Source of the DNA: Neorhizobium sp. JUb45
GTDB taxonomy: Bacteria > Pseudomonadota > Alphaproteobacteria > Rhizobiales > Rhizobiaceae
Direction of reading: 5' to 3'
Length of the DNA stretch: 64,000 nt
Assembly (NCBI RefSeq): GCF_004343585.1
Contig: NZ_SLYW01000003.1
Coordinates: 806,001 to 870,000, forward strand
In this document: piece by piece, positions 1 through 64,000 of the stretch
How the letters are laid out: every line of letters starts with the position of its first letter
Numbering within the stretch: position 1 is the first letter of the stretch
Notes under the pieces: model-generated
What the model was told of the DNA's origin: nothing
What the model saw: only the letters and a program-made list of their open reading frames with translations
Database searches by the model: none
Made by a program: the position numbers and the translations under genes

Positions 1-39
1 GTCGTGCAGGGCTTCATCGTGATGCGGAAGCGCGCTCAT
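1..39 (-). CDS. Start of an unidentified gene downstream of pta (partial)
   Basis: Reading the minus strand, an ATG at 39-37 overlaps the pta stop codon (ATGA) and opens a frame running off the window edge. Only 13 codons are visible (MSALPHHDEALHD). The 4-base overlap implies translational coupling and membership of the ackA-pta operon. Too little is present to assign a family; phosphoketolase or enoyl-ACP reductase genes are known neighbours of pta/ackA in rhizobia, but nothing here proves either. Confidence 0.5.
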   Translation of the reverse strand, partial: MSALPHHDEALHD

Positions 40-2177
40 GCGGTGGCAACGCTCTTCACGGCTTCTTGTTCAACGATCTTGGGCGCATCGGCCTGAATGG
101 CCGTCAGTGCGATCGTGAAGACGATGTCATCGACAAGTGCGCCGCGCGACAGGTCGTTGACCGGCTTGCGCAGACCCTGGAGCATCGGGCCGACCGAAAC
201 CACGTCGGCAGAACGCTGCACGGCCTTGTAGGTCGTATTGCCGGTGTTGAGATCGGGGAAGACGAACACGTTGGCGCGACCGGCGACCGGGCTTTCTGGT
301 GCCTTCGAGCGGCCGACGCTTTCGACACTTGCCGCATCGTACTGGATCGGCCCGTCGATCAGCAGGTCGGGGTTCTTGGCGCGGGCGATCTGGGTGGCCT
401 CACGCACCTTGTCCACATCGCCACCGGTGCCGGAGACGCCGGTCGAATAGGAGATCATCGCCACCCTTGGATCGATGCCGAAGGCACGCGCGGTGTCGGA
501 CGACTGAAGCGCGATTTCGGCCAGCTGTTCGGCCGTCGGGTTCGGGTTGATGGCGCAATCGCCGTAAACGAGAACCTGATCCGGCATCAGCATGAAGAAC
601 ACGGAGGAGACGATGCTCTGGCCCGGTTCGGTCTTGATCAGCTGCAGGGCAGGGCGCACCGTGCTGGCGGTCGTGTGGATAGCGCCGGAGACGAGACCAT
701 CGACTTCTCCCACGGCCAGCATCATCGTGCCGAGAACCACGGTGTCTTCCAGCTGCGCCATCGCCTGCGGAGGTGTCATGCCCTTGGATTTGCGAAGCTC
801 CACCATGGCGTCAACATAGTTGGCGCGGATCGCCTGCGGATCGAGGATTTCCAGATCGTCCGGCAGGTCCAGCTTCTGGGCCTTGGCCATCGCATGAATG
901 GTTTCGGGATTGCCGAGCAGCACGCAGCGAGCAATGCGCTTGCGGTGGCAAATGACGGCCGCCTGCAGGGTGCGGGGTTCCTCGCCTTCCGGCAGCACGA
1001 TGCGCTTGTTGGCGCGGCGGGAGAACTCGATCAGCTGATTGCGGAAGCGCGGCGGCGACAGGCGCAATTCGGATGGTGAGCCGATCTTCTGACGCAGCGA
1101 ACGGGTGTCGATATGTTCGGCAATGAACTCGATCACCTGTTCCATATGGCCGCCATCGTCGCGGCTGACATGGTAGCTCAGGTGCGACAGGCGTGATGCC
1201 GTGGCATAGGTGTCGTCCGGGGTCGACAGGATCGGCAACGTGGCCGGCCCGGAGGATGTGATCAGTTCGGCGACCGGCGGGGCGAGAAGCGCGCCGCAGG
1301 TCAAGAGCATGCCGGCGATCGGGATGCCGCGCATATGCGCCAGTGCCGTTGCCAGCGCGATATCGCTGCGGTCACCCGGCATCACCACCAGCGTCATAGG
1401 GCCAAGGCGATCGATGATATTTTCCACCGAGCGGGCGGCAACGACGATCTCGCCGACGCGGATGGCATCCAGATCGTCGCCCTGCTCGACCTTGAGGTCG
1501 AGCGAGGACACGATGTCCGACAGGCGTGGTGCGTTGAGGCTGGGGCGATAGGGGATCGCGCCGATCACCTCGCAATCGCCCATGTCGGCCGCGGCCAGCG
1601 CACCGGTGAGCGCCTGACGATTGGCGGTTTCAGGCAGCTTGTTGACGAGCAGACCTGCAAAATGGTGGTTCGCCTCACGCATGTACTGGCGGCGGGCAAG
1701 TGTGACGGCATCGGTGAGGCGCTTGCCGTCATTGTCGCTGCCGTTGACGACAGGCACGACTTCCGCGCCGAGGCTGCGGGCAATCTCGACATTGAGGCGC
1801 GGTGCAATCTGCAGGTCGGCGAAAGGGATCAGGCCCTCGACCACCACAACATCATGATCGGCGCGCAGCGCTTCCGTCATCGTGGCGACCTCTTCCAGCA
1901 GGAGGTCGAGTTCGCCCTTGCGCAGAAGGTCTTCCGCATAGGCGAAGGCAATCGGCTCCGGCGCTTCCGTCAGGCAAAGCGTGCGGGCGAAGTGGCTGGA
2001 GGTTTCCGTTGTTCGGAGCGTGGAGCCCGGATGTTCGCTTGCCGTCGGCTGCGCAATCGGCTTGACGAAGCCGACCTTCAGGCCGTCGCGCTGCAGGGCG
2101 CGTACGAAACCGAGTGCGACCGAGGTCAGGCCGACGTCTTGCGCCAGTGGCGCCAGGAAGATGACACGTGCCGTCAT
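36..2177 (-). CDS. pta: Phosphate acetyltransferase (long form)
   Basis: Interconverts acetyl-CoA and acetyl phosphate in the cytoplasm; with AckA it forms the acetate overflow and assimilation route. At 713 residues it matches the long enterobacterial form: an N-terminal BioD-like P-loop-type domain (about 1-225), a central DRTGG-type domain, and the catalytic PTA/PTB domain from about residue 375, opening with RANKRIVLPEGEEPRT and including the conserved stretch SYSTGVSG. It lies downstream of ackA on the same strand with a gap of about 120 bp and overlaps the next gene start by 4 bases. In Sinorhizobium meliloti the equivalent operon is known to respond to phosphate starvation through PhoB; I found no convincing Pho box here but did find an FNR box upstream. 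Confidence 0.95.
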   Translation of the reverse strand: MTARVIFLAPLAQDVGLTSVALGFVRALQRDGLKVGFVKPIAQPTASEHPGSTLRTTETSSHFARTLCLTEAPEPIAFAYAEDLLRKGELDLLLEEVATMTEALRADHDVVVVEGLIPFADLQIAPRLNVEIARSLGAEVVPVVNGSDNDGKRLTDAVTLARRQYMREANHHFAGLLVNKLPETANRQALTGALAAADMGDCEVIGAIPYRPSLNAPRLSDIVSSLDLKVEQGDDLDAIRVGEIVVAARSVENIIDRLGPMTLVVMPGDRSDIALATALAHMRGIPIAGMLLTCGALLAPPVAELITSSGPATLPILSTPDDTYATASRLSHLSYHVSRDDGGHMEQVIEFIAEHIDTRSLRQKIGSPSELRLSPPRFRNQLIEFSRRANKRIVLPEGEEPRTLQAAVICHRKRIARCVLLGNPETIHAMAKAQKLDLPDDLEILDPQAIRANYVDAMVELRKSKGMTPPQAMAQLEDTVVLGTMMLAVGEVDGLVSGAIHTTASTVRPALQLIKTEPGQSIVSSVFFMLMPDQVLVYGDCAINPNPTAEQLAEIALQSSDTARAFGIDPRVAMISYSTGVSGTGGDVDKVREATQIARAKNPDLLIDGPIQYDAASVESVGRSKAPESPVAGRANVFVFPDLNTGNTTYKAVQRSADVVSVGPMLQGLRKPVNDLSRGALVDDIVFTIALTAIQADAPKIVEQEAVKSVATA

Positions 2178-2294
2178 GAACTTTAGCCTTTCGATAAAAT
2201 CTGTCTGTTCCGGCGAAGCCGGGGAAAATGCATTTTTTGCAGGCGCCCGATCCCGATATGAGCCGGGCGCCGTGATCGTATGGACGTGGGTCGC

Positions 2295-3509
2295 TCAGCC
2301 GGCCTTGCGGATTTCCTGGCCGATGTAGGGGCGCGCCTCGTTGGCGATTGCCCATTCCTCGTTGGTGGCGATGACGGCTGCGACGGCTGCGGAACCTGCA
2401 GCACTGATGACGCCGCAACGCCCGCCGAACATGCCGCCATTGGTGGTTTCGTCGAGCTTGATGCCAAGCGTTGCCAGACGCGCGATGGTCTTGGCACGCA
2501 CGAAGGACGAATTCTCGCCGATGCCGCCGGTGAAGATCACGGCATCAAGGCGCGGCAGCGAGGTGGCGAGGCCACCGATATAACGGGCAAGGCGATGAAC
2601 CATGACGTTCATGGCGAGGATCGCACCCTCATGACCTTCGCCCGCCGCACTTTCCAGCGTGCGGCAATCATTGGACAGGCTGGAAAGGCCGAGAAGACCG
2701 CTCTTGCGGTTCAGCAGTGCGTCGAGATCGTCGATCGACAGCTTGTCCTGACGGGCGATATGGAAAATTGCGCCGGGGTCGATGTCGCCGGAACGGGTGC
2801 CCATGACCAGACCTTCAAGCGGCGTCAGGCCCATGGAGGTGTCGACGCTTTCGCCGTTGAGAACCGCAGTCGCGGACGAGCCGTTGCCGAGATGGGCGAT
2901 GACAAGGCCGTGGTTCTCGGGGTCGAGGCCCAGCAGTTCGACGGCTTCCTTGGCGACGAAACCGTGGCTGGTGCCGTGGAAACCGTAGCGACGAACGCCG
3001 GCCTCACGATATTCATGCGGGATCGCGTAAGTATGGGCGGCCTGGGGAATGGTCATGTGGAAGGATGTGTCGAACACCGCCACATGCGGTACCCAACCCA
3101 GCACTTCCATTGCAACCTTCACGCCAAGCACATTGGCCGGATTGTGCAGCGGGGCGAGGTAGGAGAGTGCTTCGATCTCGCCAAGAACCTCGGCATCGAG
3201 GCGGGTGGCTTGCACAAAACGCTCGCCACCATGGACGATGCGGTGGCCGACCGCGCCGATGGCATCCAGAAGACCGCGCTCCTTTAGTTCTGCCATCAGG
3301 CGGCGCAGCGCCGCATCGTGGCTGCCGCCATCGAGCGCAATGGTTATCTTGGCGTCATTTTCCTTGAGGATCAGCCGGCTTTCCGCCTGGCCGAGATTTT
3401 CCGCCAGACCCGACAGAATGGCGGAACGGTCGGTTCCGGCAAACAGACTGAACTTCAGCGACGAACTGCCGCAATTGATAACCAGTACATGCGTACGATC
3501 TTCGGCCAT
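2295..3509 (-). CDS. ackA: Acetate kinase
   Basis: Transfers phosphate between ATP and acetate to make acetyl phosphate. The 404-residue frame carries the ASKHA-fold motifs in order: NCGSSSLKFSLF near the N terminus, RIVHGG, FDTSFHMTIP, HLGNGSSATA, TRSGDIDPG, FTGGIGENS and, near the end, NEEWAIANE. The start is placed at ATG 3509 (MAEDRTHVLVINCGSS) because this aligns with family N termini; the longer open frame upstream to 3602 has no family similarity. It lies upstream of pta and probably shares its transcript. About 100 bp separate it from the preceding small ORF and contain a GC-rich hairpin. Confidence 0.95.
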   Translation of the reverse strand: MAEDRTHVLVINCGSSSLKFSLFAGTDRSAILSGLAENLGQAESRLILKENDAKITIALDGGSHDAALRRLMAELKERGLLDAIGAVGHRIVHGGERFVQATRLDAEVLGEIEALSYLAPLHNPANVLGVKVAMEVLGWVPHVAVFDTSFHMTIPQAAHTYAIPHEYREAGVRRYGFHGTSHGFVAKEAVELLGLDPENHGLVIAHLGNGSSATAVLNGESVDTSMGLTPLEGLVMGTRSGDIDPGAIFHIARQDKLSIDDLDALLNRKSGLLGLSSLSNDCRTLESAAGEGHEGAILAMNVMVHRLARYIGGLATSLPRLDAVIFTGGIGENSSFVRAKTIARLATLGIKLDETTNGGMFGGRCGVISAAGSAAVAAVIATNEEWAIANEARPYIGQEIRKAG

Positions 3510-3539
3510 GCATAAATTTCCTTGTAAAATAGTCTCTTG

Positions 3540-3600
3540 GTCTGTGGAAACAACGAGGCGGCCTCGAAGGCTTTGAAATGTCGGCCGCCCGGCTTTTTTC
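3540..3600 (+). terminator. GC hairpin followed by T-tract, ackA leader
   Basis: On the plus strand GGCGGCC (about 3558-3564) pairs with GGCCGCC (about 3583-3589), followed by GGCTTTTTT. The T-run orients it as a plus-strand terminator, although no plus-strand gene is visible upstream. On the minus strand the same sequence is a hairpin in the leader between the 111-residue ORF and ackA, and could set the ratio of the two. Confidence 0.35.
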
Positions 3601-3609
3601 AAGCGCTGG

Positions 3610-3945
3610 TCAGGCTGCGGACGGAATTCGCTCGCTATCGAAGGCGGCTGCGATCTGCCCGTCGATCAGGAAGCCATCGAATTCGACGAAATTCGAACTG
3701 TCATCGGCATCTGGTGACGTCGTCGCATGAAGCGCATCGAAAGCGGGCTGGTCGGCGGAACTGAAAGACTGGGCTGCAACCGCCTGCGTTGCGGGAATCG
3801 CCCATCGGCGCGCCAGAAAAACTTGCCCCGCGAGAGCTTTCGCAGCGTTTGTGTCAGGCGTTTCGCAACGGCCTGCATCGCTGTCGGGGATGTAACTCTG
3901 CAGCCGGGGCTGTGTCAGAGGAAACCGGTCGGAAAGGATGCCCAT
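3610..3945 (-). CDS. Hypothetical protein, 111 residues
   Basis: A small ORF on the ackA-pta strand, starting about 120 bp below a perfect FNR/FixK box and ending about 100 bp before ackA. I do not recognise the family. The product is soluble-looking, rich in Ala, Asp and Ser, with an acidic middle section (DADDSSNFVEFDGF) and no signal peptide or membrane segment. The upstream AGAAAGAC is only a poor ribosome binding site. Its position argues that it is the first gene of the operon; if it is not translated, the stretch is simply a long ackA leader. Confidence 0.35.
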   Translation of the reverse strand: MGILSDRFPLTQPRLQSYIPDSDAGRCETPDTNAAKALAGQVFLARRWAIPATQAVAAQSFSSADQPAFDALHATTSPDADDSSNFVEFDGFLIDGQIAAAFDSERIPSAA

Positions 3946-4032
3946 CTGTCTGTCTTTCTGTAAGGCACGTGGTCAAGGCTCCTCCTCCCCACGGCCCGAC
4001 ATCGAAACATCCGGCCGTGTGCTTCATTCGCG

Positions 4033-4038
4033 ATCCTA
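4033..4038 (-). promoter_or_regulatory. Possible -10 element of the ackA-pta operon
   Basis: Read on the minus strand this is TAGGAT. Its centre is 31 bases from the centre of the FNR box at 4060-4073, which would put the box at about -41.5, the classical position for FNR class II activation. Confidence 0.4.
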
Positions 4039-4059
4039 AAGACGTCATCGGTGCAGGCA

Positions 4060-4073
4060 TTGATCACGATCAA
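4060..4073. promoter_or_regulatory. FNR/FixK box
   Basis: TTGATCACGATCAA is a perfect match to the FNR-family consensus TTGAT-N4-ATCAA. It lies between the minus-strand operon (small ORF, ackA, pta) and the plus-strand P1 peptidase gene. The spacing to a minus-strand -10-like TAGGAT fits activation of the acetate operon under low oxygen. In rhizobia the candidate regulators are FnrN or FixK. Confidence 0.75.
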
Positions 4074-4290
4074 CGGCCCGTCGCGGCGTCATGCCGCAAT
4101 GATACCACCCGTTTGGTAATCGGCAAATTAATATGAGTTATATGATCAAGTATTGATGCGCTGGCAGGTTTTGCCTCTCCGCCGCAGCGCGGATGTTGCA
4201 AAGCCGGCATGAAACTATTCCGTTTTTGTTGTGCCCGCGGGCGCTGCACTCAAGTAGGCTTGCCGCAATTCGAGACTGGAACCTTACGCG
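4074..4290. other. Leader region of the P1 peptidase gene
   Basis: About 215 bp between the FNR box and the peptidase start. It includes an AT-rich patch (about 4121-4155: GGCAAATTAATATGAGTTAT) that may hold the plus-strand promoter. Nothing else recognisable is seen. Confidence 0.3.
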
Positions 4291-5340
4291 ATGACCTTGG
4301 AAAACCGCATGCGTCTGCGTGCGCTGGGCATGTCTATCGGCCATTACGAAACCGGCGCGTTGAACGCGATCACGGACGTTGCGGGCGTGGCTGTCGGTCA
4401 TGTGACCTGCATTGAAGGAGACCGCACGCGAACCGGCGCGACGGCCATTTTGCCGCATGACGGCAATCTGTTTCAGGACAAGGTTCCGGCGGCGCTCGCC
4501 GTCTTCAACGGCTTTGGCAAATTCGCCGGTTCGACCCAGATTGCCGAACTGGGTGAGATCGAGACGCCGATCCTTCTGACCAACACGCTTGGGGTCGGGC
4601 GTGCCATCGAAGCCATCAATCGCCATACGCTGGCGCAGGTCGGCAATGAACGTGTCGTTTCACTGAATGCCGTCGTCGGCGAAACCAACGATTCCCGCCT
4701 GAACGATATTCGTGCTGCTCGTCCAACTGTCGATGAAATGTCGCAGGCACTTGCTGCTGCAAAGGTCGGCCCTGTGGAGGAGGGCGCCATCGGCGCCGGG
4801 ACCGGCACGGTCGCCTTCGGTCTCAAGGGCGGCATCGGCAGCAGTTCGCGGGTCGTCTCCACCGCTGGCGAAACCTATACGATCGGCGTTCTCGTTCAGT
4901 CGAACTATGGCGGCAAGCTGATGGTGGCCGGTCAGCCTTATGAGGCAGACGGCGCACATGACAAGGACGGCTCGATCGTGATGATTGTCGCGACCGACGC
5001 GCCGTTGTGCTCGCGCAATCTCAAGCGTCTCGCGGAGCGCTGTTTTGGCGGCTTGGCGCGCACCGGGGCGGCGCTCAGCAACGGATCGGGTGATTACGCG
5101 CTGGCGTTTTCCACGGCCGAACAGGTTCGCCGCACGCCGGAGCGTCGCAAGGCGGTCGCCAGCTATCCGGTTCTTTCCAATGATGTCGTTTCGCCGCTGT
5201 TCGAAGCCGTCATCGAAGCCAGCGAGGAAGCCATCCTCAACTCGATGACCATGGCGACGACGACCCACGGCTACAATGCCGGCACGAACAAGCCTTCGAC
5301 AATCCAAGCCATTTCGCTCGACGCTCTCAAGCGCCGTTGA
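4291..5340 (+). CDS. P1-family peptidase (DmpA-type L-aminopeptidase/D-esterase)
   Basis: A self-processing N-terminal-nucleophile hydrolase. DmpA of Ochrobactrum anthropi, the family reference, releases N-terminal residues from peptides and also acts on D-alanine amides and esters. The 349-residue sequence has the family start (MSIGHYETGALNAITDVAGVAVGH), the GAxGAGTGT stretch near 167-173 and the cleavage site DKDGSIVMIVATDAP, where Ser228 after Gly227 becomes the catalytic nucleophile of the beta chain. No signal peptide is visible, so it is cytoplasmic. Its stop lies 29 bases before the D-amino acid aminotransferase start, so the two are probably one operon: peptide to D-amino acid to keto acid. 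Confidence 0.85.
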   Translation: MTLENRMRLRALGMSIGHYETGALNAITDVAGVAVGHVTCIEGDRTRTGATAILPHDGNLFQDKVPAALAVFNGFGKFAGSTQIAELGEIETPILLTNTLGVGRAIEAINRHTLAQVGNERVVSLNAVVGETNDSRLNDIRAARPTVDEMSQALAAAKVGPVEEGAIGAGTGTVAFGLKGGIGSSSRVVSTAGETYTIGVLVQSNYGGKLMVAGQPYEADGAHDKDGSIVMIVATDAPLCSRNLKRLAERCFGGLARTGAALSNGSGDYALAFSTAEQVRRTPERRKAVASYPVLSNDVVSPLFEAVIEASEEAILNSMTMATTTHGYNAGTNKPSTIQAISLDALKRR

Positions 5341-5369
5341 TCATATCTGAAAATTCGCACGGAGTTCCC

Positions 5370-6236
5370 ATGCCTGCCGCAACGCCTCGCACCGTTTATC
5401 TCAACGGCGCCTTCCTGCCCGAAAACGAAGCGCATATCTCGATCTTTGATCGCGGTTTCCTGTTCGGCGACGGCATTTATGAAGTCACGGCGGTGCTGGA
5501 CGGCAAGCTGATTGACAGCCCGCTGCATATGGCGCGCCTGGAGCGCAGTGTGCGGGAAATCGGTGGCCATCTGCCGATCACAACGGACGAGATCGTTGCC
5601 ATCGAAAAGCGTCTGGTCGAAGACAACAAGCTGACCGAAGGCGTGATCTACCTGCAATACACGCGTGGCGCCGAAGACCGCAATTTCCTCTATTCGGAAA
5701 ATCTCGAGCCGACGCTTCTGCTCTTCACGCAGGAAAAGACGCTGGAACATGTCGCGGCCGTTGAGAAGGGCCTGAAGGTCAAGGTCGTGCCGGACCAGCG
5801 CTGGGAACGTCGCGACATCAAGACCGTCTGCCTGCTGCCGCAGGTTCTGGCCAAGCGTATCGCCAAGGCCGAAGGCTGCGATGAAGCCTGGATGGTGGAA
5901 GACGGTTTTGTCACCGAAGGCGCGTCGTCGACGGCCTATATCATCACCCATGACGACAAGATCGTCACCCGTGGCAATGGCACGGCCATCCTGCCGGGCT
6001 GCACGCGTCTCGCCGTTCTCGATCTTGCCCGCGAACAGGGCCTGACCATCGAGGAGCGTCCGTTCACGGTGGAAGAAGCGATGGCGGCGCGCGAAGCCTG
6101 CCTCACCAGCGCATCCAACTTCATCGTGCCGATCACCTTTATCGACGGCAAGCCGGTCGGTGATGGCAAGGCCGGCCCGATGTTCCAGCGCCTGCGCACG
6201 CTTTACATGGACAATGCCCGCCGCACGGCGGTCTGA
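5370..6236 (+). CDS. dat: D-amino acid aminotransferase (D-alanine transaminase type)
   Basis: A PLP fold-type IV transaminase that exchanges the amino group of D-amino acids with a 2-keto acid. The 288-residue protein resembles Bacillus D-amino acid aminotransferase throughout: SIFDRGFLFGDGIYEV near residues 24-39, and the PLP lysine in RRDIKTVCLLPQVLAK (Lys151), the typical DIK(S/T) context of the D-specific branch. The ATG at 5370 has GGAG five bases upstream; the open frame extends back into the peptidase gene but has no better start. Branched-chain aminotransferase and aminodeoxychorismate lyase are relatives, but the DIK-LLP context favours D-amino acids. Confidence 0.85.
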   Translation: MPAATPRTVYLNGAFLPENEAHISIFDRGFLFGDGIYEVTAVLDGKLIDSPLHMARLERSVREIGGHLPITTDEIVAIEKRLVEDNKLTEGVIYLQYTRGAEDRNFLYSENLEPTLLLFTQEKTLEHVAAVEKGLKVKVVPDQRWERRDIKTVCLLPQVLAKRIAKAEGCDEAWMVEDGFVTEGASSTAYIITHDDKIVTRGNGTAILPGCTRLAVLDLAREQGLTIEERPFTVEEAMAAREACLTSASNFIVPITFIDGKPVGDGKAGPMFQRLRTLYMDNARRTAV

Positions 6237-6246
6237 TTTTCAGGAA

Positions 6247-6291
6247 TTCGTATCGCTTCAGGAAACAATCCCCGTTTTGAAGCGGTACGAA
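6247..6291. terminator. Bidirectional terminator between convergent genes
   Basis: A 14-bp stem (TTCGTATCGCTTCA at 6247-6260 with TGAAGCGGTACGAA at 6278-6291, one G-U pair) fills the gap between the plus-strand aminotransferase and the minus-strand LysR gene. Confidence 0.65.
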
Positions 6292-6292
6292 A

Positions 6293-7189
6293 TTAGCCGG
6301 CGGCCACAACATCCCAGATTTTTCTGACGATGGGTCGCCGGTTTTCTTTTGACCGGTAAAGCCGGATCTCCACCTCGATATCCCATTCGGTTTCTGCCGC
6401 GCGCACCAGCCGGCCATCCGCCAGTTCTGCGTTGATGAGGCTTTCCGGTATCCAGGCCAGTCCCCAACCCGATAGCGCCATGGCTTTCAGGCCGACCGAA
6501 TGGCTGCCGACATGCACGCGGTTGTCCGTCGGCAGGCGTGAGGCAAATGCGCCGGCCACCAGCTGGCCGAAAAACGACGTCTTCTGATAACTGACATGGG
6601 AAAATCCCGGCTCCAGCTCGTGCTGTGGCCGGCCATCCGCATCCGGCACACTGACGGGAATGATGGTTTCGGCACCAAGCGTGTGATGTTCGAACTGCGG
6701 ATCGAGCAGCATCGGCACATGCAGGTTCTGATAGGTCAGCAGAAAATCGGAATCGCCGTCGATCAGCGAATTGAGATTTTCGTCCATGCTGCCCGAGTCG
6801 GGGCGCATATGCGACACGAGCGGTCCCAGCTTGCCGCGCAGATCGCTCAGCCAATCGGGAAAGAAGGTGAAGGACAGCGTGTGCAGCGCCGTCAGTGTGA
6901 CAGTTCGGGCATCATTGCCCTCTTCGTGCTGCAGGTTGCGGCGCGCCTGATAGAGACCTTGCAGCGTCTGTTCGGCGATCGGCACGAAACGTTTGCCGGC
7001 TTCGGTGAGGCGTGAGGGATAGGTGGCACGGTCGATCAGGCTGGTGCCGACCCAGGCTTCCAGCTGCCGGATGCGGCGGCTGAAGGCGGATTGGGTGACG
7101 TTGCGCTCGTCCGCTGCCTTGGAAAAGTTCAGCGTCTGGGCGAGCGCCAGAAAATCTTCAAGCCATTTGACTTCCACCGAACACTCCAA
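6293..7189 (-). CDS. LysR-family transcriptional regulator
   Basis: 298 residues: N-terminal winged helix-turn-helix (LNFSKAADERNVTQSAFSRRIRQLEAWVG, about 17-45) followed by a periplasmic-binding-like effector domain. It lies 50 bp downstream of, and on the same strand as, the D-aminopeptidase gene and the peptide transporter, so it is a reasonable local regulator of the peptide cluster. A dyad CGCATA-N3-TATGCG between oppA and the dipeptidase gene is a candidate target. The effector is unknown. Confidence 0.85.
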   Translation of the reverse strand: MECSVEVKWLEDFLALAQTLNFSKAADERNVTQSAFSRRIRQLEAWVGTSLIDRATYPSRLTEAGKRFVPIAEQTLQGLYQARRNLQHEEGNDARTVTLTALHTLSFTFFPDWLSDLRGKLGPLVSHMRPDSGSMDENLNSLIDGDSDFLLTYQNLHVPMLLDPQFEHHTLGAETIIPVSVPDADGRPQHELEPGFSHVSYQKTSFFGQLVAGAFASRLPTDNRVHVGSHSVGLKAMALSGWGLAWIPESLINAELADGRLVRAAETEWDIEVEIRLYRSKENRRPIVRKIWDVVAAG

Positions 7190-7239
7190 AACAAAACCGG
7201 CTGCGGTTTTTCATTGGTCCGATTGGTGGCAAAATGCAA

Positions 7240-8739
7240 TCACGCGTCTCGGCTATATTCGATCATTCGTGCGCGAGACAGAACCAGTTCGACCTGGTTT
7301 TCGGCAAGAACGTGCAGGCAGACGCGCTTGGTCCAGGGGCCGTCCTTCAGCGTGAACAGGAAGCGTCCACCGCCCAAAACCGTGAGCGGCATGCGGTGAC
7401 GAACCGGCCCGACGCCCATGACGACGGCATCGCCATCGATCTCGAAATAGGCGCCTTCATCGGAGAACCAGCGGCCGGCAAGCGTGGCTGGTACACCTGT
7501 GTCGACGGCGGGCAGGAACTTGCGTGGCGGATGGCCGATCTGGCCGACGATCGCATCGCCCTCCATCTTCAGGCGCATCGGCGACGAGGCGGAGAAGGAC
7601 GAAACGTAACCGTCAACATCTTCATAAGCGGTATCGTCGGCGTCGAGCCAGGTGACGGTCGATCCCTTGACCTCGATCCAGAAGGGACCGGTTTCGGTGA
7701 CGTAGAGACCATCGCTCAGGGCAGGGGCCGCGACGGGTAGGGCGAGATCGAACAGGGCAGCCATGGCTTCCTGTGCGATCTTGTTGCCATTGGTGTCTTC
7801 GCGGTTGGAGACGATGACGAAACCGCTTTTGCTTGTCTGGTCGATGAGGAAATAGGTCTTGTAACCCGGATGCGAACCGCCATGGCCGGTGAATTCGCGA
7901 CCACCGAGGACGGTGCGGCGCAGGCCGAGGCCGTAACCGCTTTCGGAGCCGTCGGCCAAGGCACGTGGTGCCGCGAGATTGTCGAGAATACCGGCGAGCG
8001 ATCCCTCGCCGAGAGTCAGGGCACGCACCCAATTGGCAAGGCTGGTGGCGCTGCCGGTCATGCTGCCGGAGGCGGAGATATGCAGACCGGCGGCCGAGAG
8101 TTGCCATTTTTCGCCGTCGTGCCAGTAACCGGGTACAAGGCCGGCAACGGCATCGTTCCAGACATCCGGGGCGTCGAGCGTGGCATCGGCTTTTGCGCCG
8201 GCATCGCGGATGAAATCGCGGAAGAACAGGCCCTTGCGCTCAAGTGCTGTTTCAACGAGGCGGTAGCCGGTGTTGGAATAGGAAACTTCGGTGCCGGCCT
8301 CGTAGTTCAGGCGCGTCTGGCGGGCCAGAAATTCCATCAACGGGCCGGCCTTGGTTTCGGTGTAGACCGAAAGACCGAGCAGGGAGAGGCATTCGCGCGT
8401 GTCCGGCAGACCGCCGCTCATGTCCAGCGCACGTCCGACGGTGACGCTTGCCATCGGCTCCTGCAATTCGGGCAGATGCTGGCCGAGCGTGTCTTCGAGG
8501 GAGATTGCTTCAGGATGCGACAAGACCATGGCGCAAAAAGCGTGTTTGGTGACGGAGGCGTAGCGCACCACCGTATCGGCGGAGAAGGGCGCCATGGTCG
8601 AGAGGTTCTCGACGCCACCGACTTCTGCGAAGCGGATGCCATTGGCATCGAAACCGATCACGGCGCCGCCGGGCTGGTCGCTGCCCCATGCGCCGGTAAA
8701 CTTCCTGGCGGTTTCCTGTGCTTTTTCCCAGTTGGCCAT
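7240..8739 (-). CDS. dap: S12 serine hydrolase, D-aminopeptidase-like
   Basis: A penicillin-recognising enzyme related to Ochrobactrum anthropi D-aminopeptidase, which removes N-terminal D-amino acids from peptides. The 499 residues contain the SxxK motif SVTK (Ser62, Lys65, the same number as the reference nucleophile), YSN at about 154 and HGG as the third motif, followed by a long C-terminal part of beta-rich appearance, as in DAP. Start placed at ATG 8739 (MANWEKAQETARKF); the longer frame runs into the repeat at 8782. No signal peptide. Its neighbours are a peptide importer and D-amino acid aminotransferase. An esterase or beta-lactamase-like role cannot be ruled out from sequence alone. 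Confidence 0.8.
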   Translation of the reverse strand: MANWEKAQETARKFTGAWGSDQPGGAVIGFDANGIRFAEVGGVENLSTMAPFSADTVVRYASVTKHAFCAMVLSHPEAISLEDTLGQHLPELQEPMASVTVGRALDMSGGLPDTRECLSLLGLSVYTETKAGPLMEFLARQTRLNYEAGTEVSYSNTGYRLVETALERKGLFFRDFIRDAGAKADATLDAPDVWNDAVAGLVPGYWHDGEKWQLSAAGLHISASGSMTGSATSLANWVRALTLGEGSLAGILDNLAAPRALADGSESGYGLGLRRTVLGGREFTGHGGSHPGYKTYFLIDQTSKSGFVIVSNREDTNGNKIAQEAMAALFDLALPVAAPALSDGLYVTETGPFWIEVKGSTVTWLDADDTAYEDVDGYVSSFSASSPMRLKMEGDAIVGQIGHPPRKFLPAVDTGVPATLAGRWFSDEGAYFEIDGDAVVMGVGPVRHRMPLTVLGGGRFLFTLKDGPWTKRVCLHVLAENQVELVLSRARMIEYSRDA

Positions 8740-8781
8740 CGATGTCTCACTTCTCCAATGACGAGAATTGAACCTCTCCCA

Positions 8782-8868
8782 CGTCATCCTCGGGCTTGTC
8801 CCGAGGATCTAAGCCCTCGCCAGGCATTCGACGTGGTTGGATGCTCGGGACAGGCCCGAGCATGACGG
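8782..8868. repeat. RIME-like palindromic intergenic element, copy 1
   Basis: 87 bp with complementary ends (CGTCATCCTCGGG at the left, CCCGAGCATGACGG at the right) and an internal hairpin CTCGGG-N5-CCCGAG. Two further copies lie at 23268-23354 and 28373-28458. It sits between the ATPase gene and the D-aminopeptidase gene inside an operon, so it will be transcribed as a folded RNA. Confidence 0.85.
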
Positions 8869-8891
8869 CGGAAAGCGCAAAGGCCTTGTTG

Positions 8892-9635
8892 TCAGGCCGG
8901 TTCTTCGAGTTCCACGCTCAGGCTGCGCAGTTCGCGCGTGTGAGCGTGGCTGACATTGCCGAGCCTCAGATCCTCGGCGGTGACCTGTTCCACCATATGG
9001 CCATCGATCATCACACCCACTTCGGTGCACAGATGGGCGATGACGCTGAGATTGTGGCTGACCATCACATAGGTGAGGTTCCGCTCGGCTCGCAGGTCCG
9101 CAAGAAGGTTCAGGATTTCCGCCTGAACCGAGACGTCGAGCGCAGAGGTCGGCTCATCGAGCAGCAGCACTTCCGGTTCGGCGATCAGCGCGCGGGCAAT
9201 CGCCACACGCTGGCGCTGGCCGCCGGACAGCTGGTGCGGATAGCGGAAGCGTGCCGTCTGCGGCAGGGCAACGGCAGCCAGCACCTTGGCGATGCGGTCG
9301 TCGATATTGTCCATGCCGTGCACGAGCGGCAGTTCCGACAGGATGCGGTCGATCGTCTGGCGTGGATGCAGGGAGCCGTATGGGTCCTGAAACACCATCT
9401 GCACCTTGCGGAAGAAGGCCGGCGGGCGAAACAGCGGGGCATCCTCGCCGGAAAAGGCGATGCGGCCCGACCATTCGTTGTTGAGGCCGGCCATGGCGCG
9501 CAGAACGGTGGATTTGCCCGAGCCGCTTTCGCCGACGATGCCGAAGCTGGCGCCCTTGGCGACGTTGAAGGACACGCCCTTGACGACTTCCTTGTCACCG
9601 AAGGCGATGCGCAGATTGTCGATCTCGATGGTCAT
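8892..9635 (-). CDS. Dipeptide/oligopeptide ABC transporter ATP-binding protein (second ATPase)
   Basis: One of the two nucleotide-binding subunits of a DppF/OppF-type importer. Walker [10 protein letters not shown], signature [12 protein letters not shown] and Walker [12 protein letters not shown] are intact, in 247 residues. ATG 9635 overlaps the stop of the preceding ATPase gene (ATGA), so translation is coupled; a GTG slightly upstream is the alternative. It lacks the extended C-terminal zinc-finger-like oligopeptide tail and is therefore short for the family. Confidence 0.9.
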
Positions 9636-10459
9636 TTCAGCCACTCCGGATCACGGGTAAGGACAGGCAGGCGCTCCTTGGGATGGATCAGCGAGGGCAT
9701 GCAGTTGAGCAGCCCGCGCGTATAAGGATGCTGCGCGGACAAAAGTTCGGATGCCTTCAGTTCTTCCATCACACGGCCGGAATACATGACGGCGACGCGG
9801 TCGCAGAAATGCGAGACCAGCGGCAGATCGTGGCTGATGAGCAGCAGGCCCATGCCGCGTTCCGACACCAGTTCCTCGATCAGGCGCAGGATTTCCGCCT
9901 GCACCGTGGCGTCAAGCGCCGAGGTCGGTTCGTCGGCGATCAGCAGTTCCGGATCGGGTGCCAGCATCATGGCGATCATGACGCGCTGGCCCATGCCGCC
10001 CGAAACTTCGTGCGGATAGGCGCTTGCCACCTTGCGTGGATCGCGGATTTTCACCATTTCCAGCAGGTTGATGGCGGCTTCAAGGGCTGCACGCTTGCTG
10101 CCGCCCTTATGGGCGCGCCAGGATTCGGCCACCTGGCTGCCGATCGTTTTCACCGGGTTCAGCGAATATTTCGGGTCCTGAAGAATGAAGCCGGCCCGCT
10201 TGCCGCGGATCGTGCGCATCTGCTTTTCCGACGCCGACAGGATGTCGATGCCGTCGAATTCCAGCTTGTCGGCTTCGATCCGCGTCTGTTTGGGCAGAAG
10301 CTTCATAAGGGCGCGGGCGGTGAGGCTCTTGCCCGAGCCGCTTTCGCCGACGATGCCGAGCTTTTCGGTGCCGAGCGTCAGCGACACGCCCTTGACGGCG
10401 GGCGCAAAGCCGGTGCGGCTTTCAAAGCCGATATGCAGGTTCTTGATTTCAACGAGCAT
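9632..10459 (-). CDS. Dipeptide/oligopeptide ABC transporter ATP-binding protein (first ATPase)
   Basis: DppD/OppD-type ATPase, 275 residues, with Walker A GESGSGKS, the characteristic variant signature VSGGMGQRVMIAMML and Walker [13 protein letters not shown]. The C-terminal oligopeptide motif ends in HPYTRGLLNCMPSL and then a proline-rich tail (IHPKERLPVL). The start at ATG 10459 (MLVEIKNLHIGFES) directly follows the permease stop, and the end overlaps the next ATPase gene. Confidence 0.9.
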   Translation of the reverse strand: MLVEIKNLHIGFESRTGFAPAVKGVSLTLGTEKLGIVGESGSGKSLTARALMKLLPKQTRIEADKLEFDGIDILSASEKQMRTIRGKRAGFILQDPKYSLNPVKTIGSQVAESWRAHKGGSKRAALEAAINLLEMVKIRDPRKVASAYPHEVSGGMGQRVMIAMMLAPDPELLIADEPTSALDATVQAEILRLIEELVSERGMGLLLISHDLPLVSHFCDRVAVMYSGRVMEELKASELLSAQHPYTRGLLNCMPSLIHPKERLPVLTRDPEWLK

Positions 10460-10460
10460 A

Positions 10461-11360
10461 TCAGGCCGCCTTCGGATCAAGGACGTCGCGCAGCGCGTCG
10501 CCGAGGAAGTTGAAGGCCAGCGAAACCATGAAGATCGCGATGCCGGGAATGGCGGCAACCCACCACTGTTCGAAGATGAAGCGCTTGGCAGTCGCAATCA
10601 TCGCACCCCATTCCGGCGACGGCGGCTGCGCGCCCATGCCGAGGAAGCCGAGCGAGGCGGCGGTGATGATGATCGAGGACATGTCGAGCGTGACGCGCAC
10701 GATCAGCGTCGGCACGCAGAGCGGCATGATGTGGCGGAAGATGATGCGCCACGAAGAGCCACCGGTCAGGCGGTAAGCCGCGATGAAGTCGCTGCCGCGA
10801 ACGGTCAGCGTTTCGGCGCGTGCCATGCGGGCATAAGGCGGCCATGCGGTCAGCGCGATGGCGAGCACGGCGCTTTCGACACCGGGCTGCAGGGCGGCCA
10901 CGAAAGCGAGCGCCAGAACCAGACGCGGGAAGGCCAGAAAGATGTCGGTGATGCGCATCAGGATGGTATCGACGACGCCGCCGAAATAACCGGCGATGCA
11001 GCCGATGGCGAGCCCGATCGGAGCCACGAGAACCACGACGGCGATAACCATGCCGAGCGTGACGCGGCCGCCGTAGAACAGGCGCGAATAGATGTCGCGG
11101 CCGAGTTCGTCGGTGCCGAACCAGTGAGCGGCACTCGGCGCGGCCAGACGATTGGCAAGATCCTGCGCTGCCGGATCATGCGTTGCCAGCAGCGGCGCGA
11201 ACAGGGCGATGCCGATGAAGATCAGGATGATGGTCAGGCCGATCATGCCGAGCGGATTGCCGCGCAGGTTCAGCCAGATGCGGTACCAGTTGCCCCAGGC
11301 GGCCTGGCGGCGCGAGGACGGATTTTCGTCCAGCGCCCAGTTTCGGAAGGTGGCGATCAT
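10461..11360 (-). CDS. Dipeptide ABC transporter permease (DppC type)
   Basis: 299 residues with the N-terminal cytoplasmic extension and the MIGLTIILIFIGIALFAPLLA first membrane helix typical of DppC/OppC, followed by GTDELGRDIYSRLFYGGR and the EAA loop region (AETLTVRGSDFIAAYRLTGGS). ATG 11360 overlaps the stop of the upstream permease gene by one base, so the longer reading frame to 11513 is not the start. Confidence 0.9.
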   Translation of the reverse strand: MIATFRNWALDENPSSRRQAAWGNWYRIWLNLRGNPLGMIGLTIILIFIGIALFAPLLATHDPAAQDLANRLAAPSAAHWFGTDELGRDIYSRLFYGGRVTLGMVIAVVVLVAPIGLAIGCIAGYFGGVVDTILMRITDIFLAFPRLVLALAFVAALQPGVESAVLAIALTAWPPYARMARAETLTVRGSDFIAAYRLTGGSSWRIIFRHIMPLCVPTLIVRVTLDMSSIIITAASLGFLGMGAQPPSPEWGAMIATAKRFIFEQWWVAAIPGIAIFMVSLAFNFLGDALRDVLDPKAA

Positions 11361-12373
11361 TATTGTACCCGTGGATCGAGGACGCGGTAGAGAATGTCCG
11401 CAATCAGGTTGAGGCCGACATAGATGAGGCCGATCAGAAGCGTGGTGCCGATGACCGGGTTCATGTCCGCATTCATCAGCGAAACGGTCAGATATTGGCC
11501 GATGCCCGGCCACGAGAACACGGTCTCTGTGACAACGGCGCCTTCGAGAAGGCCGGCATAGGTCAGCGCGATGACGGTGACGAGCTGCACGGCAACCGTC
11601 GGGAAGGCGTGACCCCAGATAACCGTGGTCAGCGACAGACCCTTGGCGCGGGCGGTGATGACATACTCACCCTTCAGCGCGTCGATCATGAAGGCGCGCG
11701 TCATGCGGGCGATATAGGCCATCGAAAAATAGGCAAGGATGATGACCGGCTGCGCCATATGCGCCAGCGCGTCCCGGAAGGCATCGAAATCGCCGGCAAT
11801 CAGCGTGTCGATGGTCAGGATGCCGGTGACCGTATCGATCATGCCGTCAAAGATGATGTCCTGCCGGCCGGGGCCGGGGGCGATATCGAGCCACGAATAG
11901 AAGATCAAAAGCGAGATCAGCGACAGCATGAACACCGGCACGGAATGGCCGGCAAGGCAGACGACGCGGATGGCCTGATCGGTCAACGAGCCCTGACGGA
12001 CGGCCGCCCAGACGCCGAGCGGAATGCCGATCAGTGCCGCCAGCAGCAGGGCTGCGGTGGCAAGCTCGAACGTCGCCGGGAAAAAGCGGACGATATCGGT
12101 CGCGACCGGGTTCTTGGTCAGAACCGACATGCCGAAATCGCCATGGATCAGCTGGTTGAGATAATGCAGGAACTGCACCGGAATGGGCTGATCAAGGCCC
12201 ATCTCAGTGCGTACGCGAAGAATGACATCCTCCGGTGCATTGTCGCCAACGGCGGCAATGACCGGATCGACCGGCATGACCCGGCCGATGAGGAAAGTCA
12301 GCACAGTCAAACCGAACAGCGTCAGGAGGACGCTGCTCAGTGTTGCTGCAAGGCTTTTGAAACGCTTGTTCAC
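11360..12373 (-). CDS. Dipeptide ABC transporter permease (DppB type)
   Basis: 337 residues; a first transmembrane helix (SVLLTLFGLTVLTFLIGRVMPVDPV) followed by a large periplasmic segment and five more helices, as in DppB/OppB. The EAA motif region is visible (IDALKGEYVITARAKGL). It overlaps the end of the binding-protein gene by 4 bases and the next permease by 1 base, showing a tightly packed operon. Confidence 0.9.
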   Translation of the reverse strand: MNKRFKSLAATLSSVLLTLFGLTVLTFLIGRVMPVDPVIAAVGDNAPEDVILRVRTEMGLDQPIPVQFLHYLNQLIHGDFGMSVLTKNPVATDIVRFFPATFELATAALLLAALIGIPLGVWAAVRQGSLTDQAIRVVCLAGHSVPVFMLSLISLLIFYSWLDIAPGPGRQDIIFDGMIDTVTGILTIDTLIAGDFDAFRDALAHMAQPVIILAYFSMAYIARMTRAFMIDALKGEYVITARAKGLSLTTVIWGHAFPTVAVQLVTVIALTYAGLLEGAVVTETVFSWPGIGQYLTVSLMNADMNPVIGTTLLIGLIYVGLNLIADILYRVLDPRVQ

Positions 12374-13968
12374 GCCTTGGAAGTCTCCAGATAAGAATTG
12401 CCTTCAGACAGAACGCCGAGCTGGAAGCCGGTGGTGTTCTTGCGGCAGGCAGCTGTCTTGGTGGTCTGGAACATGACGGCGAACGGGCTGTTTTCCATGA
12501 ACTCGCGCTGCAGGGCTTCGTAAAGTTCCAGACGCTTTGCCGGGTCCTTCTCGTCGCGGGCAGCTTCTGCCTTGGCGGCCAGGTCATCGTTCTTGAAGCT
12601 GGAGCGCCATGCGAACGGCTTCTTCTTGGCGTCGTCCGAATTGTCCTTGTTGATGCAGAACACTTCGGCGTTCGAGTTCGGATCGAAATAGTCCGTGCCC
12701 CATGCCGACAGTGCCATTTCATGGCCGCGGGCGCGCATCTTGGTGAGAACCTGACGGTTTTCAGCCGACTGCAGCTTTACGCGGATGCCGATGGCGCCGA
12801 GGTTGGCCTGGATCGCCTGTGCGAGATCCGGGTAGGGCTGGGCCGCATAGTGGTCGAGGGTGATGTCGAAACCGTCTGCGAGACCGGCCTCGGCCATCAG
12901 TGCCTTGGCCTTTTCGACGTTCTGCTTGAACGGCGTGTCGGTGACGGTGCCCGGGAAACCGGCAGGCTCCATGCTCTGGTGAACGACGTGCGTCAGCGGC
13001 ACGATGTTCTTCTGCATGCCTTCGTAATCGAGCGCCCACTTCACAGCCTGCCATACCTGCGGCTTGGCAAGGTTGGCATTGTTCTGGTTGAGCGAGATCA
13101 GCACCAGCGAAGCGATCTGCTTGCGCACCAGCGTGACGTTTTCGTCAGACTGCAGCGCCTTTAGCTGTTCCGAGGTCAGGTCGCGGGCAATATCGACGTC
13201 GCCCTTCTGGAGCATCAGCATCTGCGAGGACGGATCGACAACGTGGCGGATGATGACACGCTTCAGGTTGCCCTTGTAAGGACCGTGTTCGTTCAGCGTC
13301 AGCGCGATGCTTTCCGAAGCCTTCCAGGCCTGCAGCTTGAACGGGCCGGAACCGGCGCTGTTCTTCTGCAACCAGGCATTGCCGAGGTCGCCGTTCACTT
13401 CGTTTTCGAGAACGGTCTTCTTTTCGACGATGGCGCCGATGTTCGCCGACAGGCAGAACAGCAGGAAGGAGATCGCGGTGGGTGTTTCGGTCGTCAGCGT
13501 GACGGTCTTTGCGTCCTTGGCGACGATGCGGGCTTCAACATTGTCAGCCGTGAAGCCGAACTGGTTGATGATGAAGGCCGGGCTCTTGTTCATCTTGATG
13601 GCGCGCTGCAGCGAGAACGCAACGTCGTCGGCCGTGACGGCAGCGCCGGAGGCGAACTTGGCATCGGCCAGCTTGAAGGTGAAAACCTTGTTGTCGGCAT
13701 CGGCTTCCCAGGAAGCGGCAATGACCGGGGTCACGGTGTCGGGGTTGTCGCTGTTGGCGCGTACCAGCTTCTGGTACATGTTGCTGATCATCTCGCCGCC
13801 GACGGCCTCAAAACCCTCATGCGGGTCAAGGCTGGTCATGTTGTCGAGCTGCTGTGCAACGACCAGAATATCCTTCGGCGTGGCCGCAAAAGCGGTTTCG
13901 GCCAGTTCGAGATAGGACAGGAACGGGACGGCTGCGCCGCCGATCAGAAAGTTGCGTCTTGATACCAT
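12370..13968 (-). CDS. Peptide ABC transporter substrate-binding protein, family 5
   Basis: Periplasmic receptor of the importer, 532 residues. The start at ATG 13968 gives a twin-arginine-type signal (VSRRNFLIGGAAVPFLSYL) ending near AFAATPKD, so export may be by Tat. The body has family-5 features: SLDPHEGFEAVGGEMISNMYQKLV early and LEYALQREFMENSPFAV-like C-terminal region (LYEALQREFMENSP). First gene of the dpp-type operon. The ligand is inferred to be a short peptide, possibly containing D-residues, only from the enzymes around it. Confidence 0.88.
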   Translation of the reverse strand: MVSRRNFLIGGAAVPFLSYLELAETAFAATPKDILVVAQQLDNMTSLDPHEGFEAVGGEMISNMYQKLVRANSDNPDTVTPVIAASWEADADNKVFTFKLADAKFASGAAVTADDVAFSLQRAIKMNKSPAFIINQFGFTADNVEARIVAKDAKTVTLTTETPTAISFLLFCLSANIGAIVEKKTVLENEVNGDLGNAWLQKNSAGSGPFKLQAWKASESIALTLNEHGPYKGNLKRVIIRHVVDPSSQMLMLQKGDVDIARDLTSEQLKALQSDENVTLVRKQIASLVLISLNQNNANLAKPQVWQAVKWALDYEGMQKNIVPLTHVVHQSMEPAGFPGTVTDTPFKQNVEKAKALMAEAGLADGFDITLDHYAAQPYPDLAQAIQANLGAIGIRVKLQSAENRQVLTKMRARGHEMALSAWGTDYFDPNSNAEVFCINKDNSDDAKKKPFAWRSSFKNDDLAAKAEAARDEKDPAKRLELYEALQREFMENSPFAVMFQTTKTAACRKNTTGFQLGVLSEGNSYLETSKA

Positions 13969-14080
13969 TGCTATATTCCCCTTGATAAGCCGGCCCCTGG
14001 GATTTGAGGGGCAGGCAAGATTTTGCCGCAATTTTCGGCGGTCTTAACAGTGCGTTTAAAAACCGACCAATTCCATTTTT

Positions 14081-14095
14081 CGCATAGGTTATGCG
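14081..14095. promoter_or_regulatory. Dyad CGCATA-N3-TATGCG in the divergent peptide promoter
   Basis: A perfect 15-bp inverted repeat (CGCATAGGTTATGCG) between the minus-strand transporter operon and the plus-strand dipeptidase gene. Size and position suit a LysR-type operator, and a LysR gene sits at 6293-7189. Just to the right, GCGCGGT (14093-14099) can pair with ACCGCGC (14111-14117), a possible leader hairpin. Confidence 0.5.
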
Positions 14096-14173
14096 CGGTT
14101 TGCATTTGCGACCGCGCCACCACCTACTTACGGATAACCGAAACCTCAATGCTCCGGCGGGACACTTCAGAAA

Positions 14174-15208
14174 ATGTTGAACAATTTTCTTCCGATCTTC
14201 GATGGCCATAATGACGTGCTGCTTCGCCTGCGACGCGACGGCGGCGCTGATCCGGTAAAGCGTTTTCTCGAGGGAGAAGATGTCGGGCATATCGACTTGC
14301 CGCGCGCCAAGGCCGGCGGTCTGGCCGGTGGCCTCTGCGCTATCTACGTTCCTTCGCCAAGCATGACGAAGGACGCGAACGGTGATTACCCGACGCCGAC
14401 GCAGCCGGATGCCATCAATGAAACGCTGGCGATGGCGCGGTTGTTGTTCGATATCGAGGCACGGTCGCAAGGTGGTGTGACGGTGTGCCGCACGGCCGAT
14501 GATATCCGCCGCTCGATCGAAACCGGCAGCTTTGCCGCGGTCTTCCACATCGAGGGCGCGGAAGCGGTGGCCGCCGATCTTGATGCGCTTTACGTGCTGC
14601 ATCAGGCAGGCCTGCGCACACTCGGCCCGGTCTGGAGCCGCCCGAACGTCTTTGCCTATGGTGTGCCGTTCCGTTACCCGTCGACGCCGGATATCGGCCC
14701 GGGCCTCACTGAGGCTGGCCGCGATCTCATCCGCGCCTGCAACGAGCTGAAAATCATGGTTGACCTGTCGCACATGAACGAGGCCGGCTTCTGGGAAATT
14801 GCCAAGCTTTCGAATGCGCCGCTGGTCGCCTCGCATTCCAACGTGCATGCGCTGTGCAACCACAGCCGCAACCTGACCGACCGCCAGCTCGACGCCATCC
14901 GCGATACGGACGGTCTCGTCGGCATCAATTTTGGCGTTCTGTTCTTGCGTGACGACGGCATTAAGGATGCCAATACCAGTCTCGACCTGCTGGTGCGCCA
15001 TGTCGCCTATATTGCCGAGCGGATCGGCATCGACCGCGTGGCGCTCGGTTCCGACTTCGACGGCACTACGATCCCGAACGAAATCAAGGATGCAGCCGGA
15101 CTGCCGCGTCTGGTCGAGGCGCTGCGCAAACATGGCTTCAACGACGCGGAATTGAAGAAGATCGGCCACGAGAACTGGATTTCCGTTCTCGAACGCACTT
15201 GGGCCTGA
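14174..15208 (+). CDS. Membrane dipeptidase family (M19) dipeptidase
   Basis: A binuclear zinc dipeptidase; members of this family can cleave dipeptides whose second residue has D-configuration. 344 residues with the metal and catalytic residues in order: DGHNDVLLRL (His-x-Asp, residues 10-12), HIEGAEAV (bridging Glu), VDLSHMNEAGFWE (His), ASHSNVHAL (His) and LGSDFDG (Asp). No signal peptide, so cytoplasmic. It is divergent from the peptide importer, which would supply its substrate, and convergent with the phnF gene. Confidence 0.88.
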   Translation: MLNNFLPIFDGHNDVLLRLRRDGGADPVKRFLEGEDVGHIDLPRAKAGGLAGGLCAIYVPSPSMTKDANGDYPTPTQPDAINETLAMARLLFDIEARSQGGVTVCRTADDIRRSIETGSFAAVFHIEGAEAVAADLDALYVLHQAGLRTLGPVWSRPNVFAYGVPFRYPSTPDIGPGLTEAGRDLIRACNELKIMVDLSHMNEAGFWEIAKLSNAPLVASHSNVHALCNHSRNLTDRQLDAIRDTDGLVGINFGVLFLRDDGIKDANTSLDLLVRHVAYIAERIGIDRVALGSDFDGTTIPNEIKDAAGLPRLVEALRKHGFNDAELKKIGHENWISVLERTWA

Positions 15209-15214
15209 GAAGGT

Positions 15215-15943
15215 TCAGTCCACGTCCGGCTTGAACGAAAGCTCGAACCGGTCCGCGAGAAAGCGCGTGCGCACGCTCTGGACCGGTTTGTCCTCCATAT
15301 CGACATCGACGGCATTGCTGATCAACACGATGGCGTCGGCTGCGCATTGCAGCAGTTCGGCGTCATGGGGTGACACGCGCTCGGCGGTGATGCGGGTTTC
15401 GCGGCGGCGGTAATCGCTGACGCCCGATTTTTGCAATGCCTGCGTGATCGAGCCGGTTTCCGCGTAAGCCGAAATGATGTCTGGAAAACGCTCCACCGAA
15501 AACAGCGAGGTGGAGCGCGACATCGGCATGCCATCCACCACGGCCAGCCGCTCCAGCCGGTGCAAAGGCGCGCCGACCGAGATATTCAGCAATGCCGCCT
15601 GCCGCGCATCGGCGGCCACACGCTCTGCGCCGATCAGCCGGCCTGACGGCTCGATCGACTGTTTCATCATGTTTTCGCGAAAACGCACGCGCTCGCCGAT
15701 CGGATAGATGACGCGTGGCGGCTGGGCGTTGACAAATGTGCCGCGACCGCGCTCGGCGCGCAGCAATCCCTCGGTCGAGAGAGCCGCAATGGCGCGGCGC
15801 ACCGTATGGCGGTTGACGCCATGACGTTCGGCAAGCTCGACCTCGGGCGGAAGCTGCTGTGCGATCACGCCGGAAGCGATGTCGGCGCGGATGGCGTCGG
15901 CGACGCGGCGCCAGCGGGAAATGCCGTCATCGAGGGCGTGCAT
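15215..15943 (-). CDS. phnF: PhnF-type GntR-family regulator (HutC/UTRA subfamily)
   Basis: 242 residues: GntR winged helix (VIAQQLPPEVELAERHGVNRHTVRRAIAALSTEGLL, about 25-60) and a UTRA effector domain ending in SVRTRFLADRFELSF. It is divergent from phnG and is the expected repressor of the phosphonate operon. An inverted repeat TTGTCTA-N6-TAGACAA sits just upstream of phnG, in the shared promoter, as its likely operator. Confidence 0.88.
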   Translation of the reverse strand: MHALDDGISRWRRVADAIRADIASGVIAQQLPPEVELAERHGVNRHTVRRAIAALSTEGLLRAERGRGTFVNAQPPRVIYPIGERVRFRENMMKQSIEPSGRLIGAERVAADARQAALLNISVGAPLHRLERLAVVDGMPMSRSTSLFSVERFPDIISAYAETGSITQALQKSGVSDYRRRETRITAERVSPHDAELLQCAADAIVLISNAVDVDMEDKPVQSVRTRFLADRFELSFKPDVD

Positions 15944-15968
15944 GAGGGTAGTCCTTAAAAAATGCGAA

Positions 15969-15986
15969 ATGTCATCAAGCTGTCAC
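15969..15986 (+). promoter_or_regulatory. Pho box (PhoB site) of the phn operon
   Basis: ATGTCAT-CAAG-CTGTCAC: two 7-base direct repeats separated by 4 bases, nearly identical to the PhoB consensus CTGTCAT-N4-CTGTCAC. A TATAAC hexamer starts 11 bases further on at 15998, the usual spacing when a Pho box replaces the -35 element. Confidence 0.85.
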
Positions 15987-15997
15987 TGGTCAGGCTC

Positions 15998-16003
15998 TAT
16001 AAC
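15998..16003 (+). promoter_or_regulatory. -10 element of the phnG promoter
   Basis: TATAAC, 11 bases after the Pho box; transcription would start near 16010, just ahead of the PhnF-like operator. Confidence 0.6.
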
Positions 16004-16017
16004 CTCGATTAGATTAG

Positions 16018-16037
16018 TTGTCTACACAAATAGACAA
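16018..16037. promoter_or_regulatory. Probable PhnF operator
   Basis: TTGTCTA (16018-16024) and TAGACAA (16031-16037) form a perfect inverted repeat around a 6-base spacer. HutC/PhnF regulators bind dyads of the GT-TA-AC kind. It lies just after the predicted start of transcription, where a bound repressor would block phnG expression. Confidence 0.7.
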
Positions 16038-16048
16038 ATAGGTGCGAC

Positions 16049-16507
16049 ATGACAGCAGAAACAGCGAATGCGCGGAGAAAGCGGGCCCTGGATGCGATGG
16101 CGTCCATGCCGGCCAGTTTGCTCCATGAACTTTACAATCAGAATACAGCCGGCGCGCCCGGCGCCATTGCGGTTCGTGGTCCGGAAATCGGCGCCATCAT
16201 GCTGCGCGGCCGGATCGGCGGCGGTGGTGCGCCGTTCAATCTCGGCGAGGCCAGCGTGACACGCGCCACGGTGCGGCTGGAGAGCGGTGAACTCGGCCAT
16301 TCGATCGTGCTCGGTCGTGATGCCGACAAGGCGCGTATGGTCGCCCATCTCGATGCGCTGCGCCAGCTGCCGGACTGGGTGGCCCGCGTGGAAAAATCGA
16401 TTGTCGAGCCGGCGCTGCAGCATGCCCGCGATCAGGCCGCAATTCAGGCTGAAGAGACGGAAGCGACGCGTGTCGACTTCTTCACCATGGTGCGGGGAGA
16501 AGACTGA
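16049..16507 (+). CDS. phnG: Phosphonate C-P lyase core subunit PhnG
   Basis: Subunit of the PhnGHIJ core complex, which with PhnL/PhnM couples methylphosphonate to ATP to give ribose 1-methylphosphonate 5-triphosphate. 152 residues, with typical features such as RALDAMASMPASLL near the start and GAPFNLGEASVTRATVRL in the middle. First gene of the operon; its stop overlaps the phnH start by one base. Confidence 0.93.
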   Translation: MTAETANARRKRALDAMASMPASLLHELYNQNTAGAPGAIAVRGPEIGAIMLRGRIGGGGAPFNLGEASVTRATVRLESGELGHSIVLGRDADKARMVAHLDALRQLPDWVARVEKSIVEPALQHARDQAAIQAEETEATRVDFFTMVRGED

Positions 16508-17127
16508 TGAGTGTTTCGATCAATGCGCGTTCGGAAGGCCATGTCTTTGAAGGTGGCTTTGCCAATCCGGTGATGGATAGTCAGGCCGTATTTCGTCGTG
16601 TGATGAATGCGCTGGCGCAGCCGGGCACCATTGCCGATCTCGCCGGCTTCGTTACCCCGCCGGCACCAATGTCGCAGGCAGCAGCCGCCATCCTGCTGAC
16701 GCTTGCCGATTACGATACGCCCGTCTGGTTCGAAAAGCCGGAAAACAATGACGACGCCATCGGCTGGATGTCGTTTCACACCGGTGCGCCGCGCACGGCC
16801 GATGTTCTTCGCGCCGGTTTTGCCGTGCTGGAAAAGGCAAGTCCCGTTTCAGCATGGGCATCCTTCCCGATCGGCACCAGCGATTACCCGGATCGTTCCG
16901 CCACGCTGCTTCTGCCGGTCGAAAGCCTTGTCGGCGGTCAGCCTCTGACACTCACCGGCCCCGGCATCGAAACGCAAACGGTGATCGCACCTAGCGGCCT
17001 GCCGGAGGGATTTGTCGCCGTCATGGCGGAAAACCGCGCCGCTTATCCGCTCGGGCTGGATGTCGTGCTGGTTTGCGGCGGTGAGGCGATCGCGCTCCCC
17101 CGCACGACGCGGATCGAGGAGTTCTGA
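16507..17127 (+). CDS. phnH: Phosphonate C-P lyase core subunit PhnH
   Basis: 206 residues. The PLP-transferase-like fold of PhnH provides dimerisation in the core complex. Family features are visible: VFRRVMNALAQPGT near residues 27-40, SFPIGTSDYPDRSATLLLPVESL and the C-terminal LPRTTRIEE. It overlaps phnG by one base (TGATG) and phnI follows after one base. Confidence 0.93.
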   Translation: MSVSINARSEGHVFEGGFANPVMDSQAVFRRVMNALAQPGTIADLAGFVTPPAPMSQAAAAILLTLADYDTPVWFEKPENNDDAIGWMSFHTGAPRTADVLRAGFAVLEKASPVSAWASFPIGTSDYPDRSATLLLPVESLVGGQPLTLTGPGIETQTVIAPSGLPEGFVAVMAENRAAYPLGLDVVLVCGGEAIALPRTTRIEEF

Positions 17128-17128
17128 C

Positions 17129-18220
17129 ATGTATGTAGCCGTAAAAGGCGGGGAAGCCGCCATTGCCAATGCCCACCGTCTGCTGGCCGATCGTCGTCGT
17201 GGTGATCGTGATGTACCGGCGCTGACGCTGGAGCAGATTACCGGCCAACTGGCGCTCGCCGTCGATCGTGTCATGGCCGAAGGTTCGCTCTACGATCCAG
17301 ATCTCGCCGCCATGGCCGTGCGCCAGTCGCGTGGCGACATGATCGAGGCGATCTTTCTGCTGCGTGCCTACCGCACCACGCTGGCGCGTTTCGGAAATTC
17401 GCGGCCGATCGATACCGCGAAGATGCGCATCGAACGCCGTGTCTCCGCCACCTATAAGGATATTCCGGGTGGCCAGCTTCTGGGGCCGACCTTCGATTAC
17501 ACCCACCGCCTGATCGATCCGGCCATGGCTGGAGACGCGCCGGTCGATGAACCGCTGCGCCGTGCCCGCGAGGATGAGCGCCGCGCACCTCGGGTGACCG
17601 ACATTCTCAACGATGAAGGCCTGATCGAGCGCGATGTTCTGTCCGACGAAGAGCCGGGTGACCTTACCCGCGATCCGACCGCTTTTCCGGCCGATCGCGA
17701 TGTGCGCCTTCAGGCTCTGGCGCGTGGCGACGAGGGTTTTCTCCTCTCGCTCGGGTATTCGACGCAGCGCGGTTACGGCCGCACCCATCCGTTTGTCGGT
17801 GAAATCCGCATCGGTCTGGTCGATGTCGAGATCGATGTGCCGGAACTCGGTTTTGCCGTCTCGCTCGGCAGCGTTCGGGTGACCGAATGCCAGATGGTGT
17901 CGCAGTTCACCGGCGGCAGCGAAGAGGGCGCAAAGTTCACCCGTGGTTACGGTCTGGTTTTCGGCCAGTCCGAACGCAAGGCGATGGCCATGAGCCTCGT
18001 TGACCGCGCCCTGCGCGCCGACGAATTCGATGAACAGCGGCTGGCGCCGGCGCAGGATGAGGAATTCGTGCTCGCCCATTGCGACAACGTGCAGGCGACA
18101 GGTTTCGTCGAACACCTGAAACTGCCGCATTACGTCGACTTCCAGGCCGAACTCGACCTGTTGCGCACGTTGAACACGGCCAAGGCCACTAACGACGAGA
18201 TGAGGGAGGCCGCGGAATGA
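17129..18220 (+). CDS. phnI: Phosphonate C-P lyase core subunit PhnI
   Basis: 363 residues starting at MYVAVKGGEAAIANAHRLLA (ATG 17129); the longer open frame from 17012 lies inside phnH and is not the start. PhnI displaces adenine from ATP with the phosphonate, forming the ribosyl phosphonate triphosphate. Family landmarks include GSLYDPDLAAMAVRQSRGD, LGYSTQRGYGRTHPF and FSLV-like ERKAMAMSLVDRAL near the end. It overlaps phnJ by 4 bases. Confidence 0.95.
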   Translation: MYVAVKGGEAAIANAHRLLADRRRGDRDVPALTLEQITGQLALAVDRVMAEGSLYDPDLAAMAVRQSRGDMIEAIFLLRAYRTTLARFGNSRPIDTAKMRIERRVSATYKDIPGGQLLGPTFDYTHRLIDPAMAGDAPVDEPLRRAREDERRAPRVTDILNDEGLIERDVLSDEEPGDLTRDPTAFPADRDVRLQALARGDEGFLLSLGYSTQRGYGRTHPFVGEIRIGLVDVEIDVPELGFAVSLGSVRVTECQMVSQFTGGSEEGAKFTRGYGLVFGQSERKAMAMSLVDRALRADEFDEQRLAPAQDEEFVLAHCDNVQATGFVEHLKLPHYVDFQAELDLLRTLNTAKATNDEMREAAE

Positions 18221-19110
18221 CCCTTCCAGAGTACAATTTCGCCTATCTGGACGAACAGACAAAGCGGATGATCCGCCGCGCGATCCTGAAAGGCATCGCC
18301 ATCCCCGGTTATCAGGTGCCGTTCGCCTCGCGCGAAATGCCGATGCCATATGGCTGGGGCACCGGCGGTGTGCAGGTGACGGCGGCGATCCTCGGGCCCG
18401 ACGATGTACTGAAGGTTATCGATCAGGGCGCCGACGACACCACCAATGCAGTTTCCATCCGCGCCTTTTTCGCCAAGACTGCCAATGTGGCGACGACGAC
18501 GAAAACAGCCGACGCAACGGTCATCCAGACGCGACACCGTATCCCGGAAGCGCCGCTCTCCGCCGGTCAGGTCATCGTCTATCAGGTGCCGATCCCGGAA
18601 CCCCTACGTTTCCTCGAGCCGCGCGAGACCGAAACCCGTGTCATGCACGGGCTGGAGGAATACGGCCTCATCCATGTAAAACTCTACGAGGATATTGCCC
18701 AGCACGGTCATATCGCCACCACCTATGCCTATCCGGTCAAGGTCGAGGATCGGTATGTCATGGACCCATCGCCGATCCCGAAATTCGACAATCCAAAGAT
18801 GAACGGTTCGCCGGCCTTGCAGTTGTTCGGTGCCGGTCGCGAAAAGCGCATTTACGCGCTGCCGCCCTTCACCCATGTCGTCAGCCTCGATTTCGAGGAT
18901 CACCCGTTTCAGGTGCAGAAATTCAAGCAGCCCTGCGCGCTCTGTAACGCCACCGGCGTCTATCTCGACGAAGTGGTGACCGATGATCGCGGCGGCCGCA
19001 TGTATGTCTGCTCCGATACCGACCATTGCGAAACGCGCCGTCAAGACGGCCATCACGGGACGGGCCTGCCGATTGCGGGCCAAGAGACCGTCAAGGAGGA
19101 CGCGGCATGA
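18217..19110 (+). CDS. phnJ: C-P lyase PhnJ (radical SAM C-P bond cleaving subunit)
   Basis: 297 residues. This is the subunit that breaks the carbon-phosphorus bond by glycyl and thiyl radical chemistry. The four conserved cysteines are present at 240, 243, 265 and 271 (CALC...VCSDTDHC), matching the known E. coli positions with an offset of one, and the glycyl-radical glycine corresponds to Gly31 in AIPGYQVPF. All catalytic elements appear intact. Overlaps both neighbours (ATGA junctions). Confidence 0.96.
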   Translation: MTLPEYNFAYLDEQTKRMIRRAILKGIAIPGYQVPFASREMPMPYGWGTGGVQVTAAILGPDDVLKVIDQGADDTTNAVSIRAFFAKTANVATTTKTADATVIQTRHRIPEAPLSAGQVIVYQVPIPEPLRFLEPRETETRVMHGLEEYGLIHVKLYEDIAQHGHIATTYAYPVKVEDRYVMDPSPIPKFDNPKMNGSPALQLFGAGREKRIYALPPFTHVVSLDFEDHPFQVQKFKQPCALCNATGVYLDEVVTDDRGGRMYVCSDTDHCETRRQDGHHGTGLPIAGQETVKEDAA

Positions 19111-19880
19111 CCTCTCCCATCCTTTCCGTCCGAGACCTTGAGCGCCGTTACGGCGATTTCATCGGCTGCACGGATATCTCCTTCGATGTCTGGCCGGGCG
19201 AAGTGGTCGCTATCGTCGGTGAATCCGGCTCCGGCAAGACGACGCTGCTCAACTGCATTTCCGGTCGGCTGGAGCGTTCCAGCGGCAGCATCCAATACCA
19301 TATGCGCGACGGTCGGTTTCCTGATTTGGCCGACCTGTCGGAAGCCGAGCGGCGCTTTCTGATGCGTACCGACTGGGGTTTTGTGCACCAGAACCCCGCC
19401 GATGGTCTTCGCATGCGGGTTTCCGCCGGTGCCAATGTCGGCGAACGCCTGATGGCGATCGGTGATCGCCATTATGGCGAGATCCGCGATACCGCCACCG
19501 AATGGCTCGGCCGCGTGGAAATCGCCGGTGACCGTATCGATGACAAGCCTGTCGCCTTTTCCGGCGGCATGCGTCAGCGCCTGCAGATCGCCCGCAATCT
19601 CGTCACCCGCCCGCGCCTGATCTTCATGGACGAGCCGACCGGTGGTCTGGACGTCTCGGTGCAGGCGCGTGTGCTCGATCTTTTGCGTGGTCTCGTCAGC
19701 GATCTCGGGCTTGCGGTGGTGATCGTCACCCACGATCTGGCAGTCGCCCGCCTTCTGTCGCAGCGGATGATCGTCATGAAGAATGGGCGCATCGTCGAAA
19801 CCGGTCTCACCGACCGCGTGCTCGATGATCCGCATCATCCCTATACCCAGCTTCTCGTCGCCTCGATCCTGGAGTCGTGA
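19107..19880 (+). CDS. phnK: C-P lyase ABC-type ATPase PhnK
   Basis: 257 residues from ATG 19107 (MTSPILSVRDLERRYG). ABC ATPase that docks on the PhnGHIJ core rather than driving transport. Walker A GESGSGKTT, signature FSGGMRQRLQIAR and Walker B LIFMDEPTGGLDVS are intact; the C-terminal HPYTQLLVASIL resembles the dipeptide ATPase subgroup, as expected of PhnK. Overlaps phnJ by 4 bases. Confidence 0.94.
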   Translation: MTSPILSVRDLERRYGDFIGCTDISFDVWPGEVVAIVGESGSGKTTLLNCISGRLERSSGSIQYHMRDGRFPDLADLSEAERRFLMRTDWGFVHQNPADGLRMRVSAGANVGERLMAIGDRHYGEIRDTATEWLGRVEIAGDRIDDKPVAFSGGMRQRLQIARNLVTRPRLIFMDEPTGGLDVSVQARVLDLLRGLVSDLGLAVVIVTHDLAVARLLSQRMIVMKNGRIVETGLTDRVLDDPHHPYTQLLVASILES

Positions 19881-19882
19881 TC

Positions 19883-20617
19883 ATGACCGTTGTAATCCAA
19901 GAGACAGGCAACGCGCTTCTTTCAGTGCGGCAGGTGGCAAAGTCCTTCACCATGCATCTGCGTGACGGCGTCATCCTGCCGGTCGTCAATGATGTGAATT
20001 TCGAACTGTTTGCCGGCGAATGTGTCGTGCTCGGCGGACCGTCGGGCGTCGGCAAGTCGTCGATCCTGCGTATGGTCTACGGCAATTACGCCATCGACAG
20101 CGGCGAAATCCTGATCCGCGACAGGACATCGGGCGAGGCTCGTGATCTCGGTGCCGGTGATCCGCGTCTTGTGCTCGATCTGCGGCGAGATTGCATCGGC
20201 TACGTCAGCCAGTTTTTGCGCGCAGTCCCCCGTGTCTCGGCGCTCGATATCGTCGCCGAACCGCTGGTGTCGCGTGGTGTCGACCGGGCTGTTGCTGCCG
20301 AAAAGGCAGCTGGCCTGCTCAACCGCCTGCATCTGCCGGAAGCGCTGTTCGACCTGCCACCCGCCACCTTCTCCGGTGGCGAAAAACAGCGCGTCAACAT
20401 CGCTCGTGGTTTCATCACCGATCACCCGATCCTGCTGCTCGACGAGCCGACGGCGTCGCTCGATGCCGCCAATCGTGACGTGGTCATTTCGATGATCCAG
20501 GAAAAACTGGATGCCGGCACTGCCATCCTCGGCATCTTTCACGATCAACCGGTGCGTGATGCGGTGGCGACTCGCACCATCGATGTCTCCGCCTTCTCCG
20601 CACGAAAGGCCGCGTGA
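19883..20617 (+). CDS. phnL: C-P lyase ABC-type ATPase PhnL
   Basis: Second soluble ABC ATPase of the C-P lyase complex. Walker [11 protein letters not shown], signature [14 protein letters not shown] and Walker [13 protein letters not shown] are visible. ATG 19883 gives 244 residues; an in-frame GTG at 19877 overlapping the phnK stop is the alternative. It is followed, with overlap, by the acyltransferase-like gene. Confidence 0.93.
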
Positions 20618-21237
20618 TGCAAAAGCAGCTTTCCGCCACCGTTCCCTTTGTTGATCCGACCGCCGTCGTGACTGACAGCAAGCTCGGTCGTTACACTGAA
20701 GTGGCGGCCGGCTCGATCGTCACCGAAACCACAATGGGCGATTATTCCTATGTCAGGGAAAATTGCATGGTGTGGTGCGCGGAGATCGGCAAGTTCGTCA
20801 ACATTGCCGCTGCCGTCCGCCTCAATGCCACCAATCACCCGACTGAACGCGCAACACTGCACCACTTCACCTACCGTGCCGGCGATTATTTCGACGGCGC
20901 CGAAAACGAGGCGGACTTCTTTGCAGCCCGCCGCGCGAAGCGCGTGATCATCGGCCATGATGTCTGGATCGGCCACGGCGTGACCGTGCTGCCCGGCGTG
21001 AAGGTCGGCAATGGTGCGGTGATCGGGGCAGGGGCCGTCGTCAGCCGGGATGTGGCGCCCTACACCATCGTCGGTGGCGTGCCGGCCAAGCTGATCCGCG
21101 AGCGTTTTTCCGCCGGTATCGGCGCGCGCATGGATGCACTTGCATGGTGGGATTGGCCTCACGAACAGTTGTTCGAAGCATTGCAGGATTTTCGTGACCT
21201 GTCTGCAGAAGACTTCCTGGGGAAATACGGCGTCTGA
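20617..21237 (+). CDS. Left-handed beta-helix acyltransferase associated with phosphonate operons
   Basis: 206 residues of hexapeptide-repeat (LbH) character: [64 protein letters not shown]. This xenobiotic acyltransferase-like protein is a recognised companion of phn operons; it is not PhnO, which is GNAT-fold, but could do a similar job, for example N-acylating aminophosphonates. Substrate unproven. Starts inside the phnL stop (TGATG). Confidence 0.85.
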
Positions 21238-21244
21238 CACAGAA

Positions 21245-21262
21245 GTTTCACGCAAATGTCGC
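21245..21262 (+). promoter_or_regulatory. Weak Pho-box-like sequence before phnC
   Basis: GTTTCAC-GCAA-ATGTCGC has the 7-4-7 layout of a Pho box with three departures from consensus and no good -10 behind it. It may give phnCDE some independent phosphate control; low confidence. Confidence 0.25.
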
Positions 21263-21322
21263 CGAAACATCACCAAAACATCGTCAGAGTTTCTTGAAAC
21301 CCGAACCGTTCAGGGGAAGAAA

Positions 21323-22165
21323 ATGACAGCCATTACCGTCTCTAATCTGTCGAAGACTTTTGGACGCAACCGCGCCCTCGACAAGGTGAGCCTCACCGTC
21401 GAGCCCGGCGAGATGGTGGCCCTGATCGGCGCGTCGGGCTCCGGCAAGAGCACGTTGATCCGCCACATTGCCGGCCTCGAAACCGCCGATATCAAGGGTG
21501 GCCGTATCGATGTGCTGGGCGATCTGTGTCAGGACGGCGGGCGCATCAACCCGCGGCTGAAGCGCGGCCGCGTCTCGGTCATCTTCCAGCAGTTCAATCT
21601 GGTCGGCCGTCTGTCGGTGATGACCAATGTGCTGATCGGCCATCTGGGCCGCACGCCGCGCTGGCGCGGTACACTCGGTCTCTTCAATCGCGACGAAAAG
21701 CAGGTGGCGCACCGTGCTCTGGAGCGTGTCGGTATTCCGCAGGTGTTTGCCCAGCGGTCCTCGACGCTCTCGGGCGGCCAGCAGCAGCGCGCAGCGATTG
21801 CCCGCACGCTGGTGCAGGAAGCGGAAATTCTGATCGCCGACGAACCGATCTCGGCGCTGGACCCATCCTCTGCCCGCCGCGTCATGGACGTCCTGTCCAG
21901 CATCAATTCCGAAGACGGCATCACCGTCGTCGTGTCGCTGCATCAGGTGGAATATGCGCGCCGTTATTGCCCGCGCACCATCGCCATGCGTGACGGCGCG
22001 ATCGTCTATGACGGACCGTCGACTGCGCTTTCCAACGAATTCCTGGCCGAACTTTACGGTGCGGCCTCGGAAGAACTGGTCCTGCCGGATGCCCCGGCCG
22101 GTCAAGCTGCTCCCAGCGTTGCCGCGGAGCGAGAACGTCCACGGGCCGAGCTGGAGCTCGCCTGA
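21323..22165 (+). CDS. phnC: Phosphonate ABC transporter ATPase PhnC
   Basis: 280 residues from ATG 21323 ([24 protein letters not shown]). Walker [10 protein letters not shown], signature [13 protein letters not shown] and Walker [14 protein letters not shown], with the PhnC-type insert [26 protein letters not shown]. Powers phosphonate import through PhnE with PhnD as receptor. The longer open frame back to 21134 overlaps the acyltransferase gene and is rejected. Confidence 0.95.
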
Positions 22166-22193
22166 TCACTCTTTGAAAACTCGGAGAAATACG

Positions 22194-23189
22194 ATGAACG
22201 CTCTACTGAAAAGCATGGCGACGATGTCCGTCGTCTTCACCATGAGCTCCGCAGCCTTTGCGGCAGACACGATCAATTTTGGCATCATCTCGACCGAATC
22301 CCAGCAGAACCTGAAGACCAGCTGGCAGCCGCTGCTCGACGACATGAAGGAAAAGACCGGCCTCGACGTCAAGCCGTTCTTCGCCTCCGATTACGCCGGC
22401 ATCATCGAAGGCATGCGCTTCAACAAGGTGCAGATGGCCTGGTACGGCAACAAGTCGGCGATGGAAGCCGTCGATCGCGCCGATGGCGAAGTATTCGTGC
22501 AGAGCGTCGCCGCCACCGGCGAGCCGGGCTACTGGTCCGTTGTCATCGTTCCGAAGGACAGCCCGATCCAGAACATCGATCAGGTCCTGAAATGCGACCA
22601 GTCGATCAACTTTGGCCTCGGTGACCCGAACTCCACCTCCGGCTTCCTCGTTCCGATGACCTTCGTGTTCTCCAAGAACAATATCGAGCCGAAGAAGTGC
22701 TTCAAGAACGTCACCAATGCCAACCACGAAACCAATGCCATGGCCGTTGCCAACAAGCAGGTTGATGCTGCTGCCAACAACACTGAGAGCATGGCGCTGA
22801 TCAAGCAGAACAATCCGAAGGCTTACGACAACATCCGCGAAATCTGGCGCTCGCCGCTGATCCCGGCTGACCCGATCGTCTGGCGCAAGGATCTGTCGGA
22901 AGAAAACAAGGGCAAGATCCGCGAATTCTTCCTGACCTACGGCACCGACAAGTCGAAGGGCAATGTCGAGGAAGAAAAGAAGATCCTTGCTGGCCTGAAG
23001 TGGGCACCGTTCCGCGCCTCGAGCGACAACCAGCTTCTGCCGATCCGCGTCATGGAACTGACCAAGTCGATCAGCCAGACGCAGGGCGACGCCAAGCTGG
23101 ACGCTGCCGCCAAGGAAGCCAAGATCAAGGATCTGACGGCCCAGAAGACCAAGTTCGAAGCCGAACTCGCCAAGGTCAGCACCAACTGA
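22194..23189 (+). CDS. phnD: Phosphonate ABC transporter substrate-binding protein PhnD
   Basis: 331 residues with a cleavable signal peptide (about 1-23, ending AFAADT). Mature start INFGIISTESQQNLKTSWQPLLDDMKEKTGLDVKPFFA is typical of PhnD, as are MAWYGNKSAMEAVDRADGEVF and FGLGDPNSTSGFLVP. Start ATG 22194 has GGAG upstream. A strong hairpin follows the gene before phnE. Confidence 0.95.
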   Translation: MNALLKSMATMSVVFTMSSAAFAADTINFGIISTESQQNLKTSWQPLLDDMKEKTGLDVKPFFASDYAGIIEGMRFNKVQMAWYGNKSAMEAVDRADGEVFVQSVAATGEPGYWSVVIVPKDSPIQNIDQVLKCDQSINFGLGDPNSTSGFLVPMTFVFSKNNIEPKKCFKNVTNANHETNAMAVANKQVDAAANNTESMALIKQNNPKAYDNIREIWRSPLIPADPIVWRKDLSEENKGKIREFFLTYGTDKSKGNVEEEKKILAGLKWAPFRASSDNQLLPIRVMELTKSISQTQGDAKLDAAAKEAKIKDLTAQKTKFEAELAKVSTN

Positions 23190-23212
23190 TTTCAGTTGGT
23201 CTGAACGATCGC

Positions 23213-23236
23213 GGGGCAGGCTTTTGGGCCTGCCCC
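23213..23236 (+). terminator. Hairpin after phnD
   Basis: GGGGCAGGC (23213-23221) pairs with GCCTGCCCC (23228-23236). No T-run follows, so it probably stabilises the phnCD transcript or weakens read-through into phnE rather than ending it. Confidence 0.6.
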
Positions 23237-23267
23237 GGCTAACGCCGAAGGGCGCAAGTCTCTCCGC

Positions 23268-23354
23268 CGTCATCCTCGGGCCTGTCCCGAGGATCTGCAG
23301 CTGCCTGATATCAGGCACGTGGTTAGATCCTCGACACAAGGCCGAGGATGACGG
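23268..23354. repeat. RIME-like palindromic intergenic element, copy 2
   Basis: 87 bp, same length and ends as copy 1 (CGTCATCCTCGGG left, CCGAGGATGACGG right), placed between phnD and phnE. The start codon of the long open frame seen in front of phnE falls inside it, so that extension is an artefact. Confidence 0.85.
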
Positions 23355-23416
23355 AATTCAACTGGTCGGCTTGCCTCTTGGAGGGCTGGCCCTTCTTCCG
23401 GCACAACCCCCACACA

Positions 23417-24229
23417 ATGAGCGACGCGACGATGACCTCCACCACCGCCACGACCAAGCCGCTGCCGAAACAACCCGGCAGTGCGCGCAATGGCCTGCTC
23501 CTGCTGACGGTGATTGCCGCGCTCGCCTATAGCTGGGGGCCGGCCGAAATGGGCCGCTGGACCTACCTCTTCACCGATGCCGGCAATATGGCCGAATATG
23601 CCAGCGGCTTCCTGAAACCCGATTTCAGCGAGTGGCGCTTTTATCTCGAGGAAATGGTCGTCACCGTGCAGATCGCACTCTGGGGCACATTTCTGGCCGT
23701 CGCTCTCTCCGTGCCGCTTGGCATTCTTTCGGCCAACAACATGGCGCCCTGGTGGATCAACCAGCCAGTCCGCCGCCTGATGGACATGTTCCGCGCCATC
23801 CATGAAGTGGTGTTTGCCGTTCTGTTCGTCGTCGCCGTCGGCCTTGGTCCGTTCGCGGGCGTCATGGCGCTGTTCATCCATACGACCGGCACGCTGTCAA
23901 AACTCTTTTCCGAAGCCGTCGAAGCCATCGATCCGCGCCCGGTCGAAGCGATCCGCACCACCGGTGCCTCGCGCGTTCAGCAGGTCCTGTTCGGCGTCAT
24001 TCCGCAGGTTCTGCCGCTCTGGATCTCGCTGTCGCTTTATCGTCTGGAATCCAACATCCGCTCCGCCACCGTGCTCGGCGTCATCGGCGCCGGCGGCATT
24101 GGCCAGGTTCTGTTCGAAAGCATCCGTGGTTTTTATTACCCGCAGGCCTCGGCCATGCTCATCATCGTCATCATCACCGTCAGCCTGATGGACCTTCTGT
24201 CCCAGCAGTTGCGCAAACTGGTGATCTGA
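23417..24229 (+). CDS. phnE: Phosphonate ABC transporter permease PhnE
   Basis: 270 residues from ATG 23417 ([19 protein letters not shown]). About six hydrophobic segments and the permease EAA loop ([32 protein letters not shown]). Many rhizobia carry two phnE genes; only one is present here, directly followed by phnM. Its coding start is separated from phnD by a hairpin and a repeat, so its level may be lower than that of phnC and phnD. Confidence 0.93.
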
Positions 24230-24290
24230 CACTTTCCGCATTCTTTTCCTTGAGCGTATCGAAAACGCTCCGTAAGCTGTGAATCACACC

Positions 24291-25442
24291 ATGACCCCAG
24301 ACATGAAACAAGAAACCATCTTCACCAATTGCGCCATCGTGCTGGCCGACGAAATCGTCACCGGCAGCGTGCAGGTGCGCGACGGCAAGATCGCCGACAT
24401 CTCCACCAGCCCTTCGGCCAATGGCATCGACCTGAATGGTGATTATCTGCTTCCCGGCTGCGTCGAACTGCATACCGACCATTTGGAAACCCATTTCCAG
24501 CCGCGCCCGAAGGTGCGCTGGAACATGGATGCGGCGCTTCAGGCGCATGACGGTCAGGTGGCAAGCTCCGGCATCACCACCGTCTTCGATGCGCTGCGTG
24601 TCGGCATCGACGACGATACCGATCTCGGCCCTGCCGACATGGCGGCGATGGCGTCGAAAATATCGCAGGCCAATGCCGCCGGTCGTTTGCGCGCCGAACA
24701 TTTTATCCATCTGCGCTGCGAAGTCTCGATGGCGGATGTCGCCGAACAGTTTGCGATGATGGAAGGCAATGACCGTGTGCGGCTGGCCTCGCTGATGGAT
24801 CACGCGCCGGGCCAGCGCCAGTTCGTCAGTCTGGAAGCCTATCGCATCTATTATCAGGGCAAGAAAAAGCTTTCGAATGCGGAGTTCGACGCGTTCAGCG
24901 CCCGCCGCATCGCCGAATCCGAAGCCAATTCCGACCGCAATCGCAAACGTATCGCCGAACTTTGCCATGAAGCCGGTATTTCGATTGCCTCGCATGACGA
25001 TGCGACCGCCGCCCATGTGGCAGAAGGTGTCGAACTCGGCATCGCGCTTGCCGAATTCCCGACCACGATCGAAGCCGCCGTCCTGTCGCGTGAAGCCGGT
25101 TTGCAGGTGCTGATGGGTGCGCCGAATGTGGTGCGCGGCGGTTCGCATTCCGGCAATGTCTCGGCGCTCGACCTTCTCGAAAAAGGCGCGCTCGACATCC
25201 TGTCATCCGACTATATTCCGTTTTCGATGATGCAGGCGGCGTTCGTTCTGACCGATCGCGGCCTTGCCGACCTGCCGCAGGCCGTGCGTCTGATCTCCGA
25301 CAATCCGGCCCGTGCCGCCGGTCTCAACGATCGTGGCCGTATCGAAGTCGGCCGCCGCGCCGATCTGGTGCGTGTGCGCGCCGAGCGCGACCTGCCGCCG
25401 GTCGTTTCCGGCGTCTGGCGGGAGGGCAATCGTGTCTGCTGA
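24291..25442 (+). CDS. phnM: Alpha-D-ribose 1-methylphosphonate 5-triphosphate diphosphatase PhnM
   Basis: 383 residues; removes pyrophosphate from the triphosphate intermediate before C-P cleavage. Amidohydrolase superfamily with metal motif ELHTDHLETHF near 58-68 and the late conserved DILSSDYIPFSMMQAAF. ATG 24291 preferred over a GTG at 24279 and an ATG at 24303. The gene overlaps the phnN start by 11 bases. Confidence 0.94.
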   Translation: MTPDMKQETIFTNCAIVLADEIVTGSVQVRDGKIADISTSPSANGIDLNGDYLLPGCVELHTDHLETHFQPRPKVRWNMDAALQAHDGQVASSGITTVFDALRVGIDDDTDLGPADMAAMASKISQANAAGRLRAEHFIHLRCEVSMADVAEQFAMMEGNDRVRLASLMDHAPGQRQFVSLEAYRIYYQGKKKLSNAEFDAFSARRIAESEANSDRNRKRIAELCHEAGISIASHDDATAAHVAEGVELGIALAEFPTTIEAAVLSREAGLQVLMGAPNVVRGGSHSGNVSALDLLEKGALDILSSDYIPFSMMQAAFVLTDRGLADLPQAVRLISDNPARAAGLNDRGRIEVGRRADLVRVRAERDLPPVVSGVWREGNRVC

Positions 25443-26007
25443 GAAAAAGGGCCTGTTTGTTGCCGTCGTCGGCCCGAGCGGTGCCGGCAAGGACACGTTG
25501 ATGCGGGCCGTGGCAGCGCGTTTGAGCGATCGCCCGGATATCCGTTTCGCCCAGCGTGTCATTACCCGCGATGCTGATCCCGACAACGAGGATCACGAAG
25601 TTCTGTCGCGCTCGGAATTTGCCGATGCCCGCAAGGACGGTGCGTTCTGCCTCGATTGGGAAGCGCATGGCCTGTGTTATTCGCTGCGCCGCGAAGCCGC
25701 AGACCATGTCGCATCGGGTGGCACGATGGTCGCCAATCTGTCGCGTGCCGTTCTCTCCGAAGCGGCATCGCGTTTCACTCGCATGGATGTGTTGGAAATC
25801 ACCGCACGCCCGGAAATCCGTGTCGAGCGTTTGCTCGCCCGCGGCCGCGAAACGGCTGACGACATCCGCAGCCGCGTTGCCCGCGAAATGCCGATTTCGG
25901 TGCCGAACCTGCCAGGTCGCATCGTCACCATCGACAATTCCGGACAGCTGGACGATGCCGTGGATGCCCTCGAAGCCTATCTTGCAGGGGCGAAATCAGC
26001 GTCCTGA
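25432..26007 (+). CDS. phnN: Ribose 1,5-bisphosphokinase PhnN
   Basis: 191 residues. Phosphorylates ribose 1,5-bisphosphate to PRPP, the last step of the C-P lyase route. Guanylate-kinase-like P-loop GPSGAGKDT at residues 13-21. The start is a GTG at 25432, preceded by GGAGGG and nested in the end of phnM; the ATG-started frame at 25312 lies inside phnM and has no family similarity. PhnP, which would complete the pathway, is not in the window. Confidence 0.92.
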   Translation: MSAEKKGLFVAVVGPSGAGKDTLMRAVAARLSDRPDIRFAQRVITRDADPDNEDHEVLSRSEFADARKDGAFCLDWEAHGLCYSLRREAADHVASGGTMVANLSRAVLSEAASRFTRMDVLEITARPEIRVERLLARGRETADDIRSRVAREMPISVPNLPGRIVTIDNSGQLDDAVDALEAYLAGAKSAS

Positions 26008-26106
26008 TCGGCGGTTTGCAGCAAATCTCCTGATCGTGATGCCGGCACTCTTCACCGGCGTGACGCTCTGTGGCAGGTTCCCGCCCGCAAGAGGAGATTG
26101 CCGCGC

Positions 26107-27141
26107 ATGCAGGAAAATATCGCCGTCCGGCTGGAAAATGTCAGCCGTGTTTTCGGAACGACGGCGGCCGTCAACGGCATATCGCTGGATATAGCCAAGG
26201 GCGAAATCGTTTCGCTGGTCGGCCATTCCGGCTGCGGCAAGTCGACATTGCTGCGCATCATTTCAGGCGTCGAAACGGTCGATTCCGGCCGTGTTGTTCT
26301 CGATGGTCGCGAAGTCGACGGCAACACGTTTGTCGAGCCGGAAGTGCGTGGCGTCGGTTTCGTGTTTCAGGATTACGCGCTTTTCCCGCACTTGAGCGTG
26401 CGCGACAATATCCTATTCGGCCTCAAAAGCCGCGCCCGGACAGAAGCGGTCGCCATGGCCGAGGATGTCATCCGCCGTGTCGGCATCGACCATCTGGCCG
26501 AACGGTTTCCGCATACCCTGTCTGGCGGCGAGCAGCAGCGTGTGGCGTTGGCGCGGGCCTTGGCGCCGCAACCCGCCGTCATCCTGATGGACGAACCATT
26601 TTCCAATCTCGATCAGGGACTGCGCGACAAGGTGCGCACCGATACGCTGTCGCTGCTGCGCTCACTGGATGCCACTGTGATCATGGTCACGCATGACCCG
26701 CAGGAAGCACTATCGGTCGGTGACCGCGTCGTGTTGATGAGATCGGGCGAAATCGTGCAGGCCGGCACCGCTTATGATCTGCACGACCGGCCGGTGAACA
26801 GCTATGCCGCCGAGTTTTTCGGCAGCTTCAACAAGGTGCCCGGTTCCTGGCGCGATGGTCGTCTTGAAACGGCGCTTGGCAGTTTCTCAGGTGCGCAAGG
26901 CTCTGGCCCAGAGAGTGGCACGATTTTGTATCTGCGCCCGCAGGGGATTGTCGTGTCTGTCGATCGCGGCGATTTTTCCGCACGTATCGAACAGCGCATC
27001 TTTCAGGGCGACAGCGAGCAGGTCTTGTTGCGCGTCGATGGTCTAGATTTGCCCTTGAAGGTGATCACCCGCGAGCGCCTGCCATCCGGCACGGAGGCGG
27101 TGAAAATCAGCATTCTGCCTGAACGGACGATGGTGTTTTAA
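26107..27141 (+). CDS. fbpC: Fe(III) ABC transporter ATP-binding protein (FbpC-like)
   Basis: 344 residues. ABC ATPase of the CUT/FbpC-PotA kind: Walker A GHSGCGKST, signature LSGGEQQRVALAR, Walker B VILMDEPFSNLD and a C-terminal TOBE-like region (about 245-344). The assignment to iron comes from the binding protein downstream. It begins 100 bp after phnN, so phosphonate-operon read-through is possible; no separate promoter is obvious. Confidence 0.85.
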   Translation: MQENIAVRLENVSRVFGTTAAVNGISLDIAKGEIVSLVGHSGCGKSTLLRIISGVETVDSGRVVLDGREVDGNTFVEPEVRGVGFVFQDYALFPHLSVRDNILFGLKSRARTEAVAMAEDVIRRVGIDHLAERFPHTLSGGEQQRVALARALAPQPAVILMDEPFSNLDQGLRDKVRTDTLSLLRSLDATVIMVTHDPQEALSVGDRVVLMRSGEIVQAGTAYDLHDRPVNSYAAEFFGSFNKVPGSWRDGRLETALGSFSGAQGSGPESGTILYLRPQGIVVSVDRGDFSARIEQRIFQGDSEQVLLRVDGLDLPLKVITRERLPSGTEAVKISILPERTMVF

Positions 27142-27221
27142 TGGTGTACCATTGATTGCCGACGCATATAACGCATCGATAAAGTTTGCGTGAGGCCCTG
27201 CCATCTCAGGGAATTTAAACT

Positions 27222-27236
27222 TGACCAAACCGGTCA
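27222..27236. promoter_or_regulatory. IRO box (RirA-type iron-responsive operator)
   Basis: TGA-N9-TCA inside a larger perfect inverted repeat CTTGACC (27220-27226) / GGTCAAG (27232-27238), about 45 bp before fbpA. TGA-N9-TCA is the motif described for iron repression by RirA in rhizobia. Fits an iron-repressed Fe(III)-binding protein. Confidence 0.7.
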
Positions 27237-27281
27237 AGAACTGCTGCAAACCTCTCGTGTTTCTTTAACGGGGGAGTTATC

Positions 27282-28304
27282 ATGAAACCTCATGCCATTC
27301 TGGCCTCCACGCTTCTCGCCGCTTCCATGCTGTCCGCACCGTCGCTTGCCGCGGCGGCTGAAATTAACGTCTACACGACGCGCGAACCGGCCCTGATCGC
27401 ACCGCTTCTCGAAGCCTATACGAAATCCACCGGCACCAAGGTGAACACCGTCTTCATGAAAGATGGTTTGGCCGAGCGTGTTTCTTCGGAAGGCGCAAGC
27501 TCGCCGGCCGATATTCTGATGGCCGTCGATGCCGGCAATCTCGTCGATCTGGCGGAAAAGGGCGTGACCCAGTCGGTTGAGTCCTCCGTGCTGAATTCGG
27601 CCATCCCGGCCGAGCTGCGCGACGGCAAGGGCCATTGGTTCGGCCTGTCCTACCGCGCCCGCGTGCTTTACGCCGCCAAGGATCTCGATCTCGCCGCGTT
27701 CAACTACGAGGATCTTGCCGATCCGAAATGGAAGGGCAAGGTCTGCATCCGTTCTGGCCAGCATCCCTATAACACAGCGCTGTTTGCCGATTACATCGCC
27801 CATCACGGTGCGGAAGAAACCGAAAAGTGGCTGACCGGCGTCAAGGCCAACCTGGCGCGCAAGGCGGCCGGTGGTGACCGCGATGCGGCCAAGGATATCC
27901 TCGGCGGCATTTGCGATATCGGCATCGCCAACTCCTATTATGTCGGCCTGATGAAGTCCGGCAAGGGTGGCGAAGAGCAGGTCAAGTGGGCTGAAGCGAT
28001 CAAGGTCATCCTGCCGACCTTCAAGGATGGCGGCACCCAGGTGAATATCAGCGGCGCGGCCGTTGCCAAAAATTCGCCGAACAAGGCCGAAGCCGTGAAA
28101 TTCCTGGAATATCTCGTCTCCGACGAAGCCCAGAAGATCTATGCCGAAGCCAATTACGAATACCCGGTAAAGGCCGGTGCTGCTGTCGATCCGATCATCG
28201 CCTCTTTCGGCACGCTGAAGGTCGACAACAAGCCGCTGTCTGAAATCGTCAGCCATCGCAAGCAGGCGAGCGAACTGGTCGACAAGGTCGGTTTCGACAA
28301 CTAA
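27282..28304 (+). CDS. fbpA: Fe(III) ABC transporter substrate-binding protein (FbpA-like)
   Basis: 340 residues with signal peptide (about 1-26, LAAAAEIN). The mature start INVYTTREPALIAPLLEAY, the RSGQHPYN motif and the paired tyrosines in GIANSYYVGLMK are hallmarks of bacterial ferric-binding transferrin-like proteins. The gene has its own iron-responsive promoter region and is followed by a terminator-like hairpin, then a repeat, before the permease gene. Confidence 0.9.
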   Translation: MKPHAILASTLLAASMLSAPSLAAAAEINVYTTREPALIAPLLEAYTKSTGTKVNTVFMKDGLAERVSSEGASSPADILMAVDAGNLVDLAEKGVTQSVESSVLNSAIPAELRDGKGHWFGLSYRARVLYAAKDLDLAAFNYEDLADPKWKGKVCIRSGQHPYNTALFADYIAHHGAEETEKWLTGVKANLARKAAGGDRDAAKDILGGICDIGIANSYYVGLMKSGKGGEEQVKWAEAIKVILPTFKDGGTQVNISGAAVAKNSPNKAEAVKFLEYLVSDEAQKIYAEANYEYPVKAGAAVDPIIASFGTLKVDNKPLSEIVSHRKQASELVDKVGFDN

Positions 28305-28313
28305 CGGCTAGGG

Positions 28314-28336
28314 AAGGCGTCCCGTCGGGGCGCCTT
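28314..28336 (+). terminator. Hairpin after fbpA
   Basis: AAGGCGTCCC (28314-28323) with GGGGCGCCTT (28327-28336), then CATCGTTTT. It probably acts as a partial terminator, leaving fbpA more abundant than fbpB. Confidence 0.6.
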
Positions 28337-28372
28337 CATCGTTTTCGTGAAAGGCCATCCGCCTTCCCTTTT

Positions 28373-28458
28373 TGTCATCCTCGGGCTTGTCCCGAGGATC
28401 TGCCAAGGTCTACTTGTCTCGGACTCAGCAGATCCTCGGGACAAGCCCGAGGATGACG
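28373..28458. repeat. RIME-like palindromic intergenic element, copy 3
   Basis: About 86 bp with near-perfect complementary ends (GTCATCCTCGGG left, CCCGAGGATGACG right) and internal CTCGGG-N5-CCCGAG hairpins. It lies between fbpA and fbpB; like the other two copies it separates genes of one transport operon. Confidence 0.85.
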
Positions 28459-28506
28459 TCGTTGAACTCGTCGTCGTGTGATGGGCGGTCTCCAGTGAGC
28501 ATTGTG

Positions 28507-30192
28507 ATGCACTCCAACCAACCGTTTGCCACGTCGTTAAATGCGAAGCGCGGTGCTCGTTCCGGCAGAAACTGGTTGCTGTTTTCCGTCATTGCAGCGC
28601 TGATCGTCACGCTGCCTATCCTCGGGCTGGCGCTGGAGGCGCTGAAAGGTTCGTCCGGGCTTTGGGCGCATCTTTTTTCCACCATCCTGCCCGTGGCGAT
28701 GGTCGATACGGTGATCCTGCTTGCCGGGGTCGGGATCGTGACGGCTGTGATCGGCACAACGACGGCCTGGCTGGTGACGGCCTATGAATTTCCCGGCCGG
28801 CGGCTGCTGGAATGGGCACTTTTGCTGCCGCTTGCGGTGCCGACTTATATCATCGCCTATGCCTATCTCGATATCCTGCATCCGATCGGTTCGGTGCAGG
28901 GGGCGATCCGCTGGGTACTGGGTTATGAAAGCCCCAGACAATTCCGCCTGCCCGATATCCGCTCGATGACCGGCTGCATCCTGCTGCTCGGTTTCGTGCT
29001 TTATCCTTACGTCTACATCCCGACGCGGGCGATGTTTCTCACCCAGTCCGGCAACCTCATCGATGCCGCCCGCACGCTCGGTGTGTCCCGTCGCGCCGTG
29101 TTCTGGCGGGTGGCGCTGCCGCTGGCGCGTCCGGCTGTCGCCATCGGCGTGGCGCTGGCGCTGATGGAAACGCTCAACGATGTCGGTGCCGCCGAATTTC
29201 TCGGCGTGCGCACCATGACGGTATCGATCTACACGACATGGATCACGCGCACCGATCTGCCGGGCGCCTCGCAGATCGCACTGGCCCTGCTTTTGATCGT
29301 GGTGGCGCTTGTCGGCATCGAACGTTGGGCGCGACGAAAACAGCGATATGCCACCGATGCCCGCCGCAGCCGCGGGTTTTCGCCTCAGAAGATCGCGCCC
29401 TTGCCGGGTCTGCTGTTTCTGGGCATCGGCCTTGTTCCCGTTCTTCTGGGGTTTGTCGCGCCCGCCATCTATCTCACCACGGAAGCCTGGAAACGCTATC
29501 GTTTTGCCGGCCTGTCACCGCGCATTCTCGATGAGGCGGTCAACACAATCGTCATTGCCACGGTGGCGACGGTTGTCACCATTCTTCTCGGTCTTGTCGT
29601 TGCCTATGCGGCGCGCATTCGACCCGGCAAGAAATCCGCCGCGCTGCTGCGACTGTCGAGCATGGGTTATGCCGCGCCCGGCACTGTTGTCGCCATCGGC
29701 GTGCTGATCGTGCTGGCCGGTCTCGATCGGTTCATCGATCGCACCGCGCTCGACTGGTTCGGTGTTTCCACCGGCCTGCTGTTCATGGGCTCGGGTGCTG
29801 CCGTCGTTTATGCGCTGACGGTGCGGTTTCTGGCGATATCCGCCGGCGGCATCGAAGCGGGTCTGTCGCGCATCCCGATGTCGCTCGATCATGCGTCGCG
29901 CACGCTCGGGCAATCGGTCTCCGGCACGTTCCGGCATGTGCATCTGCCATTATCGAAAACGGCGATTTCGGCGGCGGCTCTTCTGGTCTTCGTCGATTGC
30001 GTCAAGGAACTGCCGGCAACACTGCTTTTGCGGCCCCTCAATGTCGAAACATTTGCCACGCATCTATATGGCGAGGCGGCACGCGGCACTTATGAGGAAG
30101 CTGCCATCGCTGCCCTTGCCATCGTCGCCATCGCCATCCTTCCGGTTTTGCTGTTGTCGCGGGTGGGCAGCACCCGGCCTGACGCAGGCTGA
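28507..30192 (+). CDS. fbpB: Fe(III) ABC transporter permease (FbpB-like, duplicated)
   Basis: 561 residues made of two homologous permease halves (about 30-270 and 300-550), the arrangement of FbpB/SfuB. Each half has an EAA-type loop: SGNLIDAARTLGVSRRAVFWRVALPLARP and LDHASRTLGQSVSGTFRHVHLPLSK. ATG 28507 chosen (MHSNQPFATS); a GTG at 28495 is possible. The long frame back to 28372 lies in the repeat. Confidence 0.88.
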   Translation: MHSNQPFATSLNAKRGARSGRNWLLFSVIAALIVTLPILGLALEALKGSSGLWAHLFSTILPVAMVDTVILLAGVGIVTAVIGTTTAWLVTAYEFPGRRLLEWALLLPLAVPTYIIAYAYLDILHPIGSVQGAIRWVLGYESPRQFRLPDIRSMTGCILLLGFVLYPYVYIPTRAMFLTQSGNLIDAARTLGVSRRAVFWRVALPLARPAVAIGVALALMETLNDVGAAEFLGVRTMTVSIYTTWITRTDLPGASQIALALLLIVVALVGIERWARRKQRYATDARRSRGFSPQKIAPLPGLLFLGIGLVPVLLGFVAPAIYLTTEAWKRYRFAGLSPRILDEAVNTIVIATVATVVTILLGLVVAYAARIRPGKKSAALLRLSSMGYAAPGTVVAIGVLIVLAGLDRFIDRTALDWFGVSTGLLFMGSGAAVVYALTVRFLAISAGGIEAGLSRIPMSLDHASRTLGQSVSGTFRHVHLPLSKTAISAAALLVFVDCVKELPATLLLRPLNVETFATHLYGEAARGTYEEAAIAALAIVAIAILPVLLLSRVGSTRPDAG

Positions 30193-30196
30193 GCCG

Positions 30197-30868
30197 TCAG
30201 TTCTCCACCCATCGGCGGCCGGAGGCCGTCAGGTGTGCATGCATGGCCGCCTGCGCCGCCAGCGGATTTTTCGCCTCGAGTGCTGCCAGAATGGCCTCGT
30301 GTTCGCTTAAGGCAAATTGCCAGGTTTCCGGCGTCTCGAAGCGGCCACGCATGTGATCCGACATCGGGCTATGCCTCTCGTCGAACAGGCTGGCGACGAT
30401 TTCCGAAAGAACCGAATTGCCGGCGCTTTCCGCAATGATCAGGTGAAACTGGCGATCCTGCTCCAGCGGCTTGCGACCCTCGTCGATCTCCGAGCGCATG
30501 GCGACAAGAATATCCCGAAGCGTGGCCAGCGTTTCGGTTGGCATGGCGGCGGTTGCCTGAACAATTACCGCGCTTTCGATGACGGCGCGTGCCTGCATCA
30601 ATTCCGTCGGACTTTCTCCAAGCGAACGGCCGGTAACCGCTGGCCTCGCCGCGTTCAGCACATAAATTCCCGACCCCATGCGAATCTCGATCGTGCCGTC
30701 GATTTCCAGCGCGATCAGTGCTTCGCGCAGGGATGGGCGCGAAACACCCAGTTGTTGGGCCAGATCACGCTCCGCCGGCAGACGGGAACCGGGCGGGTAT
30801 TGGCCATTGACGATCAGTTGTCGCACCTGATCGGCGATCTGCTGGTAAAGGCGACGTGCATCCGTCAT
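30197..30868 (-). CDS. FadR-subfamily GntR regulator of the L-fucose operon
   Basis: 223 residues from ATG 30868 (MTDARRLYQQIADQVRQLI): winged helix LPAERDLAQQLGVSRPSLREALIALE and an FCD effector domain with the Asp/His metal-ligand pattern (DRQFHLIIAESAGN, HEAIL, HAHLTASG). Longer starts at 30898 and a TTG at 30937 exist, but none has a good ribosome binding site. Divergent from the fucose importer, and two PdhR/LldR-like dyads flank its promoter, so it probably represses itself and the catabolic operon until a sugar acid binds. Confidence 0.85.
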   Translation of the reverse strand: MTDARRLYQQIADQVRQLIVNGQYPPGSRLPAERDLAQQLGVSRPSLREALIALEIDGTIEIRMGSGIYVLNAARPAVTGRSLGESPTELMQARAVIESAVIVQATAAMPTETLATLRDILVAMRSEIDEGRKPLEQDRQFHLIIAESAGNSVLSEIVASLFDERHSPMSDHMRGRFETPETWQFALSEHEAILAALEAKNPLAAQAAMHAHLTASGRRWVEN

Positions 30869-30883
30869 CGTGGTCAGGCCAAT
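30869..30883. promoter_or_regulatory. FadR-family operator, proximal copy
   Basis: CGTGGTCAGGCCAAT (minus strand ATTGGCCTGACCACG) matches the ATTGGT-N3-ACCAAT consensus of PdhR/LldR-type regulators at most positions and directly abuts the regulator ATG at 30868. Confidence 0.5.
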
Positions 30884-30951
30884 CGATCCATATTGCATTC
30901 TGAAATTGAATAGATGGCCAAAATTGAGAAAATGCAAGTCAGCGGAGAATA

Positions 30952-30966
30952 ATTGGCTTGACCAAT
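30952..30966. promoter_or_regulatory. FadR-family operator, distal copy
   Basis: ATTGGCTTGACCAAT differs from the ATTGGT-N3-ACCAAT consensus at a single base. It lies in the middle of the divergent region, with its centre 83 bp from the proximal copy, roughly eight helical turns. Confidence 0.7.
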
Positions 30967-31032
30967 ATTAATTTCGCGGCCTAGTTTGCCCATCGAAAGC
31001 TCGGGAGGCTTTTGCGCGAGGAGGAGATCGCG

Positions 31033-32574
31033 ATGGGAGGAATGCCGGCAACGGCAGGCAATGTCGATGCGCGGCCGGTCGTGCTGAAGCTCGATAATGT
31101 CTCGAAGGAATTTCCGGGCGTGAAGGCGCTGTCCGGCGTAAGCTTCGATCTGCGCGCCGGTGAGGTGCATGCGGTCTGCGGCGAAAACGGCGCCGGCAAA
31201 TCGACGCTGATGAAGATCATCAGCGGTGTCTACCAGCCGAATGGCGGATCGGTCACCTACAAGGGCGAGCGGGTGCAGTTTGCCACGACCTTGCAGTCGG
31301 AAGCCGCCGGCATTGCCATCATTCATCAGGAACTCAATCTCGTCCCGCATCTGACGGTGGCGGAAAACATCTATCTCGCCCGCGAACCGCGTCGTGGCTG
31401 GCTGGTCGATCGCCGAAAACTGTTTGCCGATGCAAAACGCTGCCTCGATCGCCTCGGTGTCGATATCGATCCGAATGTGCAAGTGCGCACGCTCTCGGTC
31501 GCGCAATGCCAGATGGTCGAGATCGCCAAGGCACTGTCGCTGGATGCGACCGTGCTGATCATGGACGAACCGACGTCTTCGCTGACCGAGCAGGAAGCGC
31601 AGCTGCTGTTCAAGGTCATTCGCGACCTGAAAGCCCAGGGCACCGGCATCATCTATATTTCGCACCGTCTCGACGAGATGGCGGAGATCGTCGATCGCGT
31701 CACGGTTCTGCGCGACGGCCGCTATATCTCCACCGATGATTTCGCCGATCTCAGCATCGACGACATCGTGGCCCGCATGGTCGGTCGTTCGCTGGAGGAC
31801 AAGTTTCCCGAGCCAACGCGTGTGCCGGGCACGGATGTCATTTTCTCCGTTTCGGCTCTGACGCGCGCCGGTGTTTTTTCCGACGTGAATTTCGAGATCC
31901 GCCGCGGCGAAATTTTAGGGTTTGCCGGGCTGATGGGGGCAGGTCGTACGGAGGTGGCGCGGGCCATTTTTGGCGCCGATCCTCTGGATGCGGGAACGAT
32001 CACACTCGATGGCGATACGCTCAAAATCACCGATCCGCGCAGCGCCATTGAAGCCGGCATCGCCTACCTTTCGGAAGACCGCAAGGCGCAGGGGCTGGCG
32101 GTGAAAATGCCGGTCGATGCCAATCTGGTGATGGCGCGCATGCAGGCGGTCAGCAATTCGGCGGGCGTCATCGATCGCAGAAAACATCGCGAGGCAAGCC
32201 AGCGTTATGTCGATCTCCTGAATATCCGCACACCGAGCCTCAGCCAGCCGGTGCGGCTGCTTTCCGGCGGCAACCAGCAGAAGATCATCATCGGCAAGTG
32301 GCTATTTCGCGAGCCGCGCATCATGTTTTTCGACGAGCCGACGCGCGGCATCGATGTCGGCGCGAAATTCGCGATCTACCAGATCATGGACGAGCTTGCG
32401 GCAAACGGCATCGGCATCGTGCTGATCAGCTCGGAATTGCCGGAAGTGCTGGGCATGTCGGATCGCGTCGCGGTGTTCCACGGTGGGCGCATCACCGCCA
32501 CGCTGAATACGCGCGACACCAATCAGGAAGAAATCATGCATTACGCGTCCGGCAGCGGCCGGCATGCGGAATAG
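31033..32574 (+). CDS. Sugar ABC transporter ATP-binding protein (RbsA family, double ATPase)
   Basis: 513 residues containing two ABC domains. The first has Walker A GENGAGKST, signature LSVAQCQMVEIAKAL and Walker B LIMDEPTSSL; the second has the degenerate Walker A GLMGAGRTE, signature LSGGNQQKIIIGKWL and Walker B IMFFDEPTRGIDVG, as usual for ribose-type importers. First gene of the operon whose enzymes point to L-fucose. ATG 31033; a second ATG at 31042 is possible. Confidence 0.9.
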   Translation: MGGMPATAGNVDARPVVLKLDNVSKEFPGVKALSGVSFDLRAGEVHAVCGENGAGKSTLMKIISGVYQPNGGSVTYKGERVQFATTLQSEAAGIAIIHQELNLVPHLTVAENIYLAREPRRGWLVDRRKLFADAKRCLDRLGVDIDPNVQVRTLSVAQCQMVEIAKALSLDATVLIMDEPTSSLTEQEAQLLFKVIRDLKAQGTGIIYISHRLDEMAEIVDRVTVLRDGRYISTDDFADLSIDDIVARMVGRSLEDKFPEPTRVPGTDVIFSVSALTRAGVFSDVNFEIRRGEILGFAGLMGAGRTEVARAIFGADPLDAGTITLDGDTLKITDPRSAIEAGIAYLSEDRKAQGLAVKMPVDANLVMARMQAVSNSAGVIDRRKHREASQRYVDLLNIRTPSLSQPVRLLSGGNQQKIIIGKWLFREPRIMFFDEPTRGIDVGAKFAIYQIMDELAANGIGIVLISSELPEVLGMSDRVAVFHGGRITATLNTRDTNQEEIMHYASGSGRHAE

Positions 32575-32582
32575 GGGGCGTC

Positions 32583-33632
32583 ATGGCCGATATTACCAAT
32601 GAAAAGCCGGCGCCGCAGCCCGCCCAGCCGCCGCAGGGCCGACGTCTCAGTGACCGGCAAAAGGATATCATTCAGAAGTTTGCGGCACTCGGCAGTCTGG
32701 TCGTCCTGGCGGTGATCTTTTCGGCCACCAGCAGCGCCTTCATGTCTGTCGGCAACGGCATGACGATTGCCCTGCAGGTGACGTCCATCGCGCTTCTCGG
32801 CATTGGCGCAACCTACGTCATCATCACCGGCGGTATCGATCTGTCGGTCGGTTCGGTTCTGGCCTTGGCCGGGGTCGTCGCGGCGTTGGTGGTGAAGGAA
32901 CTGCAAATGCCGATCTGGATCGGCATGCTGTGCGGCATCCTCACCGGCTCGGCCTGCGGGCTGATCAACGGCCTCATCGTCACGCAGCTGAAACTGCCGC
33001 CCTTCATCGCGACCTTGGGCATGATGCTGATCGCGCGCGGCGTCGCCTTGCAGATTACCGGCGCACGCGCCGTGTCCGGTCTCGGCGAAAGTTTTGGCGA
33101 ACTCGGCAATGGCTCGCTGTTTCGCATCGAGAGCATTGATGAACTCGGTTTCCCCGTCGTCACTTTCCCCGGCATTCCCTATCCGGTCGTGCTGATGATC
33201 GTCATCGGTGTCATCGCGGCTTTTGTGCTGAACCGCACCGTGCTCGGTCGTTACATATATGCGATCGGCTCGAATGCCGATGCCGCGCGGCTGTCCGGCG
33301 TCAACGTTTCGCGCGTCACGGCCTTCACCTATGTGGTTTCCGGCACGCTGGCTGGTCTCACCGGTTGCGTGCTGATGTCGCGCCTTGTCACAGCCCAGCC
33401 GAATGAGGGCGTGGCTTACGAACTCGATGCCATTGCCAGCGCCGTCATCGGCGGCACCTCGCTGATTGGCGGGGTCGGTACGATTTCCGGCACGATCATC
33501 GGTGCCTTCGTCATCGGCATCCTGCGCAACGGCCTCAATATGAACGGCGTTTCCGCCTTCACCCAGCAGATCATCATCGGCCTCGTCATTCTGGTCACCG
33601 TGTGGATCGACCAGTTGCGCAACCGCCGCTGA
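32583..33632 (+). CDS. Sugar ABC transporter permease (RbsC family)
   Basis: 349 residues from ATG 32583 (MADITNEKPAPQPAQPP), with a polar Pro-rich N terminus and about ten hydrophobic helices. Family landmarks: ITGGIDLSVGSVLALAGVVAAL and LNRTVLGRYIYAIGSNADAARLSGVNV, and the C-terminal DAIASAVIGGTSLIGGVGTISGT. Starts 8 bases after the ATPase stop. Confidence 0.92.
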   Translation: MADITNEKPAPQPAQPPQGRRLSDRQKDIIQKFAALGSLVVLAVIFSATSSAFMSVGNGMTIALQVTSIALLGIGATYVIITGGIDLSVGSVLALAGVVAALVVKELQMPIWIGMLCGILTGSACGLINGLIVTQLKLPPFIATLGMMLIARGVALQITGARAVSGLGESFGELGNGSLFRIESIDELGFPVVTFPGIPYPVVLMIVIGVIAAFVLNRTVLGRYIYAIGSNADAARLSGVNVSRVTAFTYVVSGTLAGLTGCVLMSRLVTAQPNEGVAYELDAIASAVIGGTSLIGGVGTISGTIIGAFVIGILRNGLNMNGVSAFTQQIIIGLVILVTVWIDQLRNRR

Positions 33633-33741
33633 AGAGACGGGAGCGGCTTGGCCGCTTTCCTGGACGTGCATGCCAAGGGAAGGAGAGGAGCCTTCCCCCG
33701 CCACGGCCCCGGCAGGGCCGGCTTATCGAGGAGGATAAGAC

Positions 33742-34686
33742 ATGCGTAAACTGACGATCGCCCTGATGGCCTCGGCCATCGCCCTGGCCGGCGCAACCGG
33801 CGCTTCGGCGGCGGAAATCGCCGTCATCGTGAAAACCGTCAATTCCACCTTCTGGCAGAACGTCCAGAAGGGCGCGGATGCGGCGATTGCCACCGCCAAG
33901 GGCAAACACACCATGACCTTCCAGGGCCCGGCGGCGGAATCCGCCATCGCCGATGAGGTCAACATGGTGGAAAACGCCGTCAACCGTAAGGTCGGCGCCA
34001 TTCTGCTTGCCCCGTCCGATCCGGATGCGCTGGTGCCGGCCGTTAAGAAGGCCTGGGAAGCCCGCATTCCGGTCGTCATCATCGACAGCCAGCTCGCTGA
34101 CGGTGCCGACAAATATTACCAGTCGTTCCTGGCCACGGACAACCGCAAGGCCGGCGAACTGGCCGCGCAGGCGATGATCGACAAGGTTGGCACGACCGGC
34201 AAGATCGCCGTCATGTCCTATGTCGCCGGTGCGGGCTCCGAAATCGGCCGCGTCGGTGGCTTTACCGATTACATCAAGAAAAACTCCAAGCTCGAAATCG
34301 TCGGCCCGTATTATTCGCAGTCGCAGATGGCGACGGCGCTGAACCAGACCACCGACGTGCTGGCTGCCAACAGCGACCTCAAGGGCATTTTTGGCGCCAA
34401 CGAGCCGACCGCGATCGGCATGGGCCGCGCCATCAAGCAGGCCGGCAAGGCGGGCAAGATCGTCGCCATCGGCTTCGACGGCAATCAGGACCTTCAGGAA
34501 TTCGTCAAGGACGGCACGCTGCATGCCACCGTCGTGCAGGGTTCCTACCAGATGGGCGACAAGGGCGTCGCAGCCCTGCTGCAGCTTCTCGACAAGCAGA
34601 AGGTCGAAAAGACCATCGATACCGGCGTCGTTGTCGTGACCAAGGACAATATCGACAAGCCGGAAGCCAAGAACGTTCTTTACTGA
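33742..34686 (+). CDS. Sugar ABC transporter substrate-binding protein (RbsB family)
   Basis: 314 residues, signal peptide about 1-23 (ASAAEIA), type I periplasmic-binding fold: VIVKTVNSTFWQNVQKGADAAI, GAILLAPSDPDALVPAVKKAW and FGANEPTAIGMGRAIKQAGKAGKIVAIGFDG. The ligand is inferred as L-fucose or a related sugar from the downstream enzymes. A hairpin follows, before the dehydrogenase gene. Confidence 0.9.
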   Translation: MRKLTIALMASAIALAGATGASAAEIAVIVKTVNSTFWQNVQKGADAAIATAKGKHTMTFQGPAAESAIADEVNMVENAVNRKVGAILLAPSDPDALVPAVKKAWEARIPVVIIDSQLADGADKYYQSFLATDNRKAGELAAQAMIDKVGTTGKIAVMSYVAGAGSEIGRVGGFTDYIKKNSKLEIVGPYYSQSQMATALNQTTDVLAANSDLKGIFGANEPTAIGMGRAIKQAGKAGKIVAIGFDGNQDLQEFVKDGTLHATVVQGSYQMGDKGVAALLQLLDKQKVEKTIDTGVVVVTKDNIDKPEAKNVLY

Positions 34687-34697
34687 GCCAGACTTTT

Positions 34698-34723
34698 GAC
34701 GCGCGGGCCTTTGTCCGCGCGTC
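34698..34723 (+). terminator. Hairpin after the sugar-binding protein gene
   Basis: GACGCGCGG (34698-34706) with CCGCGCGTC (34715-34723) then TT. Probably a partial terminator or stabiliser that lets the binding protein be made in excess over the enzymes. Confidence 0.55.
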
Positions 34724-34751
34724 TTATTCAAAGCGATCAGGATTTGAGAGT

Positions 34752-35759
34752 ATGAAAGTTTCCGACAGGCGCAGGCTGCGCAACCGCGATGTCTCGTTCA
34801 CCGTGATGGGTCTCGGCTGCGCCCAGATGGGCAATCTCTACCGGCTGACCAGCTATGCGGAATCGCTCTCCGCCTTCGATGCGGCCTGGGAGGCGGGCAT
34901 CCGTTATTTCGATACGGCACCGTTTTATGGCTACACCCGTTCGGAACGCCGGCTCGGCACCATGTTGACTGATCATGAACGCCAGAAATATCTGCTCAGC
35001 ACCAAGGTCGGCCGCATCATGGTGCCGGATGAGACTGTGGGTGCGGAAGAGGATGCCTATGTGGCGCCGCTGCCTTTTCGCCCGACCTATGATTACAGCT
35101 ATGATGCGATCATGCGGTCTTTCGAGGCGAGCCGTCAGCGCCTAGGTATCTTCGCGCCCGATATTCTCTACGTCCACGATATCGGCCGCGCCACGCATGG
35201 TGATCGTCACCAGCATTATTGGGACCAGCTGACCAAGGGGGGCGGTTTCAAGGCGCTGGGCGAGTTGCGTTCGAGTGGTCTGATCAAGGCCGTAGGTCTC
35301 GGCGTCAATGAGTGGCAGGCGGTTTCCGAAGCCATGGATGAATTCGACATCGACGTTTCGATGCTGGCCGGCCGCTACACGCTGCTGGAACAGGATAGTC
35401 TGACCCTGCTCGACCGTTGCCACCGCGAAGGGGTGGGCATCGTTGTCGCGGGCGCCTTCAATTCCGGTCTGCTCGCTGGCAACAAGAAATTCAATTACGC
35501 CGAGGCGCCTGCCGACATTCTCGCTCGCGTGAACGAGATCGAAGCGGCCTGCGAAGCAGAAGGTGTTTCCATGCAGGCGGCGGCGCTGGCCTTTCCGACG
35601 CTGCATCCGGCCGTCGTCACGGTCGTTTCAGGTGCGCGCAATGGCGAGCAGATGAAAGCCAATGTCGGCTGGTTCGAACAGGATATTCCGGCATCCTTCT
35701 GGACGCGCCTCAAGGAAAAGGGCGTGATCTCGGGTGATGCTCCGATCGGGGACAAGTGA
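34752..35759 (+). CDS. Aldo/keto reductase, probable L-fucose (D-threo-aldose) 1-dehydrogenase
   Basis: 335 residues. AKR tetrad visible as Asp54 and Tyr59 (RYFDTAPFYGYTRSERRLG), Lys85 (LSTKVGR) and His142 (LYVHDIGR). It resembles the D-threo-aldose dehydrogenase/pyridoxal dehydrogenase branch, whose members oxidise L-fucose, D-arabinose and L-galactose at C1 to the lactone. In this operon it would catalyse the first step of L-fucose breakdown, followed by the lactonase immediately downstream. Confidence 0.82.
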   Translation: MKVSDRRRLRNRDVSFTVMGLGCAQMGNLYRLTSYAESLSAFDAAWEAGIRYFDTAPFYGYTRSERRLGTMLTDHERQKYLLSTKVGRIMVPDETVGAEEDAYVAPLPFRPTYDYSYDAIMRSFEASRQRLGIFAPDILYVHDIGRATHGDRHQHYWDQLTKGGGFKALGELRSSGLIKAVGLGVNEWQAVSEAMDEFDIDVSMLAGRYTLLEQDSLTLLDRCHREGVGIVVAGAFNSGLLAGNKKFNYAEAPADILARVNEIEAACEAEGVSMQAAALAFPTLHPAVVTVVSGARNGEQMKANVGWFEQDIPASFWTRLKEKGVISGDAPIGDK

Positions 35760-35763
35760 CGCC

Positions 35764-36576
35764 ATGGTCATCGATGCCCACCAGCATTTTTGGCTTTTGA
35801 AGGATCGCGGTGGCGGCTGGCCTCCACCGGATCTCGAAGCGATCTATCGTGATTTCCTGCCCGCCGACCTGGCACCGGAGATCAAGGCTGCCGGCGTGAC
35901 CGGCACGGTTCTGGTGCAATCGCTGCCAAGCGTGGCCGATACCCGCTTCATGCTTGGTCTGGCTGATGTCAGCGACATCATTCTCGGTGTTGTCGGCTGG
36001 GCCGATCTGAAGGCGGCCGATGCGCCTGATATGATTGCAGACCTCGCCAAGGCAAAGAAGCTCAAGGGCCTGCGGCCAATGCTGCAGGATATCTGCGACG
36101 AGAACTGGATCGATGACGCGGCACTGGAACCGGCGGTCGATGCGATGATCGCGCATCAGCTTGTGTTCGATGCACTGGTGCTGGAACCGCATCTGCCGGC
36201 TTTGCATGCTTTTGCCCGCCGCCATCCCAGCCTGCCGATCATTATCGATCACGGCGCCAAGCCGCGTATCGCCAGCGGACATTTTACCGATTGGCGCCAT
36301 GCCATGTTGCGGCTTGCCGAACTCGATAACGTCGCCTGCAAGCTTTCCGGTCTTTTGACCGAGGCCGGCGATCAGGATCCGCGCGCGCTGCGGCCCTATA
36401 TCGAGACCATTCTGGACCTGTTCGGGCCCGAGCGGGTGATCTGGGGCAGCGACTGGCCGGTGATCAATCTCGCCGGCAGCTATGGCGCATGGATCGCACA
36501 ATGCCGCGATATCGTGCCGACCGCCGACCACGAAGCCGTTTTCGGCGGCAATGCCCGCCGTCTCTATCGCCTGTGA
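35764..36576 (+). CDS. Amidohydrolase, probable L-fuconolactonase
   Basis: 270 residues from ATG 35764 (MVIDAHQHFW). COG3618-type TIM-barrel hydrolase: HxH in DAHQHFW, a His in IIDHGAKP and the terminal Asp in WGSDWPV. Family members hydrolyse sugar lactones such as L-fucono- and L-rhamnono-lactone. It sits 4 bases after the dehydrogenase stop, consistent with opening the lactone made there. Confidence 0.82.
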   Translation: MVIDAHQHFWLLKDRGGGWPPPDLEAIYRDFLPADLAPEIKAAGVTGTVLVQSLPSVADTRFMLGLADVSDIILGVVGWADLKAADAPDMIADLAKAKKLKGLRPMLQDICDENWIDDAALEPAVDAMIAHQLVFDALVLEPHLPALHAFARRHPSLPIIIDHGAKPRIASGHFTDWRHAMLRLAELDNVACKLSGLLTEAGDQDPRALRPYIETILDLFGPERVIWGSDWPVINLAGSYGAWIAQCRDIVPTADHEAVFGGNARRLYRL

Positions 36577-36587
36577 GGATTTTGCGA

Positions 36588-36917
36588 ATGCAGAGAATGG
36601 GAATGGTCATCGGCGTGCAGCCGGGCAAGGTCGAGACCTACAAGGAATTGCACGCCACTGTGTGGCCGGAAATCCTGGCGCTGATTTCGAGCTGCAACAT
36701 CAAGAACTACACGATTTTTCTGAAAGAGCCGGAAAATCTTCTGTTCGGCTACTGGGAGTATCACGGCACCGATTTTGAAGCCGACATGGCGAAAATGGCA
36801 GCGAGCGAAAAGAACCGGGAATGGTGGTCGTTCTGTATTCCCTGCCAGAAACCGTTCGAAACCCGGAAAGAGGGCGAATGGTGGGCCATGATGGAAAACG
36901 TTTTCCACCTCGATTGA
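36588..36917 (+). CDS. L-rhamnose/L-fucose mutarotase family protein
   Basis: 109 residues of the RhaM-type dimeric alpha/beta barrel fold: QRMGMVIGVQPGKVETYKELHATVWPEIL and FWEYHGTDFEADMAKMA-like (GYWEYHGTDFEADM). Interconverts sugar anomers so that the dehydrogenase receives the right form. In fucose clusters this family serves L-fucose. ATG 36588 is 11 bases after the lactonase stop. Confidence 0.85.
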   Translation: MQRMGMVIGVQPGKVETYKELHATVWPEILALISSCNIKNYTIFLKEPENLLFGYWEYHGTDFEADMAKMAASEKNREWWSFCIPCQKPFETRKEGEWWAMMENVFHLD

Positions 36918-36930
36918 TAAGGATGATGAA

Positions 36931-37665
36931 ATGACCGGGAACATTCAGGGCAAGACGATTGTCGTTACCGCTGCCGGGCAGGGTATCGGCCGCGCCAGCG
37001 CGCTTGCCTTCGCCGCGGCTGGTGCAAAAGTCTGGGCGACCGACATTAATGACGCCGCGCTCTCCACGCTTGATGGTGAAGCCAATATCCAGGCCGCGCG
37101 TCTCGACGTGCTCGACAATGCCGCTGTGACGGCTTTCTTCGATCGCATAGGCGCCGTCGACGTGCTCTTTAATTGCGCCGGTTTCGTGCATGCCGGTTCG
37201 GTTCTGGACATGCCGGATAGCGATCTCGATTTCGCCTTCAATCTCAATGTCCGCGCCATGGTGCGCACCATCAAGGCGGTGCTGCCCGGCATGCTGGAAC
37301 GTGGTGACGGCACGATCATCAACATGGCCTCGATCGCTTCCAGCTCCAAAGGCGTGCCGAACCGCGCGGCCTACGGCATCACCAAGGCTGCCGTCATCGG
37401 GCTCACCAAATCCGTTGCCGCCGATTACGTGGCGCAGGGCATCCGCTGCAATGCCATTTGCCCGGGTACGGTGGAAAGCCCGTCGCTGGAAGGGCGCATG
37501 CGCGCTCAAGGGAATTACGACGAAGCCCGCGCCGCCTTCATCGCCCGCCAGCCGATGGGCCGCCTTGGCACGCCGGAAGAGATTGCCGACCTTGCCGTCT
37601 ATCTGGCCGGTGCGACCTACACGACCGGTCAGGCCGTCGGTATCGACGGCGGCTGGGGGATCTGA
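36931..37665 (+). CDS. Short-chain dehydrogenase, probable 2-keto-3-deoxy-L-fuconate dehydrogenase
   Basis: 244 residues. NAD-binding motif TAAGQGIG (13-20) with Ala in place of the usual first Gly, a trait shared with BDH2-type enzymes; NCAG at 81-84; catalytic Ser near 135-138 and Tyr148-x3-Lys152 (AYGITK). In the Xanthomonas pathway an SDR of this clade oxidises C4 of 2-keto-3-deoxy-L-fuconate; operon position supports the same role. Confidence 0.82.
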   Translation: MTGNIQGKTIVVTAAGQGIGRASALAFAAAGAKVWATDINDAALSTLDGEANIQAARLDVLDNAAVTAFFDRIGAVDVLFNCAGFVHAGSVLDMPDSDLDFAFNLNVRAMVRTIKAVLPGMLERGDGTIINMASIASSSKGVPNRAAYGITKAAVIGLTKSVAADYVAQGIRCNAICPGTVESPSLEGRMRAQGNYDEARAAFIARQPMGRLGTPEEIADLAVYLAGATYTTGQAVGIDGGWGI

Positions 37666-37713
37666 TTTTCTGGCACCTGCCGATTTTGAAATATGCAATG
37701 AAAGGATACTGAC

Positions 37714-38559
37714 ATGAAGTTTCTCCGTTACGGCGCACCCGGTGCCGAAAAGCCGGCCATTCTCGATGCCGACGGCAAGATCCGTGATCTTTCCGCCCAT
37801 GTTTCAGATCTTTCCGGTGCAGCCCTTGCGCCTGATGCGCTGGCAAAGCTTGGCGCGATCGATGTGAAAAGCCTGCCGCTGGTGGACGGTGATCCGCGCC
37901 TTGGCCCCTGCGTTGCCGGCACCGGCAAATTCATCTGCATCGGCCTGAACTATTCCGACCACGCCGCCGAGACCGGTGCGACCGTGCCGCCGGAACCGAT
38001 CATCTTCATGAAGGCGTCTTCCGCCATCGTCGGCCCCAATGACAATGTTCTGATCCCGCGCGGTTCGGAAAAGACCGACTGGGAAGTCGAACTCGCCGTC
38101 GTCATCGGCAAGACTGCGAAATATGTGACAGAGGCCGAAGCACTGGATTATGTCGCCGGTTATTGCGTCACCAACGACGTCTCCGAGCGCGCCTTCCAGA
38201 CGGAGCGTTCCGGCCAGTGGACCAAGGGAAAATCCTGCGACACGTTTGGCCCGATGGGCCCGTGGCTGGTCACCAAGGATGAGATCCCTGACCCGCAAAA
38301 CCTTGCCATGTGGCTGAAGGTGAATGGCCAGCAGCAGCAGGACGGTTCGTCGAAGACCATGGTTTATGGCGTGGCTTTCCTCGTCTCCTATCTGTCGCAG
38401 TTCATGTCGCTGCATCCGGGCGATGTGATCTCCACCGGCACACCTCCCGGCGTCGGCATGGGCCTGAAGCCGCCGCGTTACCTGAAGGACGGTGATGTCG
38501 TCGAACTCGGCATCGAAGGCCTCGGCACACAGAAGCAGACTTTTGTCGCCGACCGCTAA
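37714..38559 (+). CDS. FAH-family hydrolase, probable 2,4-diketo-3-deoxy-L-fuconate hydrolase
   Basis: 281 residues of the fumarylacetoacetate hydrolase fold. Metal ligands in DWEVELAVVIG (Glu-x-Glu) and TNDVSERAFQ; active-site stretch GLNYSDHAAETG near 75-86; C-terminal STGTPPGVGMG. It would cleave the diketo acid to pyruvate and L-lactate, ending the pathway. It could be annotated ureidoglycolate lyase by homology, but the neighbours argue against that. Confidence 0.85.
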   Translation: MKFLRYGAPGAEKPAILDADGKIRDLSAHVSDLSGAALAPDALAKLGAIDVKSLPLVDGDPRLGPCVAGTGKFICIGLNYSDHAAETGATVPPEPIIFMKASSAIVGPNDNVLIPRGSEKTDWEVELAVVIGKTAKYVTEAEALDYVAGYCVTNDVSERAFQTERSGQWTKGKSCDTFGPMGPWLVTKDEIPDPQNLAMWLKVNGQQQQDGSSKTMVYGVAFLVSYLSQFMSLHPGDVISTGTPPGVGMGLKPPRYLKDGDVVELGIEGLGTQKQTFVADR

Positions 38560-38598
38560 ACCAACATAACCTTCCATTCTGACAGACGAGGCCGCCTC

Positions 38599-39888
38599 AT
38601 GACCCGTATCACCAATCTTCGTGTTTTCGACCTGCGTTTCCCGACCTCGCAAAGTCTGGACGGGTCCGACGCCATGAACCCGGATCCGGATTATTCGGCG
38701 GCCTATGTCATTCTCGAAACCGATCGCGAAGGCATTTCCGGCCACGGCCTGACGTTTACGATCGGTCGAGGCAACGACATCTGCTGCATGGCGATCGAAG
38801 CCATGCGGCATCTCGTTGTCGGCAAGGATCTGGCCGAAATGCGCGCCGCGCCGGGCAAATTCTGGCGGCACCTGACGGGTGACAGCCAGCTGCGCTGGAT
38901 CGGCCCGGACAAGGGTGCGATGCACCTTGCCACAGGCGCCGTCGTCAACGCGCTCTGGGATGCGCTCGCCAAGGAAGCGGGCATGCCGGTGTGGAAACTC
39001 GTGTCCACCATGTCACCGGAGGAAATCGCCGATATCGTCGATTACCGGTATCTCACCGATGCGCTGACCCGCGATGAGGCGATCGACATCCTGCGCAAGG
39101 CCGAGGCCGGCAAGGCAGAGCGGATCTCGATCCTAGAGAAGGAAGGTTACGCCTGCTACACGACCTCGGCCGGCTGGCTGGGGTATCCGGACGACAAGCT
39201 GCGGCGACTGGCGCAGGAAGCGGTCGATGCCGGTTTCAACCATGTGAAGATGAAGGTGGGACGCGACCTCGAAGACGATATCCGCCGCCTGACCATCTGC
39301 CGCGAAGTGATCGGTCCCGACCGTTACATGATGATCGACGCCAATCAGGTCTGGGATGTCGATCAGGCGATCGACTGGGTGAAGGCGCTGGCCTTCGCCA
39401 AACCCTTCTTCATCGAGGAGCCGACCAGCCCGGATGATGTTGCCGGCCACAAGAAAATTCGCGAGGCGATAACACCGGTCAAGGTGGCGACCGGCGAAAT
39501 GTGCCAGAACCGCATCATGTTCAAGCAGTTTATCGCCGAAGGTGCGATCGATATCGTGCAGATCGATGCCTGCCGCATGGGTGGCCTGAACGAGGTTCTG
39601 GCCGTACTACTGATCGCCGCGAAATTCGACAAAGCGGTATGGCCACATGCCGGTGGCGTGGGGCTTTGCGAATATGTGCAGCACCTGTCGATGATCGATT
39701 ACATTGCGGTATCCGGCACAAAGGAGGGCAGAGTGATCGAATATGTCGACCATCTGCACGAACATTTTGTCGATCCCTGCGTCATCAAGGATGCGGCTTA
39801 CATGCCGCCGTCGAAGCCCGGTTTTTCGATCGAAATGAAACCGCAATCGATTGCCGATTATACATTTGGCCGTCCGAAGGCTGCGTGA
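38599..39888 (+). CDS. L-fuconate dehydratase
   Basis: 429 residues, enolase superfamily. Strong resemblance along its length to Xanthomonas L-fuconate dehydratase: RFPTSQSLDGSDAMNPDPDY, TFTIGRGNDI, TTSAGWLGYPDDKL. Catalytic Lys-x-Lys at 217-219 (VKMKV), metal ligands Asp in MIDANQVWD, Glu in IEEPTSPDD and Glu in ATGEMCQN, and the His base in VWPHAGGVGLCE. Removes water from L-fuconate to give 2-keto-3-deoxy-L-fuconate. This is the gene that identifies the operon. Confidence 0.93.
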   Translation: MTRITNLRVFDLRFPTSQSLDGSDAMNPDPDYSAAYVILETDREGISGHGLTFTIGRGNDICCMAIEAMRHLVVGKDLAEMRAAPGKFWRHLTGDSQLRWIGPDKGAMHLATGAVVNALWDALAKEAGMPVWKLVSTMSPEEIADIVDYRYLTDALTRDEAIDILRKAEAGKAERISILEKEGYACYTTSAGWLGYPDDKLRRLAQEAVDAGFNHVKMKVGRDLEDDIRRLTICREVIGPDRYMMIDANQVWDVDQAIDWVKALAFAKPFFIEEPTSPDDVAGHKKIREAITPVKVATGEMCQNRIMFKQFIAEGAIDIVQIDACRMGGLNEVLAVLLIAAKFDKAVWPHAGGVGLCEYVQHLSMIDYIAVSGTKEGRVIEYVDHLHEHFVDPCVIKDAAYMPPSKPGFSIEMKPQSIADYTFGRPKAA

Positions 39889-39895
39889 GGAATTG

Positions 39896-41065
39896 ATGAT
39901 GACGAACGATATTCTGGCTCTGACACTTTCCGCTGAAACCATTCTGCCGGGCGACGCCGACAAGGCGATCCTGATCGGCCGAGTCTGGTCGAATGCAGCT
40001 GGCGGCCCGTTGCCTGTGCTGTATCGCGGTGGCCAGTTGCACGACATTTCCGCAATCGCCTCGACCTCCAGCGCGCTTCTTGAAATCGACGGTATTGCCG
40101 CGCGTCTGGTCAACGAAGCCGGTCCAGCCATCGGCCCGCTCGAGAAATTTCTCGATGGCAGCCTCGGTGCGCTTCTGGCGCCGGTCGATCTGCAGGCGGT
40201 CAAGGCTGCCGGCGTCACCTTTGCCGGTTCGATGCTGGAACGGGTGATCGAAGAGTTTACGCGCGGCAATCCGGCCGAAGCGGCGAATGTTCGTGCGCGG
40301 CTTGCGCCGGTGCTCGGCGAAAAGCTCACCGGCTTGGTTCCGGGTTCTAAGGAAGCTGGGGAAGTGAAGGCGCTGCTGACCGAGATGAAACTGTGGTCGC
40401 AATATCTCGAAGTCGGTATTGGCCCGGATGCGGAGATCTTTACCAAGGCACAGCCGATGTCTTCGGTCGGGTCTGGCGCGCTCGCTGGCCTGCACCCCAA
40501 GTCGGAATGGAACAACCCGGAACCGGAAGTGGTGCTGGCCATCCGTTCCGATGGGCAGATCGTCGGCGCGACACTCGGCAATGACGTCAACCTTCGCGAT
40601 ATCGAAGGCCGTTCGGCTCTGCTGCTCGGCAAGGCCAAGGATAACAATGCCTCCTGCTCGATCGGCCCGTTCATCCGCCTATTCGATGACACGTTTACGC
40701 TGGATACGGTGCGCAATCTGGAAGTGTCGCTGAAAGTGACCGGCGAGGACGGTTTTGTGATGGACGGCGTCAGCCGCATGAACGCCATCAGCCGAGATCC
40801 CGCCGATCTGGCCGGGCAATTGCTCAATCCCAATCACCAATATCCCGATGGCGCGGTGCTGTTCCTCGGCACGATGTTCGCGCCGGTCAAGGATCGTCGC
40901 GGCCCCGGTCAGGGCTTTACCCATGAAGTGGGGGATCGGGTAGAAATCAGCGCGCCGGAACTGGGCCGTCTGGTCAACCGCATGGCACGCTGCGCCGACT
41001 GCCCGCCCTGGACGTTTGGGGTTGGCGCGCTGATGCGCGATCTGGCGGGAAGGGGGCTTTTGTAG
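39896..41065 (+). CDS. FAH-family protein, possible 2-keto-3-deoxy sugar acid dehydratase
   Basis: 389 residues, longer than the hydrolase above because of an N-terminal extension, with a FAH core ending in the FGVGALMRDL region. It resembles the XylX/KdaD-like sugar-acid dehydratases (family name recalled, not searched). Motifs: PMSSVGSG, WNNPEPEVVLAI (Glu-x-Glu), GNDVNLRDIEGRSALLLGKAKDNN. Since L-fucose dehydrogenases also take D-arabinose, this enzyme may dehydrate 2-keto-3-deoxy-D-arabonate towards 2-ketoglutarate semialdehyde. Tandem ATGs at 39896 and 39899 follow GAGG. Confidence 0.7.
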   Translation: MMTNDILALTLSAETILPGDADKAILIGRVWSNAAGGPLPVLYRGGQLHDISAIASTSSALLEIDGIAARLVNEAGPAIGPLEKFLDGSLGALLAPVDLQAVKAAGVTFAGSMLERVIEEFTRGNPAEAANVRARLAPVLGEKLTGLVPGSKEAGEVKALLTEMKLWSQYLEVGIGPDAEIFTKAQPMSSVGSGALAGLHPKSEWNNPEPEVVLAIRSDGQIVGATLGNDVNLRDIEGRSALLLGKAKDNNASCSIGPFIRLFDDTFTLDTVRNLEVSLKVTGEDGFVMDGVSRMNAISRDPADLAGQLLNPNHQYPDGAVLFLGTMFAPVKDRRGPGQGFTHEVGDRVEISAPELGRLVNRMARCADCPPWTFGVGALMRDLAGRGLL

Positions 41066-41132
41066 GCGGCAATTGCCAATGGAGGCGACAGGATCTACAT
41101 TGATCTTGTGGTTCGTCTACATGGAGGCAGCT

Positions 41133-41378
41133 TTGCCTATAAACGTCAACAATCGCGAAGCAGACGCATTGACACGCGAGTTCGCGAAGATGGCGGATGT
41201 GAGCATCACCGACGCCATCGTGATCGCCATGAAGGAGGCGATCGAACGGCGTCGCAAGATCGAGACGCCAATTGAAACCGCGGCACGTCTGCGTGAAAAA
41301 TTCGGTATCACACTTTCTGAGCAGGCCAAGAAGCCTCTGCCGAAATCCGTATTCGATAGCATGTGGGATGAAGGCTGA
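41133..41378 (+). CDS. vapB: VapB-type antitoxin
   Basis: 81 residues starting at a TTG (41133, LPINVNNREADALTREFAK), placed there because GGAGG (41123-41127) lies five bases upstream; the in-frame ATG at 41121 would add MEAA and lose that site. Family of PSK/Rv0623-like antitoxins with an N-terminal DNA-binding part (SITDAIVIAMKEAIERRRK) and a C-terminal toxin-wrapping tail (KSVFDSMWDEG). Overlaps vapC by one base. Confidence 0.85.
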   Translation: MPINVNNREADALTREFAKMADVSITDAIVIAMKEAIERRRKIETPIETAARLREKFGITLSEQAKKPLPKSVFDSMWDEG

Positions 41379-41782
41379 TGTATGTCGATGCCTGCGCCAT
41401 CATTGCTATTGCATCGAATGAGCAGGAAGCCGAACGTATTTCGAATGCGTTGAGCGTCGCGAAAGCGCCGATTACATCGGTCGTTGCTGTCCTGGAAGCT
41501 GCATTGGCATTGGCGCGGCCTGATAAATTCAACCAACCCGTTTCGCAAGTGGAGCCGTTTTTGATGGCTTTTCTCAAGGAGCGGGGAATTGACCTGTGTG
41601 ATCTGCCACCAGCGAGAACGGCATCGAGCCTGGTGCTGATGGCAGCAGACAAATTCGGACGCGGCCCGAACCGGCTTAACCTTGGTGATTGCCTGCATTA
41701 TGCCTGCGCCGCCCACTATCAGGTGCCGATACTCGCCACCCATAATGAATTTCGGCAGACAGATCTAGAAACCGTACCGTGA
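41378..41782 (+). CDS. vapC: VapC-type PIN-domain ribonuclease toxin
   Basis: 134 residues with the PIN acidic residues Asp4 (MYVDACAI), Glu40 (VLEAALAL) and Asp104 (NLGDCLHYACA). Expected to cut RNA when freed from VapB. The TGATG junction couples it to the antitoxin. The pair sits alone between two sugar operons with no transposase, so it looks like an independent small insertion. Confidence 0.88.
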   Translation: MYVDACAIIAIASNEQEAERISNALSVAKAPITSVVAVLEAALALARPDKFNQPVSQVEPFLMAFLKERGIDLCDLPPARTASSLVLMAADKFGRGPNRLNLGDCLHYACAAHYQVPILATHNEFRQTDLETVP

Positions 41783-41795
41783 CTTGTGAGCCGTA

Positions 41796-41818
41796 GGGCC
41801 GCCCAAACACGACGGCCC
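41796..41818. terminator. Hairpin between convergent vapC and uxaA
   Basis: GGGCCG (41796-41801) and CGGCCC (41813-41818) flank an 11-base loop in the short gap between the two stop codons. Weak but well placed. Confidence 0.4.
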
Positions 41819-41826
41819 ATCCGCAA

Positions 41827-43365
41827 TTACATCACCGCGCCGATCTGCCACGGCACGAATTCGTGCCGTCCATAACCCAGCAGTTCCGATTTCGACTTCT
41901 TGCCCGACGCAACGTCGAGGATGACCTCAAAAATCTCGCGGCCCTTGTCTTCGAGGCTCACACCATCGATGACGTCGCCGCAATTGATGTCCATGTCCTC
42001 GGTCATGCGGGCGTAAAGCTCGTTATTGGTGGCGAGCTTGATTGACGGCACCGGCTTGCCGCCATAAGCGGAGCCACGGCCTGTGGTGAAACAGAGAATG
42101 TTGGCGCCGCCTGCCACCTGCCCTGTCGCCGCCACCGGGTCGTAGCCGGGTGTGTCCATATAGACAAATCCCTTGCGGTCGATGCGCTCGGCGTAGCGAT
42201 AGACGCCTCTGAGCGTGGAATTGCCGCCCTTGGCGACGGCGCCGAGTGATTTCTCCAGAATGGTGGTGAGTCCACCCGCCTTGTTGCCGGGGGAGGGGTT
42301 GTTGTTCATCTCGCCGCCATTGCGGGTCGTGTATTCGTCCCACCAGGCGATCAGGTCAACGATCTTCTGGCCGACCTCGACGCTTTCGGCGCGGCGGGTC
42401 AGCAGGTGTTCGGCGCCATAGATTTCCGGTGTTTCGGAAAGGATCGCCGTGCCGCCCTGCCGCACCAGCATGTCGGCAGCGACACCGAGCGCGGGATTGG
42501 CGGTCAGGCCGGAATAACCGTCGGAGCCGCCGCATTGCAGCGCCAACGACAGTTCGGAGGCCGAGATCGGCTCGCGCTTCGAGCGGGCGACGAAAGGCAG
42601 CATTTCCTTGATCCGCGCAACCCCTGCCTCGACCGCCTTGCGGGTGCCGCCGGTTTCCTGAATGGTCAGAGACTGAAAGTGCTCGCCCTCGGCAATCCCG
42701 TAGGTTTCCTTCATGCGCGGGATCTGAAACACTTCGCAGCCGAGGCCGACCAAGAGCGCTGCCGCAAAATTCGGATGGCTGGCGTAACCCCATTGCGTGC
42801 GCGACAGCACGTCGAACGCCTCGCCCTTGCCGGCCATGCCGCAGCCCTGGCTATGCGGCAGTGCCACGATGCCGTCGATATCCGGGTAATCGTTCAGAAT
42901 GCCGGAGCGGTTGATCTCTTCGGCGATGTAATCCACCGCCGTGGCCGAACAGTTCACGGAAGACAGAATGCCGATAAAATTGCGCGTGCCGGCGCGGCCG
43001 TCGGCGCGGCGGAAACCGTTGAAGAATGCCGGTGCTTCGCCGGGCAGCAACGTCTCCTTTGGTTTGGCTTCGGCGGCGAAAGCATAATCGCGCTCGAAAT
43101 CCTCGCCCATGGTGACGTTCTTTTCGTGCACCCATGCGCCGGGCATGATGTCCGTCGAGGCAAAGCCGATGATCTGACCGAATTTGCGGATCGGCTCACC
43201 CTTGGCGATCGGGCGCGTTGCCACCTTGTGGCTGCGCGGCACACGAGCGATAGCCACGACATCGCCTTCGATCGGCGTCCCGGTGGGCAGGTCGGCGGTC
43301 GCTACCACCACATTGTCCTGCGGGTTGAGGCGCAGCGTCTTTTTCGTGGTCATGTTCACAGTCAT
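41827..43365 (-). CDS. uxaA: Altronate dehydratase
   Basis: 512 residues: N-terminal SAF-type domain (about 10-85, LRLNPQDNVVVATADLPTG) fused to the large UxaA dehydratase domain, the full-length architecture of altronate dehydratase. Landmarks: GFRRADGRAGTRNFIGILSSVNCSATA, HSQGCGM, LALQCGGSDGYSGLTANPALG. Converts D-altronate to 2-keto-3-deoxy-D-gluconate. GGAGG stands just ahead of ATG 43365. Galactarate dehydratase is a relative, but the adjacent uxaB-like gene supports altronate. Confidence 0.88.
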   Translation of the reverse strand: MTVNMTTKKTLRLNPQDNVVVATADLPTGTPIEGDVVAIARVPRSHKVATRPIAKGEPIRKFGQIIGFASTDIMPGAWVHEKNVTMGEDFERDYAFAAEAKPKETLLPGEAPAFFNGFRRADGRAGTRNFIGILSSVNCSATAVDYIAEEINRSGILNDYPDIDGIVALPHSQGCGMAGKGEAFDVLSRTQWGYASHPNFAAALLVGLGCEVFQIPRMKETYGIAEGEHFQSLTIQETGGTRKAVEAGVARIKEMLPFVARSKREPISASELSLALQCGGSDGYSGLTANPALGVAADMLVRQGGTAILSETPEIYGAEHLLTRRAESVEVGQKIVDLIAWWDEYTTRNGGEMNNNPSPGNKAGGLTTILEKSLGAVAKGGNSTLRGVYRYAERIDRKGFVYMDTPGYDPVAATGQVAGGANILCFTTGRGSAYGGKPVPSIKLATNNELYARMTEDMDINCGDVIDGVSLEDKGREIFEVILDVASGKKSKSELLGYGRHEFVPWQIGAVM

Positions 43366-43366
43366 G

Positions 43367-44377
43367 TCAAACCTCCAGAATCGCCTTGATCACGCCGGCT
43401 TCCGGCTTCGACCATTCGGCGAGAAGCGTGGCGCCATCCTCAAGGCGTCCGCGATGGGTATTGAGTGCGCGGGTCGGCACCTTGCCGGCCTCGATCTGCC
43501 GCACCACTTCGGCGAAATCGTCCGGCTGGGCGTTGCGGCTGGCAATCAGGGTTGCCTCGCGCTTGTGGAATTCCGGATCGGAAAAGGTGATGTCCTGACG
43601 CACGACGGACAGAAGAACGTAACGAGCGCCATGGGCGAGAAAACCGAAGCCGCGCTGCATCGGCACGGCATTGCCGGTGGCGTCGATCACCACGTCATAC
43701 CATTCGCCGCCGGTCTGGCGTTCGGCCTCTGCTTCGGCGTTTTCGTCGGCGAAGATTGTTTCATCCGCCCCGAGCTGGTCAACGGCGAATTTCAGCCTGT
43801 CCTCGCGCGTATCCATCACCGTCACATGCGCGCCGCGTGCCTTGGCAAAGATGATGGCCGACATACCGATTGGGCCGGAACCGGTCACCAGCACGCGATC
43901 TTCCGAGGTGATCATGCCGCGTTTGACGCCATGGGCGCCGATCGCCAGAAACTCGATCATCGCCGCGTCTTCGAGCGGAATATTGCCTGTAGGGATGACA
44001 TTCTGCTCGGGCACGCAGAGATATTCCGCCATGCCGCCATCCTTGTGCACGCCCAGAACCTGAATGTTGCAGCAGGCATTGGACAGGCCCTTGCGGCAGG
44101 CCTTGCAGGTACCGCAGGAAAGATAGGGCACGATATAGACCGGATCGCCGGCCTTCAGTCTGCTATTCGCCGGCGCCTCCTCAACCGTTCCCGACAGTTC
44201 ATGGCCCATGACCCGAGGATATTCGAGAAAAGGATGTTTGCCGGCAAAGATGTGAAAGTCGGTGCCGCAAATGCCGACATGGCGAATGCGGACCTTGATC
44301 TCGTTGTCGCCACGCACCGGTTGCGGGCGCGAGACGATCGAGAGGCGGCCGGGTTCATCGCAGACGAGTGCCTTCAT
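43367..44377 (-). CDS. Zinc-binding alcohol dehydrogenase, possible L-galactonate oxidoreductase
   Basis: 336 residues, medium-chain dehydrogenase. Catalytic zinc in GICGTDFHIFAG and GHELSG; structural zinc cysteines intact (SCGTCKACRKGLSNACC); NAD site VTGSGPIGMSA. In operon with uxaA and a uxaB-like gene, the likely job is oxidising L-galactonate or another aldonate to D-tagaturonate. Substrate inferred from context. It overlaps the uxaB-like gene by 4 bases. Confidence 0.75.
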   Translation of the reverse strand: MKALVCDEPGRLSIVSRPQPVRGDNEIKVRIRHVGICGTDFHIFAGKHPFLEYPRVMGHELSGTVEEAPANSRLKAGDPVYIVPYLSCGTCKACRKGLSNACCNIQVLGVHKDGGMAEYLCVPEQNVIPTGNIPLEDAAMIEFLAIGAHGVKRGMITSEDRVLVTGSGPIGMSAIIFAKARGAHVTVMDTREDRLKFAVDQLGADETIFADENAEAEAERQTGGEWYDVVIDATGNAVPMQRGFGFLAHGARYVLLSVVRQDITFSDPEFHKREATLIASRNAQPDDFAEVVRQIEAGKVPTRALNTHRGRLEDGATLLAEWSKPEAGVIKAILEV

Positions 44378-45492
44378 GCGGTTTTCCTGTCGGTGGTATG
44401 GACGATGGCTTCGAGTGTCGGGGCAGGCGTGCCGGCCCAGTCGAGAAAGGCTTTTATCCGTCGCTCGATCTTCAGTTCATGATTGCCGGCAATGTCGGCG
44501 ATGCGGTGTTCGAGATAGGGGTTGAGGAAGCGCCCCATCGTCGTTTCGACATAGGCCTTGGCTTCCTCGCCCATGCCGCGCGCCGCAAAGCCGGGAACGA
44601 CCTCGTCGCGATAGACCGCATCCAGCCGCGCACGCACGGCAGGGTCGGCGAGGATTGCCTTCACCGTCTCGCCCTTCGGACGACCTTCCTTCAACCAGAT
44701 GTCGGCGAGCGTGGTGTGGCCAAGGTTGAGAATGTGCAGTTTCAGGCGTTCGAAGGGCTCGAGCTTGTCGGTCAGCACGATCGACGGATGCGTGCAGGGC
44801 AGGTTGAGGCCGGGGCTGCGTTCGATCGCCCACAATGCGTATGGTTCTGCGACGGCGCCGACCGGTTCGATCGGCTCGGAGACGATGCGGTCCACCAGCG
44901 TATTCGCGAAAACCACCTTCTCTTCCAGCCATGCGAGGAACGCGGCATCCGCGCCGCTCTTTTGCACGAGATCGCGGATGATGCCCTTCAGCACGGGGCC
45001 ATTGCCGTTGATCAGTTCGCAAGGGAGAATGATGATCGGCTTTGCTGTTCTGCCGAAGCGCGCGTGCAGAAGCTGGGCGAGTTTGCCGGGGAATGATGGG
45101 CGCGGTGACAGGACGTCCAGTTCGGTGCCTGTTGCCTCCGCCGATATGTCGTAACCGGAATCGCCGGTATTGGAGAGGATGAATTCCGCCTGTTCGCAGA
45201 ACAGATTGACGACCTCAGCCCAATTGCCGGCAACGGACAGGCCGCGTTCGACGCTTTTGACCGCAACGGTGCGTTCGACAGCGTGTCCGTCTTCCAGCCC
45301 GCGAATGATGACCGGAAAACCGGCAGGGTCCGTGAAAGCGGCCAGCCGCCCGGCGCGCTCGGCAGAGCCCGATGTCTGCACGATAACCACCGGCAGAACA
45401 TGCTGTCCTGCCTGTTTTGCCTCATGCAGGAAAAAATCCGCATGCGCCTGGAGAAAACGGCTGGTGCCGAATTGTAAAATGATGCCCGTCAT
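44374..45492 (-). CDS. Mannitol dehydrogenase family oxidoreductase, tagaturonate reductase-like
   Basis: 372 residues from ATG 45492 (MTGIILQFGTSRFLQAHADFF). Similar along its length to E. coli UxaB: LSNTGDSGYD, ILPCELINGNGPVL, NTLVDRIVSEP, and the catalytic Lys/Asn/His cluster in KLHILNLGHTTLA. It ends about 100 residues short of the usual 480, with the C-terminal helical part reduced. Expected to reduce D-tagaturonate to D-altronate with NADH, passing it to UxaA. The longer upstream open frame has no family similarity. Confidence 0.8.
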   Translation of the reverse strand: MTGIILQFGTSRFLQAHADFFLHEAKQAGQHVLPVVIVQTSGSAERAGRLAAFTDPAGFPVIIRGLEDGHAVERTVAVKSVERGLSVAGNWAEVVNLFCEQAEFILSNTGDSGYDISAEATGTELDVLSPRPSFPGKLAQLLHARFGRTAKPIIILPCELINGNGPVLKGIIRDLVQKSGADAAFLAWLEEKVVFANTLVDRIVSEPIEPVGAVAEPYALWAIERSPGLNLPCTHPSIVLTDKLEPFERLKLHILNLGHTTLADIWLKEGRPKGETVKAILADPAVRARLDAVYRDEVVPGFAARGMGEEAKAYVETTMGRFLNPYLEHRIADIAGNHELKIERRIKAFLDWAGTPAPTLEAIVHTTDRKTA

Positions 45493-45722
45493 GGACGCTC
45501 CGCCCTGATTTGGTAATTCTTTGAAATGATGACCAGTCGAGGCGTGACGAGCGCGCAGCATCGCAATTCGCGTGGCATGTCTTCCTCTCCCGTAACATGC
45601 AGTAAACTGTTCTTTTGGGATAAAAGACAATCGCCTTGCAGGCAATTTGTTTTTTATATAAAAAGAGCAGTTATAAAAAACAGCTTCTGCCAAGTGTCAT
45701 TTCAAGGCGCCCTTTTCCGGTC
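45493..45722. promoter_or_regulatory. Divergent AT-rich promoter region of the uxa operon and its regulator
   Basis: Contains CTGTTCTTTT (45607-45616) and AAAAGAGCAG (45661-45670), an inverted repeat with one mismatch; a GCC-TTGCA-GGC dyad near 45633-45643; and the symmetric run TTTTTATATAAAAA (about 45651-45664). These are candidate operators for the double-winged-helix regulator; I cannot say which is used. Confidence 0.4.
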
Positions 45723-46613
45723 ATGAAAACCAACGCCCTCTTCAAACGCAGCTATAATCAGGCCCTCGACATGCTGGCCGCCACACAGGTGGAGGCCGCG
45801 CTGCCATCGGAGCCGGCCATGGCTGCGACACTTGGCATCAGTCGGACGACTGTGCGTGCGGTGCTGGCGGCGCTCGCCATGCGCGGCATCATCACCATAG
45901 ACGGGCGTGCCAAGCAGCTGTTGCGCCTGCCGAAGCGTAACGACTACATTGCCGATGCCGATCTGGAGCCGCTGGCCGACATGGTGGAGCGCAAGTTCAT
46001 GGCATGGCTGGTCGGGCCCGATTGCAGCCCCGGCCATACGATCAATGGTCTTGATCTTGCCCGGCAGTTCGGCGTGTCGACATCGGCCATTCGCGATTGC
46101 CTCGGAAAATTCAGCCATTTCGGCCTGTTGGAACGACAGAGCAACGGCCGCTGGCGCACGCTTGGCCTGACCGTCGATTTCGTCGCGGAACTGTTCGATA
46201 TGCGCGAATTGATCGAGTTCCGGGCTGTCGATCGATTTGTGGCGCTGCCGAAGGATGATCCGCTCTGGGGCGATTTGTCTCTGCTCGCGGATGAACATCA
46301 CGCCCTGCTCGACGATTTCGAGCGCCGCAATCGCGAGTTTTCCGATCTCGATCACCGGTTTCACAAGCTGGTCGACAGCGTCGTTCCCAACCGGTTTCTC
46401 GGCAATATCCAGGGCGTGATGTCGGTGATTTTTCACTATCACTACCAGTGGAACAAAAAGGACGAGAGCGCCCGCAATCATCGGGCTCTGGGGGAGCATC
46501 TGGCCTATATCGAGGGATTGCGGAGTGGGGACCTTTCCCAGGCGCGCGAAAGCTGCCGCCTGCATCTGCACACGGCCCGTTCAACTATGCTGGCTTCCAT
46601 CAATCCCGGCTGA
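45723..46613 (+). CDS. GntR-type regulator with two winged helices and an FCD domain
   Basis: 296 residues from ATG 45723 (MKTNALFKRSYNQALDML). Two successive winged-helix segments can be read: LPSEPAMAATLGISRTTVRAVLAALAMRGII (about 28-58) and HTINGLDLARQFGVSTSAIRDCLGKFSHFGLLER (about 103-137), followed by an FCD-like helical domain with His/Asp metal candidates (SDLDHRFHKLV, HYHYQW, LHLHTA). Usual FadR-type regulators have only one winged helix. It is divergent from the uxa genes and probably regulates them. Confidence 0.82.
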   Translation: MKTNALFKRSYNQALDMLAATQVEAALPSEPAMAATLGISRTTVRAVLAALAMRGIITIDGRAKQLLRLPKRNDYIADADLEPLADMVERKFMAWLVGPDCSPGHTINGLDLARQFGVSTSAIRDCLGKFSHFGLLERQSNGRWRTLGLTVDFVAELFDMRELIEFRAVDRFVALPKDDPLWGDLSLLADEHHALLDDFERRNREFSDLDHRFHKLVDSVVPNRFLGNIQGVMSVIFHYHYQWNKKDESARNHRALGEHLAYIEGLRSGDLSQARESCRLHLHTARSTMLASINPG

Positions 46614-46639
46614 TGGTATGGAAATCCTCAGTATACAAC

Positions 46640-46645
46640 TTGACT
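46640..46645 (+). promoter_or_regulatory. -35 element of the cobalamin-riboswitch operon
   Basis: TTGACT, with candidate -10 hexamers CATACA (17-base spacing) or TACACT (19-base spacing) just after the metal-repressor-like box. Confidence 0.45.
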
Positions 46646-46663
46646 GTAATGATATTACATAAC
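46646..46663. promoter_or_regulatory. Fur-family (Zur-like) operator
   Basis: GTAATGATATTACATAAC has the dyad GTnATGnnATnnCATnAC and agrees at 15 of 18 positions with the Zur-type consensus GTAATGTTATAACATTAC as I recall it. It lies between the -35 and -10 elements, ideal for repression. Fur, Mur or Zur cannot be told apart by eye. Confidence 0.55.
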
Positions 46664-46712
46664 ATACACTATTGGCATTGACGGCGGGCGCATCTGCCAG
46701 CTAAGTCAGCGT

Positions 46713-46925
46713 CGACGGTTTCCAACGCCAAAAGCAATGGGATTAATAGGGAACACGGTGCGGACCTTGACCGGACCAATGCCGTGGCTGCCCCCGCAAC
46801 TGTAAGCGGATCACCGTCCATCCTCGAGATGCCCGAAGGGTATCTGGCCACTGTGTCGTGATCGGCATGGGAAGGCAGGTGGACGTCATGTTCGTGAGCC
46901 AGGAGACCTGCCGTCAGGACAGAGC
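46713..46925 (+). promoter_or_regulatory. Cobalamin riboswitch
   Basis: Classical adenosylcobalamin riboswitch landmarks in order: AATAGGGAACACGGTGCGG (about 46745-46763), GCCGTGGCTGCCCCCGCAAC then TGTAAGCGG (46781-46809), CACTG, GGGAAGGCAGGTGG, and the B12 box GAGCCAGGAGACCTGCC (46896-46912). The outer limits are approximate. It should switch off the ABC importer downstream when cobalamin is plentiful. Confidence 0.95.
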
Positions 46926-47093
46926 TATCGTTACGGGCGGGGATGCCCGGAAGAGGACCACGTTATGATGCTTCCGAGCGCTTATGCGCACTCCATGGTC
47001 TTTATCCCTCATCCGTCGATGTCGGCTGTCTGCCGGCAGGTGCTGTGACACGCCTTGCCGCTTCCCATCGATCACACCCTTCAAGGAGAGACC

Positions 47094-48122
47094 ATGTTTC
47101 ATTTTACGCGCCGGGCGTTGAGCGCTGGCCTTTTGGCTGCCGCTTCATTGTCATTGGCCACCACCGTGTCTGCTGCCGAAACGCAATATCCATTGACGAT
47201 CAAGAATTGCGGCCTTGAGCTGACATTCAAGCAGGCGCCCTCGAAAACCGTTTCGGTTGGCCAGAGTGTCACGGAAGTTCTTTATCTGCTCGGTCTCTCC
47301 GACAAGGTGGTCGGTACTGCGCTCTGGGTCAGCCCGGTGCTGAAGGGTTTTGAAGAGGTCAATGCCAAGGTCGAGCGCCTTGCCGATAATGATCCGAGCT
47401 TTGAAGCAGTGATCGGCAAGAAACCTGATCTAGTTACCACCCAGTTCCAGTGGCAGATCGGCCCGGAAGGTGTGGTTGGTACCCCGGCACAGTTCGCCGA
47501 ACTCGGCGTGCCGGTTTACACATCGCCGGCCGATTGTGTTGGCAAGGACAATTCCGGTGGTGGCGATGGCGTGCGCACCGGCGTCTTTTCGATGGAGCTG
47601 ATCTATCAGGAAATCCGCGATCTGGCGGTCATCTACAATGTTCAGGATCGTGGTGAGGAAGTTGTAGCCGACCTGAAAAAACGTGAGGACGCCGCGCGCA
47701 AAAAGATCGCGTCGGCGGATGGCAAGCTTTCGGCTGTCTTCTGGTTCTCCAGCGCCGAACTCGATATCGATCCTTACGTTGCCGGCCGTCATGGCGCGCC
47801 GGGCTACATCATGTCGGCGCTCGGCATCAAGAATGTCATCGAAAGCGATGAGGAATGGCCAACCGTCGGCTGGGAAACCATCGCCAAGGCCAACCCGACC
47901 ATCATCGTTGCCGGCAAGATGGATCGCCGTCGTTTCCCGGCCGATGATGTTGCCGTCAAGCACGCGTTCCTGAGGGAAGACCCGGTTGCCAGCCTGATGC
48001 CGGCCTTCAAGCAAGGCCATGTGGTTGAAATGGATGCGCAGGCCATGAACCCGACCATTCGCACGATCGAAGGTCTGGAAGTGCTGGCTGATGCGGTCGC
48101 CTCTGCCGGTCTGGCCAAATAA
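47094..48122 (+). CDS. Corrinoid/metal-chelate ABC transporter substrate-binding protein (BtuF/FepB type)
   Basis: 342 residues, signal peptide about 1-27 (VSAAETQYP), type III periplasmic-binding fold: QYPLTIKNCGLELTFKQAPSKTVSVGQSVTEVLYLLGLSDKVVG is the canonical start. First gene under the cobalamin riboswitch, 170 bp after the B12 box, which makes cobalamin, a precursor or cobalt-related chelate the most likely ligand, although siderophores use the same fold. Start ATG 47094 has AAGGAGAG upstream. Confidence 0.85.
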   Translation: MFHFTRRALSAGLLAAASLSLATTVSAAETQYPLTIKNCGLELTFKQAPSKTVSVGQSVTEVLYLLGLSDKVVGTALWVSPVLKGFEEVNAKVERLADNDPSFEAVIGKKPDLVTTQFQWQIGPEGVVGTPAQFAELGVPVYTSPADCVGKDNSGGGDGVRTGVFSMELIYQEIRDLAVIYNVQDRGEEVVADLKKREDAARKKIASADGKLSAVFWFSSAELDIDPYVAGRHGAPGYIMSALGIKNVIESDEEWPTVGWETIAKANPTIIVAGKMDRRRFPADDVAVKHAFLREDPVASLMPAFKQGHVVEMDAQAMNPTIRTIEGLEVLADAVASAGLAK

Positions 48123-48133
48123 AGCCGATCGCA

Positions 48134-49162
48134 GTGAAACGCATTCCAGCAAAACTTGGAGGGACAGGCGCCGCAGTTGCGGCGCTCGTTCTTCTTCTGG
48201 TGGCGCTGATTGCCGGTGCGGCGATCGGCGAAACCTCCATTCCCTTCGATGTGGTGGTGAAAACGGTTGCCAATCGGATGCTCGGTGCGGGTTATCCGCT
48301 TGAGCCTCTCGATGAAGGCATCGTCTGGAGCTATCGCCTCAGCCGCGCCGTCGTTGCCGCCTGTTGCGGCGCGTCGCTGGCGCTGGCCGGTGCGGTGCTG
48401 CAGTCGCTTTTGCGCAATCCGTTGGCAGACCCCTACATCCTCGGTATTTCGGCCGGTGCCTCCACCGGTGCTGTCGCCGTTGCCCTTCTCGGTTTCGGGG
48501 CCGGCATGCTGACCATGCCGATGGGCGCGCTTGCGGGCGCTCTCGCCGCCTTCCTGCTCGTCAGCCTTCTGGCCGTGCGCGCCGGCAGCGGCAGCAATGC
48601 CATCATTCTCGCCGGTGTCGCCGGCTCGCAGATGTTCAACGCAATCACCTCCTTCGTCGTCACCAAGTCGGCGACGGCGGAACAGGCGCGCGGCATCATG
48701 TTCTGGCTGCTCGGCAACCTGTCCGGCGTGCGCTGGCCGGATGTCGGTCTGGCGCTGCCGGTCACCATCATTGGCCTGCTGATCTGCCTCTGGCATGTCC
48801 GCGCGCTCGATGCCTTCGCCTTCGGCAATCAGGCCGCCGCCTCGCTCGGCATCCGGGTGCGCCGGGTGCAGGTCGTGCTGATCTGTACGGCGGCGGCGAT
48901 GACGGCAGCGATGGTGTCGCTGGTCGGCTCGATCGGCTTTATCGGTCTGGTCATCCCGCATGCGGCTCGGCTGATCGTCGGCGTCCGGCATGGTCGGCTG
49001 TTGCCGGTCACGGCTCTGGTCGGCGCTATTTTCATGATTGTCGCCGACATACTGTCGCGCACCATCATTTCCGGTCAGGTTCTGCCGATCGGTGTCATCA
49101 CCGCATTGTTCGGCGCGCCGGCCTTCGCCTTCATCCTCGGGCAGAAGAGGGCGCGGCCATGA
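48134..49162 (+). CDS. FecCD/BtuC-family ABC transporter permease
   Basis: 342 residues with a GTG start (48134) and about ten hydrophobic helices. Family landmarks: RLSRAVVAACCGASLALAGAVLQSLLRNPLADPYILGISAGAS near 60-105 and GSIGFIGLVIPHAARLIVG near 265-285. Forms the channel for the BtuF-like receptor. Overlaps the ATPase gene by 4 bases. Confidence 0.92.
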   Translation: MKRIPAKLGGTGAAVAALVLLLVALIAGAAIGETSIPFDVVVKTVANRMLGAGYPLEPLDEGIVWSYRLSRAVVAACCGASLALAGAVLQSLLRNPLADPYILGISAGASTGAVAVALLGFGAGMLTMPMGALAGALAAFLLVSLLAVRAGSGSNAIILAGVAGSQMFNAITSFVVTKSATAEQARGIMFWLLGNLSGVRWPDVGLALPVTIIGLLICLWHVRALDAFAFGNQAAASLGIRVRRVQVVLICTAAAMTAAMVSLVGSIGFIGLVIPHAARLIVGVRHGRLLPVTALVGAIFMIVADILSRTIISGQVLPIGVITALFGAPAFAFILGQKRARP

Positions 49163-49959
49163 AGCTGTCCGCGCAAAATCTCTGCTGGTCCGCCGGCCGT
49201 CTGGAGATCGTCCGCGATGTCTCCTTCGAGGTCGCGTCAGGGGAATTTCTCGGGATCATCGGCCCCAATGGTTCTGGAAAAAGCACGTTGCTGTCGATGT
49301 TGGCCGGCATTCGCAAACCACTGTCCGGTCAGGTCATGCTGGGTGATATGCCCATGCGCTCCATCGGCAGCCGGGAGGTCGCCCAAAAGCTAGCCTTTGT
49401 CGAACAGCAGGCGGAAACGGCGGAGCGCATCACCGCCCGTCAGGCGGTTGAGCTGGGGCGCACGCCCTATCTCGGGCCGCTGTCCGGTTGGTCGGTCGAG
49501 GATGACACGATCGTCGATGCCGCGCTCGACAATGTCGATATGGCCGACAAGGCCGATCGCCAGTGGCATCACCTTTCCGGCGGAGAACGGCAGCGGCTTC
49601 ATATCGGCCGCGCACTCGCACAGGAACCGCGTGTGCTGCTGCTTGACGAGCCAACCAACCATCTCGATATCGGCCACCAGATCGATCTGCTCGACCTCGT
49701 GCGCCGACAGGATCTGACGGTCGTGGCGGCCCTGCATGACCTCAACCACGCTGCCATGTTCTGCGATCGGATCGCGATCATGGACAATGGTCGGCTGACG
49801 GCGATCGGCAAGCCGCATGATGTCCTGACAGCCGCCACCATCAGTTCTGTCTTCGGCGTGGATGCCTCGGTTTCCCCCGATGAAGACGGTATCTGCCATG
49901 TGCGGTTTCGCGCCGGCGGCAGAAGACGAATTTCTCCCACGAAGGACGATTTTACATGA
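49159..49959 (+). CDS. FecE/BtuD-family ABC transporter ATP-binding protein
   Basis: 266 residues from ATG 49159: Walker A GPNGSGKST, signature LSGGERQRLHIGRAL, Walker [13 protein letters not shown] and H-loop ALHDLNHAAMFCD. Standard for corrinoid/siderophore/heme importers. Its last codons overlap the pseudoazurin start (ATGA), so the blue copper protein is translated from the same message. Confidence 0.92.
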   Translation: MKLSAQNLCWSAGRLEIVRDVSFEVASGEFLGIIGPNGSGKSTLLSMLAGIRKPLSGQVMLGDMPMRSIGSREVAQKLAFVEQQAETAERITARQAVELGRTPYLGPLSGWSVEDDTIVDAALDNVDMADKADRQWHHLSGGERQRLHIGRALAQEPRVLLLDEPTNHLDIGHQIDLLDLVRRQDLTVVAALHDLNHAAMFCDRIAIMDNGRLTAIGKPHDVLTAATISSVFGVDASVSPDEDGICHVRFRAGGRRRISPTKDDFT

Positions 49960-50408
49960 TGAAAGTTCTCAGACCCATCCTCGCCTCGCTGGCACTGGCG
50001 GTTTTCTCCGGCAATGCGATGGCCGAGACTTTCGAAGTCAAGATGCTGAACCGGGGCGAAAAAGGCCCGATGGTATTCGAGCCGGATTATCTGGAAATCA
50101 AGCCCGGTGATCGGGTCGTGTTCGTTCCCACCCACAAGAGCCACAATGCCGCGACGATCGATGGCATGATCCCGGAAGGTGCGGAAGGTTTCAAAAGCCG
50201 TATCAACGACCAGTTCGAGACCGGTTTCGACAAGCCCGGCTTTTACGGGATCAAATGCTCACCGCATCTGGGCATGGGCATGGTCATGCTGATCAAGGTG
50301 GGGGAGGCAAAGCTTCCGGAAAGCTACAAGTTGATCTCGCTACCGGCCCGCGCCAAGCCGCGCATGGATGGATTGTTTTCGCAGGCGGAAAAAACGCCTG
50401 CTCAGTGA
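49956..50408 (+). CDS. Pseudoazurin (type 1 blue copper protein)
   Basis: 150 residues; signal peptide about 1-23 (GNAMAETF), then a cupredoxin domain. Copper ligands His63, Cys101, His104 and Met109 (HKSHNAATI; KCSPHLGMGM) have the spacing of known pseudoazurins. Periplasmic electron carrier, usually donating to copper nitrite reductase or nitrous oxide reductase in denitrifiers. Its coupling to a cobalamin-riboswitch transport operon is unusual. A terminator follows directly. Confidence 0.93.
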   Translation: MMKVLRPILASLALAVFSGNAMAETFEVKMLNRGEKGPMVFEPDYLEIKPGDRVVFVPTHKSHNAATIDGMIPEGAEGFKSRINDQFETGFDKPGFYGIKCSPHLGMGMVMLIKVGEAKLPESYKLISLPARAKPRMDGLFSQAEKTPAQ

Positions 50409-50414
50409 AATGCA

Positions 50415-50446
50415 AAAGGGCGGCACCTCGCAAAGGGCCGCCCTTT
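50415..50446. terminator. Terminator after the pseudoazurin gene
   Basis: Perfect 10-bp stem AAAGGGCGGC (50415-50424) with GCCGCCCTTT (50437-50446). Faces the end of the large octapeptide-repeat gene and may serve both strands. Confidence 0.75.
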
Positions 50447-50501
50447 CTCTGTCTGCAATGACCGGCCGCCTGTATGCGGCCGATCTTGTCTTCATCTCGG
50501 A

Positions 50502-53500
50502 TCAGGCTACCTGGTAGGCAGCGATGACGGCTTCGACCTGCTTGTTGTCCATTGCCGCAAGCTGCTTTTCCGTAAGCTCACCAAGGCGTGTCTTGCCGAG
50601 GCTTGCGATGTCCTCCACGGACAGACCGCCAATAGCCTTCGTGTTGATCGCGGCGATTTCGTCTGCCGTGAACTGCTTGATGGCATCGGTTGCCAGTCCG
50701 GCAATCTGGGCGGTGGACAATACGCCGATCTGACCGGTCGTCAGCTCTGCCACCTGGGTCAGCGTCATGTTGGCAATCTGGTCGGCGGTCAGGCCAACCA
50801 CGGCCTTGTTGCTGAGCTTGGCGATATCGCCGGTGTCGAGCTCCTTGATCTGGTCGTTGCTCAATGCGCCAACCTGGTTGGCCGTGAGGGCGCCAAGCTG
50901 AGTGTCGTCCAAGGCCTTGATGGAGGCAGTGCTGAGGCTCTTGACCTGGTTGGTGCTGAGTGCGGCAACCTGACCAGCCGAAAGCTTTGCAATCTGAGTG
51001 GTGCCCAAACCGCCGACGACCGTATCGGAAAGGCCGGAAATTGCCTTGGTGCTGATCGCGCCGATCTGGTCGTCAGTCAGCTCCGCAGCGGTCTGGAAGC
51101 CACCGAGCTGTTTTGCCGTCAGCGTGGCGATCTGCGCGGTGGTGATGGCCTTTGTCTGCGTTTCGGACAGCGCGGAGATCTGTGCCGTCGTCAAGCCAGC
51201 CGTGGCCTTGGTGCTCAGCTTCTGGACGGAAAGCTTGGCAACCTGCTCGTCGGAAAGTACCGCCACCTGCGTGGAGGTCAGTGCCGCAAGCTGTGTGTCG
51301 CTCAGTTTTTCGATCTGCGCGTCTGTCAGGCTCTTGATCTGGTTTGTGCTCAGCGCCGAGACCTGAGCGGCCGTGAAGGCATCATCAATGTCGTCGGCAG
51401 CGATCTTGGAGATGATGTCGGTGGACAGGCCGGTGATTTCCTTGGCGCTGATCTTGGAGATCTGGGCTTCAGTCAGGTCACCGTCTGCAAAGGCGCCGAT
51501 CTGCTTGCTGGTCAAGGAACCCATCAGCGTATCGGTGAGCGTGGCGAGCTGGGTTGCACCCATATTGCCGAACTGCTCCGCCGTCAGGCCGGGAATGGCC
51601 TTGGTCGAGAGCTTGGTCAGATCGACCTTGGCGAGCTGAGCATCGCTCAGGCCGGCCACCTGGGTGGAGGACAGGGCGCCCAGCTGTGTTTCGGTAAGCT
51701 TGCCGATCTGTGTGTCCGACAGGCCATCGATCTGTGCGTTGCTCAATGCGGTGATCTGGGCCGGCTTGAGGGCGCCCAGCTGGGTGTCGGTCAGCGCGGT
51801 GATCGCAGCAGGGAGGATGCTGGAAATCGCCTTGGCATCGATTGCGGCAATCTGGGTGTCGCCAAGCTTGCTGAACTGGTCAGCAGTGAGGCTACCGATC
51901 TGCTTGGCACTCATTGCGGTGATCTGAGCCGGCTGGAGTGCTGCAATCTGACCATCGTCGAGAGCGGCGACCGCTTCGAGCGACAGGCCGGAAATCGCCT
52001 TGGCGCTGATCGCGGTGATCTCGTCATCGGCAAACTTTCCGATGTCGGCACCTGTGAAGCCGGACAGCTGGTCTGCGGACAAGGAGGCGATCTGGCCTGC
52101 GGTCAGGTCTTCGACCTGATCGTCGGACAGTGCGCCGACCTGCGCCTTGCTGAGGCCTGCGACAGCCTTTGCGGAAAGTGCGGTAACGTCGATCTTGGCG
52201 AGCGCGGCTTCGCTGAATGCGCCGAGCTGTGTGGCAGAGAGCGCGCCGATCTGACCTGTGGTGAGCTTTTCTGCCTGCGCGTCTGTCAGGGCCTTGATCT
52301 GGTTTGCACCCAGAGCTGCGACCTGACCGTCCGTCAGGGCGGTCGGGATGCTGGCAGCGGCGATACCGGCAATAAATTCTGCGGTCAGGCCGGAGACAGC
52401 CTTGGTGCTGATCTTGGCAATGTTTGCAGCGTCCAGATCACCCGTTACGAAGCCGGCAACCTGCTTGGCTGTCAGGGCACCAAGCTGCGCGTCAACGAGG
52501 CTCTTGGTCTGCGTGTCGCTCATCGCGCCGATCTGCGTCGAGGTCAGGCCGGAGACGGCCTTTGCCGACAGCTTGGCAACGTCAAGCTTTTCGATCTGCG
52601 CGGTGGTCATGGCGGCAACCTGGGTCGAACCCAGAACGCCAACCTGGTCAGCGGAGAGTTCGTCAATCTGGTCGGCTGTCAGGGCCTTGACCTGGTTTGC
52701 ACCAAGCGCGGCGACCTGGGCGGTCGACAGAACGGTTGCAACCTTGGTCTTGTCGATGGCCGCCAGAACGTCGGTGCCGAGGCCGGAAATCGCCTTTGCG
52801 CTGACGGCAGAAATCTGTGCTTCGGTCAGGTCGCCGCTGGCGAACCCGCCCAGCTGCTTTGCGTTAAGCAGGCCGATCTGTGTTGGTTCGAACTTCTTTG
52901 TCTCTGTGTCGGTCATTCCCGTCAGCTGACCGGCGGTCAGGCCGGTAATGGCCTTGGCACTGATCTTGGTGACATCAATCTTGGCGAGCTGTTCGTTGCT
53001 CAGAGCGCCGACCTGTGTGGCGGAGAGCGCGCCGATCTGTTCTGCAGACAGCTTTTCAGCCTGTGCCGCAGTCAGAGCCTTGATCTGGTTGGTACCCAGA
53101 GCTGCAACCTGGCCGGTCGACAGGGCCGTGGGGATATCGGCAGCAGTGATGCCGGCAATGAATTCTGCGGACAAGCCGGAGACTGCTTTGGTGCTGATCT
53201 TGGAAATGTTTGCAGAGTCGATGTCGCCTGCGGCAAAGCCGGCAACCTGCTTGGCTGTCAGGGCACCAAGCTGCGTGTCGACGAGGCTCTTGGTCTGCGT
53301 GTCGCTCATCGCGCCGATCTGCGCCGAGGTCAGCCCAGGGACGGCCTTTGCCGACAGCTTGGCAACATCGAGCTTTTCGATCTGCGCGGTGGTCATGGCG
53401 GCAACCTGGGTCGAACCCAGAACGCCAACCTGGTCAGCGGAGAGTTCGTCGATCTGGTCGGCCGTCAGGGCCTTGACCTGGTTTGCACCAAGCGCTGCGA

Positions 53501-54413
53501 CCTGGGCGGTCGACAGAACGGTTGCAACCTTGGTCTTGTCGATGGCAGCCAGAACGTCGGTGCCGAGGCCGGAAATCGCCTTTGCGCTGACGGCAGAAAT
53601 CTGTGCTTCGGTCAGGTCGCCGCTGGCGAACCCGCCTAGCTGCTTTGCGTTAAGCAGACCGATCTGCGTTGGTTCGAACTTCTTTGTCTCTGTGTCGGTC
53701 ATTCCCGTCAGCTGACCGGCGGTCAGGCCGGTGATGGCCTTGGCACTGATCTTGGTGACATCAATCTTGGCGAGCTGTTCGTTGCTCAGTACCGAAACCT
53801 GCGATGACGTCAGTGCTGCCACCTGGCCGTCGCCAGTGAGCTTTTCAAACTGGGCGGCCGTCAGCGCCTTGACCTGGTTGAGGCTGAAGCTGGCAATCTG
53901 TGCCGGCTTGAGAGCAGCCAGATCATCGTCGCCGAGCGCGGCGACTGCGTCTGTTGCGAGGCCCGATATGGCCTTGGCGCTGATGGCGCCGATTTCGTCA
54001 GCCGTGAATTTTCCAATGTCGCCCGCGCTGAGGCCGCTGATCTGGGCTGCGCTAAGCGATGCGATCTGTGTGGCGTCGAGCGCGGTGACCTGATCTTCGC
54101 TCAATGCGCTCATCTGCGTAGACGATAGCGCAGCGATCTGTGCCGTCGAGAAGAGGGCAATCTTGCTGTCGTCGATGGCAGCAATCTGTTCTGCCTTGAG
54201 GCCGACAATCGACTTGGCCGAAATCGCCTTCAACTGTTCGTCGCTCAATACATCGACGTGGTCAGCACTGATGGCGCCGATCTGAGCCGAGCTCAAAACC
54301 TTCACCTGCGCTTCGGTCAGCGCTTTCACATCATCTTCTTTGAGGGTGGCGATGGTCGCAGTCGACAGCTTCTGGATCTGAGCCGTCGAAAAGGAAGAGA
54401 TAATCGATGTCAT
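50502..54413 (-). CDS. Giant octapeptide-repeat protein, 1303 residues, function unknown
   Basis: The protein can be cut without remainder into 167 short units, nearly all octapeptides of the form [ST]-x-x-Q-[IV]-x-x-[LIM] (for example STAQIAAL, SSTQMSAL). Residues 1-209 are plain octads. Residues 210-1184 hold seven higher-order modules: six of exactly 131 residues (17 units, with 5-residue units such as DVTKI and ASGDL at fixed places and a 9-residue unit) and one of 189. Residues 1185-1303 are a cap ending IAAYQVA. I saw no Cys or Trp and essentially a single Arg and Tyr. No signal peptide, membrane segment or RTX repeat. Ser/Thr-x-x-Gln looks like a helix N-cap, so a solenoid of short helices is possible. 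Large repeat adhesins or structural proteins come to mind; no family is recognised. Confidence 0.9.
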   Translation of the reverse strand: MTSIISSFSTAQIQKLSTATIATLKEDDVKALTEAQVKVLSSAQIGAISADHVDVLSDEQLKAISAKSIVGLKAEQIAAIDDSKIALFSTAQIAALSSTQMSALSEDQVTALDATQIASLSAAQISGLSAGDIGKFTADEIGAISAKAISGLATDAVAALGDDDLAALKPAQIASFSLNQVKALTAAQFEKLTGDGQVAALTSSQVSVLSNEQLAKIDVTKISAKAITGLTAGQLTGMTDTETKKFEPTQIGLLNAKQLGGFASGDLTEAQISAVSAKAISGLGTDVLAAIDKTKVATVLSTAQVAALGANQVKALTADQIDELSADQVGVLGSTQVAAMTTAQIEKLDVAKLSAKAVPGLTSAQIGAMSDTQTKSLVDTQLGALTAKQVAGFAAGDIDSANISKISTKAVSGLSAEFIAGITAADIPTALSTGQVAALGTNQIKALTAAQAEKLSAEQIGALSATQVGALSNEQLAKIDVTKISAKAITGLTAGQLTGMTDTETKKFEPTQIGLLNAKQLGGFASGDLTEAQISAVSAKAISGLGTDVLAAIDKTKVATVLSTAQVAALGANQVKALTADQIDELSADQVGVLGSTQVAAMTTAQIEKLDVAKLSAKAVSGLTSTQIGAMSDTQTKSLVDAQLGALTAKQVAGFVTGDLDAANIAKISTKAVSGLTAEFIAGIAAASIPTALTDGQVAALGANQIKALTDAQAEKLTTGQIGALSATQLGAFSEAALAKIDVTALSAKAVAGLSKAQVGALSDDQVEDLTAGQIASLSADQLSGFTGADIGKFADDEITAISAKAISGLSLEAVAALDDGQIAALQPAQITAMSAKQIGSLTADQFSKLGDTQIAAIDAKAISSILPAAITALTDTQLGALKPAQITALSNAQIDGLSDTQIGKLTETQLGALSSTQVAGLSDAQLAKVDLTKLSTKAIPGLTAEQFGNMGATQLATLTDTLMGSLTSKQIGAFADGDLTEAQISKISAKEITGLSTDIISKIAADDIDDAFTAAQVSALSTNQIKSLTDAQIEKLSDTQLAALTSTQVAVLSDEQVAKLSVQKLSTKATAGLTTAQISALSETQTKAITTAQIATLTAKQLGGFQTAAELTDDQIGAISTKAISGLSDTVVGGLGTTQIAKLSAGQVAALSTNQVKSLSTASIKALDDTQLGALTANQVGALSNDQIKELDTGDIAKLSNKAVVGLTADQIANMTLTQVAELTTGQIGVLSTAQIAGLATDAIKQFTADEIAAINTKAIGGLSVEDIASLGKTRLGELTEKQLAAMDNKQVEAVIAAYQVA
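52215..53000 (-). repeat. 786-bp tandem duplication within the octapeptide gene, second copy (modules 3-4)
   Basis: Encodes residues 472-733. Nearly identical, at DNA level over long stretches, to 53001-53786, with an exact period of 786 bp (262 residues, two 131-residue modules). Differences are scattered substitutions and are commoner towards the end of the unit. Confidence 0.9.
53001..53786 (-). repeat. 786-bp tandem duplication within the octapeptide gene, first copy (modules 1-2)
   Basis: Encodes residues 210-471. Close DNA identity to the adjacent copy implies recent unequal crossing-over or slippage, and suggests module number can vary between strains. Confidence 0.9.
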
Positions 54414-55143
54414 TTTGCGGGCCTATACTTGTTTCTTCGACGTTGAACTTTACCGAAACAGAAACATCGATAGTGACGGCAGTAAAATGCGAAAGACACA
54501 GGCAGCCGTGCCCGCGTATCTGCATTCTGCTTGGTGTCGATGCATTGCGTTGCGAAGTTTCTGGCGGACGGAAGTAGATTGAAACATGGCTCGCCCGAGC
54601 CGAGGCGCTGGAAGGACATCATGTTCAGGCGTGTTGGACACCTGTTCCAGTCGCGTTCATGCAAAAGAATCCCACCAAACAATAGGGTTTGAATTCTTTT
54701 CCGGCATATTGTTTGTTCACACAGTTCAGCCGGTGATTCTGAAGATATTGGCCCTCAATTAATTTTGGATTAAAAGAAAAAGTGATTATTCGTCATGGGC
54801 GACGATGATGTTGTGTTTCATGACTGATCATGACAGCTAAAAACATGAATTTGTTATGCTATCGGTGCCAAGGATGGCCGAATGTGTTCTCCATCCGCCC
54901 GATATTAACCAAGTTAGACGTGTCTGAAGCGATTTTTAACGGATTTTATCAATATACCAATGGGCTATCCCGCTATCCATGCCGGGTATCTTAGTAAGCA
55001 TTAATATATTATTTGATCTAAACTTCATTTTTATGCATTAACCAATGGGGCGCAAAAACGACAGGGTTAACATCGCTGTGCTCGTGGCTTAGAGGTGATT
55101 ACTGCGGGACGTCGATATTCAAATGAGATGAAGGAGATGGCGC
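54414..55143. other. AT-rich intergenic region upstream of the octapeptide-repeat gene
   Basis: About 730 bp without a credible gene, markedly AT-rich from 54660 to 55080, unlike the rest of the window. It contains TCATGAC direct repeats (around 54818-54834), AAAAGAAT/ATTCTTTT complementary arms (around 54663-54700), and runs such as TTAATATATTATTTGATC. It should hold the promoters of the repeat gene and the cupin gene, and its composition suits binding by a silencing-type regulator such as MucR/Ros; that is inference. No tRNA or known riboswitch seen. Confidence 0.5.
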
Positions 55144-55644
55144 ATGGCGGATGACCACCACCATCATCACGACGATGATCACTGGAAACACAATGGCGTG
55201 CGCGTCATCAAGGGTGATCAACTCGACGACAATACAGCGCAGACACCCGGCATGTACCGGCAGGCGGCGATCAACCATGCGCGTGTCGGCGCACAGAAGA
55301 TCTGGGCTGGGAAGGTGGCGATCGAACCGAATGCCAAGACCGGCGTGCACCATCACGGCGCGCTGGAAAGCGTCATCTTTGTCGTACGCGGCAAGGCGCG
55401 TATGCGCTGGGGCGACAAGCTGGAATATGTCGCCGAGGCCGGCCCCGGTGACTTCATTTTCGTGCCACCCTATGTGCCGCATCAGGAAATCAATGCCGAC
55501 CCGGACAACGTGCTGGAATGCGTGTTGGTGCGCTCCGACAACGAGGCGGTGGTCGTTAATATCACCGATGTGGATCCGGTCGAGAAACCGGAAGCGGTCT
55601 ATTGGGTGGACCCGATCCACAAGCATCCGGGGGCGCCGGAGTAA
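55144..55644 (+). CDS. Cupin-domain protein with His/Asp-rich N terminus
   Basis: 166 residues. After MADDHHHHHDDDHW, an obvious metal-binding cluster, comes a single cupin barrel: GVHHHGALESVIFVVRGKARMRWG (motif 1 with His-x-His and Glu) and GDFIFVPPYVPHQEIN (motif 2 with His). Metal-dependent small-molecule binding or catalysis is likely, substrate unknown. Preceded by GAAGGAGATGG. Monocistronic, with a terminator shared with the convergent gene. Confidence 0.85.
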   Translation: MADDHHHHHDDDHWKHNGVRVIKGDQLDDNTAQTPGMYRQAAINHARVGAQKIWAGKVAIEPNAKTGVHHHGALESVIFVVRGKARMRWGDKLEYVAEAGPGDFIFVPPYVPHQEINADPDNVLECVLVRSDNEAVVVNITDVDPVEKPEAVYWVDPIHKHPGAPE

Positions 55645-55658
55645 AAGCATCCGCCGAC

Positions 55659-55681
55659 AGGCCGCCCCGGACGGGCGGCCT
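55659..55681. terminator. Bidirectional terminator between the cupin and idonate dehydrogenase genes
   Basis: AGGCCGCCC (55659-55667) pairs with GGGCGGCCT (55673-55681) around a 5-base loop, between convergent stop codons. Confidence 0.75.
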
Positions 55682-55694
55682 TCGAGCGTGAAAC

Positions 55695-56726
55695 TCAGAA
55701 GGTGAGGTGCACTTTCATCGATTTCGTGCGGTCGCTGGCAAGATCGAATGCCTCGACCGCGCGGTCCATCGGGATCTGGGCCGACAGGAGCGGCCGCACG
55801 TCGATGCGCCGGTCGGAAATCAGCTTTGCCGCAAGAGCGAATTCGGCATCGAAGCGAAACGTGCCGCGCACCACCAGTTCCTTGGTAACGATGGCACTGA
55901 TGGGCAGAGTGACGTCATTGCCCATGCCGACGGCGACGATCGTTCCGCGCGGGCGAACCACCTTCAGCAGGCCTGCCAGAACCGGGCCGCTGCCCGAGCA
56001 TTCGAAAGCAACGTGGATCTGGCCCTTGCCTTCAGCATAGGGTGTCAGCCCGTCCGGCTGTTCGGCGACATTGATGACCGTGTCGGCACCGATGGATTTT
56101 GCGATTGCTAGCGCGGAGTTGGAAATGTCGGTGGCGATGATCTCGCTGGCGCCGGCGAAACGGGCGGCCAGAATGGTCAGGCAGCCGATCGTGCCGGTGC
56201 CGGTGATCAGGACACGTTTGCCGACCAGCGATCCCGCCTGTTCGATGGCATGCAGGCACACTGCCAGCGGTTCGCAGCAGGCGGCCTCCTCGAATGGTGT
56301 GTCGGGGCCGACCGGCACGGCCTGATCGGCCTCGACGACGATTTCCTCGCGAAACAGGCCCTGCACATGCGGAAAACGCATGGCCGAACCGTTGAACCGC
56401 ATTTCCATGGCGTGCTGCCGTTGGCCCTCGCGCATGAATTCGCAATCACCCTGCGGACGGCTGGGATTGATGGCAACGCGCTGCCCGACCGTCACATGGG
56501 TTACGCCTTCACCGACCGCCGCGATCTCGCCGGAAGCCTCGTGACCCAGGATCATCGGTTCGCGAACCCGCACCGTGCCAAATCCGGCATGATGATAATA
56601 ATGCAGATCGGAGCCACAGATGCCGCCGGCCTTGAGGCGAATGCGGACTTCGCCGGGACCGGGTTCGCCGACATCGCGCTCCTCGATCCTGAGATCATGT
56701 TCCTTGTGAATGACGACGGCTTTCAT
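55695..56726 (-). CDS. L-idonate 5-dehydrogenase-like zinc alcohol dehydrogenase
   Basis: 343 residues, medium-chain dehydrogenase similar to L-idonate 5-dehydrogenases: GGICGSDLHYYHHAGFG, GHEASGE and CCEPLAVCLHA supply the catalytic zinc site, and ITGTGTIGCL the nucleotide site. The structural zinc lobe is degraded: at the four cysteine positions (92, 95, 98, 106) it has Gln, Cys, Met and Ala. It lies downstream of the galactonate dehydratase gene on the same strand, 226 bp away, and probably oxidises a related sugar acid. Confidence 0.8.
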   Translation of the reverse strand: MKAVVIHKEHDLRIEERDVGEPGPGEVRIRLKAGGICGSDLHYYHHAGFGTVRVREPMILGHEASGEIAAVGEGVTHVTVGQRVAINPSRPQGDCEFMREGQRQHAMEMRFNGSAMRFPHVQGLFREEIVVEADQAVPVGPDTPFEEAACCEPLAVCLHAIEQAGSLVGKRVLITGTGTIGCLTILAARFAGASEIIATDISNSALAIAKSIGADTVINVAEQPDGLTPYAEGKGQIHVAFECSGSGPVLAGLLKVVRPRGTIVAVGMGNDVTLPISAIVTKELVVRGTFRFDAEFALAAKLISDRRIDVRPLLSAQIPMDRAVEAFDLASDRTKSMKVHLTF

Positions 56727-56952
56727 GGACGATCCTTGAGAGGGTGGCGATGGGTGAGGGTGTCAGCGCGACGGGCCAAGGCCACGGGTCGGGAACAGTT
56801 TCCGGCGTCACGACAAAAGCGGCGTAACACATCCGCCGCATCAACATCCTTCATCGAACCCTCCCAAAGGTCTCGGCCAGACGGCCATTCCGTAAAATGC
56901 ATATGTCGGCCAGCCTCCTCGCTGTCCGACAATGCCATGTTATGCCGTTATC

Positions 56953-58101
56953 TCACCATTCGGCAACACTGCCATCCTCATGGCGCCAGATCGGATTGCG
57001 CCAGCGATGGCCTTCCTTGGCGCGTTCGATCACATATTGCTCGTCCACCTCGATACCAAGCCCCGGCCCCTGCGGAATGCTGACAAAACCGTCGGCATAA
57101 TGAAACACTTCCTTGTTGGAGATGTAATCGAGGATGTCGTTGCCCTTGTTGTAATGGATGCCGAGGCTCTGCTCCTGAATGAAGGCATTGTGGCTGACGG
57201 CATCGACCTGCAGGCAGGCGGCAAGCGCGATCGGCCCCAGCGGGCAATGCGGCGCAAGTGCCACGTCATAGGCCTCCGCCATCGCCGCGATCTTGCGGCA
57301 TTCGGTGATGCCGCCGGCATGCGAAAGGTCAGGCTGGATGATATCGACATAACCGTCCGACAGAACCTGCTTGAAATCCCAGCGGGAGAAGAGGCGTTCG
57401 CCGAGCGCGATCGGTGTCGAGCAATGGTTGGCGATTTCCTTCAGCGTCTCGCGGTTTTCGGAAAGCACCGGCTCCTCGATGAACATCAGCTTGTATGGCT
57501 CGAGTTCCTTGGCGAGAACCTTGGCCATCGGCTTGTGCACCCGGCCGTGGAAATCGACGCCGATGCCGATATGCGGGCCGACAGCTTCGCGGATGATGGC
57601 GATGGTTTCGATGGCCTTGTCGACCTTTTCGTTGGTATCGACGATCTGCATTTCCTCGCAGCCGTTGAGCTTGATCGCCTTGAAGCCGCGCGCGACGACG
57701 TCCCTGGCATTGTTGGCGACGTCGGACGGCCGGTCGCCGCCGATCCACGAATAAACCTTGATGCGGTCGCGCACCTGACCGCCGAGCAGGGAATGGATCG
57801 GCTGGCCAAGCGCCTTGCCCTTGATATCCCACAGCGCCTGGTCGATGCCGGCGATAGCCGACATATGAACGGCGCCACCACGGTAAAAGCCGCCGCGATA
57901 CATGACCTGCCAGTGGTCCTCGATCAGAAACGGATCCTTACCGATCAGGTAATCTTCGAGCTCGTGAACGGCGGCCTGAACGGTGAGGGCACGGCCTTCG
58001 ACAACCGGTTCGCCCCAGCCGAAAATGCCCTCATCCGTCTCGATTTTCAGGAACAGCCAGCGCGGCGGCACGATGTAGGTGGTGAGCTTGGTGATTTTCA
58101 T
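56953..58101 (-). CDS. dgoD: D-galactonate dehydratase
   Basis: 382 residues, exactly the E. coli DgoD length, and closely similar to it at the C terminus ([13 protein letters not shown] ... [11 protein letters not shown]). Enolase superfamily with metal and acid-base residues in [13 protein letters not shown] (Asp, His), FIEEPVL (Glu), [11 protein letters not shown] (Glu) and [14 protein letters not shown] (His). Dehydrates D-galactonate to 2-keto-3-deoxy-D-galactonate. ATG 58101; a long dyad lies about 170 bp upstream. Confidence 0.92.
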
Positions 58102-58269
58102 GCGTCTATACCCATTTGCCCGGCCGGCGCCGGATTTCTGCATGCGTCTGCGGCCGTGTTGCGGCGTGCCGGATCGTTGGAGATCGTCACGGAGCCTGCA
58201 ACGCTGCAGGATTTCAATTGCCTCTCCCGCTGCCGACATCTTCGATGTCAGCGGAGGCGAAGCTAAATA

Positions 58270-58300
58270 AATCATACTTATTGTCAAACTAAATATGATT
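58270..58300. promoter_or_regulatory. Operator-like dyad upstream of dgoD
   Basis: Left arm AATCATACTTA (58270-58280), right arm TAAATATGATT (58290-58300), complementary at 10 of 11 positions around TTGTCAAAC. The minus strand has TTGACA in the centre, a possible -35 element. Regulator unknown. Confidence 0.5.
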
Positions 58301-58355
58301 TTTTGCCGCAGCTTTATCGAGGGTCTCTCCTGCAAGCCGCAAACCTATTCAGCAC

Positions 58356-58385
58356 AAAAAAACCGCGCCCCGAGACAGGGCGCGG
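58356..58385 (-). terminator. Rho-independent terminator of uxaC
   Basis: On the minus strand CCGCGCCC pairs with GGGCGCGG (58363-58370 and 58378-58385), followed by seven T (58362-58356). Strong classical terminator. Confidence 0.88.
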
Positions 58386-58410
58386 CTGCAGGTCTGGACT
58401 GTTTACGCGA

Positions 58411-59829
58411 TCACAGCTTGTAAGCTGTCTTCGCCAGGTTATAGGCCAGTTCCCAGGCCAGTTCGTGGGCGTCGTCGATCTCCAGACGATGCTCGGCCAC
58501 CAGTCGCGCAAGGAAACCGCAATCGATACGGCGCGCCACGTCATGGCGGGCAGGGATGGACAGGAAGGCGCGGGTGTCGTCGTTGAAGCCGACCGTGTTG
58601 TAGAAACCGGCCGTTTCCGTCGTCTGCTCGCGGTAGCGGCGGATGCCTTCGGGGCTGTCATGGAACCACCAGGCCGGGCCGAGGCGCAGCGCCGGATAAT
58701 GGCCCGCCAGCGGTGCCAGTTCGCGGGCATAGGCGGTTTCGTCCAGCGTGAACAGGATGACGGTGAGGCGCGGGTCGTTGCCGAAACGGTCGAGCAATGG
58801 CTTCAAATTGCCGACATAGTCGGTTGCCTTCGGAATGTCGGCGCCCTTGTCCTTGCCGTATCGGGCAAAGATCTGGTGGTTGTGATCGCGGAATGCACCG
58901 GGATGGATCTGCATGACCAGACCGTCGACAACGCTCATCTTGGCCATTTCCGTCAGCATCTGGCCACGGAAGGTTTCGGCATCGGCGGTAGAAACCGCGC
59001 CGCTGATGACCCGCTGGTAAAGTGACGCGGCATCTTCATCGGAAAGGTTTTCGGTACGGGCCGTTGCATGGCCGTGGTCTGTCGACGTGGCGCCGGCCAC
59101 CTCCTTGAAATACTGGCGGCGGTTCTGCAGGGCGCCCAGGTAACCGGCGAAACTGGAAACGTTGCCGCCGGTAATGCGGCCGAGTTCCGCGACATTTTTC
59201 GCAAAATTCGGGAATTCCGGATCAACAACCGGGTCGGGACGGAATGCCGAGACGACGCGGCCCTTCCACCCACTCTCACCCAGTTTGCGATGGTGGCGCA
59301 AATCGTCGAGCGGGCTTTCCGTGGTGGCGATCACCTCGATGTTGAAACGCTCGTAAAGTGCGCGCGGCAGGAATTCGGGGCGCTGAAGTGCTTCGGAAAT
59401 GTGGTCATAGAAGCGGTCGGCGCTTTCCGCAGTCAGCCGTTCCTTGATGCCGAACACCTCGGTGAAGGCATGGGCCAGCCAGATCCAGGACGGCGTGCCG
59501 CGGAACAGGTGAAAATTCTCGGCAAAGATGCGCCAGATCTTGCGCTTGTCAGTCTCCACTTCCGTGCCGTCTATGGTCGGAATGCCGAGGCTTTCGAGCC
59601 GGATTCCCTGGCTGTAGAGCATGCGGTGGACATAGTGGTCGGGAACGATGAAGAGGCTGGAAGGATCGCCGAACGGCGCATTGTCTGCAAACCAGGAAGG
59701 TTCCGTATGGCCATGCGGGCTGACGATCGGCAGGTCGGCAACCTTGGCGTAAAGGCTGCGGGCAATATCCCGCGTGGCGGGCGCATCGGGAAAAAGCCGA
59801 TCCGGATGAAGTGAAAACGTGTTGGTCAT
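58411..59829 (-). CDS. uxaC: Uronate (glucuronate/galacturonate) isomerase
   Basis: 472 residues, full family length. Amidohydrolase-superfamily TIM barrel with IVSPHGHTEPSWFADN near 34-49 (His-x-His metal ligands), and a C-terminal ending FLARLVAEHRLEIDDAHELAWELAYNLAKTAY. Converts D-galacturonate to D-tagaturonate and D-glucuronate to D-fructuronate. It follows the pectin hydrolases on the same strand, about 200 bp away, and its product is the substrate of the uxaB-like and uxaA genes at 41.8-45.5 kb. Confidence 0.95.
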   Translation of the reverse strand: MTNTFSLHPDRLFPDAPATRDIARSLYAKVADLPIVSPHGHTEPSWFADNAPFGDPSSLFIVPDHYVHRMLYSQGIRLESLGIPTIDGTEVETDKRKIWRIFAENFHLFRGTPSWIWLAHAFTEVFGIKERLTAESADRFYDHISEALQRPEFLPRALYERFNIEVIATTESPLDDLRHHRKLGESGWKGRVVSAFRPDPVVDPEFPNFAKNVAELGRITGGNVSSFAGYLGALQNRRQYFKEVAGATSTDHGHATARTENLSDEDAASLYQRVISGAVSTADAETFRGQMLTEMAKMSVVDGLVMQIHPGAFRDHNHQIFARYGKDKGADIPKATDYVGNLKPLLDRFGNDPRLTVILFTLDETAYARELAPLAGHYPALRLGPAWWFHDSPEGIRRYREQTTETAGFYNTVGFNDDTRAFLSIPARHDVARRIDCGFLARLVAEHRLEIDDAHELAWELAYNLAKTAYKL

Positions 59830-60026
59830 TCGATACCCTTTCTAGACATGCCCCGCCTCCCATGGCTGTGCATTCCGTGATGCTGTCTCCGGCGCGTGGC
59901 TTTGTGTCGTGTGGTGACGATCAAAATCCATTCGCCGGCAAGGCTCAGTGGATGTCGTGCCGCGCGCGAGCCTCCAAGGCGCGAAACACGAATCTCAGTG
60001 GTGGTCCCGCTTGGCGGGATGCCGCG

Positions 60027-61154
60027 TCAGTTAGATGCCAAGTGCCGTACAGGTGCAACCTGATCTTTGAGCGACAAAATGACTTGCGCATACGCCATCA
60101 TGAAAGGGCCCACGCCCTTGGCATCGTCGGACACGACCTCTTCAACGAGGTAATATTCCGGTGAACCATCACGGTAGCGTCCATTGAACGGCCCGAGACC
60201 GGCGACCTGGCAAATGCCGGTGAGGCGGGTTTCGCCGTCCTCATCGATGAGCCGCGTATCGGCCAGTGCATCGACTGCTTTTGCGCCTGCTGCGGTAACA
60301 CGCTGCATGTCCGGTGCATCAAGATGGAGGTCGGTGGCGTAGGAAAGTGCATAGGCAAACATCGCTGAGGCCGAGGTTTCCTCGTAGTTGCCGTCAAGGT
60401 CCGGCGCGTCGAGAACCTGGGGCCAGAGGCCTGACGCCTGCTGTCGGTTCGCGATTGCGGTGAGGATGGTGCCTGTCTGCCTTCGCAGCGCTGCCGTTGC
60501 GTGATCGTCCGGCAGAACCGCCAGAATATCCACCAGCGCCATTGCCTGCCAGCCCATGGCGCGTGCCCAGACTGCCGGCGATTTGCCGGTGGCGGAATCC
60601 GCCCATTTTTCCTTGCGGCTGTCGTCGTAACCGTGAACATGCATGCCGCCGCCGATCGCCGTCAGGGCAAGCGCCGTCGCCATCTGCTGCAATGCGTCGC
60701 TGATCCGCGGTGTTTCACCGGCCGCCATCGCGTATTCCACCTGAAACGGCAGGCCCATGTAGAGGCCATCCAGCCAGACCTGGGAATGATACCGCTTCTT
60801 GTGCCAGTAATTGCCGGCGGGGATGCGCGGATGGGTGTCAAGCTGGGCGATCAGGCGTTTCGCTGCAGCCATGTAACGCGGATCGCCGGTTTCGCGATCA
60901 AGGAACAGCAGGTTGCGACCGGGCAGGATGTTGTCGATATTGAATTCATCCGGCGTGTAACCCGCCAGACTTCCATCCTTGCCGACCTGCGGCGAGATCA
61001 GCCGGATAAGGTGGTCGAACCAGCGTTGCTCGCCGGTTGCCTTGTAGAGCAGTTCCAGCCCACGATAGATGCAGCCGTCCTCATAACACCAGGCGCCGTT
61101 CTTATAGGCTTCGTAGCGGCTGCAGAATTGGTCGAAATATTCGGTGGGTTTCAT
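60027..61154 (-). CDS. Glycoside hydrolase family 105 unsaturated rhamnogalacturonyl hydrolase
   Basis: 375 residues from ATG 61154 ([20 protein letters not shown]). Six-hairpin (alpha/alpha) barrel of the YteR/YesR kind: [44 protein letters not shown] with the catalytic-region Asp, and [22 protein letters not shown]. Removes the unsaturated uronic acid left by lyases from rhamnogalacturonan or related oligosaccharides. No signal peptide, so it works on imported oligosaccharides. Overlaps the GH28 gene by 4 bases. Confidence 0.88.
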
Positions 61155-62719
61155 GAGGCCGCCAACAGGTTGGAGAGAGAGATCGGATCGGTTGAAAGAA
61201 GTTTGAGGTTGTCGCAATCGATCTCGGCATGTTCGCCGAGAATGCCTTCGTGACGCATCGGGCGAACCCCGTCGGCCATGATCGGCGGCATCGGTGTCGC
61301 GGTCGGATCATGGGAGTGAACGCGCAGTTGCCGGATGCGAATGTTGCGTATGGGCATTTCCGGCAGGCCCAGAAAAACACCGGTCGCCAATGCGAGGCCA
61401 TGCACATCGACATCCTCGACGAGGATGCCATCGATCTCCGGCGTGCCTTCGACAACGGCTGCCGGTTCGCGCGATTGTACCCATTCATCATGGCCGTCCG
61501 CATCGCAGAAATAATGAGCGTTGGCCGACAGCGGCACCAGTACACCGTCCATCCTGACCCGGCGCATCGCAATATTGCTGATCGCTCCACCGCGTCCGCG
61601 CCGTGTCTTGATGCGCAAGCCGCGATCGGTGCCGATCATCTCGCAATCCTCGACCGTCACGTCATGAACGCCGCCGGACATTTCCGAGCCGATGACGACG
61701 CCGCCATGGCCGCGTTCCATCATGCAGTGGCGGATGTCGATGCCGCGTGTTTCGCGCAGATGCCCGGCTTCTCCTGAGCGACCGCGTTTCCCGGCCTTGA
61801 TTGCAATGCAATCGTCCCCGACGGAGAAACGTACACCTTCGACGCGCACATCGGTGCAGCCTTCTGGATCGAACCCATCGGTGTTGGGGCTGTCATGCGG
61901 AGCCTGAATATGAAGTCCGACTGCTTTCAGGCCGTCACAGCCTTGCGGATGCACTGTCCATGACGGCGCGTTGCGAATGGTAAAGCCGAGTAGGGTGACA
62001 TCCCTGCAGTCGATCAGATGCAGACCGCGCGGGCGTCGCGCGCCGTTGCGGGTTTCCTTGGGCCATGTCCACCAGTCGCCGGCATTGCCCGAGCCGTCGA
62101 GAACGCCTCTGCCTTCGATGATCAGCCGCTCGGTGCCGATCGCATGCACCGGTGCCGCGAAACACGCGTCCGGCAACCCTTCCCAACTGCCGAGCATATG
62201 ATCGGCGGCATCATGCGCCGGCAGAATGGGCCAGCCGTCGCGCAGGCTTGGTGCGCGAAGAACGGCGCCCTTTGCCAGATTGAGCGTCATGTCGCTCTTG
62301 AGCGCCAGTGGCAGTGTTGTCCAGACGCCCGGGCCGATATGAAGCGTGCCGCCGACAGGAACATAGGCCAGCGCCTCGTTCAGCTTGCTTGCATTATGCT
62401 GGGCAGACTCGAGATCGGTCAGCGGCGCATCCGCGACGAGCCCGAAATTTGCGGCATTGACCAGGCCCGCGCAGCCCCGTGTCTGGAAATGGAAATCCGC
62501 AAAGCCCTCGACAGAAAGCCGATAGCGCGTGTCGGGTTCGAGTCCGTCAACAAGCGTCACAACCCGGTCGGTCGTACCCTGCTGCGAAAATTCATTGCTT
62601 CCGGCCTGAGACAAGCGCCAGGAAAGCGGTTGTGTCAGCTCATAACGTGCGCCGGGCACAGGCAATCTTATGGCCGCGATCCGGCCGGAGATCGCAACTG
62701 CAATGGCTTTGTTCATCAT
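61151..62719 (-). CDS. Glycoside hydrolase family 28 polygalacturonase
   Basis: 522 residues from ATG 62719 (a second ATG follows at 62716). N-terminal fibronectin-like region (about 1-85) as in exo-polygalacturonases, then a right-handed beta-helix with all four GH28 motifs: [28 protein letters not shown] and RGLRIKT. No signal peptide visible, which suggests intracellular trimming of imported oligogalacturonides to galacturonate for UxaC. Coupled to the GH105 gene. Confidence 0.92.
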
Positions 62720-62783
62720 CTCTCTCTTGGATTGGTTCGCCACCCGGCATGACGCGCAGCCGGGTGGCGGTTGCCACTGGCGA

Positions 62784-64000
62784 TTAGTCGAACTTGGCGA
62801 GAACGTCGTTCACGCCTTCGATGATCTGTTCGGCGGCTTCCTTTTCGTCGATCTGCTCGTAGGCATATTCTTCAAGCGTATCGATGATCAGGCTGCGGAT
62901 GACCGGGTGTTCGTTGAACGGCGAAATCGTCGGGCCGCTGGCGGCCATGGCGATTTCGTTCGCGGCACGAACTTCCGGCTCTCCTTCCTTGCCGAGGCGG
63001 GCGATCGCTGCCTTAGAGGCCGGAATGCCGCGCGACGTGCCGAGAATGTCGATGCCTTCCGGTTCGTTCAGCAGGCAATTGACGATCTGGGCGGCGGCCT
63101 CCGGGTTTTTGGAGTTTTTGGAAACGGAGAACACCATCGAAGGTTTGCGATAGACGCCGTCGGTGACGGCATTCGTCAGCTTCAACATCGGAACGGGTTT
63201 CAGAACCTGTCCATCCTTGAGCGGGTCTGCATATTTCGAATAGGTCGAATCCCATTCATAGGAGCCGGCAATCTTGCCTTCCGACCATGCCGGCTTTTCG
63301 AAAAGGTTGACGTTGCCATCAGCCGCTTCCTGCTTCTGCGAGCGGATGGCACCGGTTTCGACCAGCTTGCCAAGGAAGCTGATGCCGGCTTCCAGTTCTT
63401 CCGGCGTCCATGCTACACGGTTGGTCTTCGGATCGACCATGTCCTTGCCGGTTGCCTGGGTGACAGCCAGAATGGTCAAAAGATGCGCCGTCTCCTTGAC
63501 CGCGTTGAACGTGTAATAATCCGGGCCGAGCTTTGCCTTGACCGTCTTGGTCATCTCGAAGAACTCTTCCCAGGTCTTCGGCACGGCAACGCCCGCTTTC
63601 TCAAGCGTCGTCGTATTGAAGAAGAACACGCGGCCGGTCGTCGATACCGATACGCCCTGCAGCACGTTGTTCATCGAACCGGATGCCAGATCTGCGTCCG
63701 ACCAGTTGGAGAGGTCGATTCCCTTCAATGTGCGCAGGTCGGCAAATCCGTTGCCGTCCTTGGAAAACAGCGGCAGCCATGGCCAATTCACCTGAATGAT
63801 GTCCGCTTCGGTCTTGCCGGCCATCTGGGTCGTCAGTTTTTCCAGATACCCGTCGAAGCCGGTGAATTCCCCCTTCACTGTGTGCCCGTGTTTGGTGCCG
63901 CAGGCGGCAATGGCTTTCTGTGTGGCAACGTGGCGGCTTTCACCACCCCACCATGACATGCGCAGTTCCGCCGCTCCTGCCGACGGTGCCATCGCGATGA
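62784..64000 (-). CDS. Sugar ABC transporter substrate-binding protein, family 1 (partial)
   Basis: At least 402 residues; the N terminus continues past the window edge, since the frame stays open beyond 63992 and the visible [21 protein letters not shown] looks like the end of a signal peptide. Family-1 receptor features: [58 protein letters not shown]. It precedes the two pectin hydrolases by 65 bases, so the ligand is probably an oligogalacturonide or related pectic fragment. Confidence 0.88.

Follow-up and report, generated by a model that had tools for sequence, protein, structure and literature searches.

The closest described counterpart of the locus presented here is the Co(II) importer cbtJKL of S. 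meliloti, which, according to two reports (PMC7689651, PMC4207669), is encoded on pSymB under an adenosylcobalamin riboswitch. BtuFCD is an ABC importer of the same type, and B12 uptake genes are likewise under cobalamin riboswitches. The ferrous iron importer FtrABCD is similar in its way of working only, as a metal importer with a periplasmic cupredoxin of its own; by PMC11966278, copper is bound in FtrB via D118 and H121, and the protein, an oxidase of Fe(II), stands apart from the cupredoxins known before; the permease is Ftr1-like and not of the ABC type. The locus analysed here encodes a FecCD-type permease and a pseudoazurin in place of an Ftr1 permease and an FtrB cupredoxin, and is thus not an FtrABCD-like system. 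It lies in the window, i.e. the whole 64,000-nt stretch of Neorhizobium sp. JUb45 (NZ_SLYW01000003.1, 806,001-870,000, forward strand) in which all coordinates are given.

In this window, a cobalamin riboswitch is followed on the same strand by genes for a binding protein, a permease, an ATPase and a pseudoazurin, with ATGA overlaps at the final two junctions:

46699..46929, + strand: cobalamin riboswitch aptamer (RF00174; 108.4 bits, gathering threshold 31.5, full model 1-189)
46994..47003, + strand: candidate anti-Shine-Dalgarno element, predicted because its sequence complements the first gene's ribosome-binding site and start codon
47083..47096, + strand: Shine-Dalgarno sequence and ATG start of the first gene (from sequence and fold)
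47094..48122, + strand: CbtJ-like periplasmic binding protein (Peripla_BP_2), matching S. meliloti 1021 pSymB 66734-67669 at 71.6% identity over 92%
48134..49162, + strand: FecCD-type permease, CbtK-like, GTG start; 76% identical to the adjacent pSymB protein of S. meliloti (locus L054)
49159..49959, + strand: ABC ATPase, CbtL-like; 69% identity in L054
49159-49162, + strand: ATGA overlap of permease stop and ATPase start (from sequence)
49956-49959, + strand: ATGA shared by the ATPase stop and the pseudoazurin start (from sequence)
49956..50408, + strand: pseudoazurin, 150 aa, signal peptide by inspection, presumed ligands H63, C101, H104 and M109
50411..50457, + strand: terminator-like hairpin 3' of the pseudoazurin stop, weak T run; -24.7 kcal/mol, z -4.40

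Re-reading of the sequence confirmed the coordinates (47094-50408) and the overlap of the blue copper gene with the ATPase stop codon, both of which had been given in an earlier note on this DNA; the overlap between permease and ATPase genes is an additional observation absent from that note. The hairpin at 50411..50457, though strong, was not listed by a simple terminator scan. A simple sigma-70 scan of 46600-50600 returned a single plus-strand site, at 47362-47390 within the first gene. No site of this kind that could serve the pseudoazurin gene was found inside the ATPase gene, where a strong promoter would have spoken against a common operon, and an internal sigma-70 promoter was therefore rejected. 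Together with the common strand and the ATGA overlaps, this supports the earlier placement of the pseudoazurin gene within the riboswitch operon.

The importer had been described as BtuFCD-like, a name that needs correction to CbtJKL-like. Its proteins are 69-76% identical to those of a riboswitch-led operon on S. meliloti pSymB, in which binding protein (69%), permease (76%) and ATPase (69%) are encoded in the same order and whose stretch is also matched by the riboswitch model (R1), but which lacks a pseudoazurin gene. From its position and the riboswitch, we take the pSymB region at 66.7-69.5 kb (SMb20056 region) to be cbtJKL. BtuFCD was rejected because the curated models for BtuC (221.7 of 461 and 201 of 334 bits) and BtuD (138.8 of 281) stay far below their cut-offs. 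The best-scoring NCBIfam models for the three importer proteins, those of the siderophore importer EitABC and of a putative F420-0 importer, are likewise all under the curated cut-off (326.9 of 640, 278.4 of 437.35 and 296.8 of 485). Judged from these comparisons, the importer is most likely a cobalt importer of the CbtJKL type, with Co(II) as the presumable substrate, and the corrinoid importer that had also been considered is disfavoured, since the characterised system nearest to it in sequence and position imports Co(II). The cobaltochelatase CobN is encoded in all 48 of the tested genomes with a linked pseudoazurin, i.e. one encoded behind importer genes, and in Paracoccus yeei the operon adjoins cobO, cobW and cobN. 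Histidine cobalt ligands in CbtJ were rejected, as no histidine is kept in 95% of 61 sequences; several tryptophans and two cysteines are invariant. This pattern fits a chelate or corrinoid ligand equally with bare Co(II).

The aptamer, which covers the whole model above the gathering threshold, is the sole match at gathering thresholds across the window. In the minimum-energy fold, 46994..47003 is paired with the Shine-Dalgarno sequence and ATG of the first gene, with a z of only -0.14 for the whole region. The element is invariant in the window and three close relatives, which counts for little because the four sequences are 90% alike. The helix is a candidate for sequestering the start site, and the operon is presumably repressed by cobalamin. 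When adenosylcobalamin is scarce, the riboswitch would free cbtJ translation, probably via release of the ribosome-binding site, and coupled starts would relay this derepression from cbtJ to the last gene, encoding the pseudoazurin.

By comparison with its solved relatives, matched at E 2e-37, the protein is clearly assignable to the pseudoazurins. It also exceeds the cut-off of the NCBIfam pseudoazurin model TIGR02375 (135.7 bits, cut-off 109.85), and a PHROGs scan returned only a plastocyanin-like family. H63, C101, H104 and M109, which we take to be the His, Cys, His and Met ligands of a type-1 copper site, are conserved in 59 of 59 linked sequences. The neighbouring residues M16, P80 and M84 are also kept in all 59, but equally in 35 unlinked sequences, and therefore indicate only a working pseudoazurin. 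M88 occurs in 59/59 linked versus 3/35 unlinked sequences. It is not exclusive to the linked set because these three (L053, L100 and L105, by alignment), which adjoin the linked clade on the tree, carry it as well. The linked copies share all four copper ligands with the denitrification pseudoazurins of TIGR02375, but group apart from them and differ near the copper-loop ligands, at positions 75, 76, 79 and 88. Among the lysines of the linked sequences, K77 is kept in 56/59, K57 in 49/59 and K38 in 39/59, and K10 is replaced by arginine in 51/59. The idea that a loss of basic docking residues points to a changed partner was dropped as unclear, since the net charge averages -4.2 in linked and unlinked pseudoazurins alike.

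Among 56 pseudoazurin loci found via the peptides of the window's own protein, a sample that leans towards its clade, the whole importer lies upstream on the same strand in 46 and the binding protein alone in three. The riboswitch model matches upstream in 48 of the 49 linked loci, the exception (L103) starting at its contig start. In a family sample drawn evenly but limited to binding proteins that reach E 1e-95, a pseudoazurin is encoded in 25 of 77 importer loci, the window counted; 52 show none, including one cut off by the contig end (L192). None was found either in seven importer loci from outside the family and the S. meliloti stretch. As most importer loci lack it, transport itself does not require the pseudoazurin. 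Within the genus, a comparison of coordinates showed linkage at 6 of the 36 places where a binding protein of 50% identity or more is encoded. The symbionts Sinorhizobium fredii NGR234 and Neorhizobium huautlense are among the carriers of the operon. The linkage, for which the earlier note had proposed such a survey, is thus conserved, and its recurrence in dozens of genomes argues against a chance arrangement. A literature search, which did not reach the original CbtJKL paper, found neither a published description of this linkage nor experiments on any linked pseudoazurin.

In the pseudoazurin tree, which excludes the pseudoazurins of the family sample, the 59 linked sequences need one change (support 87/66; 84% of 200 bootstrap trees) and form a single clade of weak to moderate support. 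On the CbtJ tree, the linkage label needs about 20 changes, at least 10 of them forced by supported branches. With starts chosen by script, the ATPase and pseudoazurin genes overlap by the same 4 nt in 35 of 56 distinct loci that have the full importer. Patchy presence (25/77) and two linked copies with seemingly broken frames (L181, L189) would suit a gene that once fell behind the importer and has been carried along without a role in uptake. This is quite improbable, however, given the constant place and tight spacing of the gene (57 full-importer loci, -64 to +11 nt) across Rhizobiaceae, Brucellaceae, Rhodobacterales and Roseomonas, its retention behind the binding protein alone in Halomonadaceae and the intact ligands of every linked sequence. 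Of the 94 importer stretches fetched, 25 contain a methyltransferase gene (24 times on the operon strand, 8 times together with the pseudoazurin). This gene comes and goes independently; it was rejected as a further fixed part of the operon and is not required by the explanation.

The usual service of pseudoazurin to denitrification, mentioned in the earlier note, does not explain the gene here. Model searches of this genome gave no match for NirK, NosZ or cytochrome d1, and NirK and NosZ can thus not be the partner in this strain. NirK and NosZ are both absent from 24 of the 48 linked genomes tested, including this one, as counted in genomes that were reached through named loci and come without completeness figures; the other 24 have NirK or NosZ. 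Denitrification is therefore not the common reason for the linkage, and neither gene neighbourhood nor gene content ties the linked copies to NirK or NosZ. One scheme would have N2O destroy cobalamin and thereby open the riboswitch, with the extra pseudoazurin feeding N2O reductase (NosZ) or NirK. It draws on NosZ in 14/48 and NirK in 22/48 linked genomes and on Paracoccus, for which PMC8390676 and PMC12848317 connect B12 riboswitches with a lack of copper accompanied by N2O emission and with N2O itself. NosZ is missing from 34 of the 48, however, and none of four annotated linked loci (L049, L050, L051, L056) adjoins nir or nos genes, whereas the unlinked L052 and L053 do. As a general explanation, a denitrification donor with an N2O-to-B12 connection was rejected on the NirK, NosZ and cytochrome d1 models; it may apply in single strains, but is very improbable as the account of this operon.

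It had also been suggested that the pseudoazurin replaces a cobalamin-dependent function; it would then resemble the riboswitch-led isozymes MetE and NrdEF. Further riboswitches precede nrdI/nrdF genes and a MesX/MetE-like pair in this genome, and a relative (L077) has neighbouring riboswitch units with metE and nrdE. The pseudoazurin gene, however, is placed within the importer operon and not with an isozyme, and its product is periplasmic judging by the signal peptide seen on inspection, whereas the B12-dependent enzymes known to us in these bacteria are cytoplasmic. This replacement is very improbable.

The main rival to a redox role is copper buffering, in which pseudoazurin produced together with CbtJ would mop up periplasmic copper that competes for the place of cobalt on CbtJ. 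In split operons (L101, L104, L106), the pseudoazurin gene remains next to riboswitch and binding-protein gene; the cbtK/cbtL homologues are found elsewhere, on a separate contig or at a different position, roughly 5 kb from cobN. This company of the binding protein rather than of the membrane parts is consistent with buffering, as are the intact copper site in 59/59 linked sequences, the extra Met88 and the Irving-Williams argument for cobalt proteins set out in PMC7689651. On the other hand, a buffer would not require a type-1 site whose electron-transfer environment (M16, P80, M84) is conserved, and nothing points to strong binding of copper by CbtJ, which lacks an invariant histidine; on balance, buffering is rather unlikely. 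Type-1 copper sites also take up Co(II) in vitro, and under copper-poor and cobalt-poor conditions the protein might bind Co(II) itself and pass it to CbtJ. The conserved linkage would fit such a carrier just as well, but copper should win the site wherever it is present and the ligand set is the standard one for copper in all 59 linked sequences, which makes this improbable.

The best reading is that the pseudoazurin is a dedicated periplasmic partner of cobalt import, probably one acting in redox. We regard such a dedicated accessory role in the import of cobalt as likely; its recurrence next to the importer in many related bacteria suggests that the protein probably aids cobalt uptake when vitamin B12 is short. 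Of the redox role in corrinoid or metal uptake raised in the earlier note, the metal part remains the best reading, and the corrinoid part is not supported, given the kinship to CbtJKL. The split operons, in which the gene accompanies the riboswitch and the binding protein, speak for a partnership with the importer as well. Counting against it are the many importer loci without a pseudoazurin, the repeated label changes on the CbtJ tree, the residue pattern of CbtJ, the two seemingly broken copies and the 24 linked genomes with NirK or NosZ. The operon would accordingly consist of riboswitch, cbtJ, cbtK, cbtL and pseudoazurin gene under repression by cobalamin, and the mature pseudoazurin would reside in the periplasm beside CbtJ. 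Its task would most likely be electron transfer: reduced by the respiratory chain, it would turn inert Co(III) complexes reaching the periplasm into labile Co(II), which CbtJKL would import to supply CobNST and thereby the synthesis of B12 de novo. In vitro, Co(III) complexes are reduced by blue copper proteins. The analysis directly shows the operon structure, the conserved linkage, the grouping of linked copies on the tree, the intact type-1 copper site, the independence from NirK and NosZ and the presence of CobN; cobalt as the substrate (by similarity), repression by cobalamin, the redox step and the partner in it are inferred. The full account, a fourth gene of a cobalamin-repressed cobalt-import operon serving a periplasmic electron-transfer step, is evenly balanced in our judgement, and Co(III) reduction as the particular step is a tentative proposal. 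More speculative still is the recruitment of a blue copper subfamily as a cobalt reductase for Co(III) complexes, perhaps including degraded corrinoids or siderophore-bound cobalt, that feeds a dedicated importer and is controlled directly by vitamin B12, the end product.

Little is known of the means by which bacteria acquire scarce cobalt against the competition of copper, or of the chemical form in which they do so. The firm association of a copper electron carrier with a cobalt importer under B12 control offers a handle on a possible redox or copper-shielding step in cobalt uptake. Since half of the linked genomes tested encode neither NirK nor NosZ, pseudoazurin genes are not always denitrification genes. 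If the redox reading is true, these bacteria would possess a reductive route of cobalt assimilation, to our knowledge the first, and a step in B12 supply that is powered by the respiratory chain.

The pseudoazurin gene of Neorhizobium sp. JUb45 is the last gene of an operon that has the layout observed in the earlier note, with a cobalamin riboswitch, three importer genes and the pseudoazurin gene on one strand:

46699-46929, + strand: cobalamin riboswitch (108.4 bits), the sole match in the window at gathering thresholds
47094-48122, + strand: periplasmic binding protein, first gene of the operon
48134-49162, + strand: FecCD permease, second gene
49159-49959, + strand: ABC ATPase, third gene; its start overlaps the permease stop as ATGA
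49956-50408, + strand: pseudoazurin, fourth gene; its start overlaps the ATPase stop as ATGA

The encoded protein passes the curated pseudoazurin model with 135.7 bits (cut-off 109.85). A simple scan of the plus strand from 46600 to 50600 gave a single sigma-70-like site, located within the first gene, and none within the ATPase gene, in line with the assignment of the pseudoazurin gene to the riboswitch operon. A hairpin 3' of the pseudoazurin gene (z -4.4) was not listed by a simple terminator scan. Directly behind the operon, a 1303-residue protein of ALTTAQ repeats (PF20080, 21 stretches) is encoded on the opposite strand (50502-54413).

Between the riboswitch and the first gene, positions 46994-47003 are complementary to the Shine-Dalgarno sequence and start codon, and the minimum-energy fold pairs these elements. 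The segment is invariant across the window and three close relatives. Because the whole region folds no better than shuffled sequences (z -0.14), and because the sequences compared resemble one another closely (90%), translational control by the riboswitch via start-site pairing is put forward as a suggestion only. Such control would be passed on to the last gene through the coupled starts.

The importer had been regarded as BtuFCD-like, but the curated BtuC and BtuD models score far under cut-off, and the best-scoring importer models, those for EitA, EitC and an F420-0 importer, likewise remain under theirs. Among plasmid records, the binding protein shows 71.6% identity over 92% to positions 66734-67669 of pSymB from Sinorhizobium meliloti 1021. 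Like the window, this pSymB stretch (L054) has a riboswitch, and its binding protein, permease, and ATPase show 69%, 76%, and 69% identity, respectively; unlike the window, it has no pseudoazurin match. A published table assigns pSymB 66313-66506 to the SMb20055-SMb20056 gap (PMC2780559), and a B12 riboswitch is located upstream of smb20056 (PMC2245857). CbtJKL is described as a pSymB-borne system with an adenosylcobalamin riboswitch that was formerly held to be a cobalamin transporter and carries Co(II) (PMC7689651), as the major cobalt uptake system (PMC4207669), and as an important cobalt transporter (PMC12239276). We infer that the 66.7 kb region of pSymB is the cbtJKL locus. The earlier note, which suggested a redox role for a pseudoazurin coupled to a cobalamin-controlled importer, was right in spirit and wrong on the importer.

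The linkage itself is conserved. In 46 of 56 loci encoding pseudoazurin relatives, the pseudoazurin gene is immediately preceded on its own strand by those for binding protein, permease, and ATPase; three further loci, from Vreelandella and Halomonas (L101, L104, L106), have the binding protein alone, and seven show no importer linkage. With genus relatives and plasmid loci added, the full set is present in 57 of 69 loci (56 of 68 without a duplicate), in taxa including Agrobacterium, Rhizobium, Sinorhizobium/Ensifer, Shinella, Brucella/Ochrobactrum, Paracoccus, Cereibacter, Gemmobacter, and Roseomonas. The spacing between ATPase and pseudoazurin genes ranges from -64 to +11 nt with script-chosen start codons and is exactly -4 in 35/56 full-set loci. 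A riboswitch model was derived from 12 sequences, half of which came from the pseudoazurin-importer operons; among the 49 linked loci of the first set (46 plus three), it matches ahead of the binding-protein gene in 48, the exception (L103) beginning at a contig start. In Paracoccus yeei, cobO, cobW, and cobN follow immediately behind the operon. One genome carries two diverged riboswitch-importer-pseudoazurin operons about 67 kb apart on one contig (G004; L040, L042), and the JUb45 genome holds a pseudoazurin fragment with an 81-residue frame (L044, C3:550585-550809), which by eye looks like the remnant of a second copy of the linked type.

In a tree calculated for 94 pseudoazurins from a short alignment, the 59 linked copies (56 behind a full importer, three behind the binding protein alone) require one change, with support of 87/66 and in 84% of 200 bootstrap trees, suggesting with weak to moderate support that they form their own group. 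All 59 keep the copper ligands. The group is marked by I76 (59/59), G75 (58), I60 (57), S79 (54), and R10 (51), by positions 1, 2, and 21, and by M88, which occurs in 59/59 linked versus 3/35 unlinked copies. Of these markers, given in mature numbering, those at 75, 76, 79, and 88 presumably lie around the copper-loop ligands.

Seen from the importer side, the pseudoazurin is a recurrent option of the operon and not a fixed part. Within the genus, 36 places match the binding protein at 50% identity or more, and a pseudoazurin follows six of them. In a sample drawn evenly from the family, a close binding protein was present in 76/297 genomes and a pseudoazurin at 25 of 77 importer loci (window counted); one of the 77 (L192) is cut off before the pseudoazurin position; the 25 include two otherwise complete operons (L181, L189) whose pseudoazurin matches are split over two frames, so that the gene seems broken. 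The 94 importer stretches examined contained permease and ATPase in 91 cases, the 3' riboswitch motif in 89, and a pseudoazurin in 24. In a class sample, 9/387 genomes, the window's own included, had a close binding protein, and none of the seven loci outside the family had a pseudoazurin behind it. When presence of the pseudoazurin is mapped onto a tree of 108 binding proteins, 37 of which have one, about 20 changes are required; supported branches force no fewer than 10 of these, and 0/500 shuffles were as low.

Other genes accompany the operon. A class I SAM-dependent methyltransferase is encoded in 25/94 importer stretches, in 24 on the operon strand and in eight together with a pseudoazurin (examples of the gene are L049:6393-7190 and L077:8441-9232). 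Among the loci of the linkage survey, it is the next gene after pseudoazurin in 14. In L077 and L079, the riboswitch-led cbtJKL-pseudoazurin-methyltransferase unit adjoins riboswitch-led metE and nrdE (L079 by likeness to L077), a compact B12-shortage island. A cupin-like protein, metal-binding by eye, begins about 6 nt (L057) or 104 nt (L038, His-rich) after the pseudoazurin gene.

Denitrification was rejected as the general reason for the linkage. In the 48 linked genomes tested (five further linked loci stand outside this count), NirK exceeded the cut-off in 22 and NosZ in 14, while 24 had neither, among them JUb45, whose 99.6% complete genome matched neither profile model. A cytochrome d1 model exceeded its low 25.5-bit cut-off in 14/55 genomes, JUb45 not among them, with partial and weak matches (best single match 41.7 bits) that do not look like NirS. 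CobN was found above cut-off in 48/48 linked genomes; linked bacteria therefore make B12 and need cobalt. The four other riboswitches of JUb45 precede nrdI and nrdF (L045), MesX-like and MetE-like genes named by eye from likeness to L041 proteins (L046), cobW with cobN (L047), and cbtA (L048). All four units consist of cobalt/B12 economy genes, and the importer-pseudoazurin operon fits among these.

In the three Halomonadaceae, the pseudoazurin gene shares a separate unit with the riboswitch and the binding-protein gene; the cbtK homologues (67-68% identity), with an ATPase gene behind them, occupy another site that in every case is some 5 kb away from cobN. One of these genomes also has a complete importer (L113), and the 0.7 kb of sequence available behind it contains no pseudoazurin match. 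That the pseudoazurin stays with the binding protein in split operons suggests that it partners CbtJ in the periplasm. Five tryptophans and two cysteines of CbtJ are conserved in 58 or more of 61 sequences, and no histidine is conserved in 95% of them; the CbtJ ligand may therefore be complexed cobalt and not bare Co(II), which would favour a redox role. Two or three tandem binding proteins ahead of a single permease/ATPase pair (L179, L182, L183, L190, L198) hint at more than one ligand form.

The favoured function is that of an electron carrier that would reduce Co(III) complexes and so keep cobalt as importable Co(II). It draws on the intact type-1 site with group-specific neighbours, the periplasmic place, the CbtJ partnership, the riboswitch logic, and the works-alike precedent of FtrB, the cupredoxin of an iron importer (PMC11966278), although FtrB oxidises its metal. 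Against it stands that most CbtJKL operons lack a pseudoazurin, and the main rival is a copper buffer that would shield CbtJ.

No description of a pseudoazurin linked to a cobalt importer or cobalamin riboswitch was found in the literature searched, mostly non-subscription papers in which absence is not proof: in the passages searched, "azurin" is absent from a riboswitch regulon survey (PMC3766115) and, as a word start, from PMC7689651, PMC11804256, PMC11236759, and PMC4771312, and the linkage is undescribed in PMC8390676, PMC12848317, and PMC9409073. The operon is best read as encoding a cobalt importer under B12 control, accompanied by a pseudoazurin group of its own.
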